A stretch of 49,084 nt of DNA, from assembly GCA_023954155.1 (NCBI GenBank), contig JAMLIO010000011.1:1-49084 (forward strand), in the 5' to 3' direction. Position 1 is the stretch's first letter; every line of letters begins with the position of its first letter. Positions 1-49,084 of this stretch are shown here, one piece after another. A model generated the notes under the pieces. That model saw nothing but the letters and a program-made list of their open reading frames with translations, did not search any database and was not told where the DNA came from. The position numbers were made by a program, and so were the translations under genes. The stretch is from Pseudobdellovibrionaceae bacterium. Its GTDB lineage: Bacteria > Bdellovibrionota > Bdellovibrionia > Bdellovibrionales > UBA1609.

Positions 1-466
1 GTCCATTGCCATCAATATCAATAAAAAGCGGAGAGGTACTCGCAAAAGGAGCATTAGGAGAGTTAGCACCACCGATTGTCAGATACTCACGCTTGCTGTA
101 TCCATCAATAATTCTAAGAACCCCTTCGGTGGTGTAGGCTCCGTTTTTATTAAAAGTGACAAAACCAATTTCAGGATAGCCGTCACCGTTAAGGTCACCT
201 ACAACAGGAGATGACATCACCTGATTGTAGTCAGGCAGCATTGTAAAAGTATTAAAATTATGAGTGAGTTTGGGATTAAAGTTACTGGCAGTGATATCCA
301 CACAAAATGGAATCACCTCTTCGATAGGTCTTTTAGAGCTAAATTCTGTCCCTGCAAAAAAACCAGTACAGTTTTGAAAACCAAATAAAGTTAGAAATAA
401 AAGTGAAAGGGTGCTAACGGTTTTAAAGTATTTGTGACCTAATAAAAAAGACAATGACTTTCTCAT
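1..466 (-). CDS. FG-GAP/VCBS-repeat lipoprotein, 3' part outside window
   Basis: This reading frame runs off the left edge, so only about 155 N-terminal residues are visible. It begins with a basic n-region and a hydrophobic stretch ending in the lipobox LFGFQNC, so the protein is probably a lipoprotein anchored in the envelope. The visible mature part contains a calcium-loop motif of the FG-GAP/VCBS type (DLNGDGYPEIGF) and the start of a second one (DIDGNG at the edge). Repeats of this kind build beta-propellers and are common in adhesins and surface proteins. The ATG follows a run of five G at 7 nt, which supports this start. Function is unknown beyond surface display. Confidence 0.8.
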   Translation of the reverse strand, partial: MRKSLSFLLGHKYFKTVSTLSLLFLTLFGFQNCTGFFAGTEFSSKRPIEEVIPFCVDITASNFNPKLTHNFNTFTMLPDYNQVMSSPVVGDLNGDGYPEIGFVTFNKNGAYTTEGVLRIIDGYSKREYLTIGGANSPNAPFASTSPLFIDIDGNG

Positions 467-609
467 TCTTGCACCCCCATCCTATGAACTTAGCGGTATA
501 TCACCTTGTGATGATGAATTTATGTGGGGGTGTCTGTAGCAGAATGAGAACTTTTGATAAACTGTTCTTAAGTTGTTGCCTGAACATTTCAAAAGCGTTG
601 CACCAGCAA

Positions 610-1335
610 CTACAACGCAAATGAAGACCAGTTTGTTTCACAGAGTGTATATGATGCCCCTCCAGTGATTTGAACGGCGCTTAAGATCTTGGTAAAATCA
701 ATCCCTGAATCTGCTGCACAGGGTTTGCTTAAAGGTAGAATCGCATTGACCTTGATGTCTTTAAGAGACTTGTATTGTGTTAATGTAACTAAGAACGCCC
801 CAGTATCAATGGGACTTTGATCTTCAGCATCACCAACAATCAGTATCACAAGCTCTGAATCTTGGCGTATAAAACCTGACCAATTGGCATTGTTCAGAGC
901 ACCTAGAATAGAGGAGAAGTATTTTTCAATTGCATCTCCACCAGTGCTCAGTTGTGTGGCTACCAGAAGACCGATGTCATAGGGAGAGCTGGCTTGTCGA
1001 GTATCAAAGTACTGTAAAGTATTTACCCAAGATGAAGTGAGTCCTAAAAAGTTTAAATCTGTATCCTTATATTGATCTAAAAGTTTCGGTAAATTATTAG
1101 CAACGTTTTGTCGGTGTGTGTGCATGCTTCCTGAATCATCTATAATAAAGACTAAGTCCACTTTGGGTTTCACTTTATTTTCTACAGCCTCAGCTTCTGC
1201 TACGACTTCTATGGTTTGTTCAGGCTGGGCTTCAGGTGTGGCACCACCTGCGGATGCAGCTCTGTTGCCGCTACAACCTATGGAGGCCATGCCTGTTAGT
1301 CCTATAGAACACAAAACGATTATTATTTTTTTCAT
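610..1335 (-). CDS. VWA-domain lipoprotein
   Basis: A 241-residue exported protein with a von Willebrand factor A domain. I chose the internal ATG beginning MKKIIIVL because AGAGGGG precedes it at a good distance. A short signal ends at the cysteine of MASIGC, consistent with a lipoprotein. An acidic, Ala/Glu/Val-rich linker follows, then the VWA fold with the metal-binding MIDAS motif DDSGSM at about residues 65-70 and a later IVGDAEDQS strand. Such domains bind protein ligands through a metal ion. The same VWA type recurs in the two giant lipoproteins at the other end of the window. Substrate unknown. Confidence 0.8.
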   Translation of the reverse strand: MKKIIIVLCSIGLTGMASIGCSGNRAASAGGATPEAQPEQTIEVVAEAEAVENKVKPKVDLVFIIDDSGSMHTHRQNVANNLPKLLDQYKDTDLNFLGLTSSWVNTLQYFDTRQASSPYDIGLLVATQLSTGGDAIEKYFSSILGALNNANWSGFIRQDSELVILIVGDAEDQSPIDTGAFLVTLTQYKSLKDIKVNAILPLSKPCAADSGIDFTKILSAVQITGGASYTLCETNWSSFAL

Positions 1336-1362
1336 GAGTTCCCCTCTCTTGATTTTAGTTAC

Positions 1363-1381
1363 TGCATACAAAATGCAGTGG
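1363..1381. promoter_or_regulatory. Small perfect inverted repeat in VWA lipoprotein leader
   Basis: ACTGCAT and ATGCAGT form a perfect 7-bp dyad around a 5-nt spacer, a short way upstream of the ribosome-binding site of the VWA lipoprotein gene. It could be an operator or a leader hairpin. No T-run follows, so it is not a terminator. Only the symmetry is observed. Confidence 0.3.
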
Positions 1382-1664
1382 TCCTTTTATGTAAAAGTAC
1401 AGATGTAAGTCAAAAAATTTTATCTGTGATTCTCTTACTTGCGTTTAAAAAATCTGTACGAGGTCCATGACCTTTATAAAGAATTGTTATTCATATTAGT
1501 GTTTAAGGCGCACTAGATAACTAAAATCTATTGATATAAAAAAATACTGTAGGCGGATAAGAAAAAATTATGTGTTTGCCAGCCTGTACGGTGTTGTTCC
1601 GATGTAAAAAGAAGATGAAGAGGTTCGACGTGGAGATGTGATTGGCCTTGTGGGATCATATAAG
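1382..1664. other. Intergenic region with no recognised gene
   Basis: About 280 bases lie between the leader of the VWA lipoprotein gene and the purE stop codon. I see AT-rich sequence without a convincing reading frame, repeat or terminator. It probably contains the promoter of the VWA gene on the minus strand, but I cannot place it reliably. Confidence 0.5.
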
Positions 1665-2156
1665 CTATGACTTCAGATTCCGATTGGCGTTGATCACTTT
1701 TTGTTTTTGCTCTTTTTGGTGTTCAGTAAGCCACTGGGCCACGTTATCTTGAAAGCCACCTAAAATTCTTAAAGCTAAAAGTGCGGCATTAGCGGCATTA
1801 TCAATACCCACGGTCGCTACAGGTACGCCCTTGGGCATTTGCATGATAGATAGTAGAGCATCCCATCCTTGCATGGGGGTGATGTTCACAGGCACCCCAA
1901 TCACGGGCAGGGTGGTGGCAGCGGCTACCATACCAGGTAAGTGTGCGGCTCCTCCTGCTCCAGCGATGATCACTTTAAGTCCACGATCGCGAGCTGTTTT
2001 GGCGTATTCGATCATCTCTTCAGGAGTACGATGAGCAGAGACAATTTGCACTTCGTAAGGGACTTGTGCTGCTTTAAGAGCTTCACAGGCTTTTTCCATA
2101 ACGGGAAGATCCGAATCGCTTCCCATGATGATTCCAATAAGAGGTGTTGTGCTCAT
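1665..2156 (-). CDS. purE: N5-carboxyaminoimidazole ribonucleotide mutase
   Basis: Class I PurE, 163 residues. It isomerises N5-carboxyaminoimidazole ribonucleotide to the C4-carboxylated form in de novo purine synthesis, using the product of PurK. The N-terminus carries the nucleotide-binding GSDSDLP motif, followed by SAHRTPE and the glycine-rich [12 protein letters not shown], all hallmarks of the family. Length is normal. It lies downstream of purK on the same strand. AAGGAG stands 8 nt before the ATG. The start region is duplicated twice upstream as 44-nt repeats, so translation may be coupled to two tiny upstream frames. Confidence 0.97.
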
Positions 2157-2200
2157 AGTGTGGACTCCTTGATGATTTCAATAAGAGATAGTGCGCTCAT
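2153..2200 (-). CDS. 15-codon leader frame overlapping purE
   Basis: This frame reads [15 protein letters not shown] and ends at a TGA that shares ATGA with the purE start codon. Its ribosome-binding site (ACGGAG, 2209-2214) lies exactly 44 nt from that of purE. The first twelve codons are clearly a diverged copy of the start of purE ([12 protein letters not shown]), with long identical DNA blocks. It is either a decayed duplication or a leader peptide that couples translation into purE. Whether it is translated is not shown by the sequence alone. Confidence 0.5.
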
Positions 2201-2244
2201 AGATTGAACTCCGTAATAAGATCAGTGAAGGAGGATGTGTTCAT
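2197..2244 (-). CDS. Second 15-codon leader frame in the purK-purE gap
   Basis: This frame reads [15 protein letters not shown] and again stops at a TGA overlapping the next ATG as ATGA. It has the same length as the frame downstream and its possible ribosome-binding site (GCGAGG, 2253-2258) is again 44 nt further on. Sequence similarity to the purE start is weaker than in the middle unit, but Ser5, Ile10, Glu12 and Leu15 agree with the middle peptide. It lies about 40 nt after the purK stop codon. Confidence 0.4.
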   Translation of the reverse strand: MNTSSFTDLITEFNL

Positions 2245-2283
2245 ATAGGGTGCCTCGCTTACTGATTTTTATAATGAGCGATC

Positions 2284-3582
2284 TTATAACTGAAACTTCG
2301 CTCTTATTTTCTCTAATTCTAACAAGGCTTTTTCTGGAGTGTCAGCTAAAGTTGTCAGATGGCCCAATTTCCTGCCCTTTCGGCTTTGTGTTTTTTTGTA
2401 CCAATGCAGATAAATGTTTGGACTTAATGCCTGAGGTAGAGTCAATGCGCTAGCTGGGCAATCCCTTTCGCCAATCAAATTGTACATGGCAAAGCCCTCT
2501 TGTTGCAGAATGGGCTTTTGTGGCAATTCCATATTACAAATGGCCATAAGGTGGGCGGTGAATTGACTTATATTCAGGGCCTCAATGCTATAGTGGGCAG
2601 AGTTGTGCACCCGAGGGGCCACTTCGTTCACTAACAGCGTTCCGTCTTGGGTTAAAAACAACTCAAAACTGATCAGTCCTACAAAATTGATCTTGTTTAC
2701 ATAAGACTTAAGGCTTTCTAAAGTGCTTTGATAAGGGGATTCAGCGATGGGCCCTTTCACCCAAAGACATTTAGAGTTCTCTTGATAGCTTTCTACTAAA
2801 GGGAAACTTAAGATTTGCCCTGAAGGGTTGCGCGCAAAGCTCACAGCTAGTTCTTTGGTAAAAGGCACAAAGTCTTCTGCGATCCACTCCTTAATGGAAA
2901 GTGAAGAGTCACTTGGGGCATCAGACCCTCTTATTGTATTTTGTGATTGAGAGTTTATTTCTGAGTTCTGTTCTGAAGTCTTTGAGTGTGTGTTTTGAAG
3001 TGGGGTTGCAGAAGATGGCGAGCAGCTGTGGTCTAAGGCTAGGAGTTCTTGCTCGAACGAGTTTAGGTCCTCTGGGGTTTTGATCACTCGTGTACCGTAT
3101 CCATCATAGCCAAACAGTCGCTTTTTAAAAACCAGACCCTGAGGCTTTTGCTTTAAGGTTTTTCTGGCGTCGTCAAAGGAAGAGAATGGGTAGAGAGGGC
3201 TTGTGGCAATTCCGTTTTCAATTAAAGATTTTTTCTGAGGAAGCCTATCTCTTAAGCACTCTAAAGTTTCAGGCGAGGGCCAGACCTTAGTCTTTGCGTG
3301 TTTGAGCTGTTCGGGGTCAATAAATTCACTTTCTATAGTGAGAAGGTCTTTGTCTTTGCAAAAATTCAAAAAATCTGAAGAGTTATCTAAAAGACCTAAA
3401 GTGACTTGGGTGCTGGTCTGAGCGGCTGGACTATCAGAACTGGATGCAAAGACATGAAGGTTTAATCCTAAATCCTCTGCGGCTTCAGACAGCATTTGGG
3501 CTAACTGTCCATCACCTAAAACTCCAATGCTGAGTTTTTGTGCATCTTCTTGAGAACGTAGGGTCTGACTGTTCAGGCTCAT
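2284..3582 (-). CDS. purK: N5-carboxyaminoimidazole ribonucleotide synthase
   Basis: ATP-grasp enzyme of 432 residues that carboxylates aminoimidazole ribonucleotide using ATP and bicarbonate, feeding PurE. Visible family features are the N-terminal dinucleotide-fold loop VLGDGQLAQM (normally GGGQL), the ATP-grasp loop GYDGYGTRV near residue 160 and the C-terminal NEVAPRVHNSAHYSIEA block near the active site. It is longer than the usual 350-390 residues because of a Ser/Asn/Gln-rich insert at about residues 186-230, just before the EDFVPFTKELAV strand. GGGAGCC precedes the ATG. It lies upstream of purE, probably in one transcript. The subtilase gene ends 50 nt before its start. Confidence 0.95.
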   Translation of the reverse strand: MSLNSQTLRSQEDAQKLSIGVLGDGQLAQMLSEAAEDLGLNLHVFASSSDSPAAQTSTQVTLGLLDNSSDFLNFCKDKDLLTIESEFIDPEQLKHAKTKVWPSPETLECLRDRLPQKKSLIENGIATSPLYPFSSFDDARKTLKQKPQGLVFKKRLFGYDGYGTRVIKTPEDLNSFEQELLALDHSCSPSSATPLQNTHSKTSEQNSEINSQSQNTIRGSDAPSDSSLSIKEWIAEDFVPFTKELAVSFARNPSGQILSFPLVESYQENSKCLWVKGPIAESPYQSTLESLKSYVNKINFVGLISFELFLTQDGTLLVNEVAPRVHNSAHYSIEALNISQFTAHLMAICNMELPQKPILQQEGFAMYNLIGERDCPASALTLPQALSPNIYLHWYKKTQSRKGRKLGHLTTLADTPEKALLELEKIRAKFQL

Positions 3583-3632
3583 AAAGGCTCCCTTTGGTTC
3601 CTTATAGCCTTAGTTTGGGAAATTGAGAAGAC

Positions 3633-5360
3633 TTAGTTGGGGCCGCCTGAAAGATGGAGGGTCCAATTTACGAGTTGCCCTGTGACTCCTGTGTCTCCGT
3701 CTACAACTTTAAGAGTCCAATTGCCCGTACTGCTCTCTTGATAGAAGGCATTGGAAAGCAGGTAATTAGAAGTGGTGTATCCCGAAACACCCTCTAGAGA
3801 GTTATTGATGTTCATCAAAATGCTTTTTGTACCACTAGGGGCTGTGAGTTCGATGGCCAGATCAGAAATGTCATTGTGATTGATCTGCATCGACACGCGC
3901 ACGGATTCAATTTTAAGATTTTGGGCTACGCTTAGTGTGTGTGTGGCGCCTGTTAAAGAATTGTCAGGGATAGTGAGCGCTGGGCTTATGCTGCTTGAAA
4001 CACTATGATTCTGATAGGTGCCTAAGTTGACAGAATAGGTTTTGGCCATTGTCACGGCAGCGTCTGTATTGACCAGTCCAAAGCCATACCAGTTGTGAAA
4101 GTGAAAGCCTGCGGTGTTGGTGATCCATGGCAGTTCATACACATAGCCTGAAGGGATGGTTCTTCCATTAAAACTATTTAGAGGGTGGACCGTGATGGGG
4201 TTGTCACGATCAGGGTCCACTTTGCGCGCGGTTTTAGCAAGGATGTATTTGACGTCTCTCCATGACAGGTTGGGATTGGCTTCAAGCATTAGAGCTACCA
4301 CTCCAGAAATTTGAGGAGCCGCCGCAGAGGTTCCCCCAAAAGCAGAGGTGTAGCGACAACCTGAGTTTCCATTTTGTCCTCTTTCAAAAGTGACAGTGGT
4401 GGAGTTGCTGGTTTTTGCATAACCCACTGAACAGCTAGGGCGATCTGTGGTGAAAATTCCTGGATCACTCACGCCATCTTCGCCACCAAATGCGCTGATC
4501 CACAGGTTAGAACCTGTAGAAGAGTATGTGGTGGCTACTCCTTTGGCATCAAGTCCTCCCACTAAAATGGTGAAGGGGTTGGCCGCATCGGGGTCCATGT
4601 TGGCGTTGCCCACACAGGGTTCGCTTGTGCTGCCTCGACAGGTGACAAAGTAGTCGTTGCCAGAGGCTTTGACAAAAATGCTACCTCTACCGCTTCGTCC
4701 ATTGGTGACACGATTTTGCAGTATAGTTTCGTAAGTGGGTTCAATGGGGAAGAAGGTGTTTTGTGAAGTGCCCCAACTCATATTAGAAATGTCAAAATTG
4801 CCATCGGCTTGCGCGACAAGCAGCAATTCATTCTGTGTGACATGGCTAGATAAAAAGTTAGCACTGGAAAATTTGGCCAGTGGTGCGACCCCTACAGCTC
4901 CGATGCTGTTATTGTAAATGCCAGCAATAAGACCTGCGACGGCTGTTCCGTGAATGTCATCTGAAGCTTTAGGGCGCGCATTGGTGCTCACATAGGGCGA
5001 AGAACGAGTGAAGTCTCTGGATACGCCTGTCAGAAAATTTGCGCTTAAATCGGGATGTTCGTCAGACACACCATCATCAGAAATGCGAACATGAAGACCT
5101 GCGCCAAAAATGTCATCCATCCACGTGTTGTCTAAATTCAAATCCATACCTGCCACACCACCGTTTGTGGCAAACACGGATTGGCCTGTGTTTTTTAAGT
5201 GCCAAGCATAATCGAAATGCGGATCAGGGCCAGGGGAGGTGGAGGGCTGGGTGGAGCTTCCGCCACCCGCAGGAGTGAAACCCGCACTGCATCCGAACAG
5301 AGTTCCCGTCGACACCGCCAGCAGAACAAGAAGAAGAAAATTAAATTTATTTTCTTTCAT
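3633..5360 (-). CDS. Kexin-like subtilase lipoprotein with P domain
   Basis: A 575-residue serine protease of family S8, kexin-like. The signal ends at the lipobox TLFGC, predicting a lipid-anchored extracytoplasmic enzyme. A Gly/Ser/Pro linker (about 28-45) precedes the catalytic domain. Likely active-site residues are Asp95 (ISDDGVS), His137 (DIHGTAVAG), the oxyanion Asn235 (ASGND) and Ser345 (GGTSAAAP). A proprotein-convertase P domain fills about 455-572. No inhibitory prodomain is present in this polypeptide. It is instead encoded by the preceding gene, which overlaps this one by 14 nt. The ribosome-binding site is weak (AGGG), fitting translational coupling. Confidence 0.93.
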   Translation of the reverse strand: MKENKFNFLLLVLLAVSTGTLFGCSAGFTPAGGGSSTQPSTSPGPDPHFDYAWHLKNTGQSVFATNGGVAGMDLNLDNTWMDDIFGAGLHVRISDDGVSDEHPDLSANFLTGVSRDFTRSSPYVSTNARPKASDDIHGTAVAGLIAGIYNNSIGAVGVAPLAKFSSANFLSSHVTQNELLLVAQADGNFDISNMSWGTSQNTFFPIEPTYETILQNRVTNGRSGRGSIFVKASGNDYFVTCRGSTSEPCVGNANMDPDAANPFTILVGGLDAKGVATTYSSTGSNLWISAFGGEDGVSDPGIFTTDRPSCSVGYAKTSNSTTVTFERGQNGNSGCRYTSAFGGTSAAAPQISGVVALMLEANPNLSWRDVKYILAKTARKVDPDRDNPITVHPLNSFNGRTIPSGYVYELPWITNTAGFHFHNWYGFGLVNTDAAVTMAKTYSVNLGTYQNHSVSSSISPALTIPDNSLTGATHTLSVAQNLKIESVRVSMQINHNDISDLAIELTAPSGTKSILMNINNSLEGVSGYTTSNYLLSNAFYQESSTGNWTLKVVDGDTGVTGQLVNWTLHLSGGPN

Positions 5361-5913
5361 AAACCCTGCTTAATACTTCTGGTGTCACGGCATTTACGCG
5401 TGAATCGTTTTTGATTTGGTTTGTGAGCTGTTCAAAATCAAATTCGTCTTGCTTGGGAGTGACATAGTAAGTGTCAATATGAGGAAAAGAAGCAAGAACC
5501 TTAAGGTCATGAGTTTTAAGCACGTCATCAAGGTGAGCTTGATTAGATTTAGAAATATTCAGTTTAAGATTGCCTGTCAGTGTTCCTACATTTTTGGTTT
5601 GTGGGTGAAACATGGTTAGGGGTTGATTTTTGTGAAAGCGATTCTCTGAAAACTCTGATTCTGACATGACGGTCACTCGTTTATCTTGGGCTTGTGTCCA
5701 CACTTTCCACTCGGGGACGACTTGGCTGGACTTTAAATCCGCAGACTGGGGGAGAGTTTCTGTTGCTGTGGTTACGGTCTTATGTGAAGCTTTTTTTTGT
5801 ACGCGCTTTTGAAAATCCTCGTTATTAAAAACACGTGAAAAATCTTTGGCGTGCCCGACAAAGGAAAATGAAATCATAAGTATGTAGAAGGAAGCTTGAA
5901 ACAGACGCACCAT
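5347..5913 (-). CDS. Exported stand-alone prodomain-like protein for the adjacent subtilase
   Basis: A 188-residue protein with a signal peptide (cleavage probably near GHAKD). The C-terminal 65 residues have the pattern of a subtilase N-terminal prodomain: a helix-strand unit ending VLASFPHIDTYYVTP, then a helix and a final NDSRVNAVTPEVL strand, as in fervidolysin-type propeptides. In most subtilases this segment is fused ahead of the catalytic domain and acts as folding chaperone and temporary inhibitor. Here it is a separate gene whose last codons overlap the start of the protease gene. I infer that it acts in trans on that protease. The assignment rests on pattern and context, not on a search. 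Confidence 0.7.
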   Translation of the reverse strand: MVRLFQASFYILMISFSFVGHAKDFSRVFNNEDFQKRVQKKASHKTVTTATETLPQSADLKSSQVVPEWKVWTQAQDKRVTVMSESEFSENRFHKNQPLTMFHPQTKNVGTLTGNLKLNISKSNQAHLDDVLKTHDLKVLASFPHIDTYYVTPKQDEFDFEQLTNQIKNDSRVNAVTPEVLSRVYERK

Positions 5914-5989
5914 AGATCATTCATCGGACTTTTTAGGAAGCTTAGTAAATTGAAGTTGTCACATAGTGAGACACCCAAAAACAAAACTC

Positions 5990-6050
5990 CACAAACTGGA
6001 CCTTTCGGACTTACAGACCAACAAACGCGTGTTGGATACACATCGCCCGA
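5990..6050 (-). repeat. Decayed copy of the foldback-element core
   Basis: Read on the minus strand, this stretch matches the 5' half of the conserved core seen at 17311-17410 and 40635-40739: the blocks GTATCC, GCGTT, GTCTGT and CCGAAAGGTCC occur in the same order. The 3' half and the long complementary arms are lost or too diverged to recognise. It lies between the prodomain gene and the dihydrouridine synthase gene. Confidence 0.6.
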
Positions 6051-6140
6051 GGTGAGGTGACAATCTAAGGGAATATTTAAAGTTTCCCTTACTACCACAA
6101 AGCTCGCCAAGGGGTGTTTATAGTATATAGAGGTGGAGGA

Positions 6141-7169
6141 TTAGTTGCGCAGTTCGGTTTTGGCGTAGACTTTTTGTGGGGTTTTGAAAAATTTGTGCAA
6201 AGATTCACGAAGTTCGTCGTAGGTCGTGGCTTTTACAGTCCATGTGAAAAGTGTGTGGCCAAACTCTAGCCAGGGTTGGGCGTTATTGATGTAGAATTTT
6301 GTTTTTCTGACACCTTGTTTTTCTTCGCAGTGCTCTTGCATGATATCTATAAAACGCATCATGGCTCTGTATAATTCTTCGCCTTCTTCATAGGGATCTT
6401 TGGGGGCGGGCCCTGATTTAGCTTTTGGATTTTTAAGTCCTAAGATTTCTCCGTACTGCCACATGAGCCATGGTCTGACTGTTAAGGCTCGACCGACCAT
6501 CACCATATCACAGCGAGTCTGCTCAAACATGTTTACAATATCTTGAGCCACTTGGATGTCACCGTTGCCTATGACAGGTATGGGGAGTTTTTCTTTGACC
6601 AGACGAATCTGCTCCCAATCGGCTTTGCCTCTGCGTTTTTGATCGCTGGTTCTGGGATGCAGGGTGATCCAAGAGGCTCCTGCATCGACCAAACCTTTAA
6701 TAAACTGAATCAAAAAATCTGGATCATTCTGTTTGCCCGCACGGAGTTTTACTGAGACAGGCACATTGGCATTTCTAACTGTCATGCGCACCACCTCGGC
6801 AGCATAGTCAGGGTCACCCATAAGGGCCACGCCATAATTATGTCTAAGGGCTTTTTTCACAGGACATCCCATATTGATGTCGATGCCCAGTGCTCCCCAG
6901 TCCTGAAGCTTATGCACGGACTTTTGAATAAAGCTTTCTTCGTTACCTAAAATCTGTGGCACCAAATCATCTTCTACACTGAGTTTTTGAGTTTCAAAAA
7001 GTTCAAAAAGTTCTTCTTTGGGCAGCTTAAAACTAGAAAGCATTTCTGTAGGCCAAAAGGTCTTGGCACCCTCAGGCATATACTCTTTGATCAGCAAACG
7101 AAGCCCAATATGACTTAAGCCCACCATAGGTGCTAAGGTCACTGGAAAATTAACTCTATTGGGAATCAT
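6141..7169 (-). CDS. tRNA-dihydrouridine synthase (Dus family)
   Basis: A 342-residue flavoenzyme that reduces specific uridines in tRNA. Family motifs are clear: the FMN-barrel start TLAPMVGLSH, the catalytic cysteine segment DINMGCPVKK, the lysine strand PVSVKLRAG, HPRTSDQKRRG, the phosphate-binding IGNGDI and VMVGRAL. I start at MIPNRV because AAAGGA stands 7 nt before it and the longer version has no such site. Which tRNA position it modifies is uncertain. A second family member is encoded about 4 kb away, so the two probably have different targets. Confidence 0.9.
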   Translation of the reverse strand: MIPNRVNFPVTLAPMVGLSHIGLRLLIKEYMPEGAKTFWPTEMLSSFKLPKEELFELFETQKLSVEDDLVPQILGNEESFIQKSVHKLQDWGALGIDINMGCPVKKALRHNYGVALMGDPDYAAEVVRMTVRNANVPVSVKLRAGKQNDPDFLIQFIKGLVDAGASWITLHPRTSDQKRRGKADWEQIRLVKEKLPIPVIGNGDIQVAQDIVNMFEQTRCDMVMVGRALTVRPWLMWQYGEILGLKNPKAKSGPAPKDPYEEGEELYRAMMRFIDIMQEHCEEKQGVRKTKFYINNAQPWLEFGHTLFTWTVKATTYDELRESLHKFFKTPQKVYAKTELRN

Positions 7170-7354
7170 GGAACATCCTTTGCCGTACCCACTTATAGCC
7201 AAACTCTTACTGGCTTCGCAAGGATATTCCTCGAAAATGTACTCAAGTAGCTATAACAAAAATGATAGTAGTCAAAGCTGGTATTAGAGGTGCAAGGAGC
7301 TAAGTCGACGTTCCTCAAAGACCTACATAATGTCTAGTTGAGGCCGATAATACT

Positions 7355-7421
7355 ATTATTTGTCCGATTATCTGAACTGCCACCGTATTTAGAATAGGAA
7401 TTCAGATTTCGGATAAATAAT
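7355..7421. promoter_or_regulatory. Inverted repeat upstream of the PIN module
   Basis: An imperfect dyad of about 21 bp: left arm 7355-7376 (ATTATTTGTCCGA then TCTGAA) and right arm 7401-7421, whose reverse complement reads ATTATTTATCCGA then TCTGAA. The 24-nt spacing and its place just before the predicted -35 box fit an operator for autoregulation, as is usual for toxin-antitoxin loci. It could instead be a hairpin in an upstream transcript. Confidence 0.5.
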
Positions 7422-7437
7422 GAGTAATTTCAATAAG

Positions 7438-7465
7438 TTGTAAGGTGAAACTTCCGTGCTATATT
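7438..7465 (+). promoter_or_regulatory. Predicted promoter of the PIN module
   Basis: TTGTAA and TATATT are separated by 16 nt and lie 26 nt before the ATG of the small upstream gene. The rest of the gap from 7170 holds only the inverted repeat described separately. Confidence 0.45.
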
Positions 7466-7490
7466 GATTTAGATAAAAGAGGATTGGGAG

Positions 7491-7682
7491 ATGTTAAAGC
7501 TTAAGATGGGAAGAAAAGATAAACTTCGTGAATCAGCTAAAAGATTTGAGAAAATTTATAAACAACCACTTAGTAAACGCATTGTGGATTTTCTAAAAGA
7601 AGAAAGCAATAAAGAAAAAGAGCAAGTTACAGACAAGAAGATAGCTCAGAATTCAAACCGCCAAAGAGACTTGGATATTTAA
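7491..7682 (+). CDS. Small basic protein preceding a PIN protein, possible antitoxin
   Basis: A 63-residue Lys/Arg/Glu-rich protein predicted to be mostly helical, without signal peptide or recognised domain. GAGG stands at a suitable distance before the ATG. Its TAA shares one base with the ATG of the next gene (TAATG), so the two are translationally coupled. Antitoxins of PIN toxins are typically small, encoded immediately upstream and overlap the toxin gene, so an antitoxin role is a reasonable inference. I do not recognise any of the standard DNA-binding folds in it. Confidence 0.6.
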   Translation: MLKLKMGRKDKLRESAKRFEKIYKQPLSKRIVDFLKEESNKEKEQVTDKKIAQNSNRQRDLDI

Positions 7683-8413
7683 TGTCCGTAATTCGTTCTA
7701 AAGATTTGCTTACATTTTTGAATAGTAATCCATCTATGAAAAAAGGTTGTCTTGTCGATACAAACATTCTATTTGCTGCGAACTATAGCTTTGATCGGTT
7801 TCATGAACCAGCTATTGAAATTTTTGATACATTGATCAAAGAACGTGTACCACGGTTTGTCAATGTGAACGTTCGATCAGAATTTATCAATTTAACGAGA
7901 AAGGTTGTGATAGCTCATGCGCTCATGGATGCCTTTCATGCTGAAGGGAAAAGGCTTCCTTACGATGTTTACAATAAGCTTAAATCTATACGCAAGAGGT
8001 CATTGGATAAAGAGAATATTGATTCGTTATTTCGTATTCAAGACAGCGAGATCGAATCTGTAAGAAATTTATTTATAAATTACTATCCTGATCAACATCA
8101 GGACTTATGGGATTGGTTTTGTGAAGATCATTTAGTTGGCAAAATTGCATCTGAATGGAATTGGGTAGAAGAAGATTTCGGTATCAATTTTTTAAATTTA
8201 AGGTATGCCGAAAGTTATTATCATCTGATAGATGAACTCCGCTGGAGTGATGCCGTCAGCATTGTCGAGCGAACAGCTATAGGCTCATCTGATGCTATGA
8301 TCGTGAATTTATTGATTCAGTCTAAATATGGGTTCGTTGTGAGTAATGATGCTGACATAGTATTTGCCATAGAGCGATTGAAACCCGATGGGAAATTTAT
8401 AATTGTACCATAA
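7682..8413 (+). CDS. PIN-domain ribonuclease-like protein, possible toxin
   Basis: A 243-residue protein with the acidic residues of a PIN nuclease: Asp26 in LVDTNIL, Glu67 in VRSEFINL, Asp204 in SSDAMIV and Asp223/Asp225 in SNDADIVF. PIN domains cut RNA with metal ions and form the toxin half of VapBC-like modules. It is clearly longer than typical VapC (about 130 residues). The extra length is a helical insert between the second and third acidic positions (about 85-190). It is coupled to the small gene upstream and both face opposite to their neighbours, suggesting an independently acquired module. It could also be a non-toxin RNA-processing nuclease. Confidence 0.75.
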   Translation: MSVIRSKDLLTFLNSNPSMKKGCLVDTNILFAANYSFDRFHEPAIEIFDTLIKERVPRFVNVNVRSEFINLTRKVVIAHALMDAFHAEGKRLPYDVYNKLKSIRKRSLDKENIDSLFRIQDSEIESVRNLFINYYPDQHQDLWDWFCEDHLVGKIASEWNWVEEDFGINFLNLRYAESYYHLIDELRWSDAVSIVERTAIGSSDAMIVNLLIQSKYGFVVSNDADIVFAIERLKPDGKFIIVP

Positions 8414-8430
8414 TCGAGGCACACAATTCT

Positions 8431-9351
8431 TCAAATATTGATCCCGCATTCTTTAACGGTTTCCACTTTGTATTGATCTACGATGCTGATCCCGTGCTGT
8501 TTAAGGGTGCTGTGGTGACGATTTACAAACTCGTCTAAAGATTCATAGACTGTGTGGGCATCGGCAGAAAACAGGGTGCCTTCAACATGCAAATACTGAA
8601 AAGGAAGCCCAATGGCAATTTTTTGTCCTGCAAGTTTTAAGGGGCCACCACTGTTTCCGCCATAAACAGAACAATTGTGATAACCAGGTTTAATAGATAG
8701 GGATGTAAGTTGTGCAAGCAAATCGGGATTTTCCTCCCAGTACTTTCTTGTGTCTTCTATGGCTTCTTGTTCCTTGTCAGGATCAGTAAACATATATTCC
8801 GCATGTAAAGAGTCTGAAGGTTGAGTCCAGCAATTTTCTGAAACAGTAAAGCGTCCTTGGCGTTCAGGGTCGGCAGGAAAACCAATAAGTTCGGCTTTGG
8901 AACATGTGGGTGCTTCTGTACCTGCTAGGCTATAGCTGTCTAGTGGGGGATAAAATTCTTTTTCAAATTGAGCTTCAAAGATCACAGCATCATCCAACGC
9001 CGAACTGGCAATGATATTTTGACATCGGCCTATATGGGGAGTGTGGTCTTCGCTGATAGCGTAAAGATAGATCAATCCTTTTTGGCACTGCTGAGTGAAA
9101 TTATAATTGTAACAATGACGAGCGGTCATGATGTAGGGTTTGTTGTTTTTGTTTTTAACAAAAAACCCAGTGCAACCACTACTCATGTAAACAATGCTTT
9201 TGGCCTCGTCAAAAGTGCCATCTCGACGAAGAGTGTTTTCAAACATAAATACATTGTGCAAAAGATCAGGTTGTAAAGCATAAGCCCAAGAGAAGGGCAG
9301 AACCAAACTGATTCCGCAAAAAAATAAAAGTTTAATAGAGGGGGATAGCAT
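8431..9351 (-). CDS. Secreted trypsin-like serine protease
   Basis: A 306-residue exported protein. The signal peptide ends near FSWAYA. The chymotrypsin-fold triad is visible as His79 (TARHC), Asp120 or Asp121 (ALDDAV) and Ser234 (GGNSGGPL). Several cysteine pairs (Cys60/Cys80 region, Cys110, Cys150, Cys174, Cys227) suggest disulphides and a periplasmic or extracellular location. A helical, acidic insert near 190-220 is unusual. I see no good ribosome-binding site before the ATG. The gene ends 17 nt from the convergent PIN gene. A second S1-type protease is encoded at 34755. Confidence 0.88.
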   Translation of the reverse strand: MLSPSIKLLFFCGISLVLPFSWAYALQPDLLHNVFMFENTLRRDGTFDEAKSIVYMSSGCTGFFVKNKNNKPYIMTARHCYNYNFTQQCQKGLIYLYAISEDHTPHIGRCQNIIASSALDDAVIFEAQFEKEFYPPLDSYSLAGTEAPTCSKAELIGFPADPERQGRFTVSENCWTQPSDSLHAEYMFTDPDKEQEAIEDTRKYWEENPDLLAQLTSLSIKPGYHNCSVYGGNSGGPLKLAGQKIAIGLPFQYLHVEGTLFSADAHTVYESLDEFVNRHHSTLKQHGISIVDQYKVETVKECGINI

Positions 9352-9442
9352 GGTGGATAAAGTATTACGAATGCTGTCGTTTTTAAAGCAAAATCTGTAA
9401 GGGTAGATTTACTGGTATATTATTTACACCTGAAAGCTTTTT

Positions 9443-10210
9443 TTATAACTTCTGAAGAAGGATCTTATTGTTCCCAAAGATTCCTAGACACTTAAGTTGG
9501 TGCTTTTGGGCCAAAAATTCAAAGCTTTCTTTCTGATAAAAGATCACATGTGTGGGGTCGTTTTTATAATACCATTTTTTAAAACTCTCAAAGTCCTGAG
9601 GATAGAGTTCTGTGCTCAGAAATAAAAAACTGCCTTGGTGAGCAAATTGTAACAATTGATCAAAGTCACGACTTGCGTATGTGAAGTGCTCCACCACTTC
9701 GTGACAGAAGATCACATCAAAGGTGTCACGTGTTGGGGCTTGGGTATGATAGTACTTATCCCAGCTTTGCACTTCGTAGGGTGAAGATTGTAAAATGTAT
9801 TCTAAGGCTTTCACGGGCCCACAACCATAATCTAAAATGGTTTTAAATGACATCTCCCCATTATCTGATAGAGGGAGTTCTTTGGTGTAGAGGTTAGGGC
9901 TTTGGAGTTCCAACATTGAAGGTTTCTCTTGCACAGTGACTCCTTGCCTGCTTATGGAGGAAGGGGTGTTTTGTATAAACTCATTCCAGCTTTTCTTTAG
10001 ATACTGAATATATCTTGAATCTTCGATAGAGTTATTGTGCAGATCATATCTGGCCTTTTCTGCTTCTGGGACAAGGTGATTTTTGGGGTCTTTAAAAACA
10101 GATTTACAATTCGTGCAAAAATAAAAAGCCCCCTTAAGGGGCCATTGCTCACCAGTGCCGTGCTCATGAATGTTAAGGCTTAAACATAAAGGGCAATGAT
10201 GGTGAGTCAT
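9443..10210 (-). CDS. Class I SAM-dependent methyltransferase with N-terminal zinc ribbon
   Basis: The N-terminus carries a zinc-ribbon pair (CPLC and CTNC), followed by a Rossmann methyltransferase with motif I TILDYGCGP, an acidic residue after strand 2 and the DVIFCHEVVEHF block. Such C-x2-C methyltransferases are often encoded in polysaccharide clusters, but no such genes lie here and the substrate is unknown. I chose the ATG starting MTHHH, preceded by AAAGGA. An upstream in-frame GTG has no ribosome-binding site. About 45 residues between the ribbon and motif I look like a poorly conserved linker. Confidence 0.82.
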   Translation of the reverse strand: MTHHHCPLCLSLNIHEHGTGEQWPLKGAFYFCTNCKSVFKDPKNHLVPEAEKARYDLHNNSIEDSRYIQYLKKSWNEFIQNTPSSISRQGVTVQEKPSMLELQSPNLYTKELPLSDNGEMSFKTILDYGCGPVKALEYILQSSPYEVQSWDKYYHTQAPTRDTFDVIFCHEVVEHFTYASRDFDQLLQFAHQGSFLFLSTELYPQDFESFKKWYYKNDPTHVIFYQKESFEFLAQKHQLKCLGIFGNNKILLQKL

Positions 10211-10252
10211 ACGGATTTGGTTTTCCTTTCTAATTGGAAAGGACACTACAAT

Positions 10253-10612
10253 TTATTCTGCAAATAAGCTAGGAGCTAACTCGCTGTCTAAAATGTAAAA
10301 CGCATTTTTAAGTCCACAGTCATTGATCGTAGAGTCAATCTCTACCACAGGTGTGGAAATTAAAAGACGAACGACTCCCTCAACGTTAGTACTGAGCACT
10401 TCAACAAAAGCTTTACCTGGCAGCCAACCACAGATGTTGGACTCTTGTACATCAGTAGAACCAAAAACAGGTAAACCTTGTGCAGATGTCACACGATAAT
10501 ATCCTCTTTGAGCGGGACTTTCTTGTAAAGCGCCGTTAGGAGTTAATTTGGCATAAGTTGAAAAGCTAAAGCCAAGCACGAAAAGACATACAAAAAGAAC
10601 ACTTGTTTTCAT
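10253..10612 (-). CDS. Small secreted protein, possible SH3-like fold
   Basis: A 119-residue exported protein with a clear signal peptide (cleavage after FSTYA) and a GAGGTG ribosome-binding site. The mature part contains a segment (YYRVTSAQGLPVFGSTD, later GWLPGKAFVEVL) that resembles a bacterial SH3 domain, where a glycine-tryptophan step follows a short-loop strand. Two cysteines could form a disulphide. I do not recognise a specific family. It lies just upstream of the methyltransferase gene on the same strand. Confidence 0.7.
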   Translation of the reverse strand: MKTSVLFVCLFVLGFSFSTYAKLTPNGALQESPAQRGYYRVTSAQGLPVFGSTDVQESNICGWLPGKAFVEVLSTNVEGVVRLLISTPVVEIDSTINDCGLKNAFYILDSELAPSLFAE

Positions 10613-10750
10613 AATTTCACCTCGTAGGGATAAGTATTTTGTGCCTCTTTAAGAGAGACGTTGCCCACTTAAGAGTTCACTTTGTTTTGATAGGTGATGG
10701 TGTATCTCAACACCTTGCTAAACCTAAGAAGAATCAGTGTTTTTGTAAAT

Positions 10751-10779
10751 TTGACAGGAGCAAAAAACCTCGATACATC
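10751..10779 (+). promoter_or_regulatory. Possible promoter of the glutaredoxin gene
   Basis: A consensus -35 box TTGACA is followed after 17 nt by TACATC, a poor -10 match. It lies about 25 nt before the glutaredoxin start codon. Confidence 0.35.
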
Positions 10780-10802
10780 CATAGTAACAAAGGAGCAAAG
10801 TT

Positions 10803-11054
10803 ATGAGTCAGGTGACCATTTATACTTGGACAGTGTGCCCTTATTGCGATCGTGCGAAAGCTCTCTTAAAATCCAAAGGTGTAGACTATAAAGAGATCAA
10901 TCTGGATGGAAAAGATGATGAACTCAATGCTTTAAGAGAAAAAACAGGCATGCGAACTGTACCTCAAATTTTTATAGGCGATGAGCTAGTCGGAGGGTAC
11001 ACAGACCTTGCTGCTCTGGATGCTTCTGGCGAGTTAGATAAAAAGTTAAGCTAG
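10803..11054 (+). CDS. grxC: Glutaredoxin 3-type
   Basis: An 83-residue dithiol glutaredoxin. It reduces disulphides and glutathionylated proteins in the cytoplasm with glutathione. The active site CPYC is at residues 12-15 after a short first strand, TVPQIFIG contains the cis-proline, and GGYTDL binds glutathione. Length matches bacterial GrxC. AAAGGAG precedes the ATG at a good distance. The gene overlaps the 3' end of the convergent dusC-like gene by 9 nt. Confidence 0.95.
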   Translation: MSQVTIYTWTVCPYCDRAKALLKSKGVDYKEINLDGKDDELNALREKTGMRTVPQIFIGDELVGGYTDLAALDASGELDKKLS

Positions 11055-12065
11055 GTGCTGTAAAATATCTTCCACTTGACGATGTCTTTTGATTTGCTCA
11101 AAGGCATGTTGAAAAAATACAGAGTGCCTAGAGAGCAGCTTGATCAGCTGCTTTAACCGTCCGAGCAGTAAGGGCACAGGGCTTGTGGCATTCAGTTCAT
11201 AGTATTTAAAAATAAACTGATGAATATAAAACCGCTCCAGATCATTGGGCATGTGAGGATTGGAACTGGCTTGAGGTTGGAGCAGTAACGCGGTTTCAGG
11301 ATGAGGAACACTTTCCCCTAAGGCACTACGGATCTGTAAGGCCAATAAAGGCTGAGCCATCAGTCCTCGACCTAACATCACATCTGAGCAACCGCTGATC
11401 TCTTTGCATTTAAAATAATCTTCCACGGACCAGATATCACCGTTGGCCACAACGGGCATGGTGACCGCATCTTTCATATTGGCAATGTACTCCCAGTGCG
11501 CAGGGGGGCGATACGCCTCTAGTTTGGTTCGTGCGTGAACTACTAAATTGGCGGAGCCCGCTTCTTGTGCGGCAAGAGCAATCTCTTTATGAAAGTCTTT
11601 ATGCTCAAACCCTAAACGCACCTTAGTGGTGACGGGGATGTGTGTGGGCACAGCTTTTCTCACGGCCTGAGTGATCGCAAAAACCCGTTCGGGATTTTTT
11701 AAAATGACAGAGCCTCCATCGTGACGATTCACAGTTTTGGCAGGACAGCCAAAGTTGATGTCAATGCCGTGGGCTCCAAGCTCGCAGGCCAATTGGGCAT
11801 TTTCTGCCATGCAATTCAAATCGCTTCCTAAGAGTTGTAAAAACACAGGTGTCCCATGAGGAGTGCGTGATTGGGTATGAAGCTCAGGAGCAAATTTATA
11901 AAACACCGAAGCAGGATTTAAATACTGAGTGACACGAATGAACTCTGTAGCACATACATCAATTCCTCCAAAGCCCGTGAGGATGTCTCGAATCTGTGGG
12001 TCCACCACACCTTCCATCGGTGCAAGATAAATTTTGATTGCTTTAAGGGGTGGCGAAAGTGTCAT
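11046..12065 (-). CDS. dusC: tRNA-dihydrouridine synthase, DusC-like
   Basis: A 339-residue flavoenzyme that reduces uridine in tRNA. The N-terminal LAPMEGVVD, TEFIRV and the long block ending SRTPHGTPVFLQLLG resemble E. coli DusC, which makes D16. The catalytic cysteine sits in DINFGCPAKTVNRHDGG, followed by VKVRLGF, HARTKLEAYRP, ANGDIW and MLGRGLMAQP. The DusC subgroup call is from remembered sequence patterns and is less sure than the family. The C-terminal helical domain is complete. Confidence 0.92.
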   Translation of the reverse strand: MTLSPPLKAIKIYLAPMEGVVDPQIRDILTGFGGIDVCATEFIRVTQYLNPASVFYKFAPELHTQSRTPHGTPVFLQLLGSDLNCMAENAQLACELGAHGIDINFGCPAKTVNRHDGGSVILKNPERVFAITQAVRKAVPTHIPVTTKVRLGFEHKDFHKEIALAAQEAGSANLVVHARTKLEAYRPPAHWEYIANMKDAVTMPVVANGDIWSVEDYFKCKEISGCSDVMLGRGLMAQPLLALQIRSALGESVPHPETALLLQPQASSNPHMPNDLERFYIHQFIFKYYELNATSPVPLLLGRLKQLIKLLSRHSVFFQHAFEQIKRHRQVEDILQHLA

Positions 12066-12067
12066 AA

Positions 12068-12104
12068 GCTAGGGTCTTATCATAGAAAATTTTGATATCC
12101 TAGC
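12068..12104. promoter_or_regulatory. Stem-loop just upstream of dusC-like gene
   Basis: GCTAGG and CCTAGC pair across 25 nt, with an inner TATCA/TGATA pairing. It begins 3 nt from the start codon of the minus-strand dusC-like gene and is not followed by a T-run on either strand. It may affect translation initiation or be an operator. Confidence 0.3.
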
Positions 12105-12261
12105 CTTCAGAAGTAAATAGGGTGGACTTATATCTTACTTAAATTCAAGGGGCAAAAAGAATGTCAAAACCTTAGTCAGAAGAAGCTCCAGTGACTAACA
12201 AATCCAATATAAAGTGACGTTTTTGGTCTCTATTTTGCAATTGTTAATCTGGGGGGGAGAC

Positions 12262-14358
12262 ATGATCTGGAAAAGTAAAAAAATATACATAGTTTTATTT
12301 TTTACAGCCATGTTTATACCCAAGGCCCATTCTCAAGAGGTGGGCCATGGAACAGGTGCAGTGTCAGCGCCTGCGCCACAAGGAAGACCGAGTGCTTCTA
12401 GCAATGCACACTCTTGTACCCTAGAGCAAATAGAAGAAAACAAAAAAGTGATCGCCTACTGTGATGCGAATTGGGAAAAATGGGAGATCGAAAAACCACC
12501 CGAAAATGAACGTCGCTCGGTCCATGACTGTTCAGGGCTTTTTTCTTCCACCACAGTGTCAAGTTGTGGGAAGGCCATCTTGGGTCTTCCGATCATGGCC
12601 TACCAGCTGGCCAAAATGGGTTGGAGCACTATATTTCCAAATAAAAATACTTTTGCCTATGTATCTCAAGAAGGAACTTTAGAAGAGATCACTGAGTATC
12701 TGCTCACGGAAAAGGTCACTCAAATTTGTGGAATGACCCCAGAACACGAAAGCTATTCGGCCTATCACGAGCAAGTGTGTGAAACTTTGTATCAGTCACT
12801 TGAACCTGGTGATTTGATGGCTGAAAAAATGTGTTTTGATATCATCAATGAAGAGGATTATAAGGCCATTCGTTGTCATGAAAGTTCTGAAGCCCAAAAG
12901 TTCAGACAAGAAAAAAGACAAGAGGCCTTAAAAGAAGCGCAAGAGATCAAAACCTTACAAAAAGAACAAAAAAGAATCGCCCAATCTAAGAAAGCCGAGA
13001 TGGATCGAGTGTATGATGTCTGTAAAACTCATCTAATGCCTAATTACAGTACGACAGAAAAAGTTTTAATGTTAGCCGTACCCCTTTATGGTGCGAGCGC
13101 TATAGCCCTCAGTCAGGCTCAGCCTAGCAAAAGAGCCGTTGAGCTTTTTAATAATTGTGTGAACGAAGAGACCAAGGGCAACCCCGAACTTCGTCAAGAG
13201 TTGGAAAAAAGTGGAAGAGGTCTGGTGGAACAGCTCACGGGACAACTTGATGCCTTACAATGTTATGATGAGGGATCACGACGAGAACTGCAATGCGAAC
13301 TGGCTCTGGCTGCAGGCACATTAGGGGGCAGTCTTTCCATTGCTGCTGCAAAAAAACTGGGTAAAAAAGGAATCTCTGCTATCGAGCGACGTTTAGGTCG
13401 AAAGATGCTTGGACTTGCCGATAATTTTAGAGACTTAAGACGAGCCGCCGCTTTAAGTGACGCCCAAAGAATCAGTGAGGCTTCGGAGCTGTTAGGTAGA
13501 AAACTTAAAGCCTATGAAGCCAAACAGATTTTAGACGCCCATAAAGTGGGAAACGGTAGAGCGGGGGCAGGGTATTTTAATTACACACCTGAAGAGATCG
13601 CCGAAAAAGCACGAATTTTAGAAGCCTTCACTCCTGATGAGCGCCGCCTATTGATGGAAAGAGGAATTGTTGGGCAAATGCAGAGTGGGGGAGAACATTT
13701 AGGACGCACCTTTGCAGTGAGAGATTACACTGAAGAGATCATGGCCTTGTGGGATGAGGGCAGCTCATACGCTGTACGGTGTAGCAGTTGCGGTTTTTCA
13801 AGAATCAAAGTGGATGATGTGGCAAGAGGACATATTGCCGCTAGACATGAAATGCACAATCTGGCCACACAAAATATGAACAAAGCCTTAAATGAAATCA
13901 ATCAACTTATGGCACGAACTCCTAAAGGAAGTCATATTTCTACAGAAGAGGTTTTGCGCATTTTAGATAAACATGGTGTACCGTACTTGGATAATGGAGT
14001 GACGACGATGTTCCCTCGAGGGACAGACATCAATAAATTTTTTGAAAATTTAAAAAACGTAGAATTAAAAGAGATCGGTACGGGAAACACTATGCGTGGA
14101 GCTACGGATTACAGTGCGGTAGTCAACGGGGACACCTACGTGGTTCGTATATGCACTTCTAAGCAACCTTGTTCAAGAGGTGATGGCTTACCCGCAGCCA
14201 AAGAAGGCGAAGTGATCAGTGCTTATCCTTCTTGTGGTCAGGGAGTCCGCTTGATACCTAAACCTCGAGACATTAGAAATATTTTGGATAACAAGATACA
14301 ATCAGGTGGTAACCGCGTTATGCTTTCTGATATCTTTCCTGAACGCAGCTGTTCTTAG
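12262..14358 (+). CDS. Large secreted protein with toxin-like C-terminal region
   Basis: A 698-residue exported protein. I start at MIWKSKK, which has a run of seven G followed by AGAC directly upstream, and a signal peptide ending near KAHSQ. The first third is Cys-rich, followed by a charged coiled-coil (about 195-260) and two short hydrophobic stretches. The middle holds a helical repeat-like segment (SEASELLGRKLKAYEAKQIL, then a stretch ending MERGIVGQ) of a type I associate with secreted toxin-like proteins. The C-terminus has CSSCG and GHIAARH, and a final domain with GEVISAYP, a pattern seen in BECR-fold RNase toxins. That last point is tentative. No immunity gene is obvious: the next gene is convergent. 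Confidence 0.7.
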   Translation: MIWKSKKIYIVLFFTAMFIPKAHSQEVGHGTGAVSAPAPQGRPSASSNAHSCTLEQIEENKKVIAYCDANWEKWEIEKPPENERRSVHDCSGLFSSTTVSSCGKAILGLPIMAYQLAKMGWSTIFPNKNTFAYVSQEGTLEEITEYLLTEKVTQICGMTPEHESYSAYHEQVCETLYQSLEPGDLMAEKMCFDIINEEDYKAIRCHESSEAQKFRQEKRQEALKEAQEIKTLQKEQKRIAQSKKAEMDRVYDVCKTHLMPNYSTTEKVLMLAVPLYGASAIALSQAQPSKRAVELFNNCVNEETKGNPELRQELEKSGRGLVEQLTGQLDALQCYDEGSRRELQCELALAAGTLGGSLSIAAAKKLGKKGISAIERRLGRKMLGLADNFRDLRRAAALSDAQRISEASELLGRKLKAYEAKQILDAHKVGNGRAGAGYFNYTPEEIAEKARILEAFTPDERRLLMERGIVGQMQSGGEHLGRTFAVRDYTEEIMALWDEGSSYAVRCSSCGFSRIKVDDVARGHIAARHEMHNLATQNMNKALNEINQLMARTPKGSHISTEEVLRILDKHGVPYLDNGVTTMFPRGTDINKFFENLKNVELKEIGTGNTMRGATDYSAVVNGDTYVVRICTSKQPCSRGDGLPAAKEGEVISAYPSCGQGVRLIPKPRDIRNILDNKIQSGGNRVMLSDIFPERSCS

Positions 14359-15146
14359 TTGAGGGTTTGAGAGTCGCGACCTAAATACAGATCAACGTAA
14401 GTCTTTAATCTTTCTTGTTGCATGACTGGGGTTAAAAGTATTGTGGTGGTGTTTCTTTCGCCTCCCGCACTGAACACATCATGGGTGATGCGATAGTTGT
14501 CGATGGTTAAAAGTAACCTTCCGTCATCTAGTTTTTTAAATGTCCAAACAGAACGTTCATTCATTTGCACCGCCGTTCTGACACGAGAGATAAAACTGAT
14601 CTGTAAAGTTCTAGGGTCAGTGGAGCTGACTTGTGAACGGACCCCGTTATCAACAATAGGCTTTCCTGAAATGTAACTCATCACAGGCTCCACATAGTAT
14701 GTGGACCAAATGTCTTGGTTTGTTTCTTTGGCAGACTCAGTTTCTGTTTTTGTAATGTCAGTTTCTAGTTTTCCGATTTGTGTTTGGCGAAGAACATTCT
14801 GACCTTGCTGATTAAAAAAGTGCAGTACCATGGCTTCCCCTAAGGGAGTATTTTCATTGTCTTCGGTTTTTACAAGCTCCCATCTTTTGCTACCTAGGAC
14901 ATAGTTTTCAGAGGATAGCTTTTGAGTCAAAAAGACCTGCATAGGGTTCTTTTCAACAGAAAAGTAACTCATAATCGCTTTGTCACTAGCCTCAGGCGAA
15001 GGATTTCCTTTGTAAATGTCGAGCAAAGGGTTTGTGGAATCCAGAAGTTTGGCCCCTTCCACATTTAAAAACTCCACACATCGGCCTTGGGCAAAGACAG
15101 ATGTCGTCCACAATAACATTCCTATAATAATAAGAGCTTTAAACAT
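14355..15146 (-). CDS. Secreted protein of unknown function
   Basis: A 263-residue exported protein starting at MFKALIII, with GAGAGG upstream and a signal peptide ending near SVFAQ. The mature part looks beta-rich with polar loops and no membrane segments. I recognise no family. It ends in a 4-nt tail-to-tail overlap with the large secreted protein gene. No terminator separates the two. Confidence 0.7.
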   Translation of the reverse strand: MFKALIIIGMLLWTTSVFAQGRCVEFLNVEGAKLLDSTNPLLDIYKGNPSPEASDKAIMSYFSVEKNPMQVFLTQKLSSENYVLGSKRWELVKTEDNENTPLGEAMVLHFFNQQGQNVLRQTQIGKLETDITKTETESAKETNQDIWSTYYVEPVMSYISGKPIVDNGVRSQVSSTDPRTLQISFISRVRTAVQMNERSVWTFKKLDDGRLLLTIDNYRITHDVFSAGGERNTTTILLTPVMQQERLKTYVDLYLGRDSQTLN

Positions 15147-15535
15147 GTTTGCGGCCTCTCTAGGATTCACATTCTTAAAGGTTGTTTTATACAAAGATTA
15201 TGCCCACTTAGGACCTGTCTAGGTGTTTTTAGAAGTACATATAGAGTCCCCCCGTAAAATCAAGGACCAAAAATGTCATAGACAGACTCTGGCTGTGAGT
15301 CCGTGGCGCACACGATAATTGGCGAGTTCCTGATTTTCCGTTGTCAACCTTGAGCGTGCAAGACATGTTGAGTGTGCTTATAATAGAGACCTTACTCTAT
15401 CATATTGAAACAGCAACATTATAACTAGTCTTGCCCAGAATCATGACATTGTTAAAAGTCTACGCACTGATTTAAAAATCAGAGCACATACACTTGGTTT
15501 CAGATTTGCTTTACCCAATCTGTTGGGGGGAACTT
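15147..15535. other. Divergent intergenic region
   Basis: About 390 bases lie between two divergently transcribed genes for exported proteins, so both promoters must be here. I see one imperfect inverted repeat (AAAATCA-type arms near 15256 and 15330) but no convincing reading frame, terminator or foldback-core match. Confidence 0.4.
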
Positions 15536-16561
15536 ATGATTTTTAAAAAAGCACTGGTATGGATTGCATTATTGGTTACAGTATTGACCTTTCAGAACTG
15601 TGAATTTCAAAGCTTTGATTCGTCAGAGGTCGAAAGAAAGGAAGTGACGTCAGTAGACCATTTCTCGGTGGACATTAAGGAGCATCCTCATGTGCTTGAA
15701 GGCTATCAGTACACCACTCAAATTAGAGCGCAATTAGATGTAGCCACAGGAATTGACGGCCATCAGATTGTGGCTAAGGATAAATTTATTATCACCAAGC
15801 AAACATCAGACACAAGTAAAAACACCTGCACCACTTCCTACAGTGTGTCTAGGGATGAGATCAGAACCCTACTTAAAGATATTGAAGATGCTCGCGTGGT
15901 GAAAGCTCTCAAGTCCTCAGATCTATGGATTGCCGATGCCGCTATTTATACTTTAAGTGTCAATCATGAGACAAAAATCTTACTCAGTAACAAGAATTAC
16001 CAAGCAGGTGATTTGTACACGACAGATATTCAATTTTCTGATTTTGAAAAGCTACTTCAGCAATTAGAAGACAACATCATAGCCAAAAACTGTGAAGATG
16101 TAGCGATAGACAGTTTTGCCGTTACAATTAAAGAGCATCCTCATGTTATGACAGGACATAAGTACACTTCGTTTATTAAAGCATCTTTAGATTCTGCCAC
16201 AGGTGTTGATGGCAAGGTGATTTTGATAAAAAATCAGTTTCTGATCACTAGAGAAGAGATCATCGCAGGCAAAGGAACTTGTGCCATGAGCTATAGTGTT
16301 TCTCGGGATGACCTCAGTTCAGTCTTAAAAAAGATCAAAGAGGCCAAAATCAACTTTGCCACAAAGCCTTCAGAAATCAATGGGGCTGACATGGCCATTT
16401 ATACTTTACAAGTTGATAAAGGGCCTGTGATTTTACTCAGTAGTATAAACTATAACAAGGGTGATCATTATACCACCGACATAGGGCTTAAAGATTTTAG
16501 TCAAGCCTTGGATAGTTTAAGTCATAAAGTGATCTTTAATGGATGTGCGGACGAAAAATAG
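15536..16561 (+). CDS. Lipoprotein with two tandem homologous domains
   Basis: A 341-residue lipoprotein. The start MIFKKALV is preceded by a run of six G. The lipobox is VLTFQNC. The mature part is an internal duplication of about 155 residues. Each copy begins with a strand containing IKEHPHV, then YT and a DSATG/DVATG-GIDG segment, SYSVSRDE/SYSVSRDD, IYTL and DLYTTDI/DHYTTDI, and ends at a cysteine. Each copy has a conserved Cys before SYSVSRD that could pair with the terminal one. The family is unknown to me. The two copies are diverged, so the duplication is old. A strong terminator follows. Confidence 0.8.
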   Translation: MIFKKALVWIALLVTVLTFQNCEFQSFDSSEVERKEVTSVDHFSVDIKEHPHVLEGYQYTTQIRAQLDVATGIDGHQIVAKDKFIITKQTSDTSKNTCTTSYSVSRDEIRTLLKDIEDARVVKALKSSDLWIADAAIYTLSVNHETKILLSNKNYQAGDLYTTDIQFSDFEKLLQQLEDNIIAKNCEDVAIDSFAVTIKEHPHVMTGHKYTSFIKASLDSATGVDGKVILIKNQFLITREEIIAGKGTCAMSYSVSRDDLSSVLKKIKEAKINFATKPSEINGADMAIYTLQVDKGPVILLSSINYNKGDHYTTDIGLKDFSQALDSLSHKVIFNGCADEK

Positions 16562-16653
16562 GGAGCTTGTCTAGGCAGCAAAAAGTCATAGGTGTAGTTG
16601 ATATGAAATGATAACTAAATTCTGTAAAAACAATACAGGCTTTAAAGATAAAG

Positions 16654-16694
16654 AAAAATAAGAGAGGTGGGTTAAAAACATCTCTCTTATTTTT
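16654..16694. terminator. Bidirectional terminator between lipoprotein and EVE genes
   Basis: A 16-bp stem (AAAAATAAGAGAGGTG against CATCTCTCTTATTTTT, one G-T pair) around a 9-nt loop, with A and T runs on the two outer sides. It can act on both convergent transcripts. The stop codon of the EVE gene lies inside the right arm. Confidence 0.85.
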
Positions 16695-17151
16695 TTGCCA
16701 GTTTACAGATGTAATCAAATTGCTTAGGAGTAACAGGCTGAATGGAAAGGCGAGACCCTTTCTTTAAGAGCATCATGTCGGTCAGGGCTTTGTGTTCTCG
16801 CAATTCATCAAGACTAAGTAAGGTTTTAAACTTTTCTACAAACTTCACTTCCACACACTCCCAAATGGGCCTTTCGGGTGTGGCTTTCGGTTCAAAGTAC
16901 GTGGATTTTTTATCAAAGGCCGTAGGGTCAGGGGCGGCTGGCTTAGACACCTTGGCAAGCCCCGCCACTCCAGGAGGTTTAGCGTTAGAATGATAAAATA
17001 AAACCTCATCCCCTATGCTCATCTCTTGAGTCATAAAGTTCCTAGCCTGATAATTCCTAACCCCTTCCCACAAGGTGGTCTTGTCTTTCTTCAGATCATC
17101 AATAGAAAACACCTCGGGCTCTGACTTCATCAACCAATACTTTTTGCTCAT
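16687..17151 (-). CDS. EVE-domain protein
   Basis: A 154-residue cytoplasmic protein that is essentially a single EVE domain, related to PUA and YTH folds that read modified bases in RNA or DNA. Recognisable blocks are YWLMKSEPEVFSIDDL at the start, WEGVRNYQARNFM, DEVLFYHSN, PPGVAGLAKV and the WECVEVKF strand. I chose the internal ATG before SKKYW because family members start there and GGAGAG precedes it. The longer version adds an unlikely hydrophobic segment. Ligand is not known. The foldback element lies between this gene and fumC. Confidence 0.92.
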   Translation of the reverse strand: MSKKYWLMKSEPEVFSIDDLKKDKTTLWEGVRNYQARNFMTQEMSIGDEVLFYHSNAKPPGVAGLAKVSKPAAPDPTAFDKKSTYFEPKATPERPIWECVEVKFVEKFKTLLSLDELREHKALTDMMLLKKGSRLSIQPVTPKQFDYICKLAKK

Positions 17152-17273
17152 AATAAAGGCTCTCCATAAAGAAATAAAAAATATCAAAATCCAAAACTTA
17201 AATAAAAACAAGCAAAAAAAAAGAGAATAAACTATCAAAATTTAAATAAAAACTTCCCAATCTGTGCACCCCT

Positions 17274-17447
17274 TTGGCGAGGAGTTAGACTCTCTGTTTA
17301 GGTCGTTCCCTCACCGCGCGAGCGATGCGTATCCGACCTGCGTTAGCCTGTGGGACCGTTAGGTCCCAGAGGTTGATGCAGGCCGAAGACGCTTCGCACC
17401 CGCTGGTTCTGGGAACGACCTAAACAGAGAGTCTAACTCCTCGCCAA
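17274..17447 (+). repeat. Foldback element, copy 1
   Basis: Perfect 37-bp inverted arms (17274-17310 and 17411-17447) enclose a 100-nt core. The core folds further. The basal stem is GCGATGCGT (17322-17330) with ACGCTTCGC (17389-17397). An internal loop ATCCGAC/GCCGAAG follows, then a 12-bp stem (17338-17349 with 17370-17381, wobble pairs included) and an apical stem TGGGACC-GTTA-GGTCCCA (17351-17368). The core is shared with the copy at 40583-40791, while the arms are unrelated to those of that copy. It sits between divergent genes for the EVE protein and fumarase. Confidence 0.85.
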
Positions 17448-17546
17448 GCGCAGAAATGACACATAGGGGGATGGTGACAGGATTTTAACTGTCGTGATAA
17501 GGTGAATTCATTCAAAAAAATGAGTGTACCTAAGGAGTATAAGTGT

Positions 17547-18935
17547 ATGGGTTTTCGTGTTGAAAAAGATTCTATGGGCGAGATCAATGTTCCTGAAGAA
17601 AGACTATGGGGAGCGCAAACTCAAAGGTCTTTAGAAAACTTTAAGATTGGTGGGGACAAATTTCCTCGCGAGATGATCCGTGCATTAGGAATTTTGAAAA
17701 AATCCGCTGCTGCCGCTAACTCTGACTTAGGATTATTAGAGGCTGAAAAGGCCAAAGCCATCATCGCTGCATGTGATGAGGTGATTGAAGGGAAGTGGGA
17801 CGCCGAGTTTCCCTTGGTTGTATGGCAAACAGGCAGTGGCACTCAGACGAACATGAACACCAATGAAGTGATCGCCAATCGTGCGGCAGAAGTTTTGGGG
17901 TTTGCTCGCGGAGATAAAAAAGTTCACCCTAATGATGATGTCAATAAGGCGCAGTCGTCTAATGACACTTTCCCCACGGCCATGCACATTGCTGTGGCTG
18001 AACAGGTGACGAATAAGCTTCTGCCTGCCTTAAGAAACTTTTTGCAGTCTTTAAAACAGAAGGCCAAAGACTTTGAAGACATTGTTAAAATTGGTCGCAC
18101 CCACTTTATGGATGCCACCCCACTCACTTTAGGGCAGGAGTTTTCTGCTTACGCCAAACAGATGGAACTGGGCATTGCTCGAGTAGAGGCAAGTCTTCCT
18201 GATGTTTTAAGTTTAGCTCTAGGTGGAACAGCAGTAGGTACAGGTTTAAACACTCATCCAGAGTTTGCAGACAAGGCCTGTGAGCAGATTGCTAAAGAAA
18301 CAGGTTTAAAGTTTGCCTCTGCGGAGAATAAGTTTGAAACTCTGGCAGCTCATGATGCTTTAGTGCAAATGCACGGAAGCTTAAAAACTGTGGCTGTGAG
18401 TCTAATGAAGATTGCTAATGACATTCGTATGCTAGGCAGTGGCCCTCGCTGCGGGATTGGTGAAATCCAACTGCCTGCCAATGAACCAGGAAGCAGTATT
18501 ATGCCTGGTAAGGTCAACCCGACTCAGTGTGAGGCTCTGACTATGGTAGCCGCTCAAGTGATGGGCAATGATGTAGCTGTCACTGTAGGTGGGAGTATGG
18601 GACAGTTTGAGCTTAACGTCTTTAAACCCTTGATCGTGTTTAATACTTTAAATTCAATTCGTTTGCTTGCCGATGCCTGCGACAGTTTTAGACTTAACTG
18701 TTTGGATGGCATTGAGGCCAACACAGATCAAATCACGAAGCACTTAAATAACTCTTTGATGCTGGTGACGGCTCTTAACCCTCATATTGGGTATGACAAT
18801 GCGGCAAAGATTGCTAAAACCGCTTTTGAAAACAATACGACCCTCAAAGACGAAGCCATTAAATTGGGATTTATGACTGCCGAGCAGTTTGAACAGTGGG
18901 TTAGACCTGAAGACATGTTGGGGCCAAAGGCGTAG
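17547..18935 (+). CDS. fumC: Class II fumarate hydratase
   Basis: Fumarase C, about 462 residues, iron-independent, interconverting fumarate and malate in the TCA cycle. Diagnostic blocks are [13 protein letters not shown] at the N-terminus, [57 protein letters not shown] and the superfamily signature [13 protein letters not shown] around residue 320. I start at MGFRVEK because AAGGAG stands 9 nt upstream and family members begin there. Earlier GTG and ATG codons in frame lack a ribosome-binding site. The next gene begins 18 nt later, so they are probably cotranscribed. Confidence 0.97.
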
Positions 18936-18953
18936 TTTTAAGGAGCAAAAAAG

Positions 18954-19823
18954 ATGAGCTTTGAGCTTACACAGTATATTCCATGGTTAGATAATGAAAA
19001 CGTCAGACCTTACATTTTGTCTCGACCTAAAAATATTCCTGAATATCCTGGGTCAGAGGTTGAGGATTTTGATTGGTTTCGTTCTTTAGATGTGGTGGTA
19101 AAAAACCCTTTTCATGTGGACGAACTTGAGTTTTCAGATTTGATCATGGATGTAGAGAGTCGCGCCTTTCATGAAGCGGGAATGGCTATGCCACGCTGGG
19201 TGTTTTTTGACTGCGCGATCATGCCTGGTTTTGTTGCTGGTTTTGCTCATCGCACGTCGACTTTGCCTGAAGCCGTTAAGAAAGCCATTGGTCGACCTAT
19301 TACGGGCGAGTGGACACCTATCTCTCTCTTTATCACTATTCCTACTCAACGCCCTGGAGAGTGGGTGGCTCACAATTTAATGAGTGTGAACTCCATCCTA
19401 GAGAAAAAAGATCAGTTTTATGGTTTAGGGTTTTTAAGTAAGGCTTTTGGTTTATGGTATGGCAATATTGAAAAGTTATGTGGGATGACTCAGTGGGGAA
19501 GTCCAGCACTTAAACTGCATTGTCATTACGGTGATATAAAAATGTTAACTGCCTATACGCCTGTGCATTCACATGCAAAAACCATCACATACCAGTGCAA
19601 TGTTGACCCTTATGTTTGGGAAAGTTTTTTCACTAAAAAGTATCATGATCATTTTGAAGAAAGGTTTGAACCTTCAGGTGTCATTGTGGATCATCAAAAT
19701 TTAGAAAGTCTTTTGAGTATGCAAAAACTTTTGGAAGACAACGACAGAGGGTACTTCTTAAGTCCTGAGTTCATCCGTAAAGAATCTTTGCAGCAACCCA
19801 TTCCAGTTTTTGTTAAAAAATAA
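18954..19823 (+). CDS. Conserved-looking cytoplasmic protein of unknown function
   Basis: A 289-residue soluble protein without signal peptide or membrane segment, rich in aromatic residues and histidine (for example PVHSHAKTITYQC and LKLHCHYGD). AAGGAG precedes the ATG. It lies 18 nt after fumC and 28 nt before the secreted nuclease-like gene, so it is likely part of a fumC transcript. I do not recognise the family and infer no function. Confidence 0.75.
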   Translation: MSFELTQYIPWLDNENVRPYILSRPKNIPEYPGSEVEDFDWFRSLDVVVKNPFHVDELEFSDLIMDVESRAFHEAGMAMPRWVFFDCAIMPGFVAGFAHRTSTLPEAVKKAIGRPITGEWTPISLFITIPTQRPGEWVAHNLMSVNSILEKKDQFYGLGFLSKAFGLWYGNIEKLCGMTQWGSPALKLHCHYGDIKMLTAYTPVHSHAKTITYQCNVDPYVWESFFTKKYHDHFEERFEPSGVIVDHQNLESLLSMQKLLEDNDRGYFLSPEFIRKESLQQPIPVFVKK

Positions 19824-19850
19824 TCAAGTCACGCTTAAGAGGGGGAAATC

Positions 19851-20567
19851 ATGAAGCATGTGGAAAGATTAAAACAAAGTTTAGTATTACCTGTAATTTT
19901 CGGACTACTTTTAAGTTTTTTTGTAGTACCTAGTCTAACTCAAGCCAGAAGTACGCAAGTGTCTGGAACTGGATTTAGCACTGTTGATGTCAATGCCGCT
20001 TGCCATGAACAGACCTCGTCACGTTTTATGAGAACAACAAGGAAAGACCGTCATGTCCCTTGTGATTGCAAACCTTTTAACGTGCATCAATTTAAGGGCA
20101 ACCATGTTAGATATTTTGTCCAAGGTATTCGTAGCACTAAAGGTGCAGATGAAAAGATAGATTTAAATCGTGATGAGGCTCGTATGCTATGGAGAGCTTT
20201 TAACCCTAAGGTATCTGAAGACGCACGTCTTAAATTACAAGAGGAGATTTTAGCTAAAGGGGATCGTCTTGCTGATTATGTGGATGTGTTGACGGAAGGC
20301 CAGATGTGGCAGGGATTTAAATTTTCTTCTGAGGGCGATGTTCTGGAGGCGTTAGCTATCGCTAAAAAAGAAGAGAGTTATCCATTGCCGCATTATTTTG
20401 TAACTGGTGGTATTGCCTATGGCAAAAATCATACAGAAGGCGAGCTTGATATTGTGGTTTTTGAAAGAGCCACCTGTAAGGTCATAGAGGTGGGTGAAGC
20501 CAAATTGGGTAAAGGAACTAATGATGCCCGTAAACAGCTTGCTAGATTCAGAAATTTTGTTAATTAG
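19851..20567 (+). CDS. Exported PD-(D/E)XK nuclease-like protein
   Basis: A 238-residue protein with a signal peptide (hydrophobic core about 12-28, cleavage near LTQA) and a five-G ribosome-binding tract. The C-terminal region has the spacing of a PD-(D/E)XK nuclease core: Asp200 in GELDIVV, then Glu216-Ala-Lys218 in VGEAKLG on the next strand, followed by a helix with Arg227/Gln229. The middle is helical and there is a Cys-rich segment near residues 51-75. An exported enzyme of this fold would act on DNA outside the cytoplasm. That would suit prey or environmental DNA degradation, but this is inference from motif and signal only. Confidence 0.65.
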   Translation: MKHVERLKQSLVLPVIFGLLLSFFVVPSLTQARSTQVSGTGFSTVDVNAACHEQTSSRFMRTTRKDRHVPCDCKPFNVHQFKGNHVRYFVQGIRSTKGADEKIDLNRDEARMLWRAFNPKVSEDARLKLQEEILAKGDRLADYVDVLTEGQMWQGFKFSSEGDVLEALAIAKKEESYPLPHYFVTGGIAYGKNHTEGELDIVVFERATCKVIEVGEAKLGKGTNDARKQLARFRNFVN

Positions 20568-20572
20568 TACCT

Positions 20573-20893
20573 ATGAAGCCTATTGAAGCAGAAATCATCC
20601 GTATTTTAGAAAAAGAGTTTGCACCCTCAGTGCTTGAGGTTGTGAACGAAAGCGACATGCACCATGGCCCCAAGGGCAGAGAGTCGCATTTTAAAGTGTA
20701 TTTGGTTTCTGATTCGTTTTCAGATATGTCTAGAATCCAAAGGCAACGTATAGTTTTCGCGGCTTTGGGTGATATTATGACTTCAATTCATGCTTTTACT
20801 CTTAAGGCGGTTACAAGATCTGAACACCAGTCCCAAGCTAGTGGTTTTGAAAGCCCTAAGTGTGCTTCCGCTTCTCATAAAAAGCTTTTATAG
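20573..20893 (+). CDS. bolA: BolA family protein
   Basis: A 106-residue BolA/IbaG-type protein. These small proteins work with monothiol glutaredoxins in iron-sulphur trafficking and can bind DNA. Key features are the first helix, the EVVNESDMHHGPKGRESHFKVYLVS block with the conserved HFKV strand, and RIQRQRIVFAALGD with the helix-turn-helix RQR. A polar tail of about 20 residues follows the domain. The gene starts 5 nt after the preceding stop codon with no separate ribosome-binding site, suggesting coupled translation. Confidence 0.9.
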   Translation: MKPIEAEIIRILEKEFAPSVLEVVNESDMHHGPKGRESHFKVYLVSDSFSDMSRIQRQRIVFAALGDIMTSIHAFTLKAVTRSEHQSQASGFESPKCASASHKKLL

Positions 20894-21079
20894 AGAGAGC
20901 TTGTCGAGTTGATTTTTAATCGAAGTAAACAGTTGATTTTTCTGAGAGGATTCCTCTTTTTTAGTCTCAGGCTTAGGGGTCTTTACCTCTGTTGTGGGCT
21001 CTATGATGTCCCAGACCTCTAAGGCTTTCATAAGTTCTTGGCATAAACTAGGGATTTTCCCTTCTTTTCCTGATGACAT
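20888..21079 (-). CDS. Possible small Lys/Glu-rich protein
   Basis: A 63-residue frame, convergent with bolA and overlapping its last 6 nt. The composition is protein-like: an N-terminal helix with LCQELMKALEVWDII, a Pro/Thr/Lys/Glu linker and a C-terminal amphipathic helix (SIKNQLDKLSL). There is no Shine-Dalgarno sequence before the ATG. It runs divergently from ettA. Real but uncertain. Confidence 0.45.
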   Translation of the reverse strand: MSSGKEGKIPSLCQELMKALEVWDIIEPTTEVKTPKPETKKEESSQKNQLFTSIKNQLDKLSL

Positions 21080-21107
21080 TCATATATTGTTAGAAGTCAT
21101 TGGGCTT

Positions 21108-21135
21108 TTGACAAGTAAAAAGTCTCTGTTATTAA
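21108..21135 (+). promoter_or_regulatory. Predicted ettA promoter
   Basis: A consensus TTGACA followed after 16 nt by TATTAA. It lies about 75 nt before the ettA start and overlaps the first tandem repeat unit. Confidence 0.45.
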
Positions 21136-21200
21136 ACAGGATGTAATAACCATTAAAAAAGTCTCTGTAATCAAACAGGGCAGAGTAACTACTAAAAAGT
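21117..21200 (+). repeat. 39-nt tandem repeat in the ettA leader
   Basis: Two near-copies beginning GTCTCTGT at 21122 and 21161 share the blocks GTCTCTGT, AAACAGG, GTAA and AAAAA. A third partial match (AAAAAGT) leads directly into the ettA ribosome-binding site. Read in one frame, both units encode VSVIKQ followed by related residues with third-base differences, but no normal start codon opens that frame. The first unit also contains a 7-bp dyad, GTTATTA/TAATAAC. Confidence 0.65.
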
Positions 21201-21209
21201 GAGGGCGTA

Positions 21210-22889
21210 ATGGCTGAAGAGATCATATATACGATGAAAGGTGTGGGGAAAGTGATTCCTCCCAACAAATATATTCTGAAAGACATCTATTTATCGTATT
21301 TTTATGGCGCAAAGATCGGTGTTTTGGGTCTAAACGGAGCGGGAAAAAGTACTCTGCTAAGAATTATGGCAGGTGAAGATCAAGATTTTCTAGGAGAAGC
21401 CTTCCCTTCTAAAGACTATAAAGTGGGATATCTAAAACAAGAGCCCGAGTTGAATCCTGAGAAAAATGTCAAAGACAACATTCTTGATGGGATGGGTGAC
21501 CTTCCCAAGTGGTTAGCAGAGTTTAACCGAATCAGTATGGAGCTTTGTGATGAAAATATCACCCCAGAGCAGATGGAGGCCTTGATTGAGAAGCAAGGGC
21601 AGGTTCAGGAAAAGATTGAGTCTGTGGATGGCTGGGAGGCCGATCAAAAGATTGAGCAGGCGATGGAGGCTCTTCGTTGTCCTGATGCTGAGTCCGATGT
21701 GACTAAGCTCTCTGGAGGAGAAAAGCGTCGTGTGGCTTTGGCTAGGCTTCTCTTATCAAGCCCCGATATTCTACTCTTAGACGAACCTACCAACCACTTG
21801 GATGCCGAGTCGGTGTCATGGCTGGAACATTATTTAGCGACCTTCCCTGGGACTGTGATTGCGGTCACCCATGATAGATACTTTTTGGACAATGTGGCGG
21901 GTTGGATTTTAGAGCTAGATCGCGGTGAAGGAATTCCGTTTAAGGGCAACTACTCATCTTGGTTAGACCAGAAGAACACACGTCTAAAGCAGGAGGCCAA
22001 GGCCGAGAGCAACCGTCAGAAGACTCTGGAAAAAGAATTAGAGTGGATCAAGATGAACCCTAAGGGGCGTCAAACCAAAGCTAAGGCTCGTATCTCAAAT
22101 TATGAAAGTTTACTGAAAGAGCCTTCTAAAGAGAAACTCTCTGAGCTGCAACTGTATATTCCTCCTGGTCCTCGTCTAGGTAAGAAGGTCATTGAGGCGA
22201 AAAACATCTCGAAAAAGTATGGTGATAAGCTTTTATTTGAAAACCTTTCCTTTGATATTCCTCCTGGCGGAATCGTAGGGATTGTGGGTCCTAACGGTGC
22301 GGGTAAAACCTCTTTGTTTCGTATGATTGTGGGACAAGAAAAACCAGATTCAGGTGAAATCCAAGTGGGAGAGACCGTCAAATTAGCGTATGTGGATCAG
22401 TCTCGTGAGTCTTTAAACCCTGATAAGACAGTATGGGAAGAGATATCTGGGGGCGAAGACGTTATGAAGGTCGGGGATCGAGAGATGAATTCCAGAGCGT
22501 ATGTGTCGAAATTTAATTTTTCTGGGGGTGACCAGCAGAAAAAAGTAGGAGCCCTCTCTGGAGGGGAAAGAAACCGCGTGCAACTTGCAAAATTATTAGC
22601 TGGTGGGGCCAATGTGATCCTTCTTGACGAGCCGACAAACGATCTTGATGTGAACACGATGCGCGCTCTGGAAGAGGCTTTGGAGGAATTTGGGGGTTGC
22701 GCTTTGATCATCAGTCATGACCGTTGGTTCCTTGATAGAGTGTGCACTCACACTATGGGATTCGAGGGGGAAAGCCATGTAGAATTCTTCCACGGAAGCT
22801 ATTCTGAGTATGAAGAGAACCTAAAAAAACGTTTAGGTGTTGATACTCTTCAACCGAAGAGGATTCGTTATAGAAAAATATCTAATTAA
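21210..22889 (+). CDS. ettA: ABC-F ATPase, energy-dependent translational throttle A
   Basis: A 559-residue ABC-F protein without membrane segments, close to the length of E. coli EttA, which binds the ribosomal E site and gates the first elongation step by ATP level. Two ATPase domains are present: Walker A GLNGAGKST and GPNGAGKTS, signature LSGGEKRRVALARLL and LSGGERNRVQLAKLL, and Walker B LLLDEPTNHLD and ILLDEPTNDLD. The linker between them, with LEKELEWIKMNPKGRQTKAKARI, is the ribosomal P-site tRNA interaction motif typical of EttA. The tandem repeat directly upstream may have a regulatory role. Confidence 0.95.
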   Translation: MAEEIIYTMKGVGKVIPPNKYILKDIYLSYFYGAKIGVLGLNGAGKSTLLRIMAGEDQDFLGEAFPSKDYKVGYLKQEPELNPEKNVKDNILDGMGDLPKWLAEFNRISMELCDENITPEQMEALIEKQGQVQEKIESVDGWEADQKIEQAMEALRCPDAESDVTKLSGGEKRRVALARLLLSSPDILLLDEPTNHLDAESVSWLEHYLATFPGTVIAVTHDRYFLDNVAGWILELDRGEGIPFKGNYSSWLDQKNTRLKQEAKAESNRQKTLEKELEWIKMNPKGRQTKAKARISNYESLLKEPSKEKLSELQLYIPPGPRLGKKVIEAKNISKKYGDKLLFENLSFDIPPGGIVGIVGPNGAGKTSLFRMIVGQEKPDSGEIQVGETVKLAYVDQSRESLNPDKTVWEEISGGEDVMKVGDREMNSRAYVSKFNFSGGDQQKKVGALSGGERNRVQLAKLLAGGANVILLDEPTNDLDVNTMRALEEALEEFGGCALIISHDRWFLDRVCTHTMGFEGESHVEFFHGSYSEYEENLKKRLGVDTLQPKRIRYRKISN

Positions 22890-22951
22890 GTGTTTACAAG
22901 ATAAAACTTTTAGATATCATATTCTATGTACGGTTATAGGAGGAATTAACC

Positions 22952-23410
22952 ATGGCGAAAAAGAAAAAAGCAACTAAGAAGCCAGCTGCTAAGAAAAAAA
23001 CAGCTAAGAAAACAACAAAAAAAGCGGCGAAGAAAAAGCCTGCAAAGAAAGCTGCTAAAAAAGCAACTAAGAAAAAGACGACTAAGAAAGCTGCTAAAAA
23101 ACCAGCTGCTAAGAAAACTGCAAAAAAAGCCGCTAAGAAACCAGCTAAAGCTAAAACAAAAAGAAAGCCAAATGCAGCTTTCATGAAAGCTTTAACTCCA
23201 AGTTCTCAGTTAGCTGAAGTAGTAGGTTCTAGCCCACTACCAAGAACTGAAGTTGTTAAAAAACTTTGGGTTTACATCAAGAAGCACAATCTTCAAGATC
23301 CAAAAAACAAAAGAAACATCATTGCTGATGCGAAACTAAAGCCAGTATTCGGTAAGCCATCTGTTTCTATGTTTGAAATGACTAAAATCGTAAGCAAACA
23401 CTTAAAATAA
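22952..23410 (+). CDS. Histone H1-like Lys/Ala-rich protein with SWIB domain
   Basis: A 152-residue basic protein. Residues 1 to about 72 are a Lys/Ala/Thr/Pro-rich repeat tail of the KKAAKK type, like the C-terminal tails of H1 histones. The rest, from about 75, is a SWIB/MDM2 domain (FMKALTPSSQLAEVVG, KLWVYIKKHNLQD and KPVFGKPSVSMFEMTKIV). Such fusions occur in chlamydiae and several Bdellovibrionota and are thought to organise the nucleoid. AGGAGG precedes the ATG, and a strong terminator follows, so expression is probably high. DNA binding is inferred. Confidence 0.92.
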   Translation: MAKKKKATKKPAAKKKTAKKTTKKAAKKKPAKKAAKKATKKKTTKKAAKKPAAKKTAKKAAKKPAKAKTKRKPNAAFMKALTPSSQLAEVVGSSPLPRTEVVKKLWVYIKKHNLQDPKNKRNIIADAKLKPVFGKPSVSMFEMTKIVSKHLK

Positions 23411-23450
23411 GCATATTTTGCGCTCAAGGCGTATAAATATTCTGAAAAGA

Positions 23451-23481
23451 AAAGAGTCTCGGTTGAGGCTCTTTTTTTTTT
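23451..23481 (+). terminator. Rho-independent terminator after the SWIB gene
   Basis: The stem AAGAGTCTC-GGTT-GAGGCTCTT, with one G-T pair, is followed by a run of nine or more T. It ends 6 nt before the methionine aminopeptidase start, leaving that gene little room for its own leader. Confidence 0.9.
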
Positions 23482-23486
23482 AGGGT

Positions 23487-24281
23487 ATGGTTCCCTCTAT
23501 GGATGAAAAAACCTTAGCCTTTATTGAAGGCATGAGAATAGTAGGCCGTTTGGCTGCCGACACTTTACGTGGAGCAGGTGAACTCGTAGCACCTGGAGTG
23601 ACCCCCAATCAGATTGATAAGTGGGTCTATGAGTACACTATGGACCACGGGGCTACCCCTGCCACTTTAAATTATCATGGTTACCCTAAGTCGATCTGCA
23701 CTTCGGTCAACGAAGTGGTCTGTCATGGTCTTCCTGACGATCGCCCTTTAGAAGAAGGGGACATTATCAATATTGATGTGACCAGCGCGTATAAGGGCTT
23801 TTTCGGAGACAACTCCGCGACTTTTTATGTGGGTGAGGTGTCTGACGCTGCTAAAAGAATCACTGAGGCCGCTTACTGGGCTATGCACAAAGGCATAGAG
23901 CAGGTGGCTGCGGGCAAGACCACTGGGGACATTGGATATGCTGTAAACAGATACTGTACCCGTCAGGGCTTCTTCCCTGTCGAAGACATTGGGGGGCATG
24001 GTATCGGAACGGTCTTTCACTCAGAACCTTTTGTGCCTTCAGTGGGTAAAAAAGGGCGAGGTTATGTGTTAAAGCCCTGGACCTGCATCACAGTCGAACC
24101 CATGGTCAATGAAACTTCGGCCCATTTAGATGAGCGCGCTATTCCTGGCTCCACCCATCACGAGTACTTCACTGCTGATAGATGTTTATCCGCACAGTTT
24201 GAACATACATTGCTAGTGACAGACAAAGGGTATGAGATCATGACACTGACCTCAGAAGGCAAAGAGGTTCGAACTTTTTAA
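23487..24281 (+). CDS. map: Type I methionine aminopeptidase
   Basis: A 264-residue enzyme that removes the initiator methionine from nascent proteins. The five metal ligands are visible: Asp97 (NIDVTS), Asp108 (GDNSATF), His171 (GGHGIG), Glu204 (VEPMV) and Glu239 (QFEHTL), with substrate-binding His80 (VCHGLP). Length is normal for the short bacterial type. The first ATG has little ribosome-binding sequence because the upstream terminator ends just before it. A second ATG four codons later is an alternative start. Confidence 0.95.
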   Translation: MVPSMDEKTLAFIEGMRIVGRLAADTLRGAGELVAPGVTPNQIDKWVYEYTMDHGATPATLNYHGYPKSICTSVNEVVCHGLPDDRPLEEGDIINIDVTSAYKGFFGDNSATFYVGEVSDAAKRITEAAYWAMHKGIEQVAAGKTTGDIGYAVNRYCTRQGFFPVEDIGGHGIGTVFHSEPFVPSVGKKGRGYVLKPWTCITVEPMVNETSAHLDERAIPGSTHHEYFTADRCLSAQFEHTLLVTDKGYEIMTLTSEGKEVRTF

Positions 24282-24421
24282 ACAGGAAGGTGCGCTTTAA
24301 ACTTGGGGTTAGATTTGAGGTATGTCACAATACGGTATTTAAGAAACCCCTAATATGTAAAACAGTTTGAATCTGAAACATGGAATTAGAATTGAGATAA
24401 AATTTACTTAAGGAGAAAAAG

Positions 24422-25780
24422 GTGGAGATTATGAGTAATACTGAGATGAAGGCCAAAGCAACTGTGGACTATCGCGTGTGCAAAGAGGCTATGGAAGACC
24501 CTAAAAAATTTGAAGAGCTAGCACGTTGGGGACGAGAAGAGATCACCATTGCTGAAACCGAAATGCCTGGCCTTATGGCTTTAAGAGCTGAGTACAAGGG
24601 TAAATCTCCTCTTAAGGGTGCTCGCATCACAGGATGTTTGCACATGACCATTCAAACCGCTGTGTTGATTGAAACTCTAGTGGACTTAGGCGCACAAGTG
24701 CGTTGGAGTTCTTGTAATATCTTTTCCACCCAAGACCATGCGGCTGTGGCTATGGCGGCAGCTGGGATTCCTGTTTACGCTTGGAAAGGTGAAACAGAAG
24801 AGGAGTACAACTGGTGTGTCGAACAGACCATTGTGGGTTGGGGCAACACTCCTGCCAATATGCTTTTAGATGACGGTGGGGATTTGACTAATATGATGCA
24901 CGAACCCCGTTTTGCTGAAGAGGCCAAACAGATCATCGGTGTGACTGAAGAGACCACAACAGGTGTGCATCACTTGTATAAAATGCTTCAAGATGGAAAA
25001 TTAAAATTTCCAGCGATCAACGTGAATGACTCGGTCACGAAATCTAAGTTTGATAACCTGTATGGCTGCCGTGAATCTTTAGTGGACGCGATTAAACGTG
25101 CTACGGATGTAATGATCGCAGGTAAAGTGGTTGTGGTGAATGGCTTTGGTGATGTGGGCAAAGGCTCTGTGGGATCTTTTAAAGGTCTAGGCGCGCGCGT
25201 GATCGTCACTGAGATTGATCCCATCTGTGCTTTGCAAGCTTCGATGGAAGGTTACGAAGTGATGACCATGGAAGAGGCGGCTGCGTTGGGTGACATCTTT
25301 GTCACTGCAACTGGATGCTGCGACATCATTGTGGGCAAACACTTTGAAAAGATGAAAGATGGCGCCATTGTATGTAACATTGGTCACTTTGATATTGAAA
25401 TTGACATGAAGTGGTTAAGTGCCAACTCTGAAGTGCGTGAGATCAAACCACAAGTGGACTTACACACTTTAAAAAATGGCAACCGTATTCTTGTTTTAGC
25501 TAAAGGCCGTTTAGTGAATTTAGGTTGCGCTACGGGACACCCTTCTTTTGTGATGAGCAACTCTTTTACCAACCAAGTGATGGCACAGATTGAGTTCTAT
25601 CAAAATCCTAAGAAGTATGAAATCGGCGTTTATATGTTGCCTAAACATTTAGACGAAAAAGTGGCGGCCTTGCATTTAGGAAAAGTAGGGGCGAAGTTGA
25701 CTCAACTTACTTCTAAGCAGGCAGAGTACTTGGGACTTAAGCCTGAAGGCCCATTTAAGCCCGAGCACTATAGATACTAA
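24422..25780 (+). CDS. ahcY: Adenosylhomocysteinase
   Basis: A 452-residue S-adenosyl-L-homocysteine hydrolase, which splits SAH into adenosine and homocysteine in the methyl cycle. Family blocks are [30 protein letters not shown], the catalytic [19 protein letters not shown] and the NAD-binding [12 protein letters not shown]. The C-terminus [10 protein letters not shown] is the conserved Lys/Tyr tail. The GTG given here stands 6 nt after AAGGAG. The ATG nine bases later (24431) is too close to the second GGAG, but remains possible. I looked for an SAH riboswitch upstream and saw none that I recognise. Confidence 0.96.
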
Positions 25781-25805
25781 TTTATTTGTTGTTACAAACT
25801 TTAGG

Positions 25806-25836
25806 AAAAAAGGAGTCCCATGGGGCTCCTTTTTTA
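25806..25836. terminator. Bidirectional terminator after ahcY
   Basis: A 14-bp stem AAAAAAGGAGTCCC with GGGGCTCCTTTTTT (one G-T pair), a 2-nt loop and outer A and T runs. It serves ahcY and the convergent outer-membrane protein gene. Confidence 0.9.
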
Positions 25837-25867
25837 TTTGTGAAATTATATTTTGGGACTTCAGCTT

Positions 25868-26701
25868 TTAGTAGAAAGTGGTTGAGAAGAGGGGTTCTAT
25901 CTGTCCGTTTTGGGGGGTATAGTGTACGCCTATAGTAGGTGAGGAGAATAACTTTTCTGGTCTATACCATCTGACACTGGCCCCAAATCCAAAGGCTCGC
26001 TCTTCGAGGGCGCTCATTCCAGCTTCTCTGAGCCATCCAAAACCAAAAGTCAGATCATAGGGTTCGTCAAAACTATAGCTGATGTCTACTCCAAGTTCGG
26101 AGGTGAGGCCTAGAAGCATTTTGCGATCTGTTCCATCCCAATTATGTAAAATAGCATCGAGGATGTTTAAGTTCGCAGCAAATTTAAAGCGGGAATGTTG
26201 AGGAATATAGTTGAAGAGAAATTGCAAAGCCATAAATTCTAAATCGACACCCTCATAAGTAGAAGTCGAAGAGCCATCATCTACAGTTTCTACTTTGTAG
26301 TTGGTTAGACTGTAGCCCAAAGACCAAAAGAATTCTTTTCCACGATAAAAGTTGTATTTGATATTAAAATTATAGCGGTGATTTTCAAGAAAATAGTATG
26401 TAAGGATTGTACCTATTTCTATACGATTTAAGACAGCATAGGTTGTAGACGAAAACAGGGCATGAGTTTTTAAATTTGCTCCTACAGCACGTTGAACAGC
26501 AAATTTCCCTTTAGGACGAGTCACGGCTTCTGCAGTAATATGAGGGGTAAATCGTGCCCGTTCATAAGATGTTTTTTCCAAAACTTTCTTCTGCGCCTTT
26601 GCTTCTGCGGGTGCAGGCTCTTCAGCCCACAGGCACATTGGCCATAAAAATAAAAAGAATAGCTTCAGCCAGGAATCCAAAATGTTTTTCCAACAATTCA
26701 T
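25868..26701 (-). CDS. Predicted outer-membrane beta-barrel protein
   Basis: A 277-residue exported protein with a signal peptide ending near CLWAEE and a short Ala/Lys/Glu linker. The rest alternates hydrophobic and polar residues in strands with many aromatic girdle residues (IEIGTILTYYF, FFWSLGYSLTNY, LTFGFGWL). It ends in FSTTFY, an aromatic C-terminus as read by the BAM machinery. Ten to twelve strands seem possible. It follows orn by 13 nt on the same strand and is probably cotranscribed, although the functions look unrelated. No specific family recognised. Confidence 0.75.
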   Translation of the reverse strand: MNCWKNILDSWLKLFFLFLWPMCLWAEEPAPAEAKAQKKVLEKTSYERARFTPHITAEAVTRPKGKFAVQRAVGANLKTHALFSSTTYAVLNRIEIGTILTYYFLENHRYNFNIKYNFYRGKEFFWSLGYSLTNYKVETVDDGSSTSTYEGVDLEFMALQFLFNYIPQHSRFKFAANLNILDAILHNWDGTDRKMLLGLTSELGVDISYSFDEPYDLTFGFGWLREAGMSALEERAFGFGASVRWYRPEKLFSSPTIGVHYTPQNGQIEPLFSTTFY

Positions 26702-26714
26702 CGATTCTATCTGT

Positions 26715-27263
26715 TTATTTGTTTTTAGAAGAAAAATTCACATAGGATAAATAAAATTTAAGTTCTTCAATGCTTTCGCGAATGTCATCCATGGCACGGT
26801 GGCCGTTTCTTTTTTTCATCTCAATGCCTTGAACCCAAAAAGGGATCTTCCATGACGTGACGTTCAGCAAACGGTAGTGAAGTGTGGCGGCAAAATCTTG
26901 CATGTGGTTGTCGATGAACAGGCGATCTTGACCGATGCTGTTTCCTGCAAGGATGGCGCGCTCTTCGGTAAAAAACTCTTTGGTCCAAGTGATCAGCTCT
27001 TGTTCTACAGTGTTTTGATCTTTACCACTTGGAATCAGCTCTAAAAGACCTGATTTGGCGTGATGGGTTTTGTTCCAGTCATCCATGGCATCTAAGATGG
27101 TTTGGTCTTGTTGGATCACCGCATGGTACTCGCTAAGTTCGTTAAAGTCGGTGTCAGTGATGATTCCAGCAACCTCGATGATCTTTTCTTTGGTGACATC
27201 AAGGCCTGTCATTTCGAGGTCCATCCAAAGGTATTTAGTGGGTCTTTTGTTTCTGAAATCCAA
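26715..27263 (-). CDS. orn: Oligoribonuclease
   Basis: A 182-residue DEDDh 3'-5' exoribonuclease that degrades two-to-five-nucleotide RNAs, including the pGpG left from cyclic di-GMP breakdown. Motifs are WMDLEMTGLD (Asp15, Glu17), the second Asp in NSIGQDRLF, and HRAMDDI with the catalytic His and Asp. The region after NVTSWKIP differs from the usual DVSTIKEL of the family, a mild divergence. The start is a TTG, supported by CGGAGG 7 nt upstream. No ATG is well placed. Confidence 0.93.
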   Translation of the reverse strand: MDFRNKRPTKYLWMDLEMTGLDVTKEKIIEVAGIITDTDFNELSEYHAVIQQDQTILDAMDDWNKTHHAKSGLLELIPSGKDQNTVEQELITWTKEFFTEERAILAGNSIGQDRLFIDNHMQDFAATLHYRLLNVTSWKIPFWVQGIEMKKRNGHRAMDDIRESIEELKFYLSYVNFSSKNK

Positions 27264-27355
27264 TTTAGGCCTCCGAGGTGCTTAATTCTTAGGTTGAGGC
27301 TTAGATTTTAGCAAAATTTTTTTCGTGAGTCTCATAAAATATGGTCTAGGAGGAC

Positions 27356-27529
27356 GTGACGCATATTTTAAGTGCTGAAAATCTGGCCAACTTTGACGGA
27401 CTAAGATATGTGTTTTCCTTATGCGTAATTTGGGGCGGTGACAGTGGCAACGTCCAAGAAAATAAGTGGGTAAACGTTCAAGTGACAGATGGGTTAGCGG
27501 GCGAGTACCCTTATGTTTTAGATGTCTGA
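27356..27529 (+). CDS. Possible 57-residue protein upstream of the monooxygenase
   Basis: A GTG-started frame of 57 residues, beginning MTHILSAENLANFDGL and ending EYPYVLDV. It is directly preceded by AGGAGG, though only 2 nt separate the two, which is short. The composition is protein-like, with GLRYVFSLCVIWGGD in the middle. It ends 15 nt before the ATG of the luciferase-like monooxygenase gene, so the two would form an operon. I recognise no family. Confidence 0.4.
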   Translation: MTHILSAENLANFDGLRYVFSLCVIWGGDSGNVQENKWVNVQVTDGLAGEYPYVLDV

Positions 27530-27544
27530 TTTGGGGTGAGGTTT

Positions 27545-28780
27545 ATGCAATTTGATATCTTTTTTTCGATCTGTCAGACAGAAGTCGATGGCTATATGCC
27601 TGATGAAGCCACTATGTTGAGGCAGTTTTTTGATCAGGTAAAATTAGCAGACGAGTTAGGCTATGGGACAGCTTGGATCGCAGAGACTCACTTAAGTTGT
27701 CAGACTCAGAAAAAAACTAGTTTTGCTGTGGTGCCAGAGTTTCAAGGCGAGATAGGTTTAAATACAGATGTTTTACAAATGGCCCATAAGACATTTTCTA
27801 TAACCAAAAACATCAATGTCGGTTCGGCTATTAGAAATATTTTATGTAATGGTGGACCTATTGCTCATGCGGAAAGTATTAGAACTTTTTTAAAATTACA
27901 CTCTTTAAACCCAGATGAGAAGCGCCGATTGCAAATCGGTTTTGCTTCAGGCCGATTTGACTTTGCCAACGAGCCTTACGGAATTCGCCCACGGTCCACT
28001 TGGGAAAAAACAGCTTGGCCTGCTCTAAAGGGAAAAATTTTATCTGAAGCCATCGAAATCTTTTTAAGACTTTTAAAAGGTGAGGTGATCAGTTCTGAAG
28101 ATATACCTATTAGATATTTATCGGCCTCAGATTTTAGAACCCCCAAAGACTGGCAAACGGTAGTGAAAGACTACATCGCCATTGATCCTCAGTTTTCTGA
28201 AGATGGTTCCATTGCCATTCCCAAATTTTGGACTTTTGAAATTTTAGAACTGATTCCCAAAGAGGTGGATTTAAGTTTATTAGATTTAACGATTGGCACT
28301 CATGATCCTAATCTACAAAAATTAGCCAACGAGTTTTTGCCTGTATCCGTATTTAATTTATCTATCACGCCACAAGAGGTGATCGAAGCCACACATAAAC
28401 GTATGGCTGAAGAGTTCAATGCTCAAGGTGGAGGGTGGACCAGAGGTCACATGCCCCGCACGGCTTTAATCTTTATGGATGACACCGAAGGTGCAAGTGA
28501 AGAGGAAAAAAACGCCAAGGCCAAAATCAAAGCCGAAAAAGCATGGACCAACTATTGGAAGGCCATGGAAGGAACACTTGACCCAGCAAAGGTGGCTCAG
28601 GCTGTGGGCAACGCGATTTACGGAAGCCCTACAGAGATCGCAAAGCAGATCAAGTCCAAGTACCACCCCGAAGACCGCCTGATGTTATGGTTTGATTTTA
28701 ACAACCATGACAATGAGGACATTAAGCGGTCGATGAAAATGTTTAAAGAACGGGTGGTAACACTTTTGAACAGAATGTAG
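27545..28780 (+). CDS. Luciferase-like flavin-dependent monooxygenase
   Basis: A 411-residue TIM-barrel protein of the bacterial luciferase-like monooxygenase superfamily, which uses reduced flavin and oxygen. Visible features are the first strand MQFDIFFSICQ, ADELGYGTAWIAETH on helix/strand 2, NINVGSAI and the substrate/flavin region LQIGFASGRFDFANEPYGI with a C-terminal GSPTEIAKQI segment. It is longer than the usual 330-350 residues because of the SEDIPIRYLSASDF to ELIPKEVDL region. The ATG has GGGGTGAGG upstream. An in-frame GTG nine bases earlier is less likely. Substrate unknown. Confidence 0.85.
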   Translation: MQFDIFFSICQTEVDGYMPDEATMLRQFFDQVKLADELGYGTAWIAETHLSCQTQKKTSFAVVPEFQGEIGLNTDVLQMAHKTFSITKNINVGSAIRNILCNGGPIAHAESIRTFLKLHSLNPDEKRRLQIGFASGRFDFANEPYGIRPRSTWEKTAWPALKGKILSEAIEIFLRLLKGEVISSEDIPIRYLSASDFRTPKDWQTVVKDYIAIDPQFSEDGSIAIPKFWTFEILELIPKEVDLSLLDLTIGTHDPNLQKLANEFLPVSVFNLSITPQEVIEATHKRMAEEFNAQGGGWTRGHMPRTALIFMDDTEGASEEEKNAKAKIKAEKAWTNYWKAMEGTLDPAKVAQAVGNAIYGSPTEIAKQIKSKYHPEDRLMLWFDFNNHDNEDIKRSMKMFKERVVTLLNRM

Positions 28781-28889
28781 AATTTTAAAAATTTTAGTGT
28801 TACACATAAGTTTTAAAATAAGAATGTTGCGAAAATCTAAATATCCAAGTCACAGTTTCAAAATTCATTACAATACCGTATCAAACTGA

Positions 28890-28918
28890 TTCAAATAAAC
28901 GAAATTTTCTTATATAGT
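28890..28918 (+). promoter_or_regulatory. Predicted promoter of the first Gly/Asn-rich secreted protein
   Basis: TTCAAA and TATAGT are separated by 17 nt, 25 nt before the start codon. The ribosome-binding site of this gene is weak, so the leader is short. Confidence 0.5.
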
Positions 28919-28943
28919 CAGACAAAGGTCCGAAACAGATATT

Positions 28944-30914
28944 ATGGGAAAGTATAATTTTTTATATAAGTATTTTATAGTTTCTGCGTTAATGGTGTTC
29001 CCAATTTCCTATTCGGGCGCAGAAGAATCTGAAGACACTGGTGCTTTTGGCTTTGCTGCACCTAATTTTATTCCAAGTAAAGAAAATTTTTCAGAATGGT
29101 TTGACGACAGATTTCAAGGTGCAAAGGATTATTTTGGTAAAGAGTTAGCACGTAGTCATGGGCGTTTCGGTGCCTTAAGATTTACTCCCACTTGTGATAG
29201 TTTAGGGGGTAATTCAAATGGTAAAGATATTCAATTTTGTGATAAAGCTCAGTCCGAGATTAGAGGTTATTTAGTTGGGCAATATGCAGGGATTATTGAT
29301 GAGAAAGTCCGAGAAAAAATAATAGAAAAAATTAAAGAATGCAGAACTCTTGATCGTGTTTATGCACAGATAAAAAGTAAAATCCAGGATATTACCACAG
29401 AAATTAAAAGTATTGATGGTCAAATCGCATCTGTAGTTGCGAAGCTTGAAGAACCTGATTTGACTGGTATTGCAGGTGCTGATGACGACGAAAAAACAAA
29501 AAAATTCTATGAGGCCAGAAGGAGAGAGCTGGACAGTCTGGAGTATAAAGCTAAATTGTTCAAAAGCAATATTGAGTTTTTAAAAACAGGAACGGGGGAG
29601 CCTCCTTATGAAAGGGATGGCCCGAATTTATCTTATATAAAGAAAAGATTAGATGATTATTGTGGACCTGTGGTTGTTCGACCCAGCGATTTTGGTGAGC
29701 AACAGACGGGAAGTCGTTTGCAGGTTAAGTATGATCCTGTAATGCCAGCTACAAAGGCCGAGATTGAGGTTGAAGTGGCTAGTGAAATTGTCGAGCCAGC
29801 GGCTGAAGTTGATGTCGAAAAAGAAAGAATTTCTCAGGCAGTAACGGTTGCGGATACTCAGGCCGACTCAGCAATCACTTTGATTCAAGGTACAGTTTCG
29901 AGAAAGGGTGAAGTCACAGGTGTGATTCCACAAATCAACCAAGCAAGAGAAATTATTGCAGCTGTTGAAGTGGGGCTTAGACGTGGTGGCGGCAACCTTG
30001 ATAATAACGATGGTGTGTGTGTTGGTTTAGACTGCTCTACGGAACAACCACCCGTGGCGGCTCCTCCAGTCGTAGCCGCAGCCCCTCCAACTCAAAGAGG
30101 ACCTAACGATGGAGCAGCTTATGGAGGAAATAATCCTTCTGACCCAGGTAAAAAAGACACCACAACAGATAATACAGGTGTCATGGCAAAAACCTCAGGA
30201 AACAATGGAAGTGGTGGATTTAATATGCCCTCTTTGGGTGGACTAGGATCAGGTACTGGTGGATCTAAGACGGACTATAATTCGCCGACATATTACGCCA
30301 AGACAGATATAAATAATGGAAATGCACCTAGTGGATTTACGCGCAATTGGAATGGTGGGTCCAATGCTTTTAATGGTTTAAATAATAATACTGGAACGGC
30401 AAATCGAGGTCCTAGTAGTACTGATAGTGGGTCAGGGACTGCTAATGCAGGATTTCTCCCTGCAGGAAATAATGGGGCTTCACACCATGGTGGTGGTGCA
30501 GGGGGAGCTGCTGGAAATTTAACGGGACAAAGTGGCGGTGATGGGACTTATTATGCTTCGTCTAGTAAAGTGACTTCAAGACCAGATAAAAAAGGCAACA
30601 AGCAACTCTACACTGCTAAAGATGAAAAAGTGGGAAGCACTAGTTTGGCTGCTCGTGAACAGGCAAGAAGAGCGGCCCTGGGTGCTCGTATGGACAAATT
30701 AAAAACCGAGAGCAAGCTGGCGGGTAAAGATGCCTTTGATCCTGATAAGTACATTCCAAAAACAGCAGCGGAAAGATTAGCTTTGGCAAGAGCTTCAGGG
30801 AAGCTGGGTGGCTTGCAAGCTGATGGTAAGGAATGGCCTAAGGACATCTCACGCCTACGCAATCAGAGCATTTTTAATTTGATGGGCAATGGTTATCAAA
30901 AACAATTCAAATAG
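28944..30914 (+). CDS. Secreted Gly/Asn-rich protein, first of a paralogous pair
   Basis: A 656-residue exported protein: signal peptide (about 1-25), a helical region with coiled-coil character (about 130-220), an Ala/Glu/Val linker, a Gly/Asn/Ser-rich disordered segment (about 375-530) and a basic helical C-terminal domain of about 110 residues. The latter starts SRPDKKGNKQLYTAK and contains AREQARRAALGARMDKLK, SKLAGKDAFDPDKYIPKTA and LALARASGKL. That domain, and the GPNDGAAYGG and MPSLGG islands, recur in the next gene. No catalytic motif is visible. A structural or surface role is only a guess. Confidence 0.8.
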   Translation: MGKYNFLYKYFIVSALMVFPISYSGAEESEDTGAFGFAAPNFIPSKENFSEWFDDRFQGAKDYFGKELARSHGRFGALRFTPTCDSLGGNSNGKDIQFCDKAQSEIRGYLVGQYAGIIDEKVREKIIEKIKECRTLDRVYAQIKSKIQDITTEIKSIDGQIASVVAKLEEPDLTGIAGADDDEKTKKFYEARRRELDSLEYKAKLFKSNIEFLKTGTGEPPYERDGPNLSYIKKRLDDYCGPVVVRPSDFGEQQTGSRLQVKYDPVMPATKAEIEVEVASEIVEPAAEVDVEKERISQAVTVADTQADSAITLIQGTVSRKGEVTGVIPQINQAREIIAAVEVGLRRGGGNLDNNDGVCVGLDCSTEQPPVAAPPVVAAAPPTQRGPNDGAAYGGNNPSDPGKKDTTTDNTGVMAKTSGNNGSGGFNMPSLGGLGSGTGGSKTDYNSPTYYAKTDINNGNAPSGFTRNWNGGSNAFNGLNNNTGTANRGPSSTDSGSGTANAGFLPAGNNGASHHGGGAGGAAGNLTGQSGGDGTYYASSSKVTSRPDKKGNKQLYTAKDEKVGSTSLAAREQARRAALGARMDKLKTESKLAGKDAFDPDKYIPKTAAERLALARASGKLGGLQADGKEWPKDISRLRNQSIFNLMGNGYQKQFK

Positions 30915-31044
30915 TTTATGTTTTTTGCATAAACTGTTGCGAATAACAGTGATGTTTTTAATTAAATAGGTTTTATTTCTATATTTTGTCACATAATGAA
31001 ACGTATTTGTGTTGAATGGTCTAGTAAAAACCGAAGAGTAATAT

Positions 31045-32919
31045 ATGAAAAGTGTAATTCGTGTACTTATCATAATTCTTTTGCCTCAGTTAGCCTTGGC
31101 TGATGGCGATGGTGGCATGTTTGGTATGTCAGCTCAACAGATGGACACCTTTGGTAGACGAATACGATTAGTTGAAGCTTTACAGGCCGAGGCTTACAGT
31201 AAATGCATAGGAGCTTATGGTTATAAGGATGAAAATTTTTGTAATCAGGTCTTTCAGGATAAGACCTTTGAAGCCTTAGATAAAGCGGACGATGCTATGT
31301 TAGCCAAGCTTGAAGAACGGCAGCGAGCTTGCCTTTACTTAGAAGCAGATAAAACTAAAACTGAAGGTGAAATTCAAGCTACTAAAGACGAAGTGGCACA
31401 GGCGGAAGAAGAAATTCAAAAGCTTGTTGAAGCCGTTATGGATGCAAGAGACAAAAATGTATCTAAAGAAGAAATGACGACTCTATTGGCTAAATCTTAT
31501 AAACGTATAAGTGAACTACAGACTAAAGCAGATCAGCTATTGACAAAAATCAAAAAACTTATGGATGGCAGTGGCTCTTGTTCGTCTGCAAGAGGGAACA
31601 CAGCAAAAGGACTTAAATGTATCGAGTCCCTTTTGACTTCAGAGTGTGCTCCTGCCGAATTGAAAAAAGATGAATTCAATGCGTCTTGTGATGATGAGTG
31701 TAAAGAGACCAAAAGAAATATCGATGATGCGCAAATGCAAGTGGCTGAACTTCAAGATGTTACCGTTGCGCAAGCTCATGTGGCACTGGTGAAAAACGTG
31801 ACAGAGGATAGCCCTGAGTTAGAAACGTCTCGTGAGAACATTCGTACAGGTCTTGCGACTGCAACAGCAGATGCTCGTGATACAGAGGTTTTAATCACTG
31901 GTGGAACTTTACCTAGTGGCAATCAGCAAACAGATGGTTTAAAGCCAACACTTGTAGAGTCACAAGCTGCTTTAAGACAAATTCAACAGTTGCAAGGCAT
32001 CACAGATAGTGATGTTGATAAAATACAAAGTGGCGGTTGTGTTGGAGCCAATTGTTCTGGCCCAGGTGGAGGTTCTCGAGTAGTGGTAGATACTCCTCGT
32101 CCAGGTCCTCAAGATGGTGCGGCTTATGGCGGTGGAAATAACGGCAATAAAACAGGTGATGGGTCTGATAATGGTAAAACGAATGCCATGGCCAAAACAG
32201 GTAGCGATAACAACGGCATGGGTGGGTTTGGAATGCCTTCTTTGGGTAGCAATACAGCAGCAGACTCTTCATTTGGTAAGACTGCGGATTACACCAATCA
32301 ATATGGAAGTATAGCTAATAGATTTGAGGGTGGTGGATTTTCAGGAAACACACCTAGTGGATATAATGGCTTTAACCGTCCCTCAGTAAGTAATGGTCCT
32401 ACAAGAAACTTAGCTAGTGTAGATTCTGGATCAGGTGGGTATAATGGATATTCACCCTCGGGAAGTGCTGGAGGGGGTTCTGGCGGATCAGCAGGTGGAG
32501 CTGCCTATATGCCGATGAATGATGGTGGTGGAAGCGGCGGTTATAATAATGGCAGCCAAGGTGCAAGCCGTCCTGATAAAAAAGGCAATAAACAATTATA
32601 TTCTGCTAAAAGCGAAAAAGCAGGTGGCAGTGGCACAAGTTTAACCAGTCGTGAGCAAGCCAGAAAAGCTGCACTTGATGCCCGTATGGACAAATTAAAA
32701 GCAGAAAGTAAATTGGCGGGTAAAGATGCCTTTGATCCCGATAAGTATGTTCCAAAAACAGCAGCAGAAAAACTGGCTTTAGCCAGAGCTTCAGGTAAAT
32801 TAGCAGGATACTCGAATAGTAAAGAGTGGCCTAATGACATTTCAAGACAGCGTGATCAGGATATATTTAACTTAATGTTAAAAGGTTACAAAAAGCATCT
32901 GCAAGAAAAAAATCTTTAA
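31045..32919 (+). CDS. Secreted Gly/Asn-rich protein, second of a paralogous pair
   Basis: A 624-residue exported protein with the same architecture as its upstream neighbour: signal peptide ending near LALAD, a long coiled-coil (about 80-185) with paired cysteines after it, then a Gly/Ser/Asn-rich stretch (about 335-510) and the conserved C-terminal domain starting SRPDKKGNKQLYSAK. Identity to the paralogue is high in that domain and in DGAAYGG and MPSLG, and weak in the N-terminal half. The pair probably arose by tandem duplication with fast divergence of the outer parts. A terminator follows. Confidence 0.8.
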   Translation: MKSVIRVLIIILLPQLALADGDGGMFGMSAQQMDTFGRRIRLVEALQAEAYSKCIGAYGYKDENFCNQVFQDKTFEALDKADDAMLAKLEERQRACLYLEADKTKTEGEIQATKDEVAQAEEEIQKLVEAVMDARDKNVSKEEMTTLLAKSYKRISELQTKADQLLTKIKKLMDGSGSCSSARGNTAKGLKCIESLLTSECAPAELKKDEFNASCDDECKETKRNIDDAQMQVAELQDVTVAQAHVALVKNVTEDSPELETSRENIRTGLATATADARDTEVLITGGTLPSGNQQTDGLKPTLVESQAALRQIQQLQGITDSDVDKIQSGGCVGANCSGPGGGSRVVVDTPRPGPQDGAAYGGGNNGNKTGDGSDNGKTNAMAKTGSDNNGMGGFGMPSLGSNTAADSSFGKTADYTNQYGSIANRFEGGGFSGNTPSGYNGFNRPSVSNGPTRNLASVDSGSGGYNGYSPSGSAGGGSGGSAGGAAYMPMNDGGGSGGYNNGSQGASRPDKKGNKQLYSAKSEKAGGSGTSLTSREQARKAALDARMDKLKAESKLAGKDAFDPDKYVPKTAAEKLALARASGKLAGYSNSKEWPNDISRQRDQDIFNLMLKGYKKHLQEKNL

Positions 32920-32945
32920 AGAATAAAAGTTCTGATGTAAAAAAA

Positions 32946-32980
32946 TAGGAGTTCCTTTTGTGGAAACTCCTAATTTCTTA
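32946..32980 (+). terminator. Terminator-like hairpin after the Gly/Asn-rich pair
   Basis: TAGGAGTTCC and GGAAACTCCTA pair with one bulged base around a TTTTGT loop, followed by a T-rich stretch that is not a pure T-run. Confidence 0.6.
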
Positions 32981-32998
32981 TTTCTAACAATCATTTTA

Positions 32999-33026
32999 TA
33001 AAAAAGAGAGTTAATATTCGTCTCTT
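32999..33026 (-). terminator. Terminator-like hairpin for the YiiX-like gene
   Basis: Read on the minus strand, AAGAGA and TCTCTT pair across 11 nt and lead into a run of six T. It lies about 20 nt after the stop codon of the minus-strand gene. Confidence 0.55.
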
Positions 33027-33046
33027 AATTTTTAAGTGCTTAAGCT

Positions 33047-34540
33047 TTATTTTCTAAACGTATGATGAAAGCCATGAAATAGTCCGCGTTGATCTTCTTT
33101 AAAAGCCTTCGCATCTTTAATACGAAATTGTTCTAGGGCCTGCATCTGTTCAGGATAGGTCGGTCTAAATTTTCGACCTGACTGGCGATGGCGTTTTTCA
33201 AACTCATTAAGTTCGCGTTCTAGTTTTTCTCCGACACGATCAATAGCAAAGGTTAAGCGTACCACTTTTTGTTCCATATTTTTAGGCAAGCGTTCTGAAA
33301 AACCTAAATCCAGTTGTCTTGCAGTCCACGCAATTTGGGCTTTGATATAATCCACAGGGTAATAATAAAAACGATATTGATGCTTTTGCATCCAATCATA
33401 CATGGCTGTCAGAGCCACATCCTTTTTTAAGATCGAAGGTGTTTTTCTTAAGTCTCTCCATTCTGCGATCAAGTCAAAGTTAGGATCGACTTCGATATCT
33501 GCAGGAGCAAAAGTGGTTTTACTTCGTATGCCCATAGTTTGAGTCATGTCATTCTGTTTCATCACTGTGGGGAACATAGGTAAGCGAATGCCAACGGCAT
33601 CGTAAGCCATTGAAATGATCTCGGCACAAAAGATTTCGCTATGATCATAAGAGTTCATGGCAAAATCATAAGGAGGATTGTCATTAACAGAATAGGAGGA
33701 ACGATTATGGGCTTGCATGCTTTGACGTTGGTATTTGGTCACATAATTAAAAATAGACAGTGCTGCATGGTGTGCGGCCTTGGCTTGGCCTCTAAAACGA
33801 AACAGCGCTACGCGAGCATTTCCATCTTGAGCGTATTTGGCAAAGCTTCTGGTAAAACTCCCCACTTCAATATGAGCCTCAATAGTAAAAACTCTGGGAT
33901 CATTTAAAGCTTGAGCAATAGGAATCTCTGTCCCCACAGGAGCATTGATAAACACTTGGGAAAGATGAGAGAACTGCGCAGGGCTTTGACCAATTCTTGC
34001 AATCGCCGCACTGGTGTAGGCATTACCACGGCTTAACAGAAGATCCCCTGAACGTAGAGTCACGGTTTTGTTGAGAGACTGTAGAGCCTCTTTGGGGGAC
34101 ATCAATAAAGGACCTGCATTAGCATCAGTTTTGGCGTTAAAGGGAACGGGCTCAAGGGTGGTCACCAAAAAATAATCTTCAAAGTAACGGGTGATCACCA
34201 GCGCTTCACGAATGGCACTCACACATCCTGGTTGTGATAACCTTTTAAGTTGGTCGCGTAGATTGCGTTTTAAAGCAAAAGACTCTTTTAAAATAGCATC
34301 AAAATCACGAACTCCTTGGGCAAGATTAAAAAATCTTGGGTCCTTGCCTCTAAGCTCGTTCATAATTTGAGGCAAAGTCTTTTGACAGCTTTGATTAGTA
34401 AGCCCTGTACCTGTTAGATATTCATTAAAGGACTTTAAGGTGTTAAGTAAATCCGATTGAATAGAGGGCTGGGCATGGGCTGTCATAAAGCTGACACATA
34501 CACTTAAACCCAGAAGGCTTTTAAGGACGTTAAAGCGCAT
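33047..34540 (-). CDS. Exported YiiX/YaeF-like permuted papain-fold protein
   Basis: A 497-residue exported protein with a signal peptide ending near TAHAQ. The central region from about residue 165 matches the permuted NlpC/P60 fold: SGDLLLSRGNAYTSAAIARIG, then a likely catalytic His in FSHLSQVF. A later Cys in EIFCAEIISMAYDAVG would complete the site, as expected for circularly permuted papain-like enzymes. Members cleave amide or ester bonds in peptidoglycan or lipids. The N-terminal 160 residues and the basic C-terminal helical 110 residues are extra. GGAG precedes the ATG. Substrate unknown. Confidence 0.78.
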   Translation of the reverse strand: MRFNVLKSLLGLSVCVSFMTAHAQPSIQSDLLNTLKSFNEYLTGTGLTNQSCQKTLPQIMNELRGKDPRFFNLAQGVRDFDAILKESFALKRNLRDQLKRLSQPGCVSAIREALVITRYFEDYFLVTTLEPVPFNAKTDANAGPLLMSPKEALQSLNKTVTLRSGDLLLSRGNAYTSAAIARIGQSPAQFSHLSQVFINAPVGTEIPIAQALNDPRVFTIEAHIEVGSFTRSFAKYAQDGNARVALFRFRGQAKAAHHAALSIFNYVTKYQRQSMQAHNRSSYSVNDNPPYDFAMNSYDHSEIFCAEIISMAYDAVGIRLPMFPTVMKQNDMTQTMGIRSKTTFAPADIEVDPNFDLIAEWRDLRKTPSILKKDVALTAMYDWMQKHQYRFYYYPVDYIKAQIAWTARQLDLGFSERLPKNMEQKVVRLTFAIDRVGEKLERELNEFEKRHRQSGRKFRPTYPEQMQALEQFRIKDAKAFKEDQRGLFHGFHHTFRK

Positions 34541-34754
34541 AAATACTCCAATACTAAGAAAGACTGTCTCAGTTTAAAGCACAATGTATGCCAGCAAAGA
34601 TAGAAATTGGGTATGATAAAGATAAAAATGTTAAGGAAGATATAAGCTTGTAAAAAAAATCTACGTACTAGGATGATATACGCCTAAATAAGACAGTAAA
34701 TTCAAGCCTTTAAAAACCTATGATTTGGGCATGCTTATTGTATATAGAAGAGGT

Positions 34755-35768
34755 ATGAAAACAAAAATCTATATATCAGTTTTAATCGCAAGCACAATCC
34801 TTACATCCACCGTGTGGGCTATGCCCAGCAACCCATGGAGTCGTTCCACCACAGAAGCCGCCAGCTCCTGTGAGAGTGGCCGCTGTTTAGCCACATCCCA
34901 AAAATCTAATATCATGAAATTCTGTGAAGAGTTAAAAGACCGAGCCTCTTGGACTCAAGATTGGCAATGTCAAAATACGGCTATTTTTGACGACGGAAAT
35001 GACAGAAATATTTTATATAATCTTAGACGAAAACCAAAGAACTCATTAACTGCTGAAGAGAAAGCTATTCTGCAAGCGGCGGATAGATATGGTAACGTAG
35101 GCTTTTGTAGTAAAGCAGGGGGCAATGCGACTTTGATTATGCACAACGGTCGACCTGCGATTGTGACTTCGTCTCATATGTTTTATGATATTAAAACTGG
35201 AAAACCAAAATGTTCCAATAAAGAGCTTCAAAGTGCTTCTTATATGCCTAATGTATCTTATTATGACAGTGAAAATGGACAATATCCAAAAAGCCTTACA
35301 CATAAAAAAATAGGTTTAGAAATGCCTCCTGTACCTATGGAAAGAAAAAAACTAGGTGCGGGCTTTAGGCCAGAAGATGACTTTGTAATTATTTATCTCA
35401 AAGAAGATATTACAAAAGATGTTATGCCTAATGGGAATATTCGAGGAGCTATGAGTTATGCTACTGGATCTGCTATGGGATCTGGTGAATTACATATGAT
35501 CGGTATTGCTCCAGACATTCGTCAAGGATTAGCAACTTTACACCAAACGTGTAGATTTAAAGGTGTCAAGTTTGTAGGTTTGAGCCATGATTGTGATGCC
35601 GTTAGTGGTTCCAGTGGTTCCATGTTAGCAGTGATGCAAGATGGTGAATTAAGACTTCGAGGAATTCATATGGGTAGCTTTCAGGGTAATGACGTTGTTC
35701 CAGCTACAGACGATTACTTAGACTGGAACTTCGCTACCGATTTTGTTGGTAACAAACACTTGCGATAA
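34755..35768 (+). CDS. Second secreted trypsin-like serine protease
   Basis: A 337-residue exported protein. I start at MKTKIYI, with GAAGAGG upstream and a signal peptide ending near TVWAM. A Cys-containing N-terminal region of about 110 residues precedes the S1 fold. Likely triad residues are His141 (TSSHMF), Asp208 or Asp209 (PEDDFVI) and Ser287 (SGSSGSML). The Ser motif differs from the usual GDSGG. Activity is therefore likely but less certain than for the protease at 8431-9351, to which it shows little similarity outside the motifs. A strong terminator follows. Confidence 0.82.
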   Translation: MKTKIYISVLIASTILTSTVWAMPSNPWSRSTTEAASSCESGRCLATSQKSNIMKFCEELKDRASWTQDWQCQNTAIFDDGNDRNILYNLRRKPKNSLTAEEKAILQAADRYGNVGFCSKAGGNATLIMHNGRPAIVTSSHMFYDIKTGKPKCSNKELQSASYMPNVSYYDSENGQYPKSLTHKKIGLEMPPVPMERKKLGAGFRPEDDFVIIYLKEDITKDVMPNGNIRGAMSYATGSAMGSGELHMIGIAPDIRQGLATLHQTCRFKGVKFVGLSHDCDAVSGSSGSMLAVMQDGELRLRGIHMGSFQGNDVVPATDDYLDWNFATDFVGNKHLR

Positions 35769-35816
35769 CTTAATATATATCGCAAACAACATTTCCCTTA
35801 GGCTTAATATTTTTAG

Positions 35817-35850
35817 AAAACCTCTGCTAATAAAGAGGTTTTTTTTATTT
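35817..35850 (+). terminator. Rho-independent terminator
   Basis: AAAACCTCT and AGAGGTTTT form a 9-bp stem around an 8-nt loop followed by a T-run. Confidence 0.9.
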
Positions 35851-36082
35851 TATCCTCCAGTTATTTGATTCCCATAAGATATATATTTAACCAATTTTTC
35901 TCCGTCCAAAAACTAAACACCTGCCTATCCAAACTCTAAACACTGCATTCTGAAAATACAAAAACCACCGCCACCTCTTCTATATTGGTTCTTTTGTGTT
36001 AGTGGGGGTGACAATTTTTGGTACAGAACTTGAATCTTAAGTGTTTGGAGACATCCGTTTTTAACGCCATAGGGGGAGACCA
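35851..36082. other. Intergenic region before the SH3/M23-like gene
   Basis: About 230 bases after the terminator hold no gene. Two imperfect direct repeats (CTAAACACCTGC near 35913 and CTAAACACTGC near 35937) are about 24 nt apart and might be binding sites. A five-G ribosome-binding tract closes the region. Confidence 0.35.
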
Positions 36083-38125
36083 ATGGTTGTAAGATTTAAA
36101 AAGCATGGTGTGTGGGCCCTAAGCCTTAGCCTGTTCACGGCCTTAGTGTCGTTGTCATGGCACGCTTACCAAGGAGAAGCCCAGTTCTTTTCACTCGTAG
36201 ATGAACCCGATGCTAGACATCCCCAAGCCACTGTAAGCATTCAAGACGTTTCCGTCTTAAAATCAGGTGCAGGACTTGTGTCATCTTCCGCATGTACACT
36301 TTCAGAAAGTGATGACAGTCCATTTCGTGTGGTGCAATACACAGGAAGCGGGACTTCTCATGTAGAAAACATTCGCGATCAAGGCGGTTCTGTCCTTTAT
36401 AAAATGCCTAACTTCTCTCTTGTACGCTTAGTGGAAGGTCGTCCAGCTGCTGAGGACAATCGTTACTCTTTTGCAGAAGTTGTGGGAACCCATCAAGCTG
36501 AAGTCTCTCAAAGAGGAGTGATCGACACTTCTGAGGATTCTAAAGTTTATGAAGGCTACGTCTTTAATGACTCCTTAAGTAATATTGAAAACCACGTTTT
36601 TGAAGTTTTAGACTCCGAAGAAAAACTATTTAACGCCGCTTCGGCCAAACATACCTTTTGGATGGCCAAAGAGTCTAACGACAGATTTGTAATCGTAGAC
36701 TGTCCATCAAGTTCAGGTAAATCAAAGCTTGTGGTGTTTGAAGTTTATGATTCCTCAGGTTCTAAAAGATTGGGACTTGTGGCGGTCGACCCTCAAGACG
36801 CTTCTATTTTTAGAAATATAAAAGTAAGAACCTTCAGTGAAACCAGAGCCTACTTTCAATCAGGAGGAAGTTCTGGCTCAAACGCTAATTCGGGTGGGGT
36901 AGTACTTCTGGGTGATGAAGATCCTAAATCTGGAAGTGGTGGCTCTGTCATTCTGGGCCAAGATGATGAAGGCCAATCAGGAAGTTCAGACGATGAGGAT
37001 GAACTCGAAGATGATGATTATGATGCCAACGTGGAAGAGTCAGATAACGAATACGTCATTGACGATGTTCCGCTTTATGAAGGCAATATGGATTACATGA
37101 TTTGCACTTCACAAACTAAACTGAATGTGCGCCCCTTTAATGATGTGAGCACGGTGCTGTTTGAAGCCAACCCTTATGAGGCGATCATTCCTATGGAGTC
37201 TTTTAATAATGACGAAAGATTCACTCAAGAAGTGGACGGCACGGAATATACGTTTCTTAAAGTTCAGTTCCCTGATCGCGATAATGCTATAGGTTGGGTT
37301 GCTGAGAGTTATGTCTCTGAAATATCAAGATGTGTGAGTTACCAACAAAGACTAGGGGACGACCAGCCTATCGTGTGTACCGCAAGTGGGACTGTCAATG
37401 TTAGAAACGAAGATTTAACAGACGTGCTCTTTCAAGCGGATCAGTTTGAACCTTTAGCGATCAGATCAGATGCTTCTGATATCGAAAAAGAATATAAATC
37501 AGGGGACGACACTTATACAATGGTGCCTGTGACCTTCATTGATCGTGGTAGCGAAGAGGGCTGGATTACTAAAGAGTACGTGAAAAAGAAAAAAGAATGT
37601 ACTCCTTACAATACCCAATCCACTGCCAATGCGGCAAGTGGGGGATGCTGTAACTTCCCATTAGCAACACGCCCTACCCATGACTACACCACTGGAATGA
37701 GACGATTTGGTGCCAACAGAAGCAAAGGGAAACGTTTACATGCGGGTGTGGACCTTTATTCTAAAGATCGTGCGCCTGTGTACGCGGTAGACTCTGGGAC
37801 TTTACGTGGATTCTATAAGTTTTACTATGATGTGTATGCCATCGAAGTGACTCACAATAACTTTATCATCCGTTACGGTGAGGTGTTAAACAAGATGCCT
37901 GCGGGTCTTAAAGTGGGCCGCCCTGTAAGAATGGGTCAAAACTTAGGTTGGATCTGGAAGATTCGTCAACTTAATGTTAAACCTATGCTCCACTTTGAAA
38001 TGTACAGTTCTAAGAGATCAGGAACATTAAGTGGTGGTGGTAAGTATAAACGTCGTTCAGATTTAAAAAACCCCACCAGTGATATGAGAAAATGGGAACG
38101 CAAAAAATTTGGAACTTCTTACTAA
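36083..38125 (+). CDS. Exported SH3-SH3-M23-like envelope protein
   Basis: A 680-residue protein with an N-terminal signal or anchor (about 8-26). A Ser/Gly/Asp/Glu-rich acidic linker occupies about 265-330. Two bacterial SH3-like repeats follow, near 336-412 (LNVRPFNDVSTVLF, GWVAESYV) and 429-505 (VNVRNEDLTDVLFQ, GWITKEYV). The C-terminus (about 525-660) is a LytM/M23 peptidase fold with the zinc-ligand motif HAGVDL near 552 and LHFEMY near 637. In active M23 enzymes the second motif is H-x-H, whereas here the first position is Met. It may therefore bind peptidoglycan without cutting it, like regulatory EnvC-type proteins. Confidence 0.82.
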   Translation: MVVRFKKHGVWALSLSLFTALVSLSWHAYQGEAQFFSLVDEPDARHPQATVSIQDVSVLKSGAGLVSSSACTLSESDDSPFRVVQYTGSGTSHVENIRDQGGSVLYKMPNFSLVRLVEGRPAAEDNRYSFAEVVGTHQAEVSQRGVIDTSEDSKVYEGYVFNDSLSNIENHVFEVLDSEEKLFNAASAKHTFWMAKESNDRFVIVDCPSSSGKSKLVVFEVYDSSGSKRLGLVAVDPQDASIFRNIKVRTFSETRAYFQSGGSSGSNANSGGVVLLGDEDPKSGSGGSVILGQDDEGQSGSSDDEDELEDDDYDANVEESDNEYVIDDVPLYEGNMDYMICTSQTKLNVRPFNDVSTVLFEANPYEAIIPMESFNNDERFTQEVDGTEYTFLKVQFPDRDNAIGWVAESYVSEISRCVSYQQRLGDDQPIVCTASGTVNVRNEDLTDVLFQADQFEPLAIRSDASDIEKEYKSGDDTYTMVPVTFIDRGSEEGWITKEYVKKKKECTPYNTQSTANAASGGCCNFPLATRPTHDYTTGMRRFGANRSKGKRLHAGVDLYSKDRAPVYAVDSGTLRGFYKFYYDVYAIEVTHNNFIIRYGEVLNKMPAGLKVGRPVRMGQNLGWIWKIRQLNVKPMLHFEMYSSKRSGTLSGGGKYKRRSDLKNPTSDMRKWERKKFGTSY

Positions 38126-38240
38126 GAAGGTTTGGATTGGTAAAACCCTAGTATATATGGGATAGATTTTAGTTGTTGATGAAACGTTTAGAAAGAAGAT
38201 AAAAGCAGTATTGAGCTTTTTTAGAAGAATGAGGAATAAA

Positions 38241-39020
38241 ATGAAAAACATTTTTAAAGATACAGTCATTAAACATCTAGAAGCCGTCAAAAGTTACGGT
38301 TTGGTGGTTATGGGTTTATTTTTGGTCTTTATGGGCTGTATGCGATACCAAGGGGATAAGGACATTCCAAAAGAAAAGTTCAATCAACCTGGCGAGACCG
38401 TTCCTGTAGATACTGAAGTTCCTTATGTCACTGACCTGATTACGGGTGAAGTGGTGGTGGACGCCAGTCAGTTATTGCCAGAAGTGTACGAAGGGGTTTC
38501 TGCCGAAGAAAAGCAAAGCCTTGTACAAATGGTCGGTACACTTTTGCAGTTTGGATTAGACTCTTCAAAGGGGTATGACAAATTATCACAAACCTTAAGA
38601 GACATGGGTGTAGACCCTTGGGTCATGCGTAATGCCAACGCTGATGACGCTTCTATGTTTTTTGTTAGAACTAAAAAGCGTTTGCCAGGAGTTAAAAACT
38701 TTCACGCTCAATTTATGAGAGACGGCAAGGACAGCTATACCCAACACATGTCTTTTGACTTTAAACCCTCAGCAGGTTCTCTTGAATTGGCAGAAAAAGC
38801 CATTAAGGCTTTATATCCTAAACTAGGTGCCCCGAAGTTAGTGGTGGGCAGCGGTGGAGCTGGGACCCTAAAGTCATGGGCTATTGAGAACGAGATGCAC
38901 ATCTTTATCCGCGTTTTGGATGAAGAGTTTGTCAAACAAAGACATCACTTTAATGCCTATGGCCCCGATGACGTCGGAGTGGTGAGAGTCACTATCGAAG
39001 AAGACATTGAACTGTGGTAA
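38241..39020 (+). CDS. Predicted lipoprotein of unknown function
   Basis: A 259-residue protein. I start at MKNIFKD, with GAGGAAT 5-7 nt upstream. The hydrophobic stretch ends at the lipobox VFMGC near residue 34, after an unusually long basic n-region. The mature part is mixed alpha/beta with no recognised domain (GVDPWVMRNANADDASMFF and a C-terminal VVRVTIEEDIELW). It follows the SH3/M23-like gene and could be cotranscribed with it, suggesting a cell-envelope role. Confidence 0.72.
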   Translation: MKNIFKDTVIKHLEAVKSYGLVVMGLFLVFMGCMRYQGDKDIPKEKFNQPGETVPVDTEVPYVTDLITGEVVVDASQLLPEVYEGVSAEEKQSLVQMVGTLLQFGLDSSKGYDKLSQTLRDMGVDPWVMRNANADDASMFFVRTKKRLPGVKNFHAQFMRDGKDSYTQHMSFDFKPSAGSLELAEKAIKALYPKLGAPKLVVGSGGAGTLKSWAIENEMHIFIRVLDEEFVKQRHHFNAYGPDDVGVVRVTIEEDIELW

Positions 39021-39065
39021 GGTCTTAGTTCCCTTGGCCATTGATAAGTGCTAGTGATCTATTTT

Positions 39066-39142
39066 GTCTGGGGTAGGTCGCGCCGTCAGATAAAGCTTTT
39101 TACGCTTGACGGTTGTCGACCACTTAAAGCTAAAACCAGATA
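39066..39142. repeat. Long interrupted hairpin before rimO
   Basis: Three nested stems are visible: TCTGG (39067) with CCAGA (39136), GGTCG (39076) with CGACC (39117) and CCGTCA (39083) with TGACGG (39107), with a further AGC/GCT pair inside. A T-run follows on the plus strand, so it may be the terminator of the lipoprotein gene. It is more elaborate than a usual terminator and does not match the foldback-element core. Confidence 0.55.
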
Positions 39143-39198
39143 ATCTTTTTTACATTCCCTCTATGCGGCCCTAGGTTTTTATAGTAAAACTGGCCGCT

Positions 39199-40593
39199 AT
39201 GAAAGAAGTTCAAGCCAGCTCTACATTTAAAAACGATATGGCAAAGTCCGTGTATTTTTCCTCTTTAGGATGCTCTAAAAATCTTGTGGATTCACAGGTC
39301 ATGTTGGGGCACATGGGACTTGCGGGCTATGAGCTTAAGACCGAACCCTCAGAGGCCCAGGTCATTGTGGTCAACACCTGTTCTTTTATCGAAGAGGCGC
39401 GTAAAGAGTCGATCCGAGAAATTTTAGATTTAGCTGAAAACAAAGAAACAGGAAATTGTGAAGTGCTTGTGGTGTCAGGCTGTATGGCTCAAATGTACGC
39501 TAAAGACATCGAAGCTGAAATGCCCGAAGTAGACCTGATCATCGGTACGGGCGAGTACAACAAAATCACCCAGTACCTTAATGCCATCGAAGAAGGACGC
39601 ATTGAAAAGAAGTCTTTTGTGGAAGTGCCCAAGTACATCCACACCGAGTTTGACCCTCGTCTGCAAACTACGCCTGAGTATACGGCATGGTTAAAAGTGT
39701 CAGAGGGCTGTGATCGCAAATGCACGTTTTGTATTATTCCTCAATTGCGTGGAGGTTTAAGAAGTCGAAGTGTCGAGTCTCTAGTGGCAGAAACCAAAAA
39801 CTTAGTGGCAAGAGGGGTGAAAGAGATCAATGTGATCTCCCAAGACCTGTCTAGCTACGGCATGGACTTAAGCGAAGATAAAAAATCCCACCAACTTTAT
39901 GAGCTTTTAGATGGATTGGAAAATATTGAGGGCTTGCAGTGGGTGAGATTATTTTACTATTACCCCGACGAGCTTTCTGATGAGGTGATCGAAAAGATCG
40001 CAGCTTCTAAAAAGATTTGTCACTACTTGGATATGCCTATCCAGCACTTTTCTGATTTAACACTCAGAAGAATGAATCGAAAAATTAAAGGCGAACTTAT
40101 TTTTGACCGCGTAAAACGCCTAAGAGAAAGAATTCCTGATATTGTGATTCGCACCTCTGTCATCGTAGGTTTTCCAGGTGAAACCGAAGAGGACTTTCAA
40201 AAGCTGTATCAGGGCATTGCCGAATGTCAGTTTGACCACTTGGGTGTTTTTAAATATTCCGACGAAGAGGGCGCGCCTGCCTATCGTCTGGGTGGCAAAG
40301 TAGATCAAGACACCATCGACAGACGGTTTACTGAAATCTATGAACTACAAAAAGCAATAGTTACGCAAAAAAATGCCAAATGGTTAGGCAAAAAACTGCA
40401 AGTTCTTGTTGAAGGGTATCACCCTGAGACAGATTTACTGATCAACGCCCGCCACTATGGCCAAGCCCCCGACATAGATGGCCAAGTCATCATCAACGAC
40501 ACCGAGGGCATGATCTTAAAACAAGGCGACCTCGTCACTGTAGAAATCACCGATGTCATGGAGTACGACCTTATCGCCCGCATCCTCCCTTAA
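39199..40593 (+). CDS. rimO: Ribosomal protein S12 methylthiotransferase
   Basis: A 464-residue radical-SAM methylthiotransferase that modifies an aspartate of ribosomal protein S12. The N-terminal cluster ligands are Cys25 (GCSKNLVDSQ), Cys61 (NTCSFI) and Cys95 (SGCMAQ). The radical-SAM motif is CDRKCTFC at 171-178, and a TRAM-like domain ends the protein. No ribosome-binding site precedes either ATG candidate (39199 or 39238). A TATAGT box at 39180-39185 lies so close that the transcript could be nearly leaderless. The stop codon is inside the left arm of a foldback element. Confidence 0.95.
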   Translation: MKEVQASSTFKNDMAKSVYFSSLGCSKNLVDSQVMLGHMGLAGYELKTEPSEAQVIVVNTCSFIEEARKESIREILDLAENKETGNCEVLVVSGCMAQMYAKDIEAEMPEVDLIIGTGEYNKITQYLNAIEEGRIEKKSFVEVPKYIHTEFDPRLQTTPEYTAWLKVSEGCDRKCTFCIIPQLRGGLRSRSVESLVAETKNLVARGVKEINVISQDLSSYGMDLSEDKKSHQLYELLDGLENIEGLQWVRLFYYYPDELSDEVIEKIAASKKICHYLDMPIQHFSDLTLRRMNRKIKGELIFDRVKRLRERIPDIVIRTSVIVGFPGETEEDFQKLYQGIAECQFDHLGVFKYSDEEGAPAYRLGGKVDQDTIDRRFTEIYELQKAIVTQKNAKWLGKKLQVLVEGYHPETDLLINARHYGQAPDIDGQVIINDTEGMILKQGDLVTVEITDVMEYDLIARILP

Positions 40594-40791
40594 TTTGGAG
40601 TTCTGATTTTATCTTGTTATTCCCTTCTAAAAGGCCCAGCAAAGACGGGTGCAAAGCGTCTTCGGCACGCGTTACCCTATGGGACCTTTCGGCCCCACAG
40701 GCCAACGCATGTCGGATACGCATTGCTCACTTTTGAGGTCCTTTTAGAAGGGAATAACAAGATAAAATCAGAACTCCAAATTAAGGGAGGA
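40583..40791 (-). repeat. Foldback element, copy 2
   Basis: Perfect 52-bp inverted arms (40583-40634 and 40740-40791) enclose a 105-nt core, which in reverse complement matches the core of copy 1 along most of its length. Conserved blocks are ATGCGTATCCGAC, CCTGTGGG, AGGTCCCA and GCCGAAGACGCTT. The core stems are kept by changes on both sides: the basal stem is GCAATGCGT with ACGCTTTGC, and the apical loop is GAAA instead of GTTA. The arms have no similarity to those of copy 1. The left arm includes the last three codons and stop of rimO, so the right arm is an inverted copy of that sequence. Confidence 0.88.
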
Positions 40792-40992
40792 CGCTAAGTA
40801 GTCTTGCTTTGGAGTGGGGCGGGAGTCTCGTTTTGTGACGGTGTATTTTGAGGCGCTCAGTTGTGTTCTGTGTGTCGCCAGTGTTTAGATTTTGTCATCC
40901 CTAGACTTAAGTAGAGTCTGTGTTTTTACGATAAGTTAAAGGTATGGCACATTGGTAGTATGCTGATACTGTGGAACGTTGAAGGGGGCTTA
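40792..40992. other. Intergenic region before the first giant VWA gene
   Basis: About 200 bases between the foldback element and the giant VWA lipoprotein gene. I see no gene and no clear promoter. A five-G ribosome-binding tract ends it. Confidence 0.4.
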
Positions 40993-43900
40993 ATGGGCAA
41001 TTTCAAAAAACTATGTCTAATTGCATTTGTAAACTTCATCATCTTTGGTTGTGGTGGTGGAGGCAGTGTATCTATTCTACCAACATCAGATGCCTTTGAT
41101 GAATCGGATTTAAATTTCAATCCTAATATGGACATCTTGTGGGTGGTCGATCCTTCCAGAAGTATGTATGACAAGGTGGAAAAGGTCAGAAACAACATCG
41201 AAGCTTTCGTGACCGACTTTATTAACGAAGGTTACCAATACCAAATGGGTGTGATCAGTACGGCCGCGTGGTCCCACGAAGAGTATGTGGCGAACAACAG
41301 TTTGACCTATCTGTTAGATGGTTCAGATCCACTTTTTGCAAGATTGCACAGTGGGGAGTGTGTGGATTATGCCAACACAGTCGACCCCATTTTAAATTAT
41401 TTGACTGCGGATAACTTAAGTACGTTTATGCAGAAGTTCCAAAAGGTATTTGATGTGTACGGTGTAAGTATCGGAACATCAGGTTGTGGACTAGTGGGGC
41501 CTCCGTTCAGAAGCAGTTATACTACGCCCCCAAGTGGAAACATCTTTTCACAAGAGCCACCCTATGACGATTCAATTAGAGGTTTAATTGCTAACTATAT
41601 TGATGAAGAAAGACCTCTTCAAAGTATGCGTGCGTTTTTAACTTTAGATCATGCTAAGCCCAGTGGTCCTTCAAGATTTTTACGTGATGATGCTTACTTG
41701 GCGGTGATCATCATTACCGATGAACCAGACAGCTCCGCAGGTACCGCTCAAGAGTATGTCGACTTTTTAACAACCATTAAAGGATCGACAGACAGGTTTG
41801 CTGTATACACTATTACTGATCCTGCTTTTACCGATCATAAGTCCGCTCAAGTTGCGGCGTTAACAGGTGGAAGTTCTTTAAATATTCACGGTACTCAGCA
41901 AGATTATATCAATAACTTAAATAGTATTAAGAACGCCATCTTAGTAGAAGCTACGGCTTACCCTTTAAATTATGCACCTGTTGTGAATTCTATTGTTGTC
42001 GAGATCATTCGTGAAAACGGAACAGTAGTTGCAGTGCCTCAAAGCGTAGGTGGCGGCCCAGGTTGGACATATAACCCCGCCACTCAGACACTGAGCTTTT
42101 CTGAAGAGTATTTACCTACTCCTAAAGATGCCATTGTGGTGAACTATACCCCTGCAACTTTTGTGCAAGGAGTGAGTAAACAACCACGGTTGGATTTAAC
42201 CCATGCAGATGTTGCTGAAGGCAGTGCGAACTCCACCACTGTGGGTACGATCAGTCTTCGTAACGGCAATGCAGACCATGTGGGAGTTTTTGCGTACACG
42301 ATCGAATCCGACACGTCTACGGGTGGTTTTGGAATCACCACCAATGGAGAAACCGCAGAGCTATTTGTGGCTGACACCAGCAGATTAGACGCTGACGATA
42401 AATCTCGTCATGAAGTGGAAGTTAAACTTACTGTCACTCGTGAAGATTCAAGTACAGAAGAAGTTAGCAAAACCTTCTTGATTCGTATTTTGGATGTTCC
42501 AGATAGTGATCCTATTGCCAATGATGATGCTTATACCGTTTCCGCTTCGAATGCTGACCCTTCAGGAAATATCTTTGTCACAGGTAACGTTTCCTACAAC
42601 GACACAGGCTTAGATGCTTCAGAAACTCATACGTTTTCTGTAACCACTCCTGCCAGTGCAGGCAATGCGAGCTTTGTTTCTAACGGTGTGTTCAATTACA
42701 ACGTAAACTTTTCTGAGCTGACATTTACAGGCAATGAAGCCGTAGTGACTTTTGTTTACGAAGTGGCAGGAACTGTGGCGACACCTCCTGCTTCTACCCC
42801 AGCATCAGATACTGCCACGGTCACTATCACCATCTTACGTGATAACCAAAATCCTATCATTGCCACGGTTCTTCCAGATAGAACTATTAACTTTACGGCT
42901 TCTGAAGAGGTCTTGGCGTTCAATGCCAGTGATGTGACATCTTTCCATATTGAATCAGGTTCTATTGCGGACCTTGTTAATACAGGTTCCTCAAGTGGTC
43001 TTACAACACGTACAGGTACTCAACCTGGCTTTCTAGGAACGCCTTTTGTGGAATTGAGTTTCCCAAGTGTGAAGTCTTACTTTGAAGTTCTAGAGTTCCG
43101 TATTGAGGGTGGGCATTCTTTAGGGAATGCGGTGCTTCAAGTGCTAGATGCTAACGATCGCGTGCTCACGCGTGAGATCATTGGCGTTGATGATGGGGGA
43201 GGATCAAGTGGAGCCAACCTCACTATCCCTGTACAACGTGCGGTGATTGGGAGAAAGATTAAAATCTTAAGACCTCAAGGTTCAGTGAACCCTCAGGGTG
43301 ATCAAAGATTAAGTTTGGACAATGTGACAGTTTATGGACGAGAAGCCTTTATTGAAAACATTGACCTAAATACTTACTTTTCTGATCCAGATATGTTACC
43401 TGCTGATCCAGACAAGCATTGTGCAAGTCCATCGGACCCACGCTTAGACTGTTTAACTTATTATATTACGGATGAGTACGGTGAGGGTGCGGCTCCTGCA
43501 TGGGCCACTCTTGCAGGCGATGGTCATAACTTAAGACTGATTCCACCGGCAGGTGCTGATGCCATGATTGGTGTGCTCGCTGTGGATAAGTTAGGAGCTA
43601 CGGCTTTCCAAAAATTCCGAGTACAAAGAATAGGCTCTGGTAGCATTCAAAATGCTTCGCCGATCTCGTTATTGGCACTAGATGATGCAAAACGTGGAGG
43701 GATCACCTTAAAACGTTTTGGTGGAGAAAATGAAACCACCAATCCTAATACGGATAACAAAATCCGTCACGGTGAGAACGACAACTTCTTGTTAGACCCT
43801 TATGCGGGTGAAGCTATACGCGCGGCTATAATGGCTGGAGATTGTAATGGAAGTTCAGGAGTGTGTTCGTTACAGGCTTCAGGTTACCGAACAAATCCTA

Positions 43901-44991
43901 ATTCGATTCCTTCAGCGATTAGAAGTGAGTTTGTGACTTTAGGTATAAGTAACCAAACGCCACATTTTGGTGATAACTATGGTGGAGAAAATGGTTGGAG
44001 CAATACTCCTATATTTGTGGATGAAAAGTATCCATCAGGGGACAGTTTAAATCCATTAAGTACGACTCCTCCTTACGCCTACCCGAACCGTAACTTCTCT
44101 GGAAGATGTTACAGTTCTGCGTTTATGACTGGCTCTAACAACTCAGGTAAGATTTATCCATGTATTACGGGTACAGGTAACGATGGACCGAACGACGTTC
44201 GTGGTTACGGCGAAACCTATACAGGGTACTTTGTACCTGCAAAAACAGGTGTCTATAGATTTAGAACACAGTCTGTGGATGACGTGGTTCAATTGCAAAT
44301 GGCACCTACAGAGTACCAAGAAGACCTCTTACCTGTCTTTACAGCTAACCACGCCAATGGGGTAATGGTCACGATGATGGCCAGTTTATACAGCACTTTA
44401 GGTGGACAAAGCCCATCATCAGGTAATGAATTTGCCACAACACCAAATGCGGGTCATCCGACACAGATCTTCTTTGGTAGCGATCAGACCTCTTATCAGC
44501 ATGGATATGTCTTGCTCAAACAAGGTAACGTGTATGTGATCGAGATTCGCTTTGCTGAAGGTGGTGGTGTCGTGGCCTTTGACTTCGAGTACAGCCGTAA
44601 AGACCAAGGTACAAACACGTGGGATGATTGGAAGGCCATAGACGCTTCAGTCGTGGTGCCATCAGAGGGTGGCGACAGGCACGACCCCATGATCATTGTA
44701 GGTTCATCTCTACCATTTGATGCCAAAGCTTTATTCTATGACGCCGAAGATGATGCTCTGGAATACACAGCACGCTTGGTCAATCCTAACGGAACTCAGT
44801 ACGGTTCTGGTGCAGTAGAGCAAATTGGTTTAAGTATGGGAAGTTCAAGTGGAATGTTATCAGGAACTCTCAACTCAACTTACACCAGTCTTCCTGAAGC
44901 CCAGCGTCCAAGAGTCATCTTTAAAGCTAAAGAGCGATTCACATCAGCAGAAGCAGAAGTGGAATCTTTAGCGATCAAATTACAACCTTAA
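40993..44991 (+). CDS. Giant VWA and PA14-like lipoprotein, first of a tandem pair
   Basis: A 1332-residue lipoprotein starting at MGNFKKL, with a five-G tract upstream and the lipobox IIFGC (Cys20) followed by GGGGS. A VWA domain spans about 45-330 with MIDAS D53-P-S55-R-S57 and the ITDEPDSS strand. Next come cadherin-like beta repeats (GTISLRNG, ILDVPDSDPIANDDAY), a discoidin-like beta region near 640-770 (SFPSVKSYFEVLEFRIEGG), and further beta domains. Near 1070-1230 lies a PA14-like domain (YTGYFVPAKTGVYRFRTQ, GYVLLKQGNVYVIEIRFAEGGG). This layout suggests a large surface adhesin or fibre protein. A paralogue follows directly. Confidence 0.85.
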   Translation: MGNFKKLCLIAFVNFIIFGCGGGGSVSILPTSDAFDESDLNFNPNMDILWVVDPSRSMYDKVEKVRNNIEAFVTDFINEGYQYQMGVISTAAWSHEEYVANNSLTYLLDGSDPLFARLHSGECVDYANTVDPILNYLTADNLSTFMQKFQKVFDVYGVSIGTSGCGLVGPPFRSSYTTPPSGNIFSQEPPYDDSIRGLIANYIDEERPLQSMRAFLTLDHAKPSGPSRFLRDDAYLAVIIITDEPDSSAGTAQEYVDFLTTIKGSTDRFAVYTITDPAFTDHKSAQVAALTGGSSLNIHGTQQDYINNLNSIKNAILVEATAYPLNYAPVVNSIVVEIIRENGTVVAVPQSVGGGPGWTYNPATQTLSFSEEYLPTPKDAIVVNYTPATFVQGVSKQPRLDLTHADVAEGSANSTTVGTISLRNGNADHVGVFAYTIESDTSTGGFGITTNGETAELFVADTSRLDADDKSRHEVEVKLTVTREDSSTEEVSKTFLIRILDVPDSDPIANDDAYTVSASNADPSGNIFVTGNVSYNDTGLDASETHTFSVTTPASAGNASFVSNGVFNYNVNFSELTFTGNEAVVTFVYEVAGTVATPPASTPASDTATVTITILRDNQNPIIATVLPDRTINFTASEEVLAFNASDVTSFHIESGSIADLVNTGSSSGLTTRTGTQPGFLGTPFVELSFPSVKSYFEVLEFRIEGGHSLGNAVLQVLDANDRVLTREIIGVDDGGGSSGANLTIPVQRAVIGRKIKILRPQGSVNPQGDQRLSLDNVTVYGREAFIENIDLNTYFSDPDMLPADPDKHCASPSDPRLDCLTYYITDEYGEGAAPAWATLAGDGHNLRLIPPAGADAMIGVLAVDKLGATAFQKFRVQRIGSGSIQNASPISLLALDDAKRGGITLKRFGGENETTNPNTDNKIRHGENDNFLLDPYAGEAIRAAIMAGDCNGSSGVCSLQASGYRTNPNSIPSAIRSEFVTLGISNQTPHFGDNYGGENGWSNTPIFVDEKYPSGDSLNPLSTTPPYAYPNRNFSGRCYSSAFMTGSNNSGKIYPCITGTGNDGPNDVRGYGETYTGYFVPAKTGVYRFRTQSVDDVVQLQMAPTEYQEDLLPVFTANHANGVMVTMMASLYSTLGGQSPSSGNEFATTPNAGHPTQIFFGSDQTSYQHGYVLLKQGNVYVIEIRFAEGGGVVAFDFEYSRKDQGTNTWDDWKAIDASVVVPSEGGDRHDPMIIVGSSLPFDAKALFYDAEDDALEYTARLVNPNGTQYGSGAVEQIGLSMGSSSGMLSGTLNSTYTSLPEAQRPRVIFKAKERFTSAEAEVESLAIKLQP

Positions 44992-45010
44992 GCGACTTGG
45001 GTTTGTAATG

Positions 45011-45044
45011 AAAGACACCTTCTCACAAGAGGGTGTCTTTTTTT
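45011..45044 (+). terminator. Rho-independent terminator between the giant paralogues
   Basis: AAAGACACC and GGTGTCTTT form a perfect 9-bp stem followed by a T-run. It shows that the two giant genes have separate transcription, at least in part. Confidence 0.9.
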
Positions 45045-45315
45045 ATGGATTTAAAATTTTCATCTTTGAAATCATCCAAGCTTATAACAAGATATTTAGG
45101 TCAGACAGCTACATTTTGAATGTATGGTCTTCTGGGGTTTGACCTCACAGAGCGGAGGAGAGGGTTGGGGATTTTGACGCCCCCTATACACTCCTTCGAC
45201 CTAGACCAAGGTCGATTTCTTGCTGGACTCTTTTTTGGTACCCTAAAGAGGATTCAGCTTTTTAATAAGCATAAATAAATCTCAAACCAAAGTTTTTTAA
45301 AACAAAGGAACGTAT
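45045..45315. other. Leader region of the second giant gene
   Basis: About 270 bases without a gene. A 6-bp hairpin (CGACCT/AGGTCG, near 45209-45226) and an AT-rich tract just before the ribosome-binding site are the only structures I see. The promoter must lie here. Confidence 0.4.
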
Positions 45316-48300
45316 ATGAGTGTCATCCATAAAATTCTTATACTTATTTGTTCAGTGATTGTGCTGAATTCTTGCGGTGGCGGAGGGAGTGTTTCTGTTC
45401 TGCCAACTTCTGACGCTTTTGATGATTCAGACTTGAATTTTAATCCCAAGATGGACATCTTGTGGGTGGTGGACCCTTCTAAAAGTATGTATGAAGAGGT
45501 TGAAAAAGTACGAAGCAACATTCAAGCCTTCATCACCGATTTTATCACTAATGGTTATGAATATCGTATGGGTGTGATCAGCACTTCGGCTTGGTCAGAA
45601 GAGGCTTACCTAGCTAATCCTTCTTTGACTTATTTGCGTGAGGGTTCTGAACCTCTTTTTGCAAGGCTGCATAAAGGGGAGTGTGTGGATTATCCTAACG
45701 TGGATGATGACTTGGCCATTTTGGATCACTTGAACTCTTCAAGTTTGGGCCAGTTCATCACTAACTTCCAAACAAATTTTGATGTCTATGGTGTGAAATT
45801 AGGAACTTCAGGCTGCGGTTTAGTTGGTCCTCCGTTTGGAGACTTCTCGCCAGTACCTAACAACATCTTTGCCGAGTCGGCTTATGATTTATATCGTGGT
45901 GCGATCTCTGACTACATCAACGATGAGCGTCCACTACAAAGTATTCGGGCCTTTTTAGATTATGATAAAAACCATGCTCCTACTCGATTTGTTCGTGATG
46001 ATGCGTTTTTAGCTATTATTATCATCACTGACGAACAAGATGCGTCTCGTGACAGTTTAAATCCAGAATCTTCCTATAACAGAGCGGTCGATGCTAATGC
46101 TCATTCTGCCCAAGATTATATTGATTTTATTGAAAACGACATTAAGCCGTCGGGCCAATTTGCCATTTATTCTATTGTGGATATGAATATATCAGACAAC
46201 ATCGCTAGAACTGCGGCTACGCTTTCTGGGGGAGTCGCGTTTGATATCAACGCTAATACAGAAGAATATGTCACCAACTTAAATAGCATTAAAGATCAAA
46301 TTTTAGTAAGTGCCACAGCTTACCCTCTTCAGTGTCCTGCCGTAGAGAACTCGATCACAGTTGAACTTGTAAAAGCTGGTGGGGTAGAGATTAGCGTTCC
46401 CAAAGCGACTGGAGTTTCTGGGGGGTGGATTTATAATAGTTTAGCGGTGACCCTAGAGTTCACGGCGGACTACTTGCCTGCAAAAGGTGATTTGATCAAT
46501 GTGAATTATACTCCTACAGGTTTTACTTGTGGTTATGGTGTCAACCAACCGCGACTTGTGATCGACAATGCTGAAATCTCTGAAGGTGCGTCAAGTGGTA
46601 CACTGGTAGGTACAGTGTCACTCATCAACGCTGACGGAACTGGCGGTGTGTTTCACTTAGACGGAGATACATCTACTGGAAATGCTTTTAGTTTAGATGC
46701 AAATACGGGGGCTTTAACTCGTTCTGCGACGGGGAGCATAGACACCGAAGTTAAGGCCAATGAACAAGTCACTGTAAGAATCGTTCTTCCTGATGCCACA
46801 GAGTATGATCGTGCCTTTACTATCCGAATTTTAGACGTTCCTGACTCAGCACCTGTAGCTCACAGTGATGAGTATGTAGTGTCAGAATCTATTGTGGACG
46901 GAAGTGGTGATGTGAATGTGATTGGGAATGTGTCGTACAACGATAAAGGGTTAGATTCTTCTGAAGCTCATACCTTTGATGTCGTTCCTGCTTCACACAC
47001 AGGAACGGGTGGCATTTTAGGGTCTCTAAGTTTTAATCCTGATGGAACCTTCTTGTTTAAGGTCAATGCCGCGTCTTTAATGCTAGGTGCAGGGGACAGT
47101 TATGTGCGTACTTTCCAGTACACCATCACAGATGAAACCCCCACTACAAGTGCACCTGCTACGGTGACCATTACAGTGACTGGGGAAAACCAACCTCCAG
47201 TGCTTTCAACAGTTATCGGTAACAGAACAGTAGCTTTTGATAACACAGTGGTGTCGATTCCATTTGTAGCGGGAGACCTTTCGGCTTCAGGAACTGGGGC
47301 AGGGGCGCTTGCAAATATCATTGCTGCAGGTGGAGCTGGTTTTCAAACATCAGCATCTGCGGGGCAAGCTCACTGGATTGAAATGCCATTTCCTACTGTA
47401 AGTCCTTTCTTTGAAGTGCAAGACTTTGTCATTGATGTGACTTCAGGACATTCATTGGGGAACGCCGTTTTACAAGTGCTAGCAGAGGATGATCGAGTTT
47501 TAACGCGTGAAGTTTTACCCGTAGATGAAAGCGGCACAAGTCTAACTATTCCGTTAGCAAGCGAAGTGATTGCGAGCAAGGTGAAGATCATTCGTCCCAA
47601 TGGGTCGATGAATCCAGCGGGGCATAATTATATTGATGTGAACCGCATTCAAGTCAGAGGTATTGAAGCGGTTGTCACATCCATTGATTTAGATCTTCAC
47701 TTTACGGACCCTGATGGAGAAGCCTTAACTTACTACGCCACAGACATTTACGGTGAGGGACCTGCACCAGCATGGGTGTGGATTTCTGGAAATGAACTTC
47801 GCTTTATTCCGCCTCCAGGTACAACAAATCAAGCTGTAGGTGTGTTGGCTCAAGATCCAAGTGGGGCCGCAGCCTTTACCACATTCACGATCACGCGTAC
47901 AGGATCAGGAACTTATATCAATAAATCTCCTTTATCCTTGTTGACACTTAGTGATGAAGATCGTGGTGGTGTGTCGTTAATGCGTTTTGGGGGAACGGGC
48001 GGAGGAAACAATGTGGTTCACATTGAAATTGATAATTTTATCTTTAAGCCCTACATCACCCTAAATGGTGGGTATTATGATATTACAACTGACCCAGAGC
48101 AAACGGTTCATATTACAGGCGATGTTTATGGTAGTGAAGTTCATAATGGGTGGAATTCAAATCCTGTGCATACGGATGATAAGTATCCATTGAGCAGTTA
48201 CAGTTATTGTAACAATACTATATTTACAGGGCAGTATGGTAAGATCATCCCATGTATTAACGCCAACCGATCTTATGGTGAGATTTACTCTGGATACTTT

Positions 48301-49084
48301 GTTCCTGCAAAGACAGGTGTTTATAAATTTAGAACCAGATTGATCGACAACACCATTATGCTTAGAATGGCACCAACGGAATATCTTGAGGATGCCATTG
48401 ATGTATTTTTGGCAAACTGGCAGGATACCGCCTTAGAAGCTGTTTTACAAAGTTTAGCCCCAGGTATTGGAAGCCCAGAAAGTCGTAACAGCGAATTCGC
48501 AGGGCAAGGCACAGGGGGTTCGTTTACGAATTACCAAGCCCTTGGTTATGACACGAGCCTGTTCTTTGACATGGATAGCATCACACAGTCTCGCCGCGAT
48601 GGTTATGTTCACTTACGTCAAGGTAACGTGTACGCTTTTGAAATGCGCTTTGGCGAAGGGGGCGGGGGAGTTCACTTTGAATTCGAATACAACTACAAAG
48701 AGCCCAGCTGTGATCCTACAAATTCTGATATGAATAACGAAGGTCAAGGCCCATGCTGGGATGGTTGGAAAGCCTTGGATGCTTCAGTAGTTGTTCCAGA
48801 AAGAGGTTCTAGTGCTTACGATCCGCAAGTCATTGGTGGTTTAGGAGGCGTAAGCTACAATGCCAGTCGCTTATTCTATGACCCAGAAAGTGATGCACTG
48901 GTTTACAGTGCCCGTCTGGTGAATGCCGATGGAACACTTTACACCTTAGGTGCAAGCGGAACAGGTCAACTTTCTGACATTGGTTTGACCATCAGTGCGC
49001 AGAATGGAATCTTAAGTGGAACACTCACTAATTTTACGACCCATAGGCCACGTATTATTTTCACTGCGACAGAGCGAGACGTGT
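45316..49084 (+). CDS. Giant VWA and PA14-like lipoprotein, second of the pair, cut by window end
   Basis: The frame is open from the ATG to the window edge (1256 codons), and comparison with the paralogue suggests that only about 15-20 residues are missing. The start has AAAGGAACG upstream and a lipobox LNSC (Cys20), then GGGGSVSVLPTSDAF, almost identical to its neighbour. The VWA MIDAS is DPSKSM. The same beta repeats and the PA14-like block (YSGYFVPAKTGVYKFRTR, GYVHLRQGNVYAFEMRFGEG) follow. Differences include a longer insertion after ITDEQDAS in the VWA domain and two extra cysteines. Likely an exported surface protein with a related but distinct ligand. Confidence 0.85.
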   Translation, partial: MSVIHKILILICSVIVLNSCGGGGSVSVLPTSDAFDDSDLNFNPKMDILWVVDPSKSMYEEVEKVRSNIQAFITDFITNGYEYRMGVISTSAWSEEAYLANPSLTYLREGSEPLFARLHKGECVDYPNVDDDLAILDHLNSSSLGQFITNFQTNFDVYGVKLGTSGCGLVGPPFGDFSPVPNNIFAESAYDLYRGAISDYINDERPLQSIRAFLDYDKNHAPTRFVRDDAFLAIIIITDEQDASRDSLNPESSYNRAVDANAHSAQDYIDFIENDIKPSGQFAIYSIVDMNISDNIARTAATLSGGVAFDINANTEEYVTNLNSIKDQILVSATAYPLQCPAVENSITVELVKAGGVEISVPKATGVSGGWIYNSLAVTLEFTADYLPAKGDLINVNYTPTGFTCGYGVNQPRLVIDNAEISEGASSGTLVGTVSLINADGTGGVFHLDGDTSTGNAFSLDANTGALTRSATGSIDTEVKANEQVTVRIVLPDATEYDRAFTIRILDVPDSAPVAHSDEYVVSESIVDGSGDVNVIGNVSYNDKGLDSSEAHTFDVVPASHTGTGGILGSLSFNPDGTFLFKVNAASLMLGAGDSYVRTFQYTITDETPTTSAPATVTITVTGENQPPVLSTVIGNRTVAFDNTVVSIPFVAGDLSASGTGAGALANIIAAGGAGFQTSASAGQAHWIEMPFPTVSPFFEVQDFVIDVTSGHSLGNAVLQVLAEDDRVLTREVLPVDESGTSLTIPLASEVIASKVKIIRPNGSMNPAGHNYIDVNRIQVRGIEAVVTSIDLDLHFTDPDGEALTYYATDIYGEGPAPAWVWISGNELRFIPPPGTTNQAVGVLAQDPSGAAAFTTFTITRTGSGTYINKSPLSLLTLSDEDRGGVSLMRFGGTGGGNNVVHIEIDNFIFKPYITLNGGYYDITTDPEQTVHITGDVYGSEVHNGWNSNPVHTDDKYPLSSYSYCNNTIFTGQYGKIIPCINANRSYGEIYSGYFVPAKTGVYKFRTRLIDNTIMLRMAPTEYLEDAIDVFLANWQDTALEAVLQSLAPGIGSPESRNSEFAGQGTGGSFTNYQALGYDTSLFFDMDSITQSRRDGYVHLRQGNVYAFEMRFGEGGGGVHFEFEYNYKEPSCDPTNSDMNNEGQGPCWDGWKALDASVVVPERGSSAYDPQVIGGLGGVSYNASRLFYDPESDALVYSARLVNADGTLYTLGASGTGQLSDIGLTISAQNGILSGTLTNFTTHRPRIIFTATERDV

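What the first reader, a model, noticed from the sequence alone, without database searches (positions are those of the whole stretch)
17274..17447. Foldback element family with conserved folded core and non-conserved perfect arms
Copies at 17274-17447 and 40583-40791 share a core of about 85 nt that folds into a basal stem, an identical internal loop (ATCCGAC opposite GCCGAAG), a middle stem and a capped apical stem. Several base pairs differ between copies on both strands at once (for example G-C to A-T in the basal stem), so structure seems selected. The arms are 37 and 52 bp, perfectly complementary within a copy and unrelated between copies. Known repeat transposons keep their ends and vary inside. 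This is the reverse. It may be a structured RNA, a single-stranded DNA hairpin mobilised by a trans-acting enzyme, or an element whose spread duplicates flanking DNA in inverted orientation.
Basis: partly seen in the sequence, partly recalled or inferred. Interest (0 to 1): 0.78.

Follow-up and report, generated by a model that had tools for sequence, protein, structure and literature searches.

The report
Hairpin elements that mirror flanking DNA
Bacteria of the order Bdellovibrionales carry dozens of scattered DNA hairpins whose folded centre is shared between copies while their long, perfectly paired arms are private to each copy and in several cases contain a mirror-image copy of the end of the neighbouring gene, a combination I could not match to any known mobile element.

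Summary
Both foldbacks are exact (37 and 52 bp perfect arms; simulated windows reach 11-13 bp). The window's genome holds about 23 copies of this core. A covariance model finds about 145 copies in 13 of 141 genomes of the order (Bdellovibrionales) and none elsewhere in the phylum. The core covaries strongly, with invariant loops. Two further core families (B, C) with the same build occur in the same genome, and a fourth in a related genus. In family B the cores are nearly identical while the arms are little more alike than shuffled sequence. In six copies one arm contains the 3' end of the adjacent gene (peptide permease DppC, M23 peptidase, a reductase, two orthologous outer-membrane proteins, RimO in this window), and the other arm is its exact mirror copy. 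But family-A arms are partly inherited in some genomes, copies sit at gene 3' ends, no mobilising enzyme or target-site duplication was found, and no transcript could be tested. Best model: a mobile structured core whose arms are created and kept perfect by hairpin-templated copying (snap-back or template switching). Mechanism inferred; anatomy shown.

The parts
17274..17310 (+). left arm of copy 1 (37 bp, perfect)
17311..17410 (+). structured core of copy 1 (family A), read GCGTATCCGAC-first on the + strand
   Evidence: CM hit 17302-17420, E 3e-28
17327..17337 (+). conserved 5' core motif GCGTATCCGAC
17382..17392 (+). conserved 3' core motif GCCGAAGACGC
17411..17447 (+). right arm of copy 1 (perfect complement of the left arm)
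40583..40634 (+). left arm of copy 2 (52 bp, perfect); its first 11 nt are the last codons and stop of the RimO-like gene
40635..40739 (-). structured core of copy 2 (family A) on the minus strand, with imperfect basal stem
   Evidence: CM hit 40628-40744 minus, E 1e-30
40740..40791 (+). right arm of copy 2; its last 11 nt mirror the end of the RimO-like gene
39199..40593 (+). RimO-like gene (ribosomal protein S12 methylthiotransferase) whose 3' end lies in the left arm of copy 2

Best explanation
These are non-autonomous dispersed (mobile) foldback elements. SHOWN: the shared unit is a folded core of about 60-130 nt with invariant internal loops; the arms are long, near-perfect inverted repeats, largely private to the copy, and their outer part can be an inverted copy of adjacent host DNA, including conserved codons of the neighbouring gene. 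INFERRED: the core enters a site just 3' of a gene. Once there, the core's imperfect stem lets one strand fold back, so that a 3' end (at insertion, or later during replication) copies the flank on one side and places its reverse complement on the other side. Repeated template switching keeps the arms perfect and can lengthen them, while the core's conserved loops are held by selection for core function (mobilisation or a structural role). A trans-acting enzyme for insertion is presumed but not identified.
For: (1) Dispersed family: about 23 copies in this genome and about 145 in 13 genomes of 3 families of one order, none in the rest of the phylum. (2) Presence/absence within one genus: G049 has about 30 or more copies, G048 more than 10, G047 and G018 none; a G018 syntenic spacer lacks the element. 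(3) Private arms: 15 family-B copies share a nearly identical core, but arms 8-40 nt out are 34% identical and align only slightly better than shuffled sequence. (4) Host DNA in arms, exactly mirrored: DppC AFDPKMKK* (27 nt; aligns with the C-terminus of DppC from solved structures), M23 peptidase PKNYILD* (relatives end PVDPMNYILDE* and similar), a reductase KVRYEF*, and orthologous OMPs in two genera ending GFKLEM* and GLRLEF*, each mirrored by its own element. RimO in the window: 11 nt. (5) Arms stay near perfect while diverging: in the G049 set between-copy arm divergence is about 0.40, within-copy mismatch 0.045, between-copy core divergence 0.06. (6) G.T pairs are about 1% of arm pairs against 26 of 393 cells in the core, which suggests arm pairing is set by DNA copying rather than by RNA stability. 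(7) Precedent for template switching creating and maintaining hairpin stems: PMC8794818.
Against: In G049 and G026 the arms are homologous between copies, so not every arm is freshly copied flank. In G026 two perfect arm segments are separated by a conserved unpaired loop, which one long copying tract starting at the core would erase. Either side of the core can be the donor, so copying is not tied to core orientation. No consistent target-site duplication was seen, no enzyme was found, and no base-exact empty site was available (closest relatives about 75% identical). Native coding DNA in arms shows inverted duplication but not whether it happened at insertion or afterwards.
Confidence: 0.55

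Rival explanations
1. Ordinary MITE-like foldback transposon: the arms are terminal inverted repeats inherited with the element, which diverge fast and are kept complementary by conversion between arms.
For: Arms homologous among more than 20 copies in G049 with a shared end resembling CCCAAATTTCTG; shared inner arms in G000 subfamilies; homologous arms in G026.
Against: Family B has nearly identical cores but unrelated arms; conserved host codons lie inside arms in six copies; arm ends are only weakly shared in G000.
Confidence: 0.2
2. A multicopy structured RNA or RNA-level 3' UTR element: selection for a long double-stranded RNA keeps the arms paired.
For: Strong covariation in the core; G.T exceeds A.C on the GCGTATCCG-first strand (34 against 8 without G004; 39 against 20 with it); location at gene 3' ends.
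Against: Stems of 40-100 bp with almost no mismatch or wobble exceed what RNA stability can be expected to select for; in G049 the wobble-tolerant strand is antisense to the adjacent gene; no Rfam family matches; no expression evidence.
Confidence: 0.12
3. REP/REPIN-type element moved as single-stranded DNA by a Y1 (RAYT or IS200-like) transposase.
For: Same genomic niche as REPs: within about 20 nt of gene 3' ends, mostly convergent or co-directional (compare PMC3733652); strand-asymmetric folding; conserved irregularities in the stem.
Against: No Y1_Tnp gene in the window's genome with 23 copies; Y1 genes are also common in genomes without elements; size and architecture differ; no E. coli match.
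Confidence: 0.1
4. Independent palindrome growth: ordinary short inverted repeats at gene ends extended by template switching, with the cores merely common hairpin seeds.
For: Template switching can extend arms (PMC8794818; PMC3820800 abstract).
Against: Cores are homologous, long and dispersed between unrelated loci in many genera; a chance seed would not share 60-130 nt.
Confidence: 0.03

Closest known systems
REP / BIME / REPIN (GTAG- and CGTC-tagged repeats)
   Same: dispersed intergenic palindromes next to gene 3' ends, non-autonomous, folded with conserved irregularities
   Different: REPs are 20-40 nt with one shared stem; here 170-330 nt with a structured core and private 25-100 bp arms, host codons mirrored in the arms, and no Y1 transposase in the window's genome
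ERIC / MITE-type palindromic repeats
   Same: about 100-200 bp palindromic, non-coding, multicopy
   Different: those keep shared ends; here the ends are mostly private and the centre is shared; no match in E. coli genomes
Quasipalindrome template-switch mutation (PMC8794818, PMC7202029)
   Same: process that makes inverted copies of nearby DNA and perfects stems
   Different: known as a mutation process at single sites, not as the way dispersed elements obtain their arms
Foldback-primed inverted duplication (PMC10622511)
   Same: a folded 3' end copies flank into an inverted duplication
   Different: described for chromosome breaks in yeast and cancers, without a conserved dispersed core

Membership tests
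MITE / TIR transposon | terminal inverted repeats shared between copies | tested here: not met
   family B arms unrelated with nearly identical cores; partly met in G049 and G026 for family A
MITE / TIR transposon | fixed-length target-site duplication | tested here: inconclusive
   one 6-nt candidate (ATACTA) at a G048 copy (L205); not seen consistently when flanks were read by eye
REP / RAYT | 20-40 nt palindrome with GTAG/CGTC tag | tested here: not met
   elements are 170-330 nt; no such tag seen at the foot of the stem
REP / RAYT | Y1 transposase in the genome | tested here: not met
   PF01797: none in G000; present in many genomes without elements
REP / RAYT | location at gene 3' ends | tested here: met
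   convergent 36, divergent 11, against 14 and 32 in background spacers, Fisher p 1e-5; 61% of 3' ends within 25 nt
ERIC | sequence similarity to ERIC (abundant in E. coli) | tested here: not met
   no match in 20,395 E. coli records
Known structured RNA (Rfam) | match to a curated family | tested here: not met
   no credible match to any element
Functional structured RNA | covariation in helices | tested here: met
   94.9% of cells paired, 15 of 22 pairs compensated, 0 of 500 shuffles reach this
Functional structured RNA | stable transcript | not testable with these tools
   no RNA-seq available
Hairpin-templated flank copying | one arm is native host DNA and the other its mirror copy | tested here: met
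   six copies with gene ends in the arm; nativeness supported by homologues for DppC and the M23 peptidase and by the orthologous OMP pair

The most novel reading that the evidence does not exclude
A class of mobile DNA in which only a folded core is transmitted: at or after each insertion the core acts as a snap-back primer that copies host flank into an inverted arm, so every copy builds its own private perfect arms. Several different core families in one bacterial order share this life cycle.
Probability: 0.4. Interest if true: 0.88.

Novelty: new variant of a known kind. Interest (0 to 1): 0.76.

Why it matters
Mobile elements normally keep their ends and vary inside. Here the centre is kept and the ends are rebuilt, partly from host genes. 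If confirmed, this shows a natural process that copies gene ends in inverted orientation at dozens of sites per genome, gives a natural record of template switching at hairpins, and points to an unidentified activity that moves folded cores. It also makes the old question of how long perfect stems stay perfect testable with one genome's worth of parallel cases.

Tried and rejected
Rfam: no family. Phage, plasmid and E. coli similarity: no real match (the Mycobacterium phage hit is 29 nt). Viral contigs: 40 pattern hits, none with arms. RAYT/Y1 mobiliser: absent from the window's genome. Shared cargo between paired inverted copies: the genes between them are unrelated. Conserved position: only two shared sites between genera were clear, each with the core in opposite orientation; a RecG/Mfd coincidence is paralogy. 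Exact empty sites: relatives are too diverged for base-exact junctions. A strand-specific snap-back at insertion with a fixed donor side was considered; the donor side varies. SbcD absence as a cause: absent from all carriers, but also from most non-carriers. Assembly or amplification artefact rejected: the same core occurs in independently made MAGs. SerA (C4:43800) was dropped as a case of host DNA in an arm, because the frame seems to run out of the gene into the arm. Literature searches found no description of such elements; the library is partial.

Full report
WHAT WAS CLAIMED AND WHETHER IT IS THERE. Both are exact: 37/37 bp at 17274-17310/17411-17447 and 52/52 bp at 40583-40634/40740-40791. 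Twelve simulated windows with matched dinucleotide frequencies gave at most 13 bp. The cores align with the conserved loop ATCCGAC/GCCGAAG; copy 2 is on the minus strand.

A DISPERSED FAMILY. The core has about 23 copies in the window's genome G000 (2.44 Mb). Twelve are short-core copies; most of the rest carry an extra apical hairpin of about 50-70 nt in the tip. A model from the short cores (R1) found copies in nine other genomes of the family, one of them a single weak hit (G052) that looks false. A cross-genus model (R2, 18 sequences) finds about 145 copies in 13 of 141 genomes of the order, in three families, and nothing in the rest of the phylum (369 genomes). A pattern scan of 84,980 species hit Bdellovibrionales MAGs in 43 of 47 stretches; the other four (Microbacterium, Gluconacetobacter, Bryobacterales, Sphingomonas) look like chance. 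Presence is patchy: within one genus G049 and G048 carry many copies, G047 and G018 none of this core. At one locus the G018 spacer between the orthologous genes is 87 nt where G049 has about 417 nt with the element.

STRUCTURE. Across genera 94.9% of helix cells pair and 15 of 22 pairs show compensated changes; none of 500 shuffles reaches this, and slid controls fall to 20-47% paired. The 3x3 internal loop (ATC opposite AAG) and its flanking pairs are nearly invariant. Pairs in the core drift through G.U on the GCGTATCCG-first strand (26 of 393 cells, counted; the structure was predicted on that strand, which biases this count). In the arms G.T exceeds A.C on the same strand (39:20; 34:8 without G004, whose arm alignments are poor). 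So that strand appears to be the one whose folding matters; whether as RNA or as single-stranded DNA is open.

ARMS. Arms stay near perfect although they diverge strongly. In the G049 set, arms differ between copies by about 40%, arms within a copy by 4.5%, cores between copies by 6%. In G026 ten copies have proximal arms of about 32-46 bp that are almost without mismatch but differ between copies, then a conserved unpaired loop, then a second perfect arm segment in most copies. Stems this long and this perfect are unlikely to be held by RNA stability alone, because a single mismatch in 50-80 bp is close to neutral; copying between arms at the DNA level is the likelier cause (inference; precedent PMC8794818). 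G.T makes up only about 1% of arm pairs.

PRIVATE ARMS AND HOST DNA IN ARMS. A survey of 849 kb of G000 found 32 foldbacks with perfect arms of 20 bp or more: 13 with this core (family A), 14 with a second core (B), 3 with a third (C), 2 with none of these. The 15 aligned family-B copies share cores that are identical over most of their length, while their arms 8-40 nt outwards are 34% identical and align only slightly better than shuffled sequence (mean local score 6.3 against 5.5). So these arms were not simply inherited with the core. Direct evidence of origin comes from copies whose arm runs into a gene. In the family-C copy at C4:92339-92566 the outer 27 nt encode AFDPKMKK-stop, the C-terminus of a peptide permease that aligns with the end of DppC of known structure; the far arm carries the exact mirror copy. 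In the family-A copy at C6:108669-108921 the arm encodes PKNYILD-stop of an M23 peptidase; readable relatives end PVDPMNYILDE-stop and similar. A reductase end (KVRYEF-stop) and two orthologous outer-membrane proteins in G017 and G022 (GFKLEM-stop, GLRLEF-stop) are mirrored by their own elements. In the window, the last 11 nt of the RimO-like gene are mirrored by copy 2. One arm is therefore native host DNA in its outer part and the other an inverted copy of it. The SerA-like case (C4:43800) looks different: the reading frame seems to run from the gene into the arm, so it is not counted.

LOCATION. Copies lie at gene 3' ends: convergent 36, co-directional 40, divergent 11, against 14, 42 and 32 in other spacers of the same loci (Fisher for convergent against divergent, p 1e-5); 61% of neighbouring 3' ends are within 25 nt of the arm. 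Genes were called by a simple ORF rule, so the numbers are approximate. REPs have the same niche (PMC3733652). This may reflect insertion preference or selection against promoter damage. In one carrier (G127) several copies abut what look like intrinsic terminators. Copy 1 in the window lies between divergent ORFs and is one of the exceptions.

MECHANISM. The best-supported account is a mobile core plus hairpin-templated copying of flank. Whether copying happens at insertion (snap-back priming by the core) or afterwards (template switching that extends the palindrome) is not settled. The donor side varies relative to core orientation, which favours later growth or later flipping of the core. 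The G026 loop between two arm segments argues against a single long tract from the core. Inherited inner arms in some lineages mean that arms are a mix of inherited inner and copied outer parts. All families that carry the element lack a recognisable SbcD (TIGR00619), the subunit of the nuclease that cuts long hairpins; in the order it is seen only in family f10, which has no elements. This fits a permissive setting but is not specific, since most non-carriers lack it too.

KNOWN FAMILIES. It does not meet the defining features of REP/RAYT (size, tag, Y1 gene), of MITEs (shared ends, in family B), of ERIC (no E. coli match) or of any Rfam family. It resembles REPs in location and works like a quasipalindrome template-switch product with a conserved mobile core. 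Literature searches found no description, but the library is partial.

LIMITS. No transcript data, no base-exact empty site, no mobiliser, MAG assemblies, a simple ORF rule for gene context, and copies in one genome share descent, so counts of compensated changes are not independent events. Mismatch-type counts were not corrected for shared ancestry.

Noticed in passing
G000 C1, C2, C4, C6 (for example L339 16100-16332 = C2:56100-56332): Second foldback family B: core ACTCAAAATGCTCAGACAGTGACGTTTGGC..GCCAAGCCGAACTCGCATTTCGACC, at least 14 copies in 849 kb, cores nearly identical, arms unrelated and up to 78 bp perfect, often starting ATATATA next to the core.
   Followed up: partly
G000 C4:92339-92566, C6:76651-76816, C6:67009-67583: Third foldback family C with core ACGCCCCTCCTGGGCTCTGCCAGCATTTGCCC; one copy mirrors the end of a DppC-like gene.
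   Followed up: partly
L296/L298 and L302-L315 (G047): Fourth foldback family (core TACTCAAACAGCC..GGCAGCACCGCTCGCC..GCGCACCCGC), about 15 copies with variable arms, in a genome that lacks the family-A core; one copy sits at a locus syntenic to an element-bearing G049 locus.
   Followed up: partly
G000 L022 (C5:222927-223092): A family-A copy with intact core but no paired arms; its right flank is paralogous to that of L003, whose arms are perfect. Looks like recombination between two hairpins.
   Followed up: no
order-wide: SbcD (TIGR00619) is found only in family f10 of the order and in none of the element carriers.
   Followed up: partly
L044 (G017) and L047/L123 (G022); L083 (G004) and L103 (G049): Two syntenic spacers carry the element in two different genera, each time with the core in opposite orientation.
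   Followed up: partly
L276, L279, L280, L282 (G127): Right ends of several copies run AAAAATAAAAAA or similar directly into what looks like an intrinsic terminator hairpin of the facing gene.
   Followed up: no
arms of the G000 foldbacks: Compositional skew: 5' arms are T/G-rich (T 0.41, G 0.19, C 0.15, A 0.25), so 3' arms are A/C-rich.
   Followed up: no
G000 family A arms, about 12-20 nt from the core: Motif AAGGTATAAT or close variants kept in many copies whose other arm positions differ.
   Followed up: no
L322 14958-15141 (G000 C1): 6S RNA gene (Rfam RF00013).
   Followed up: no
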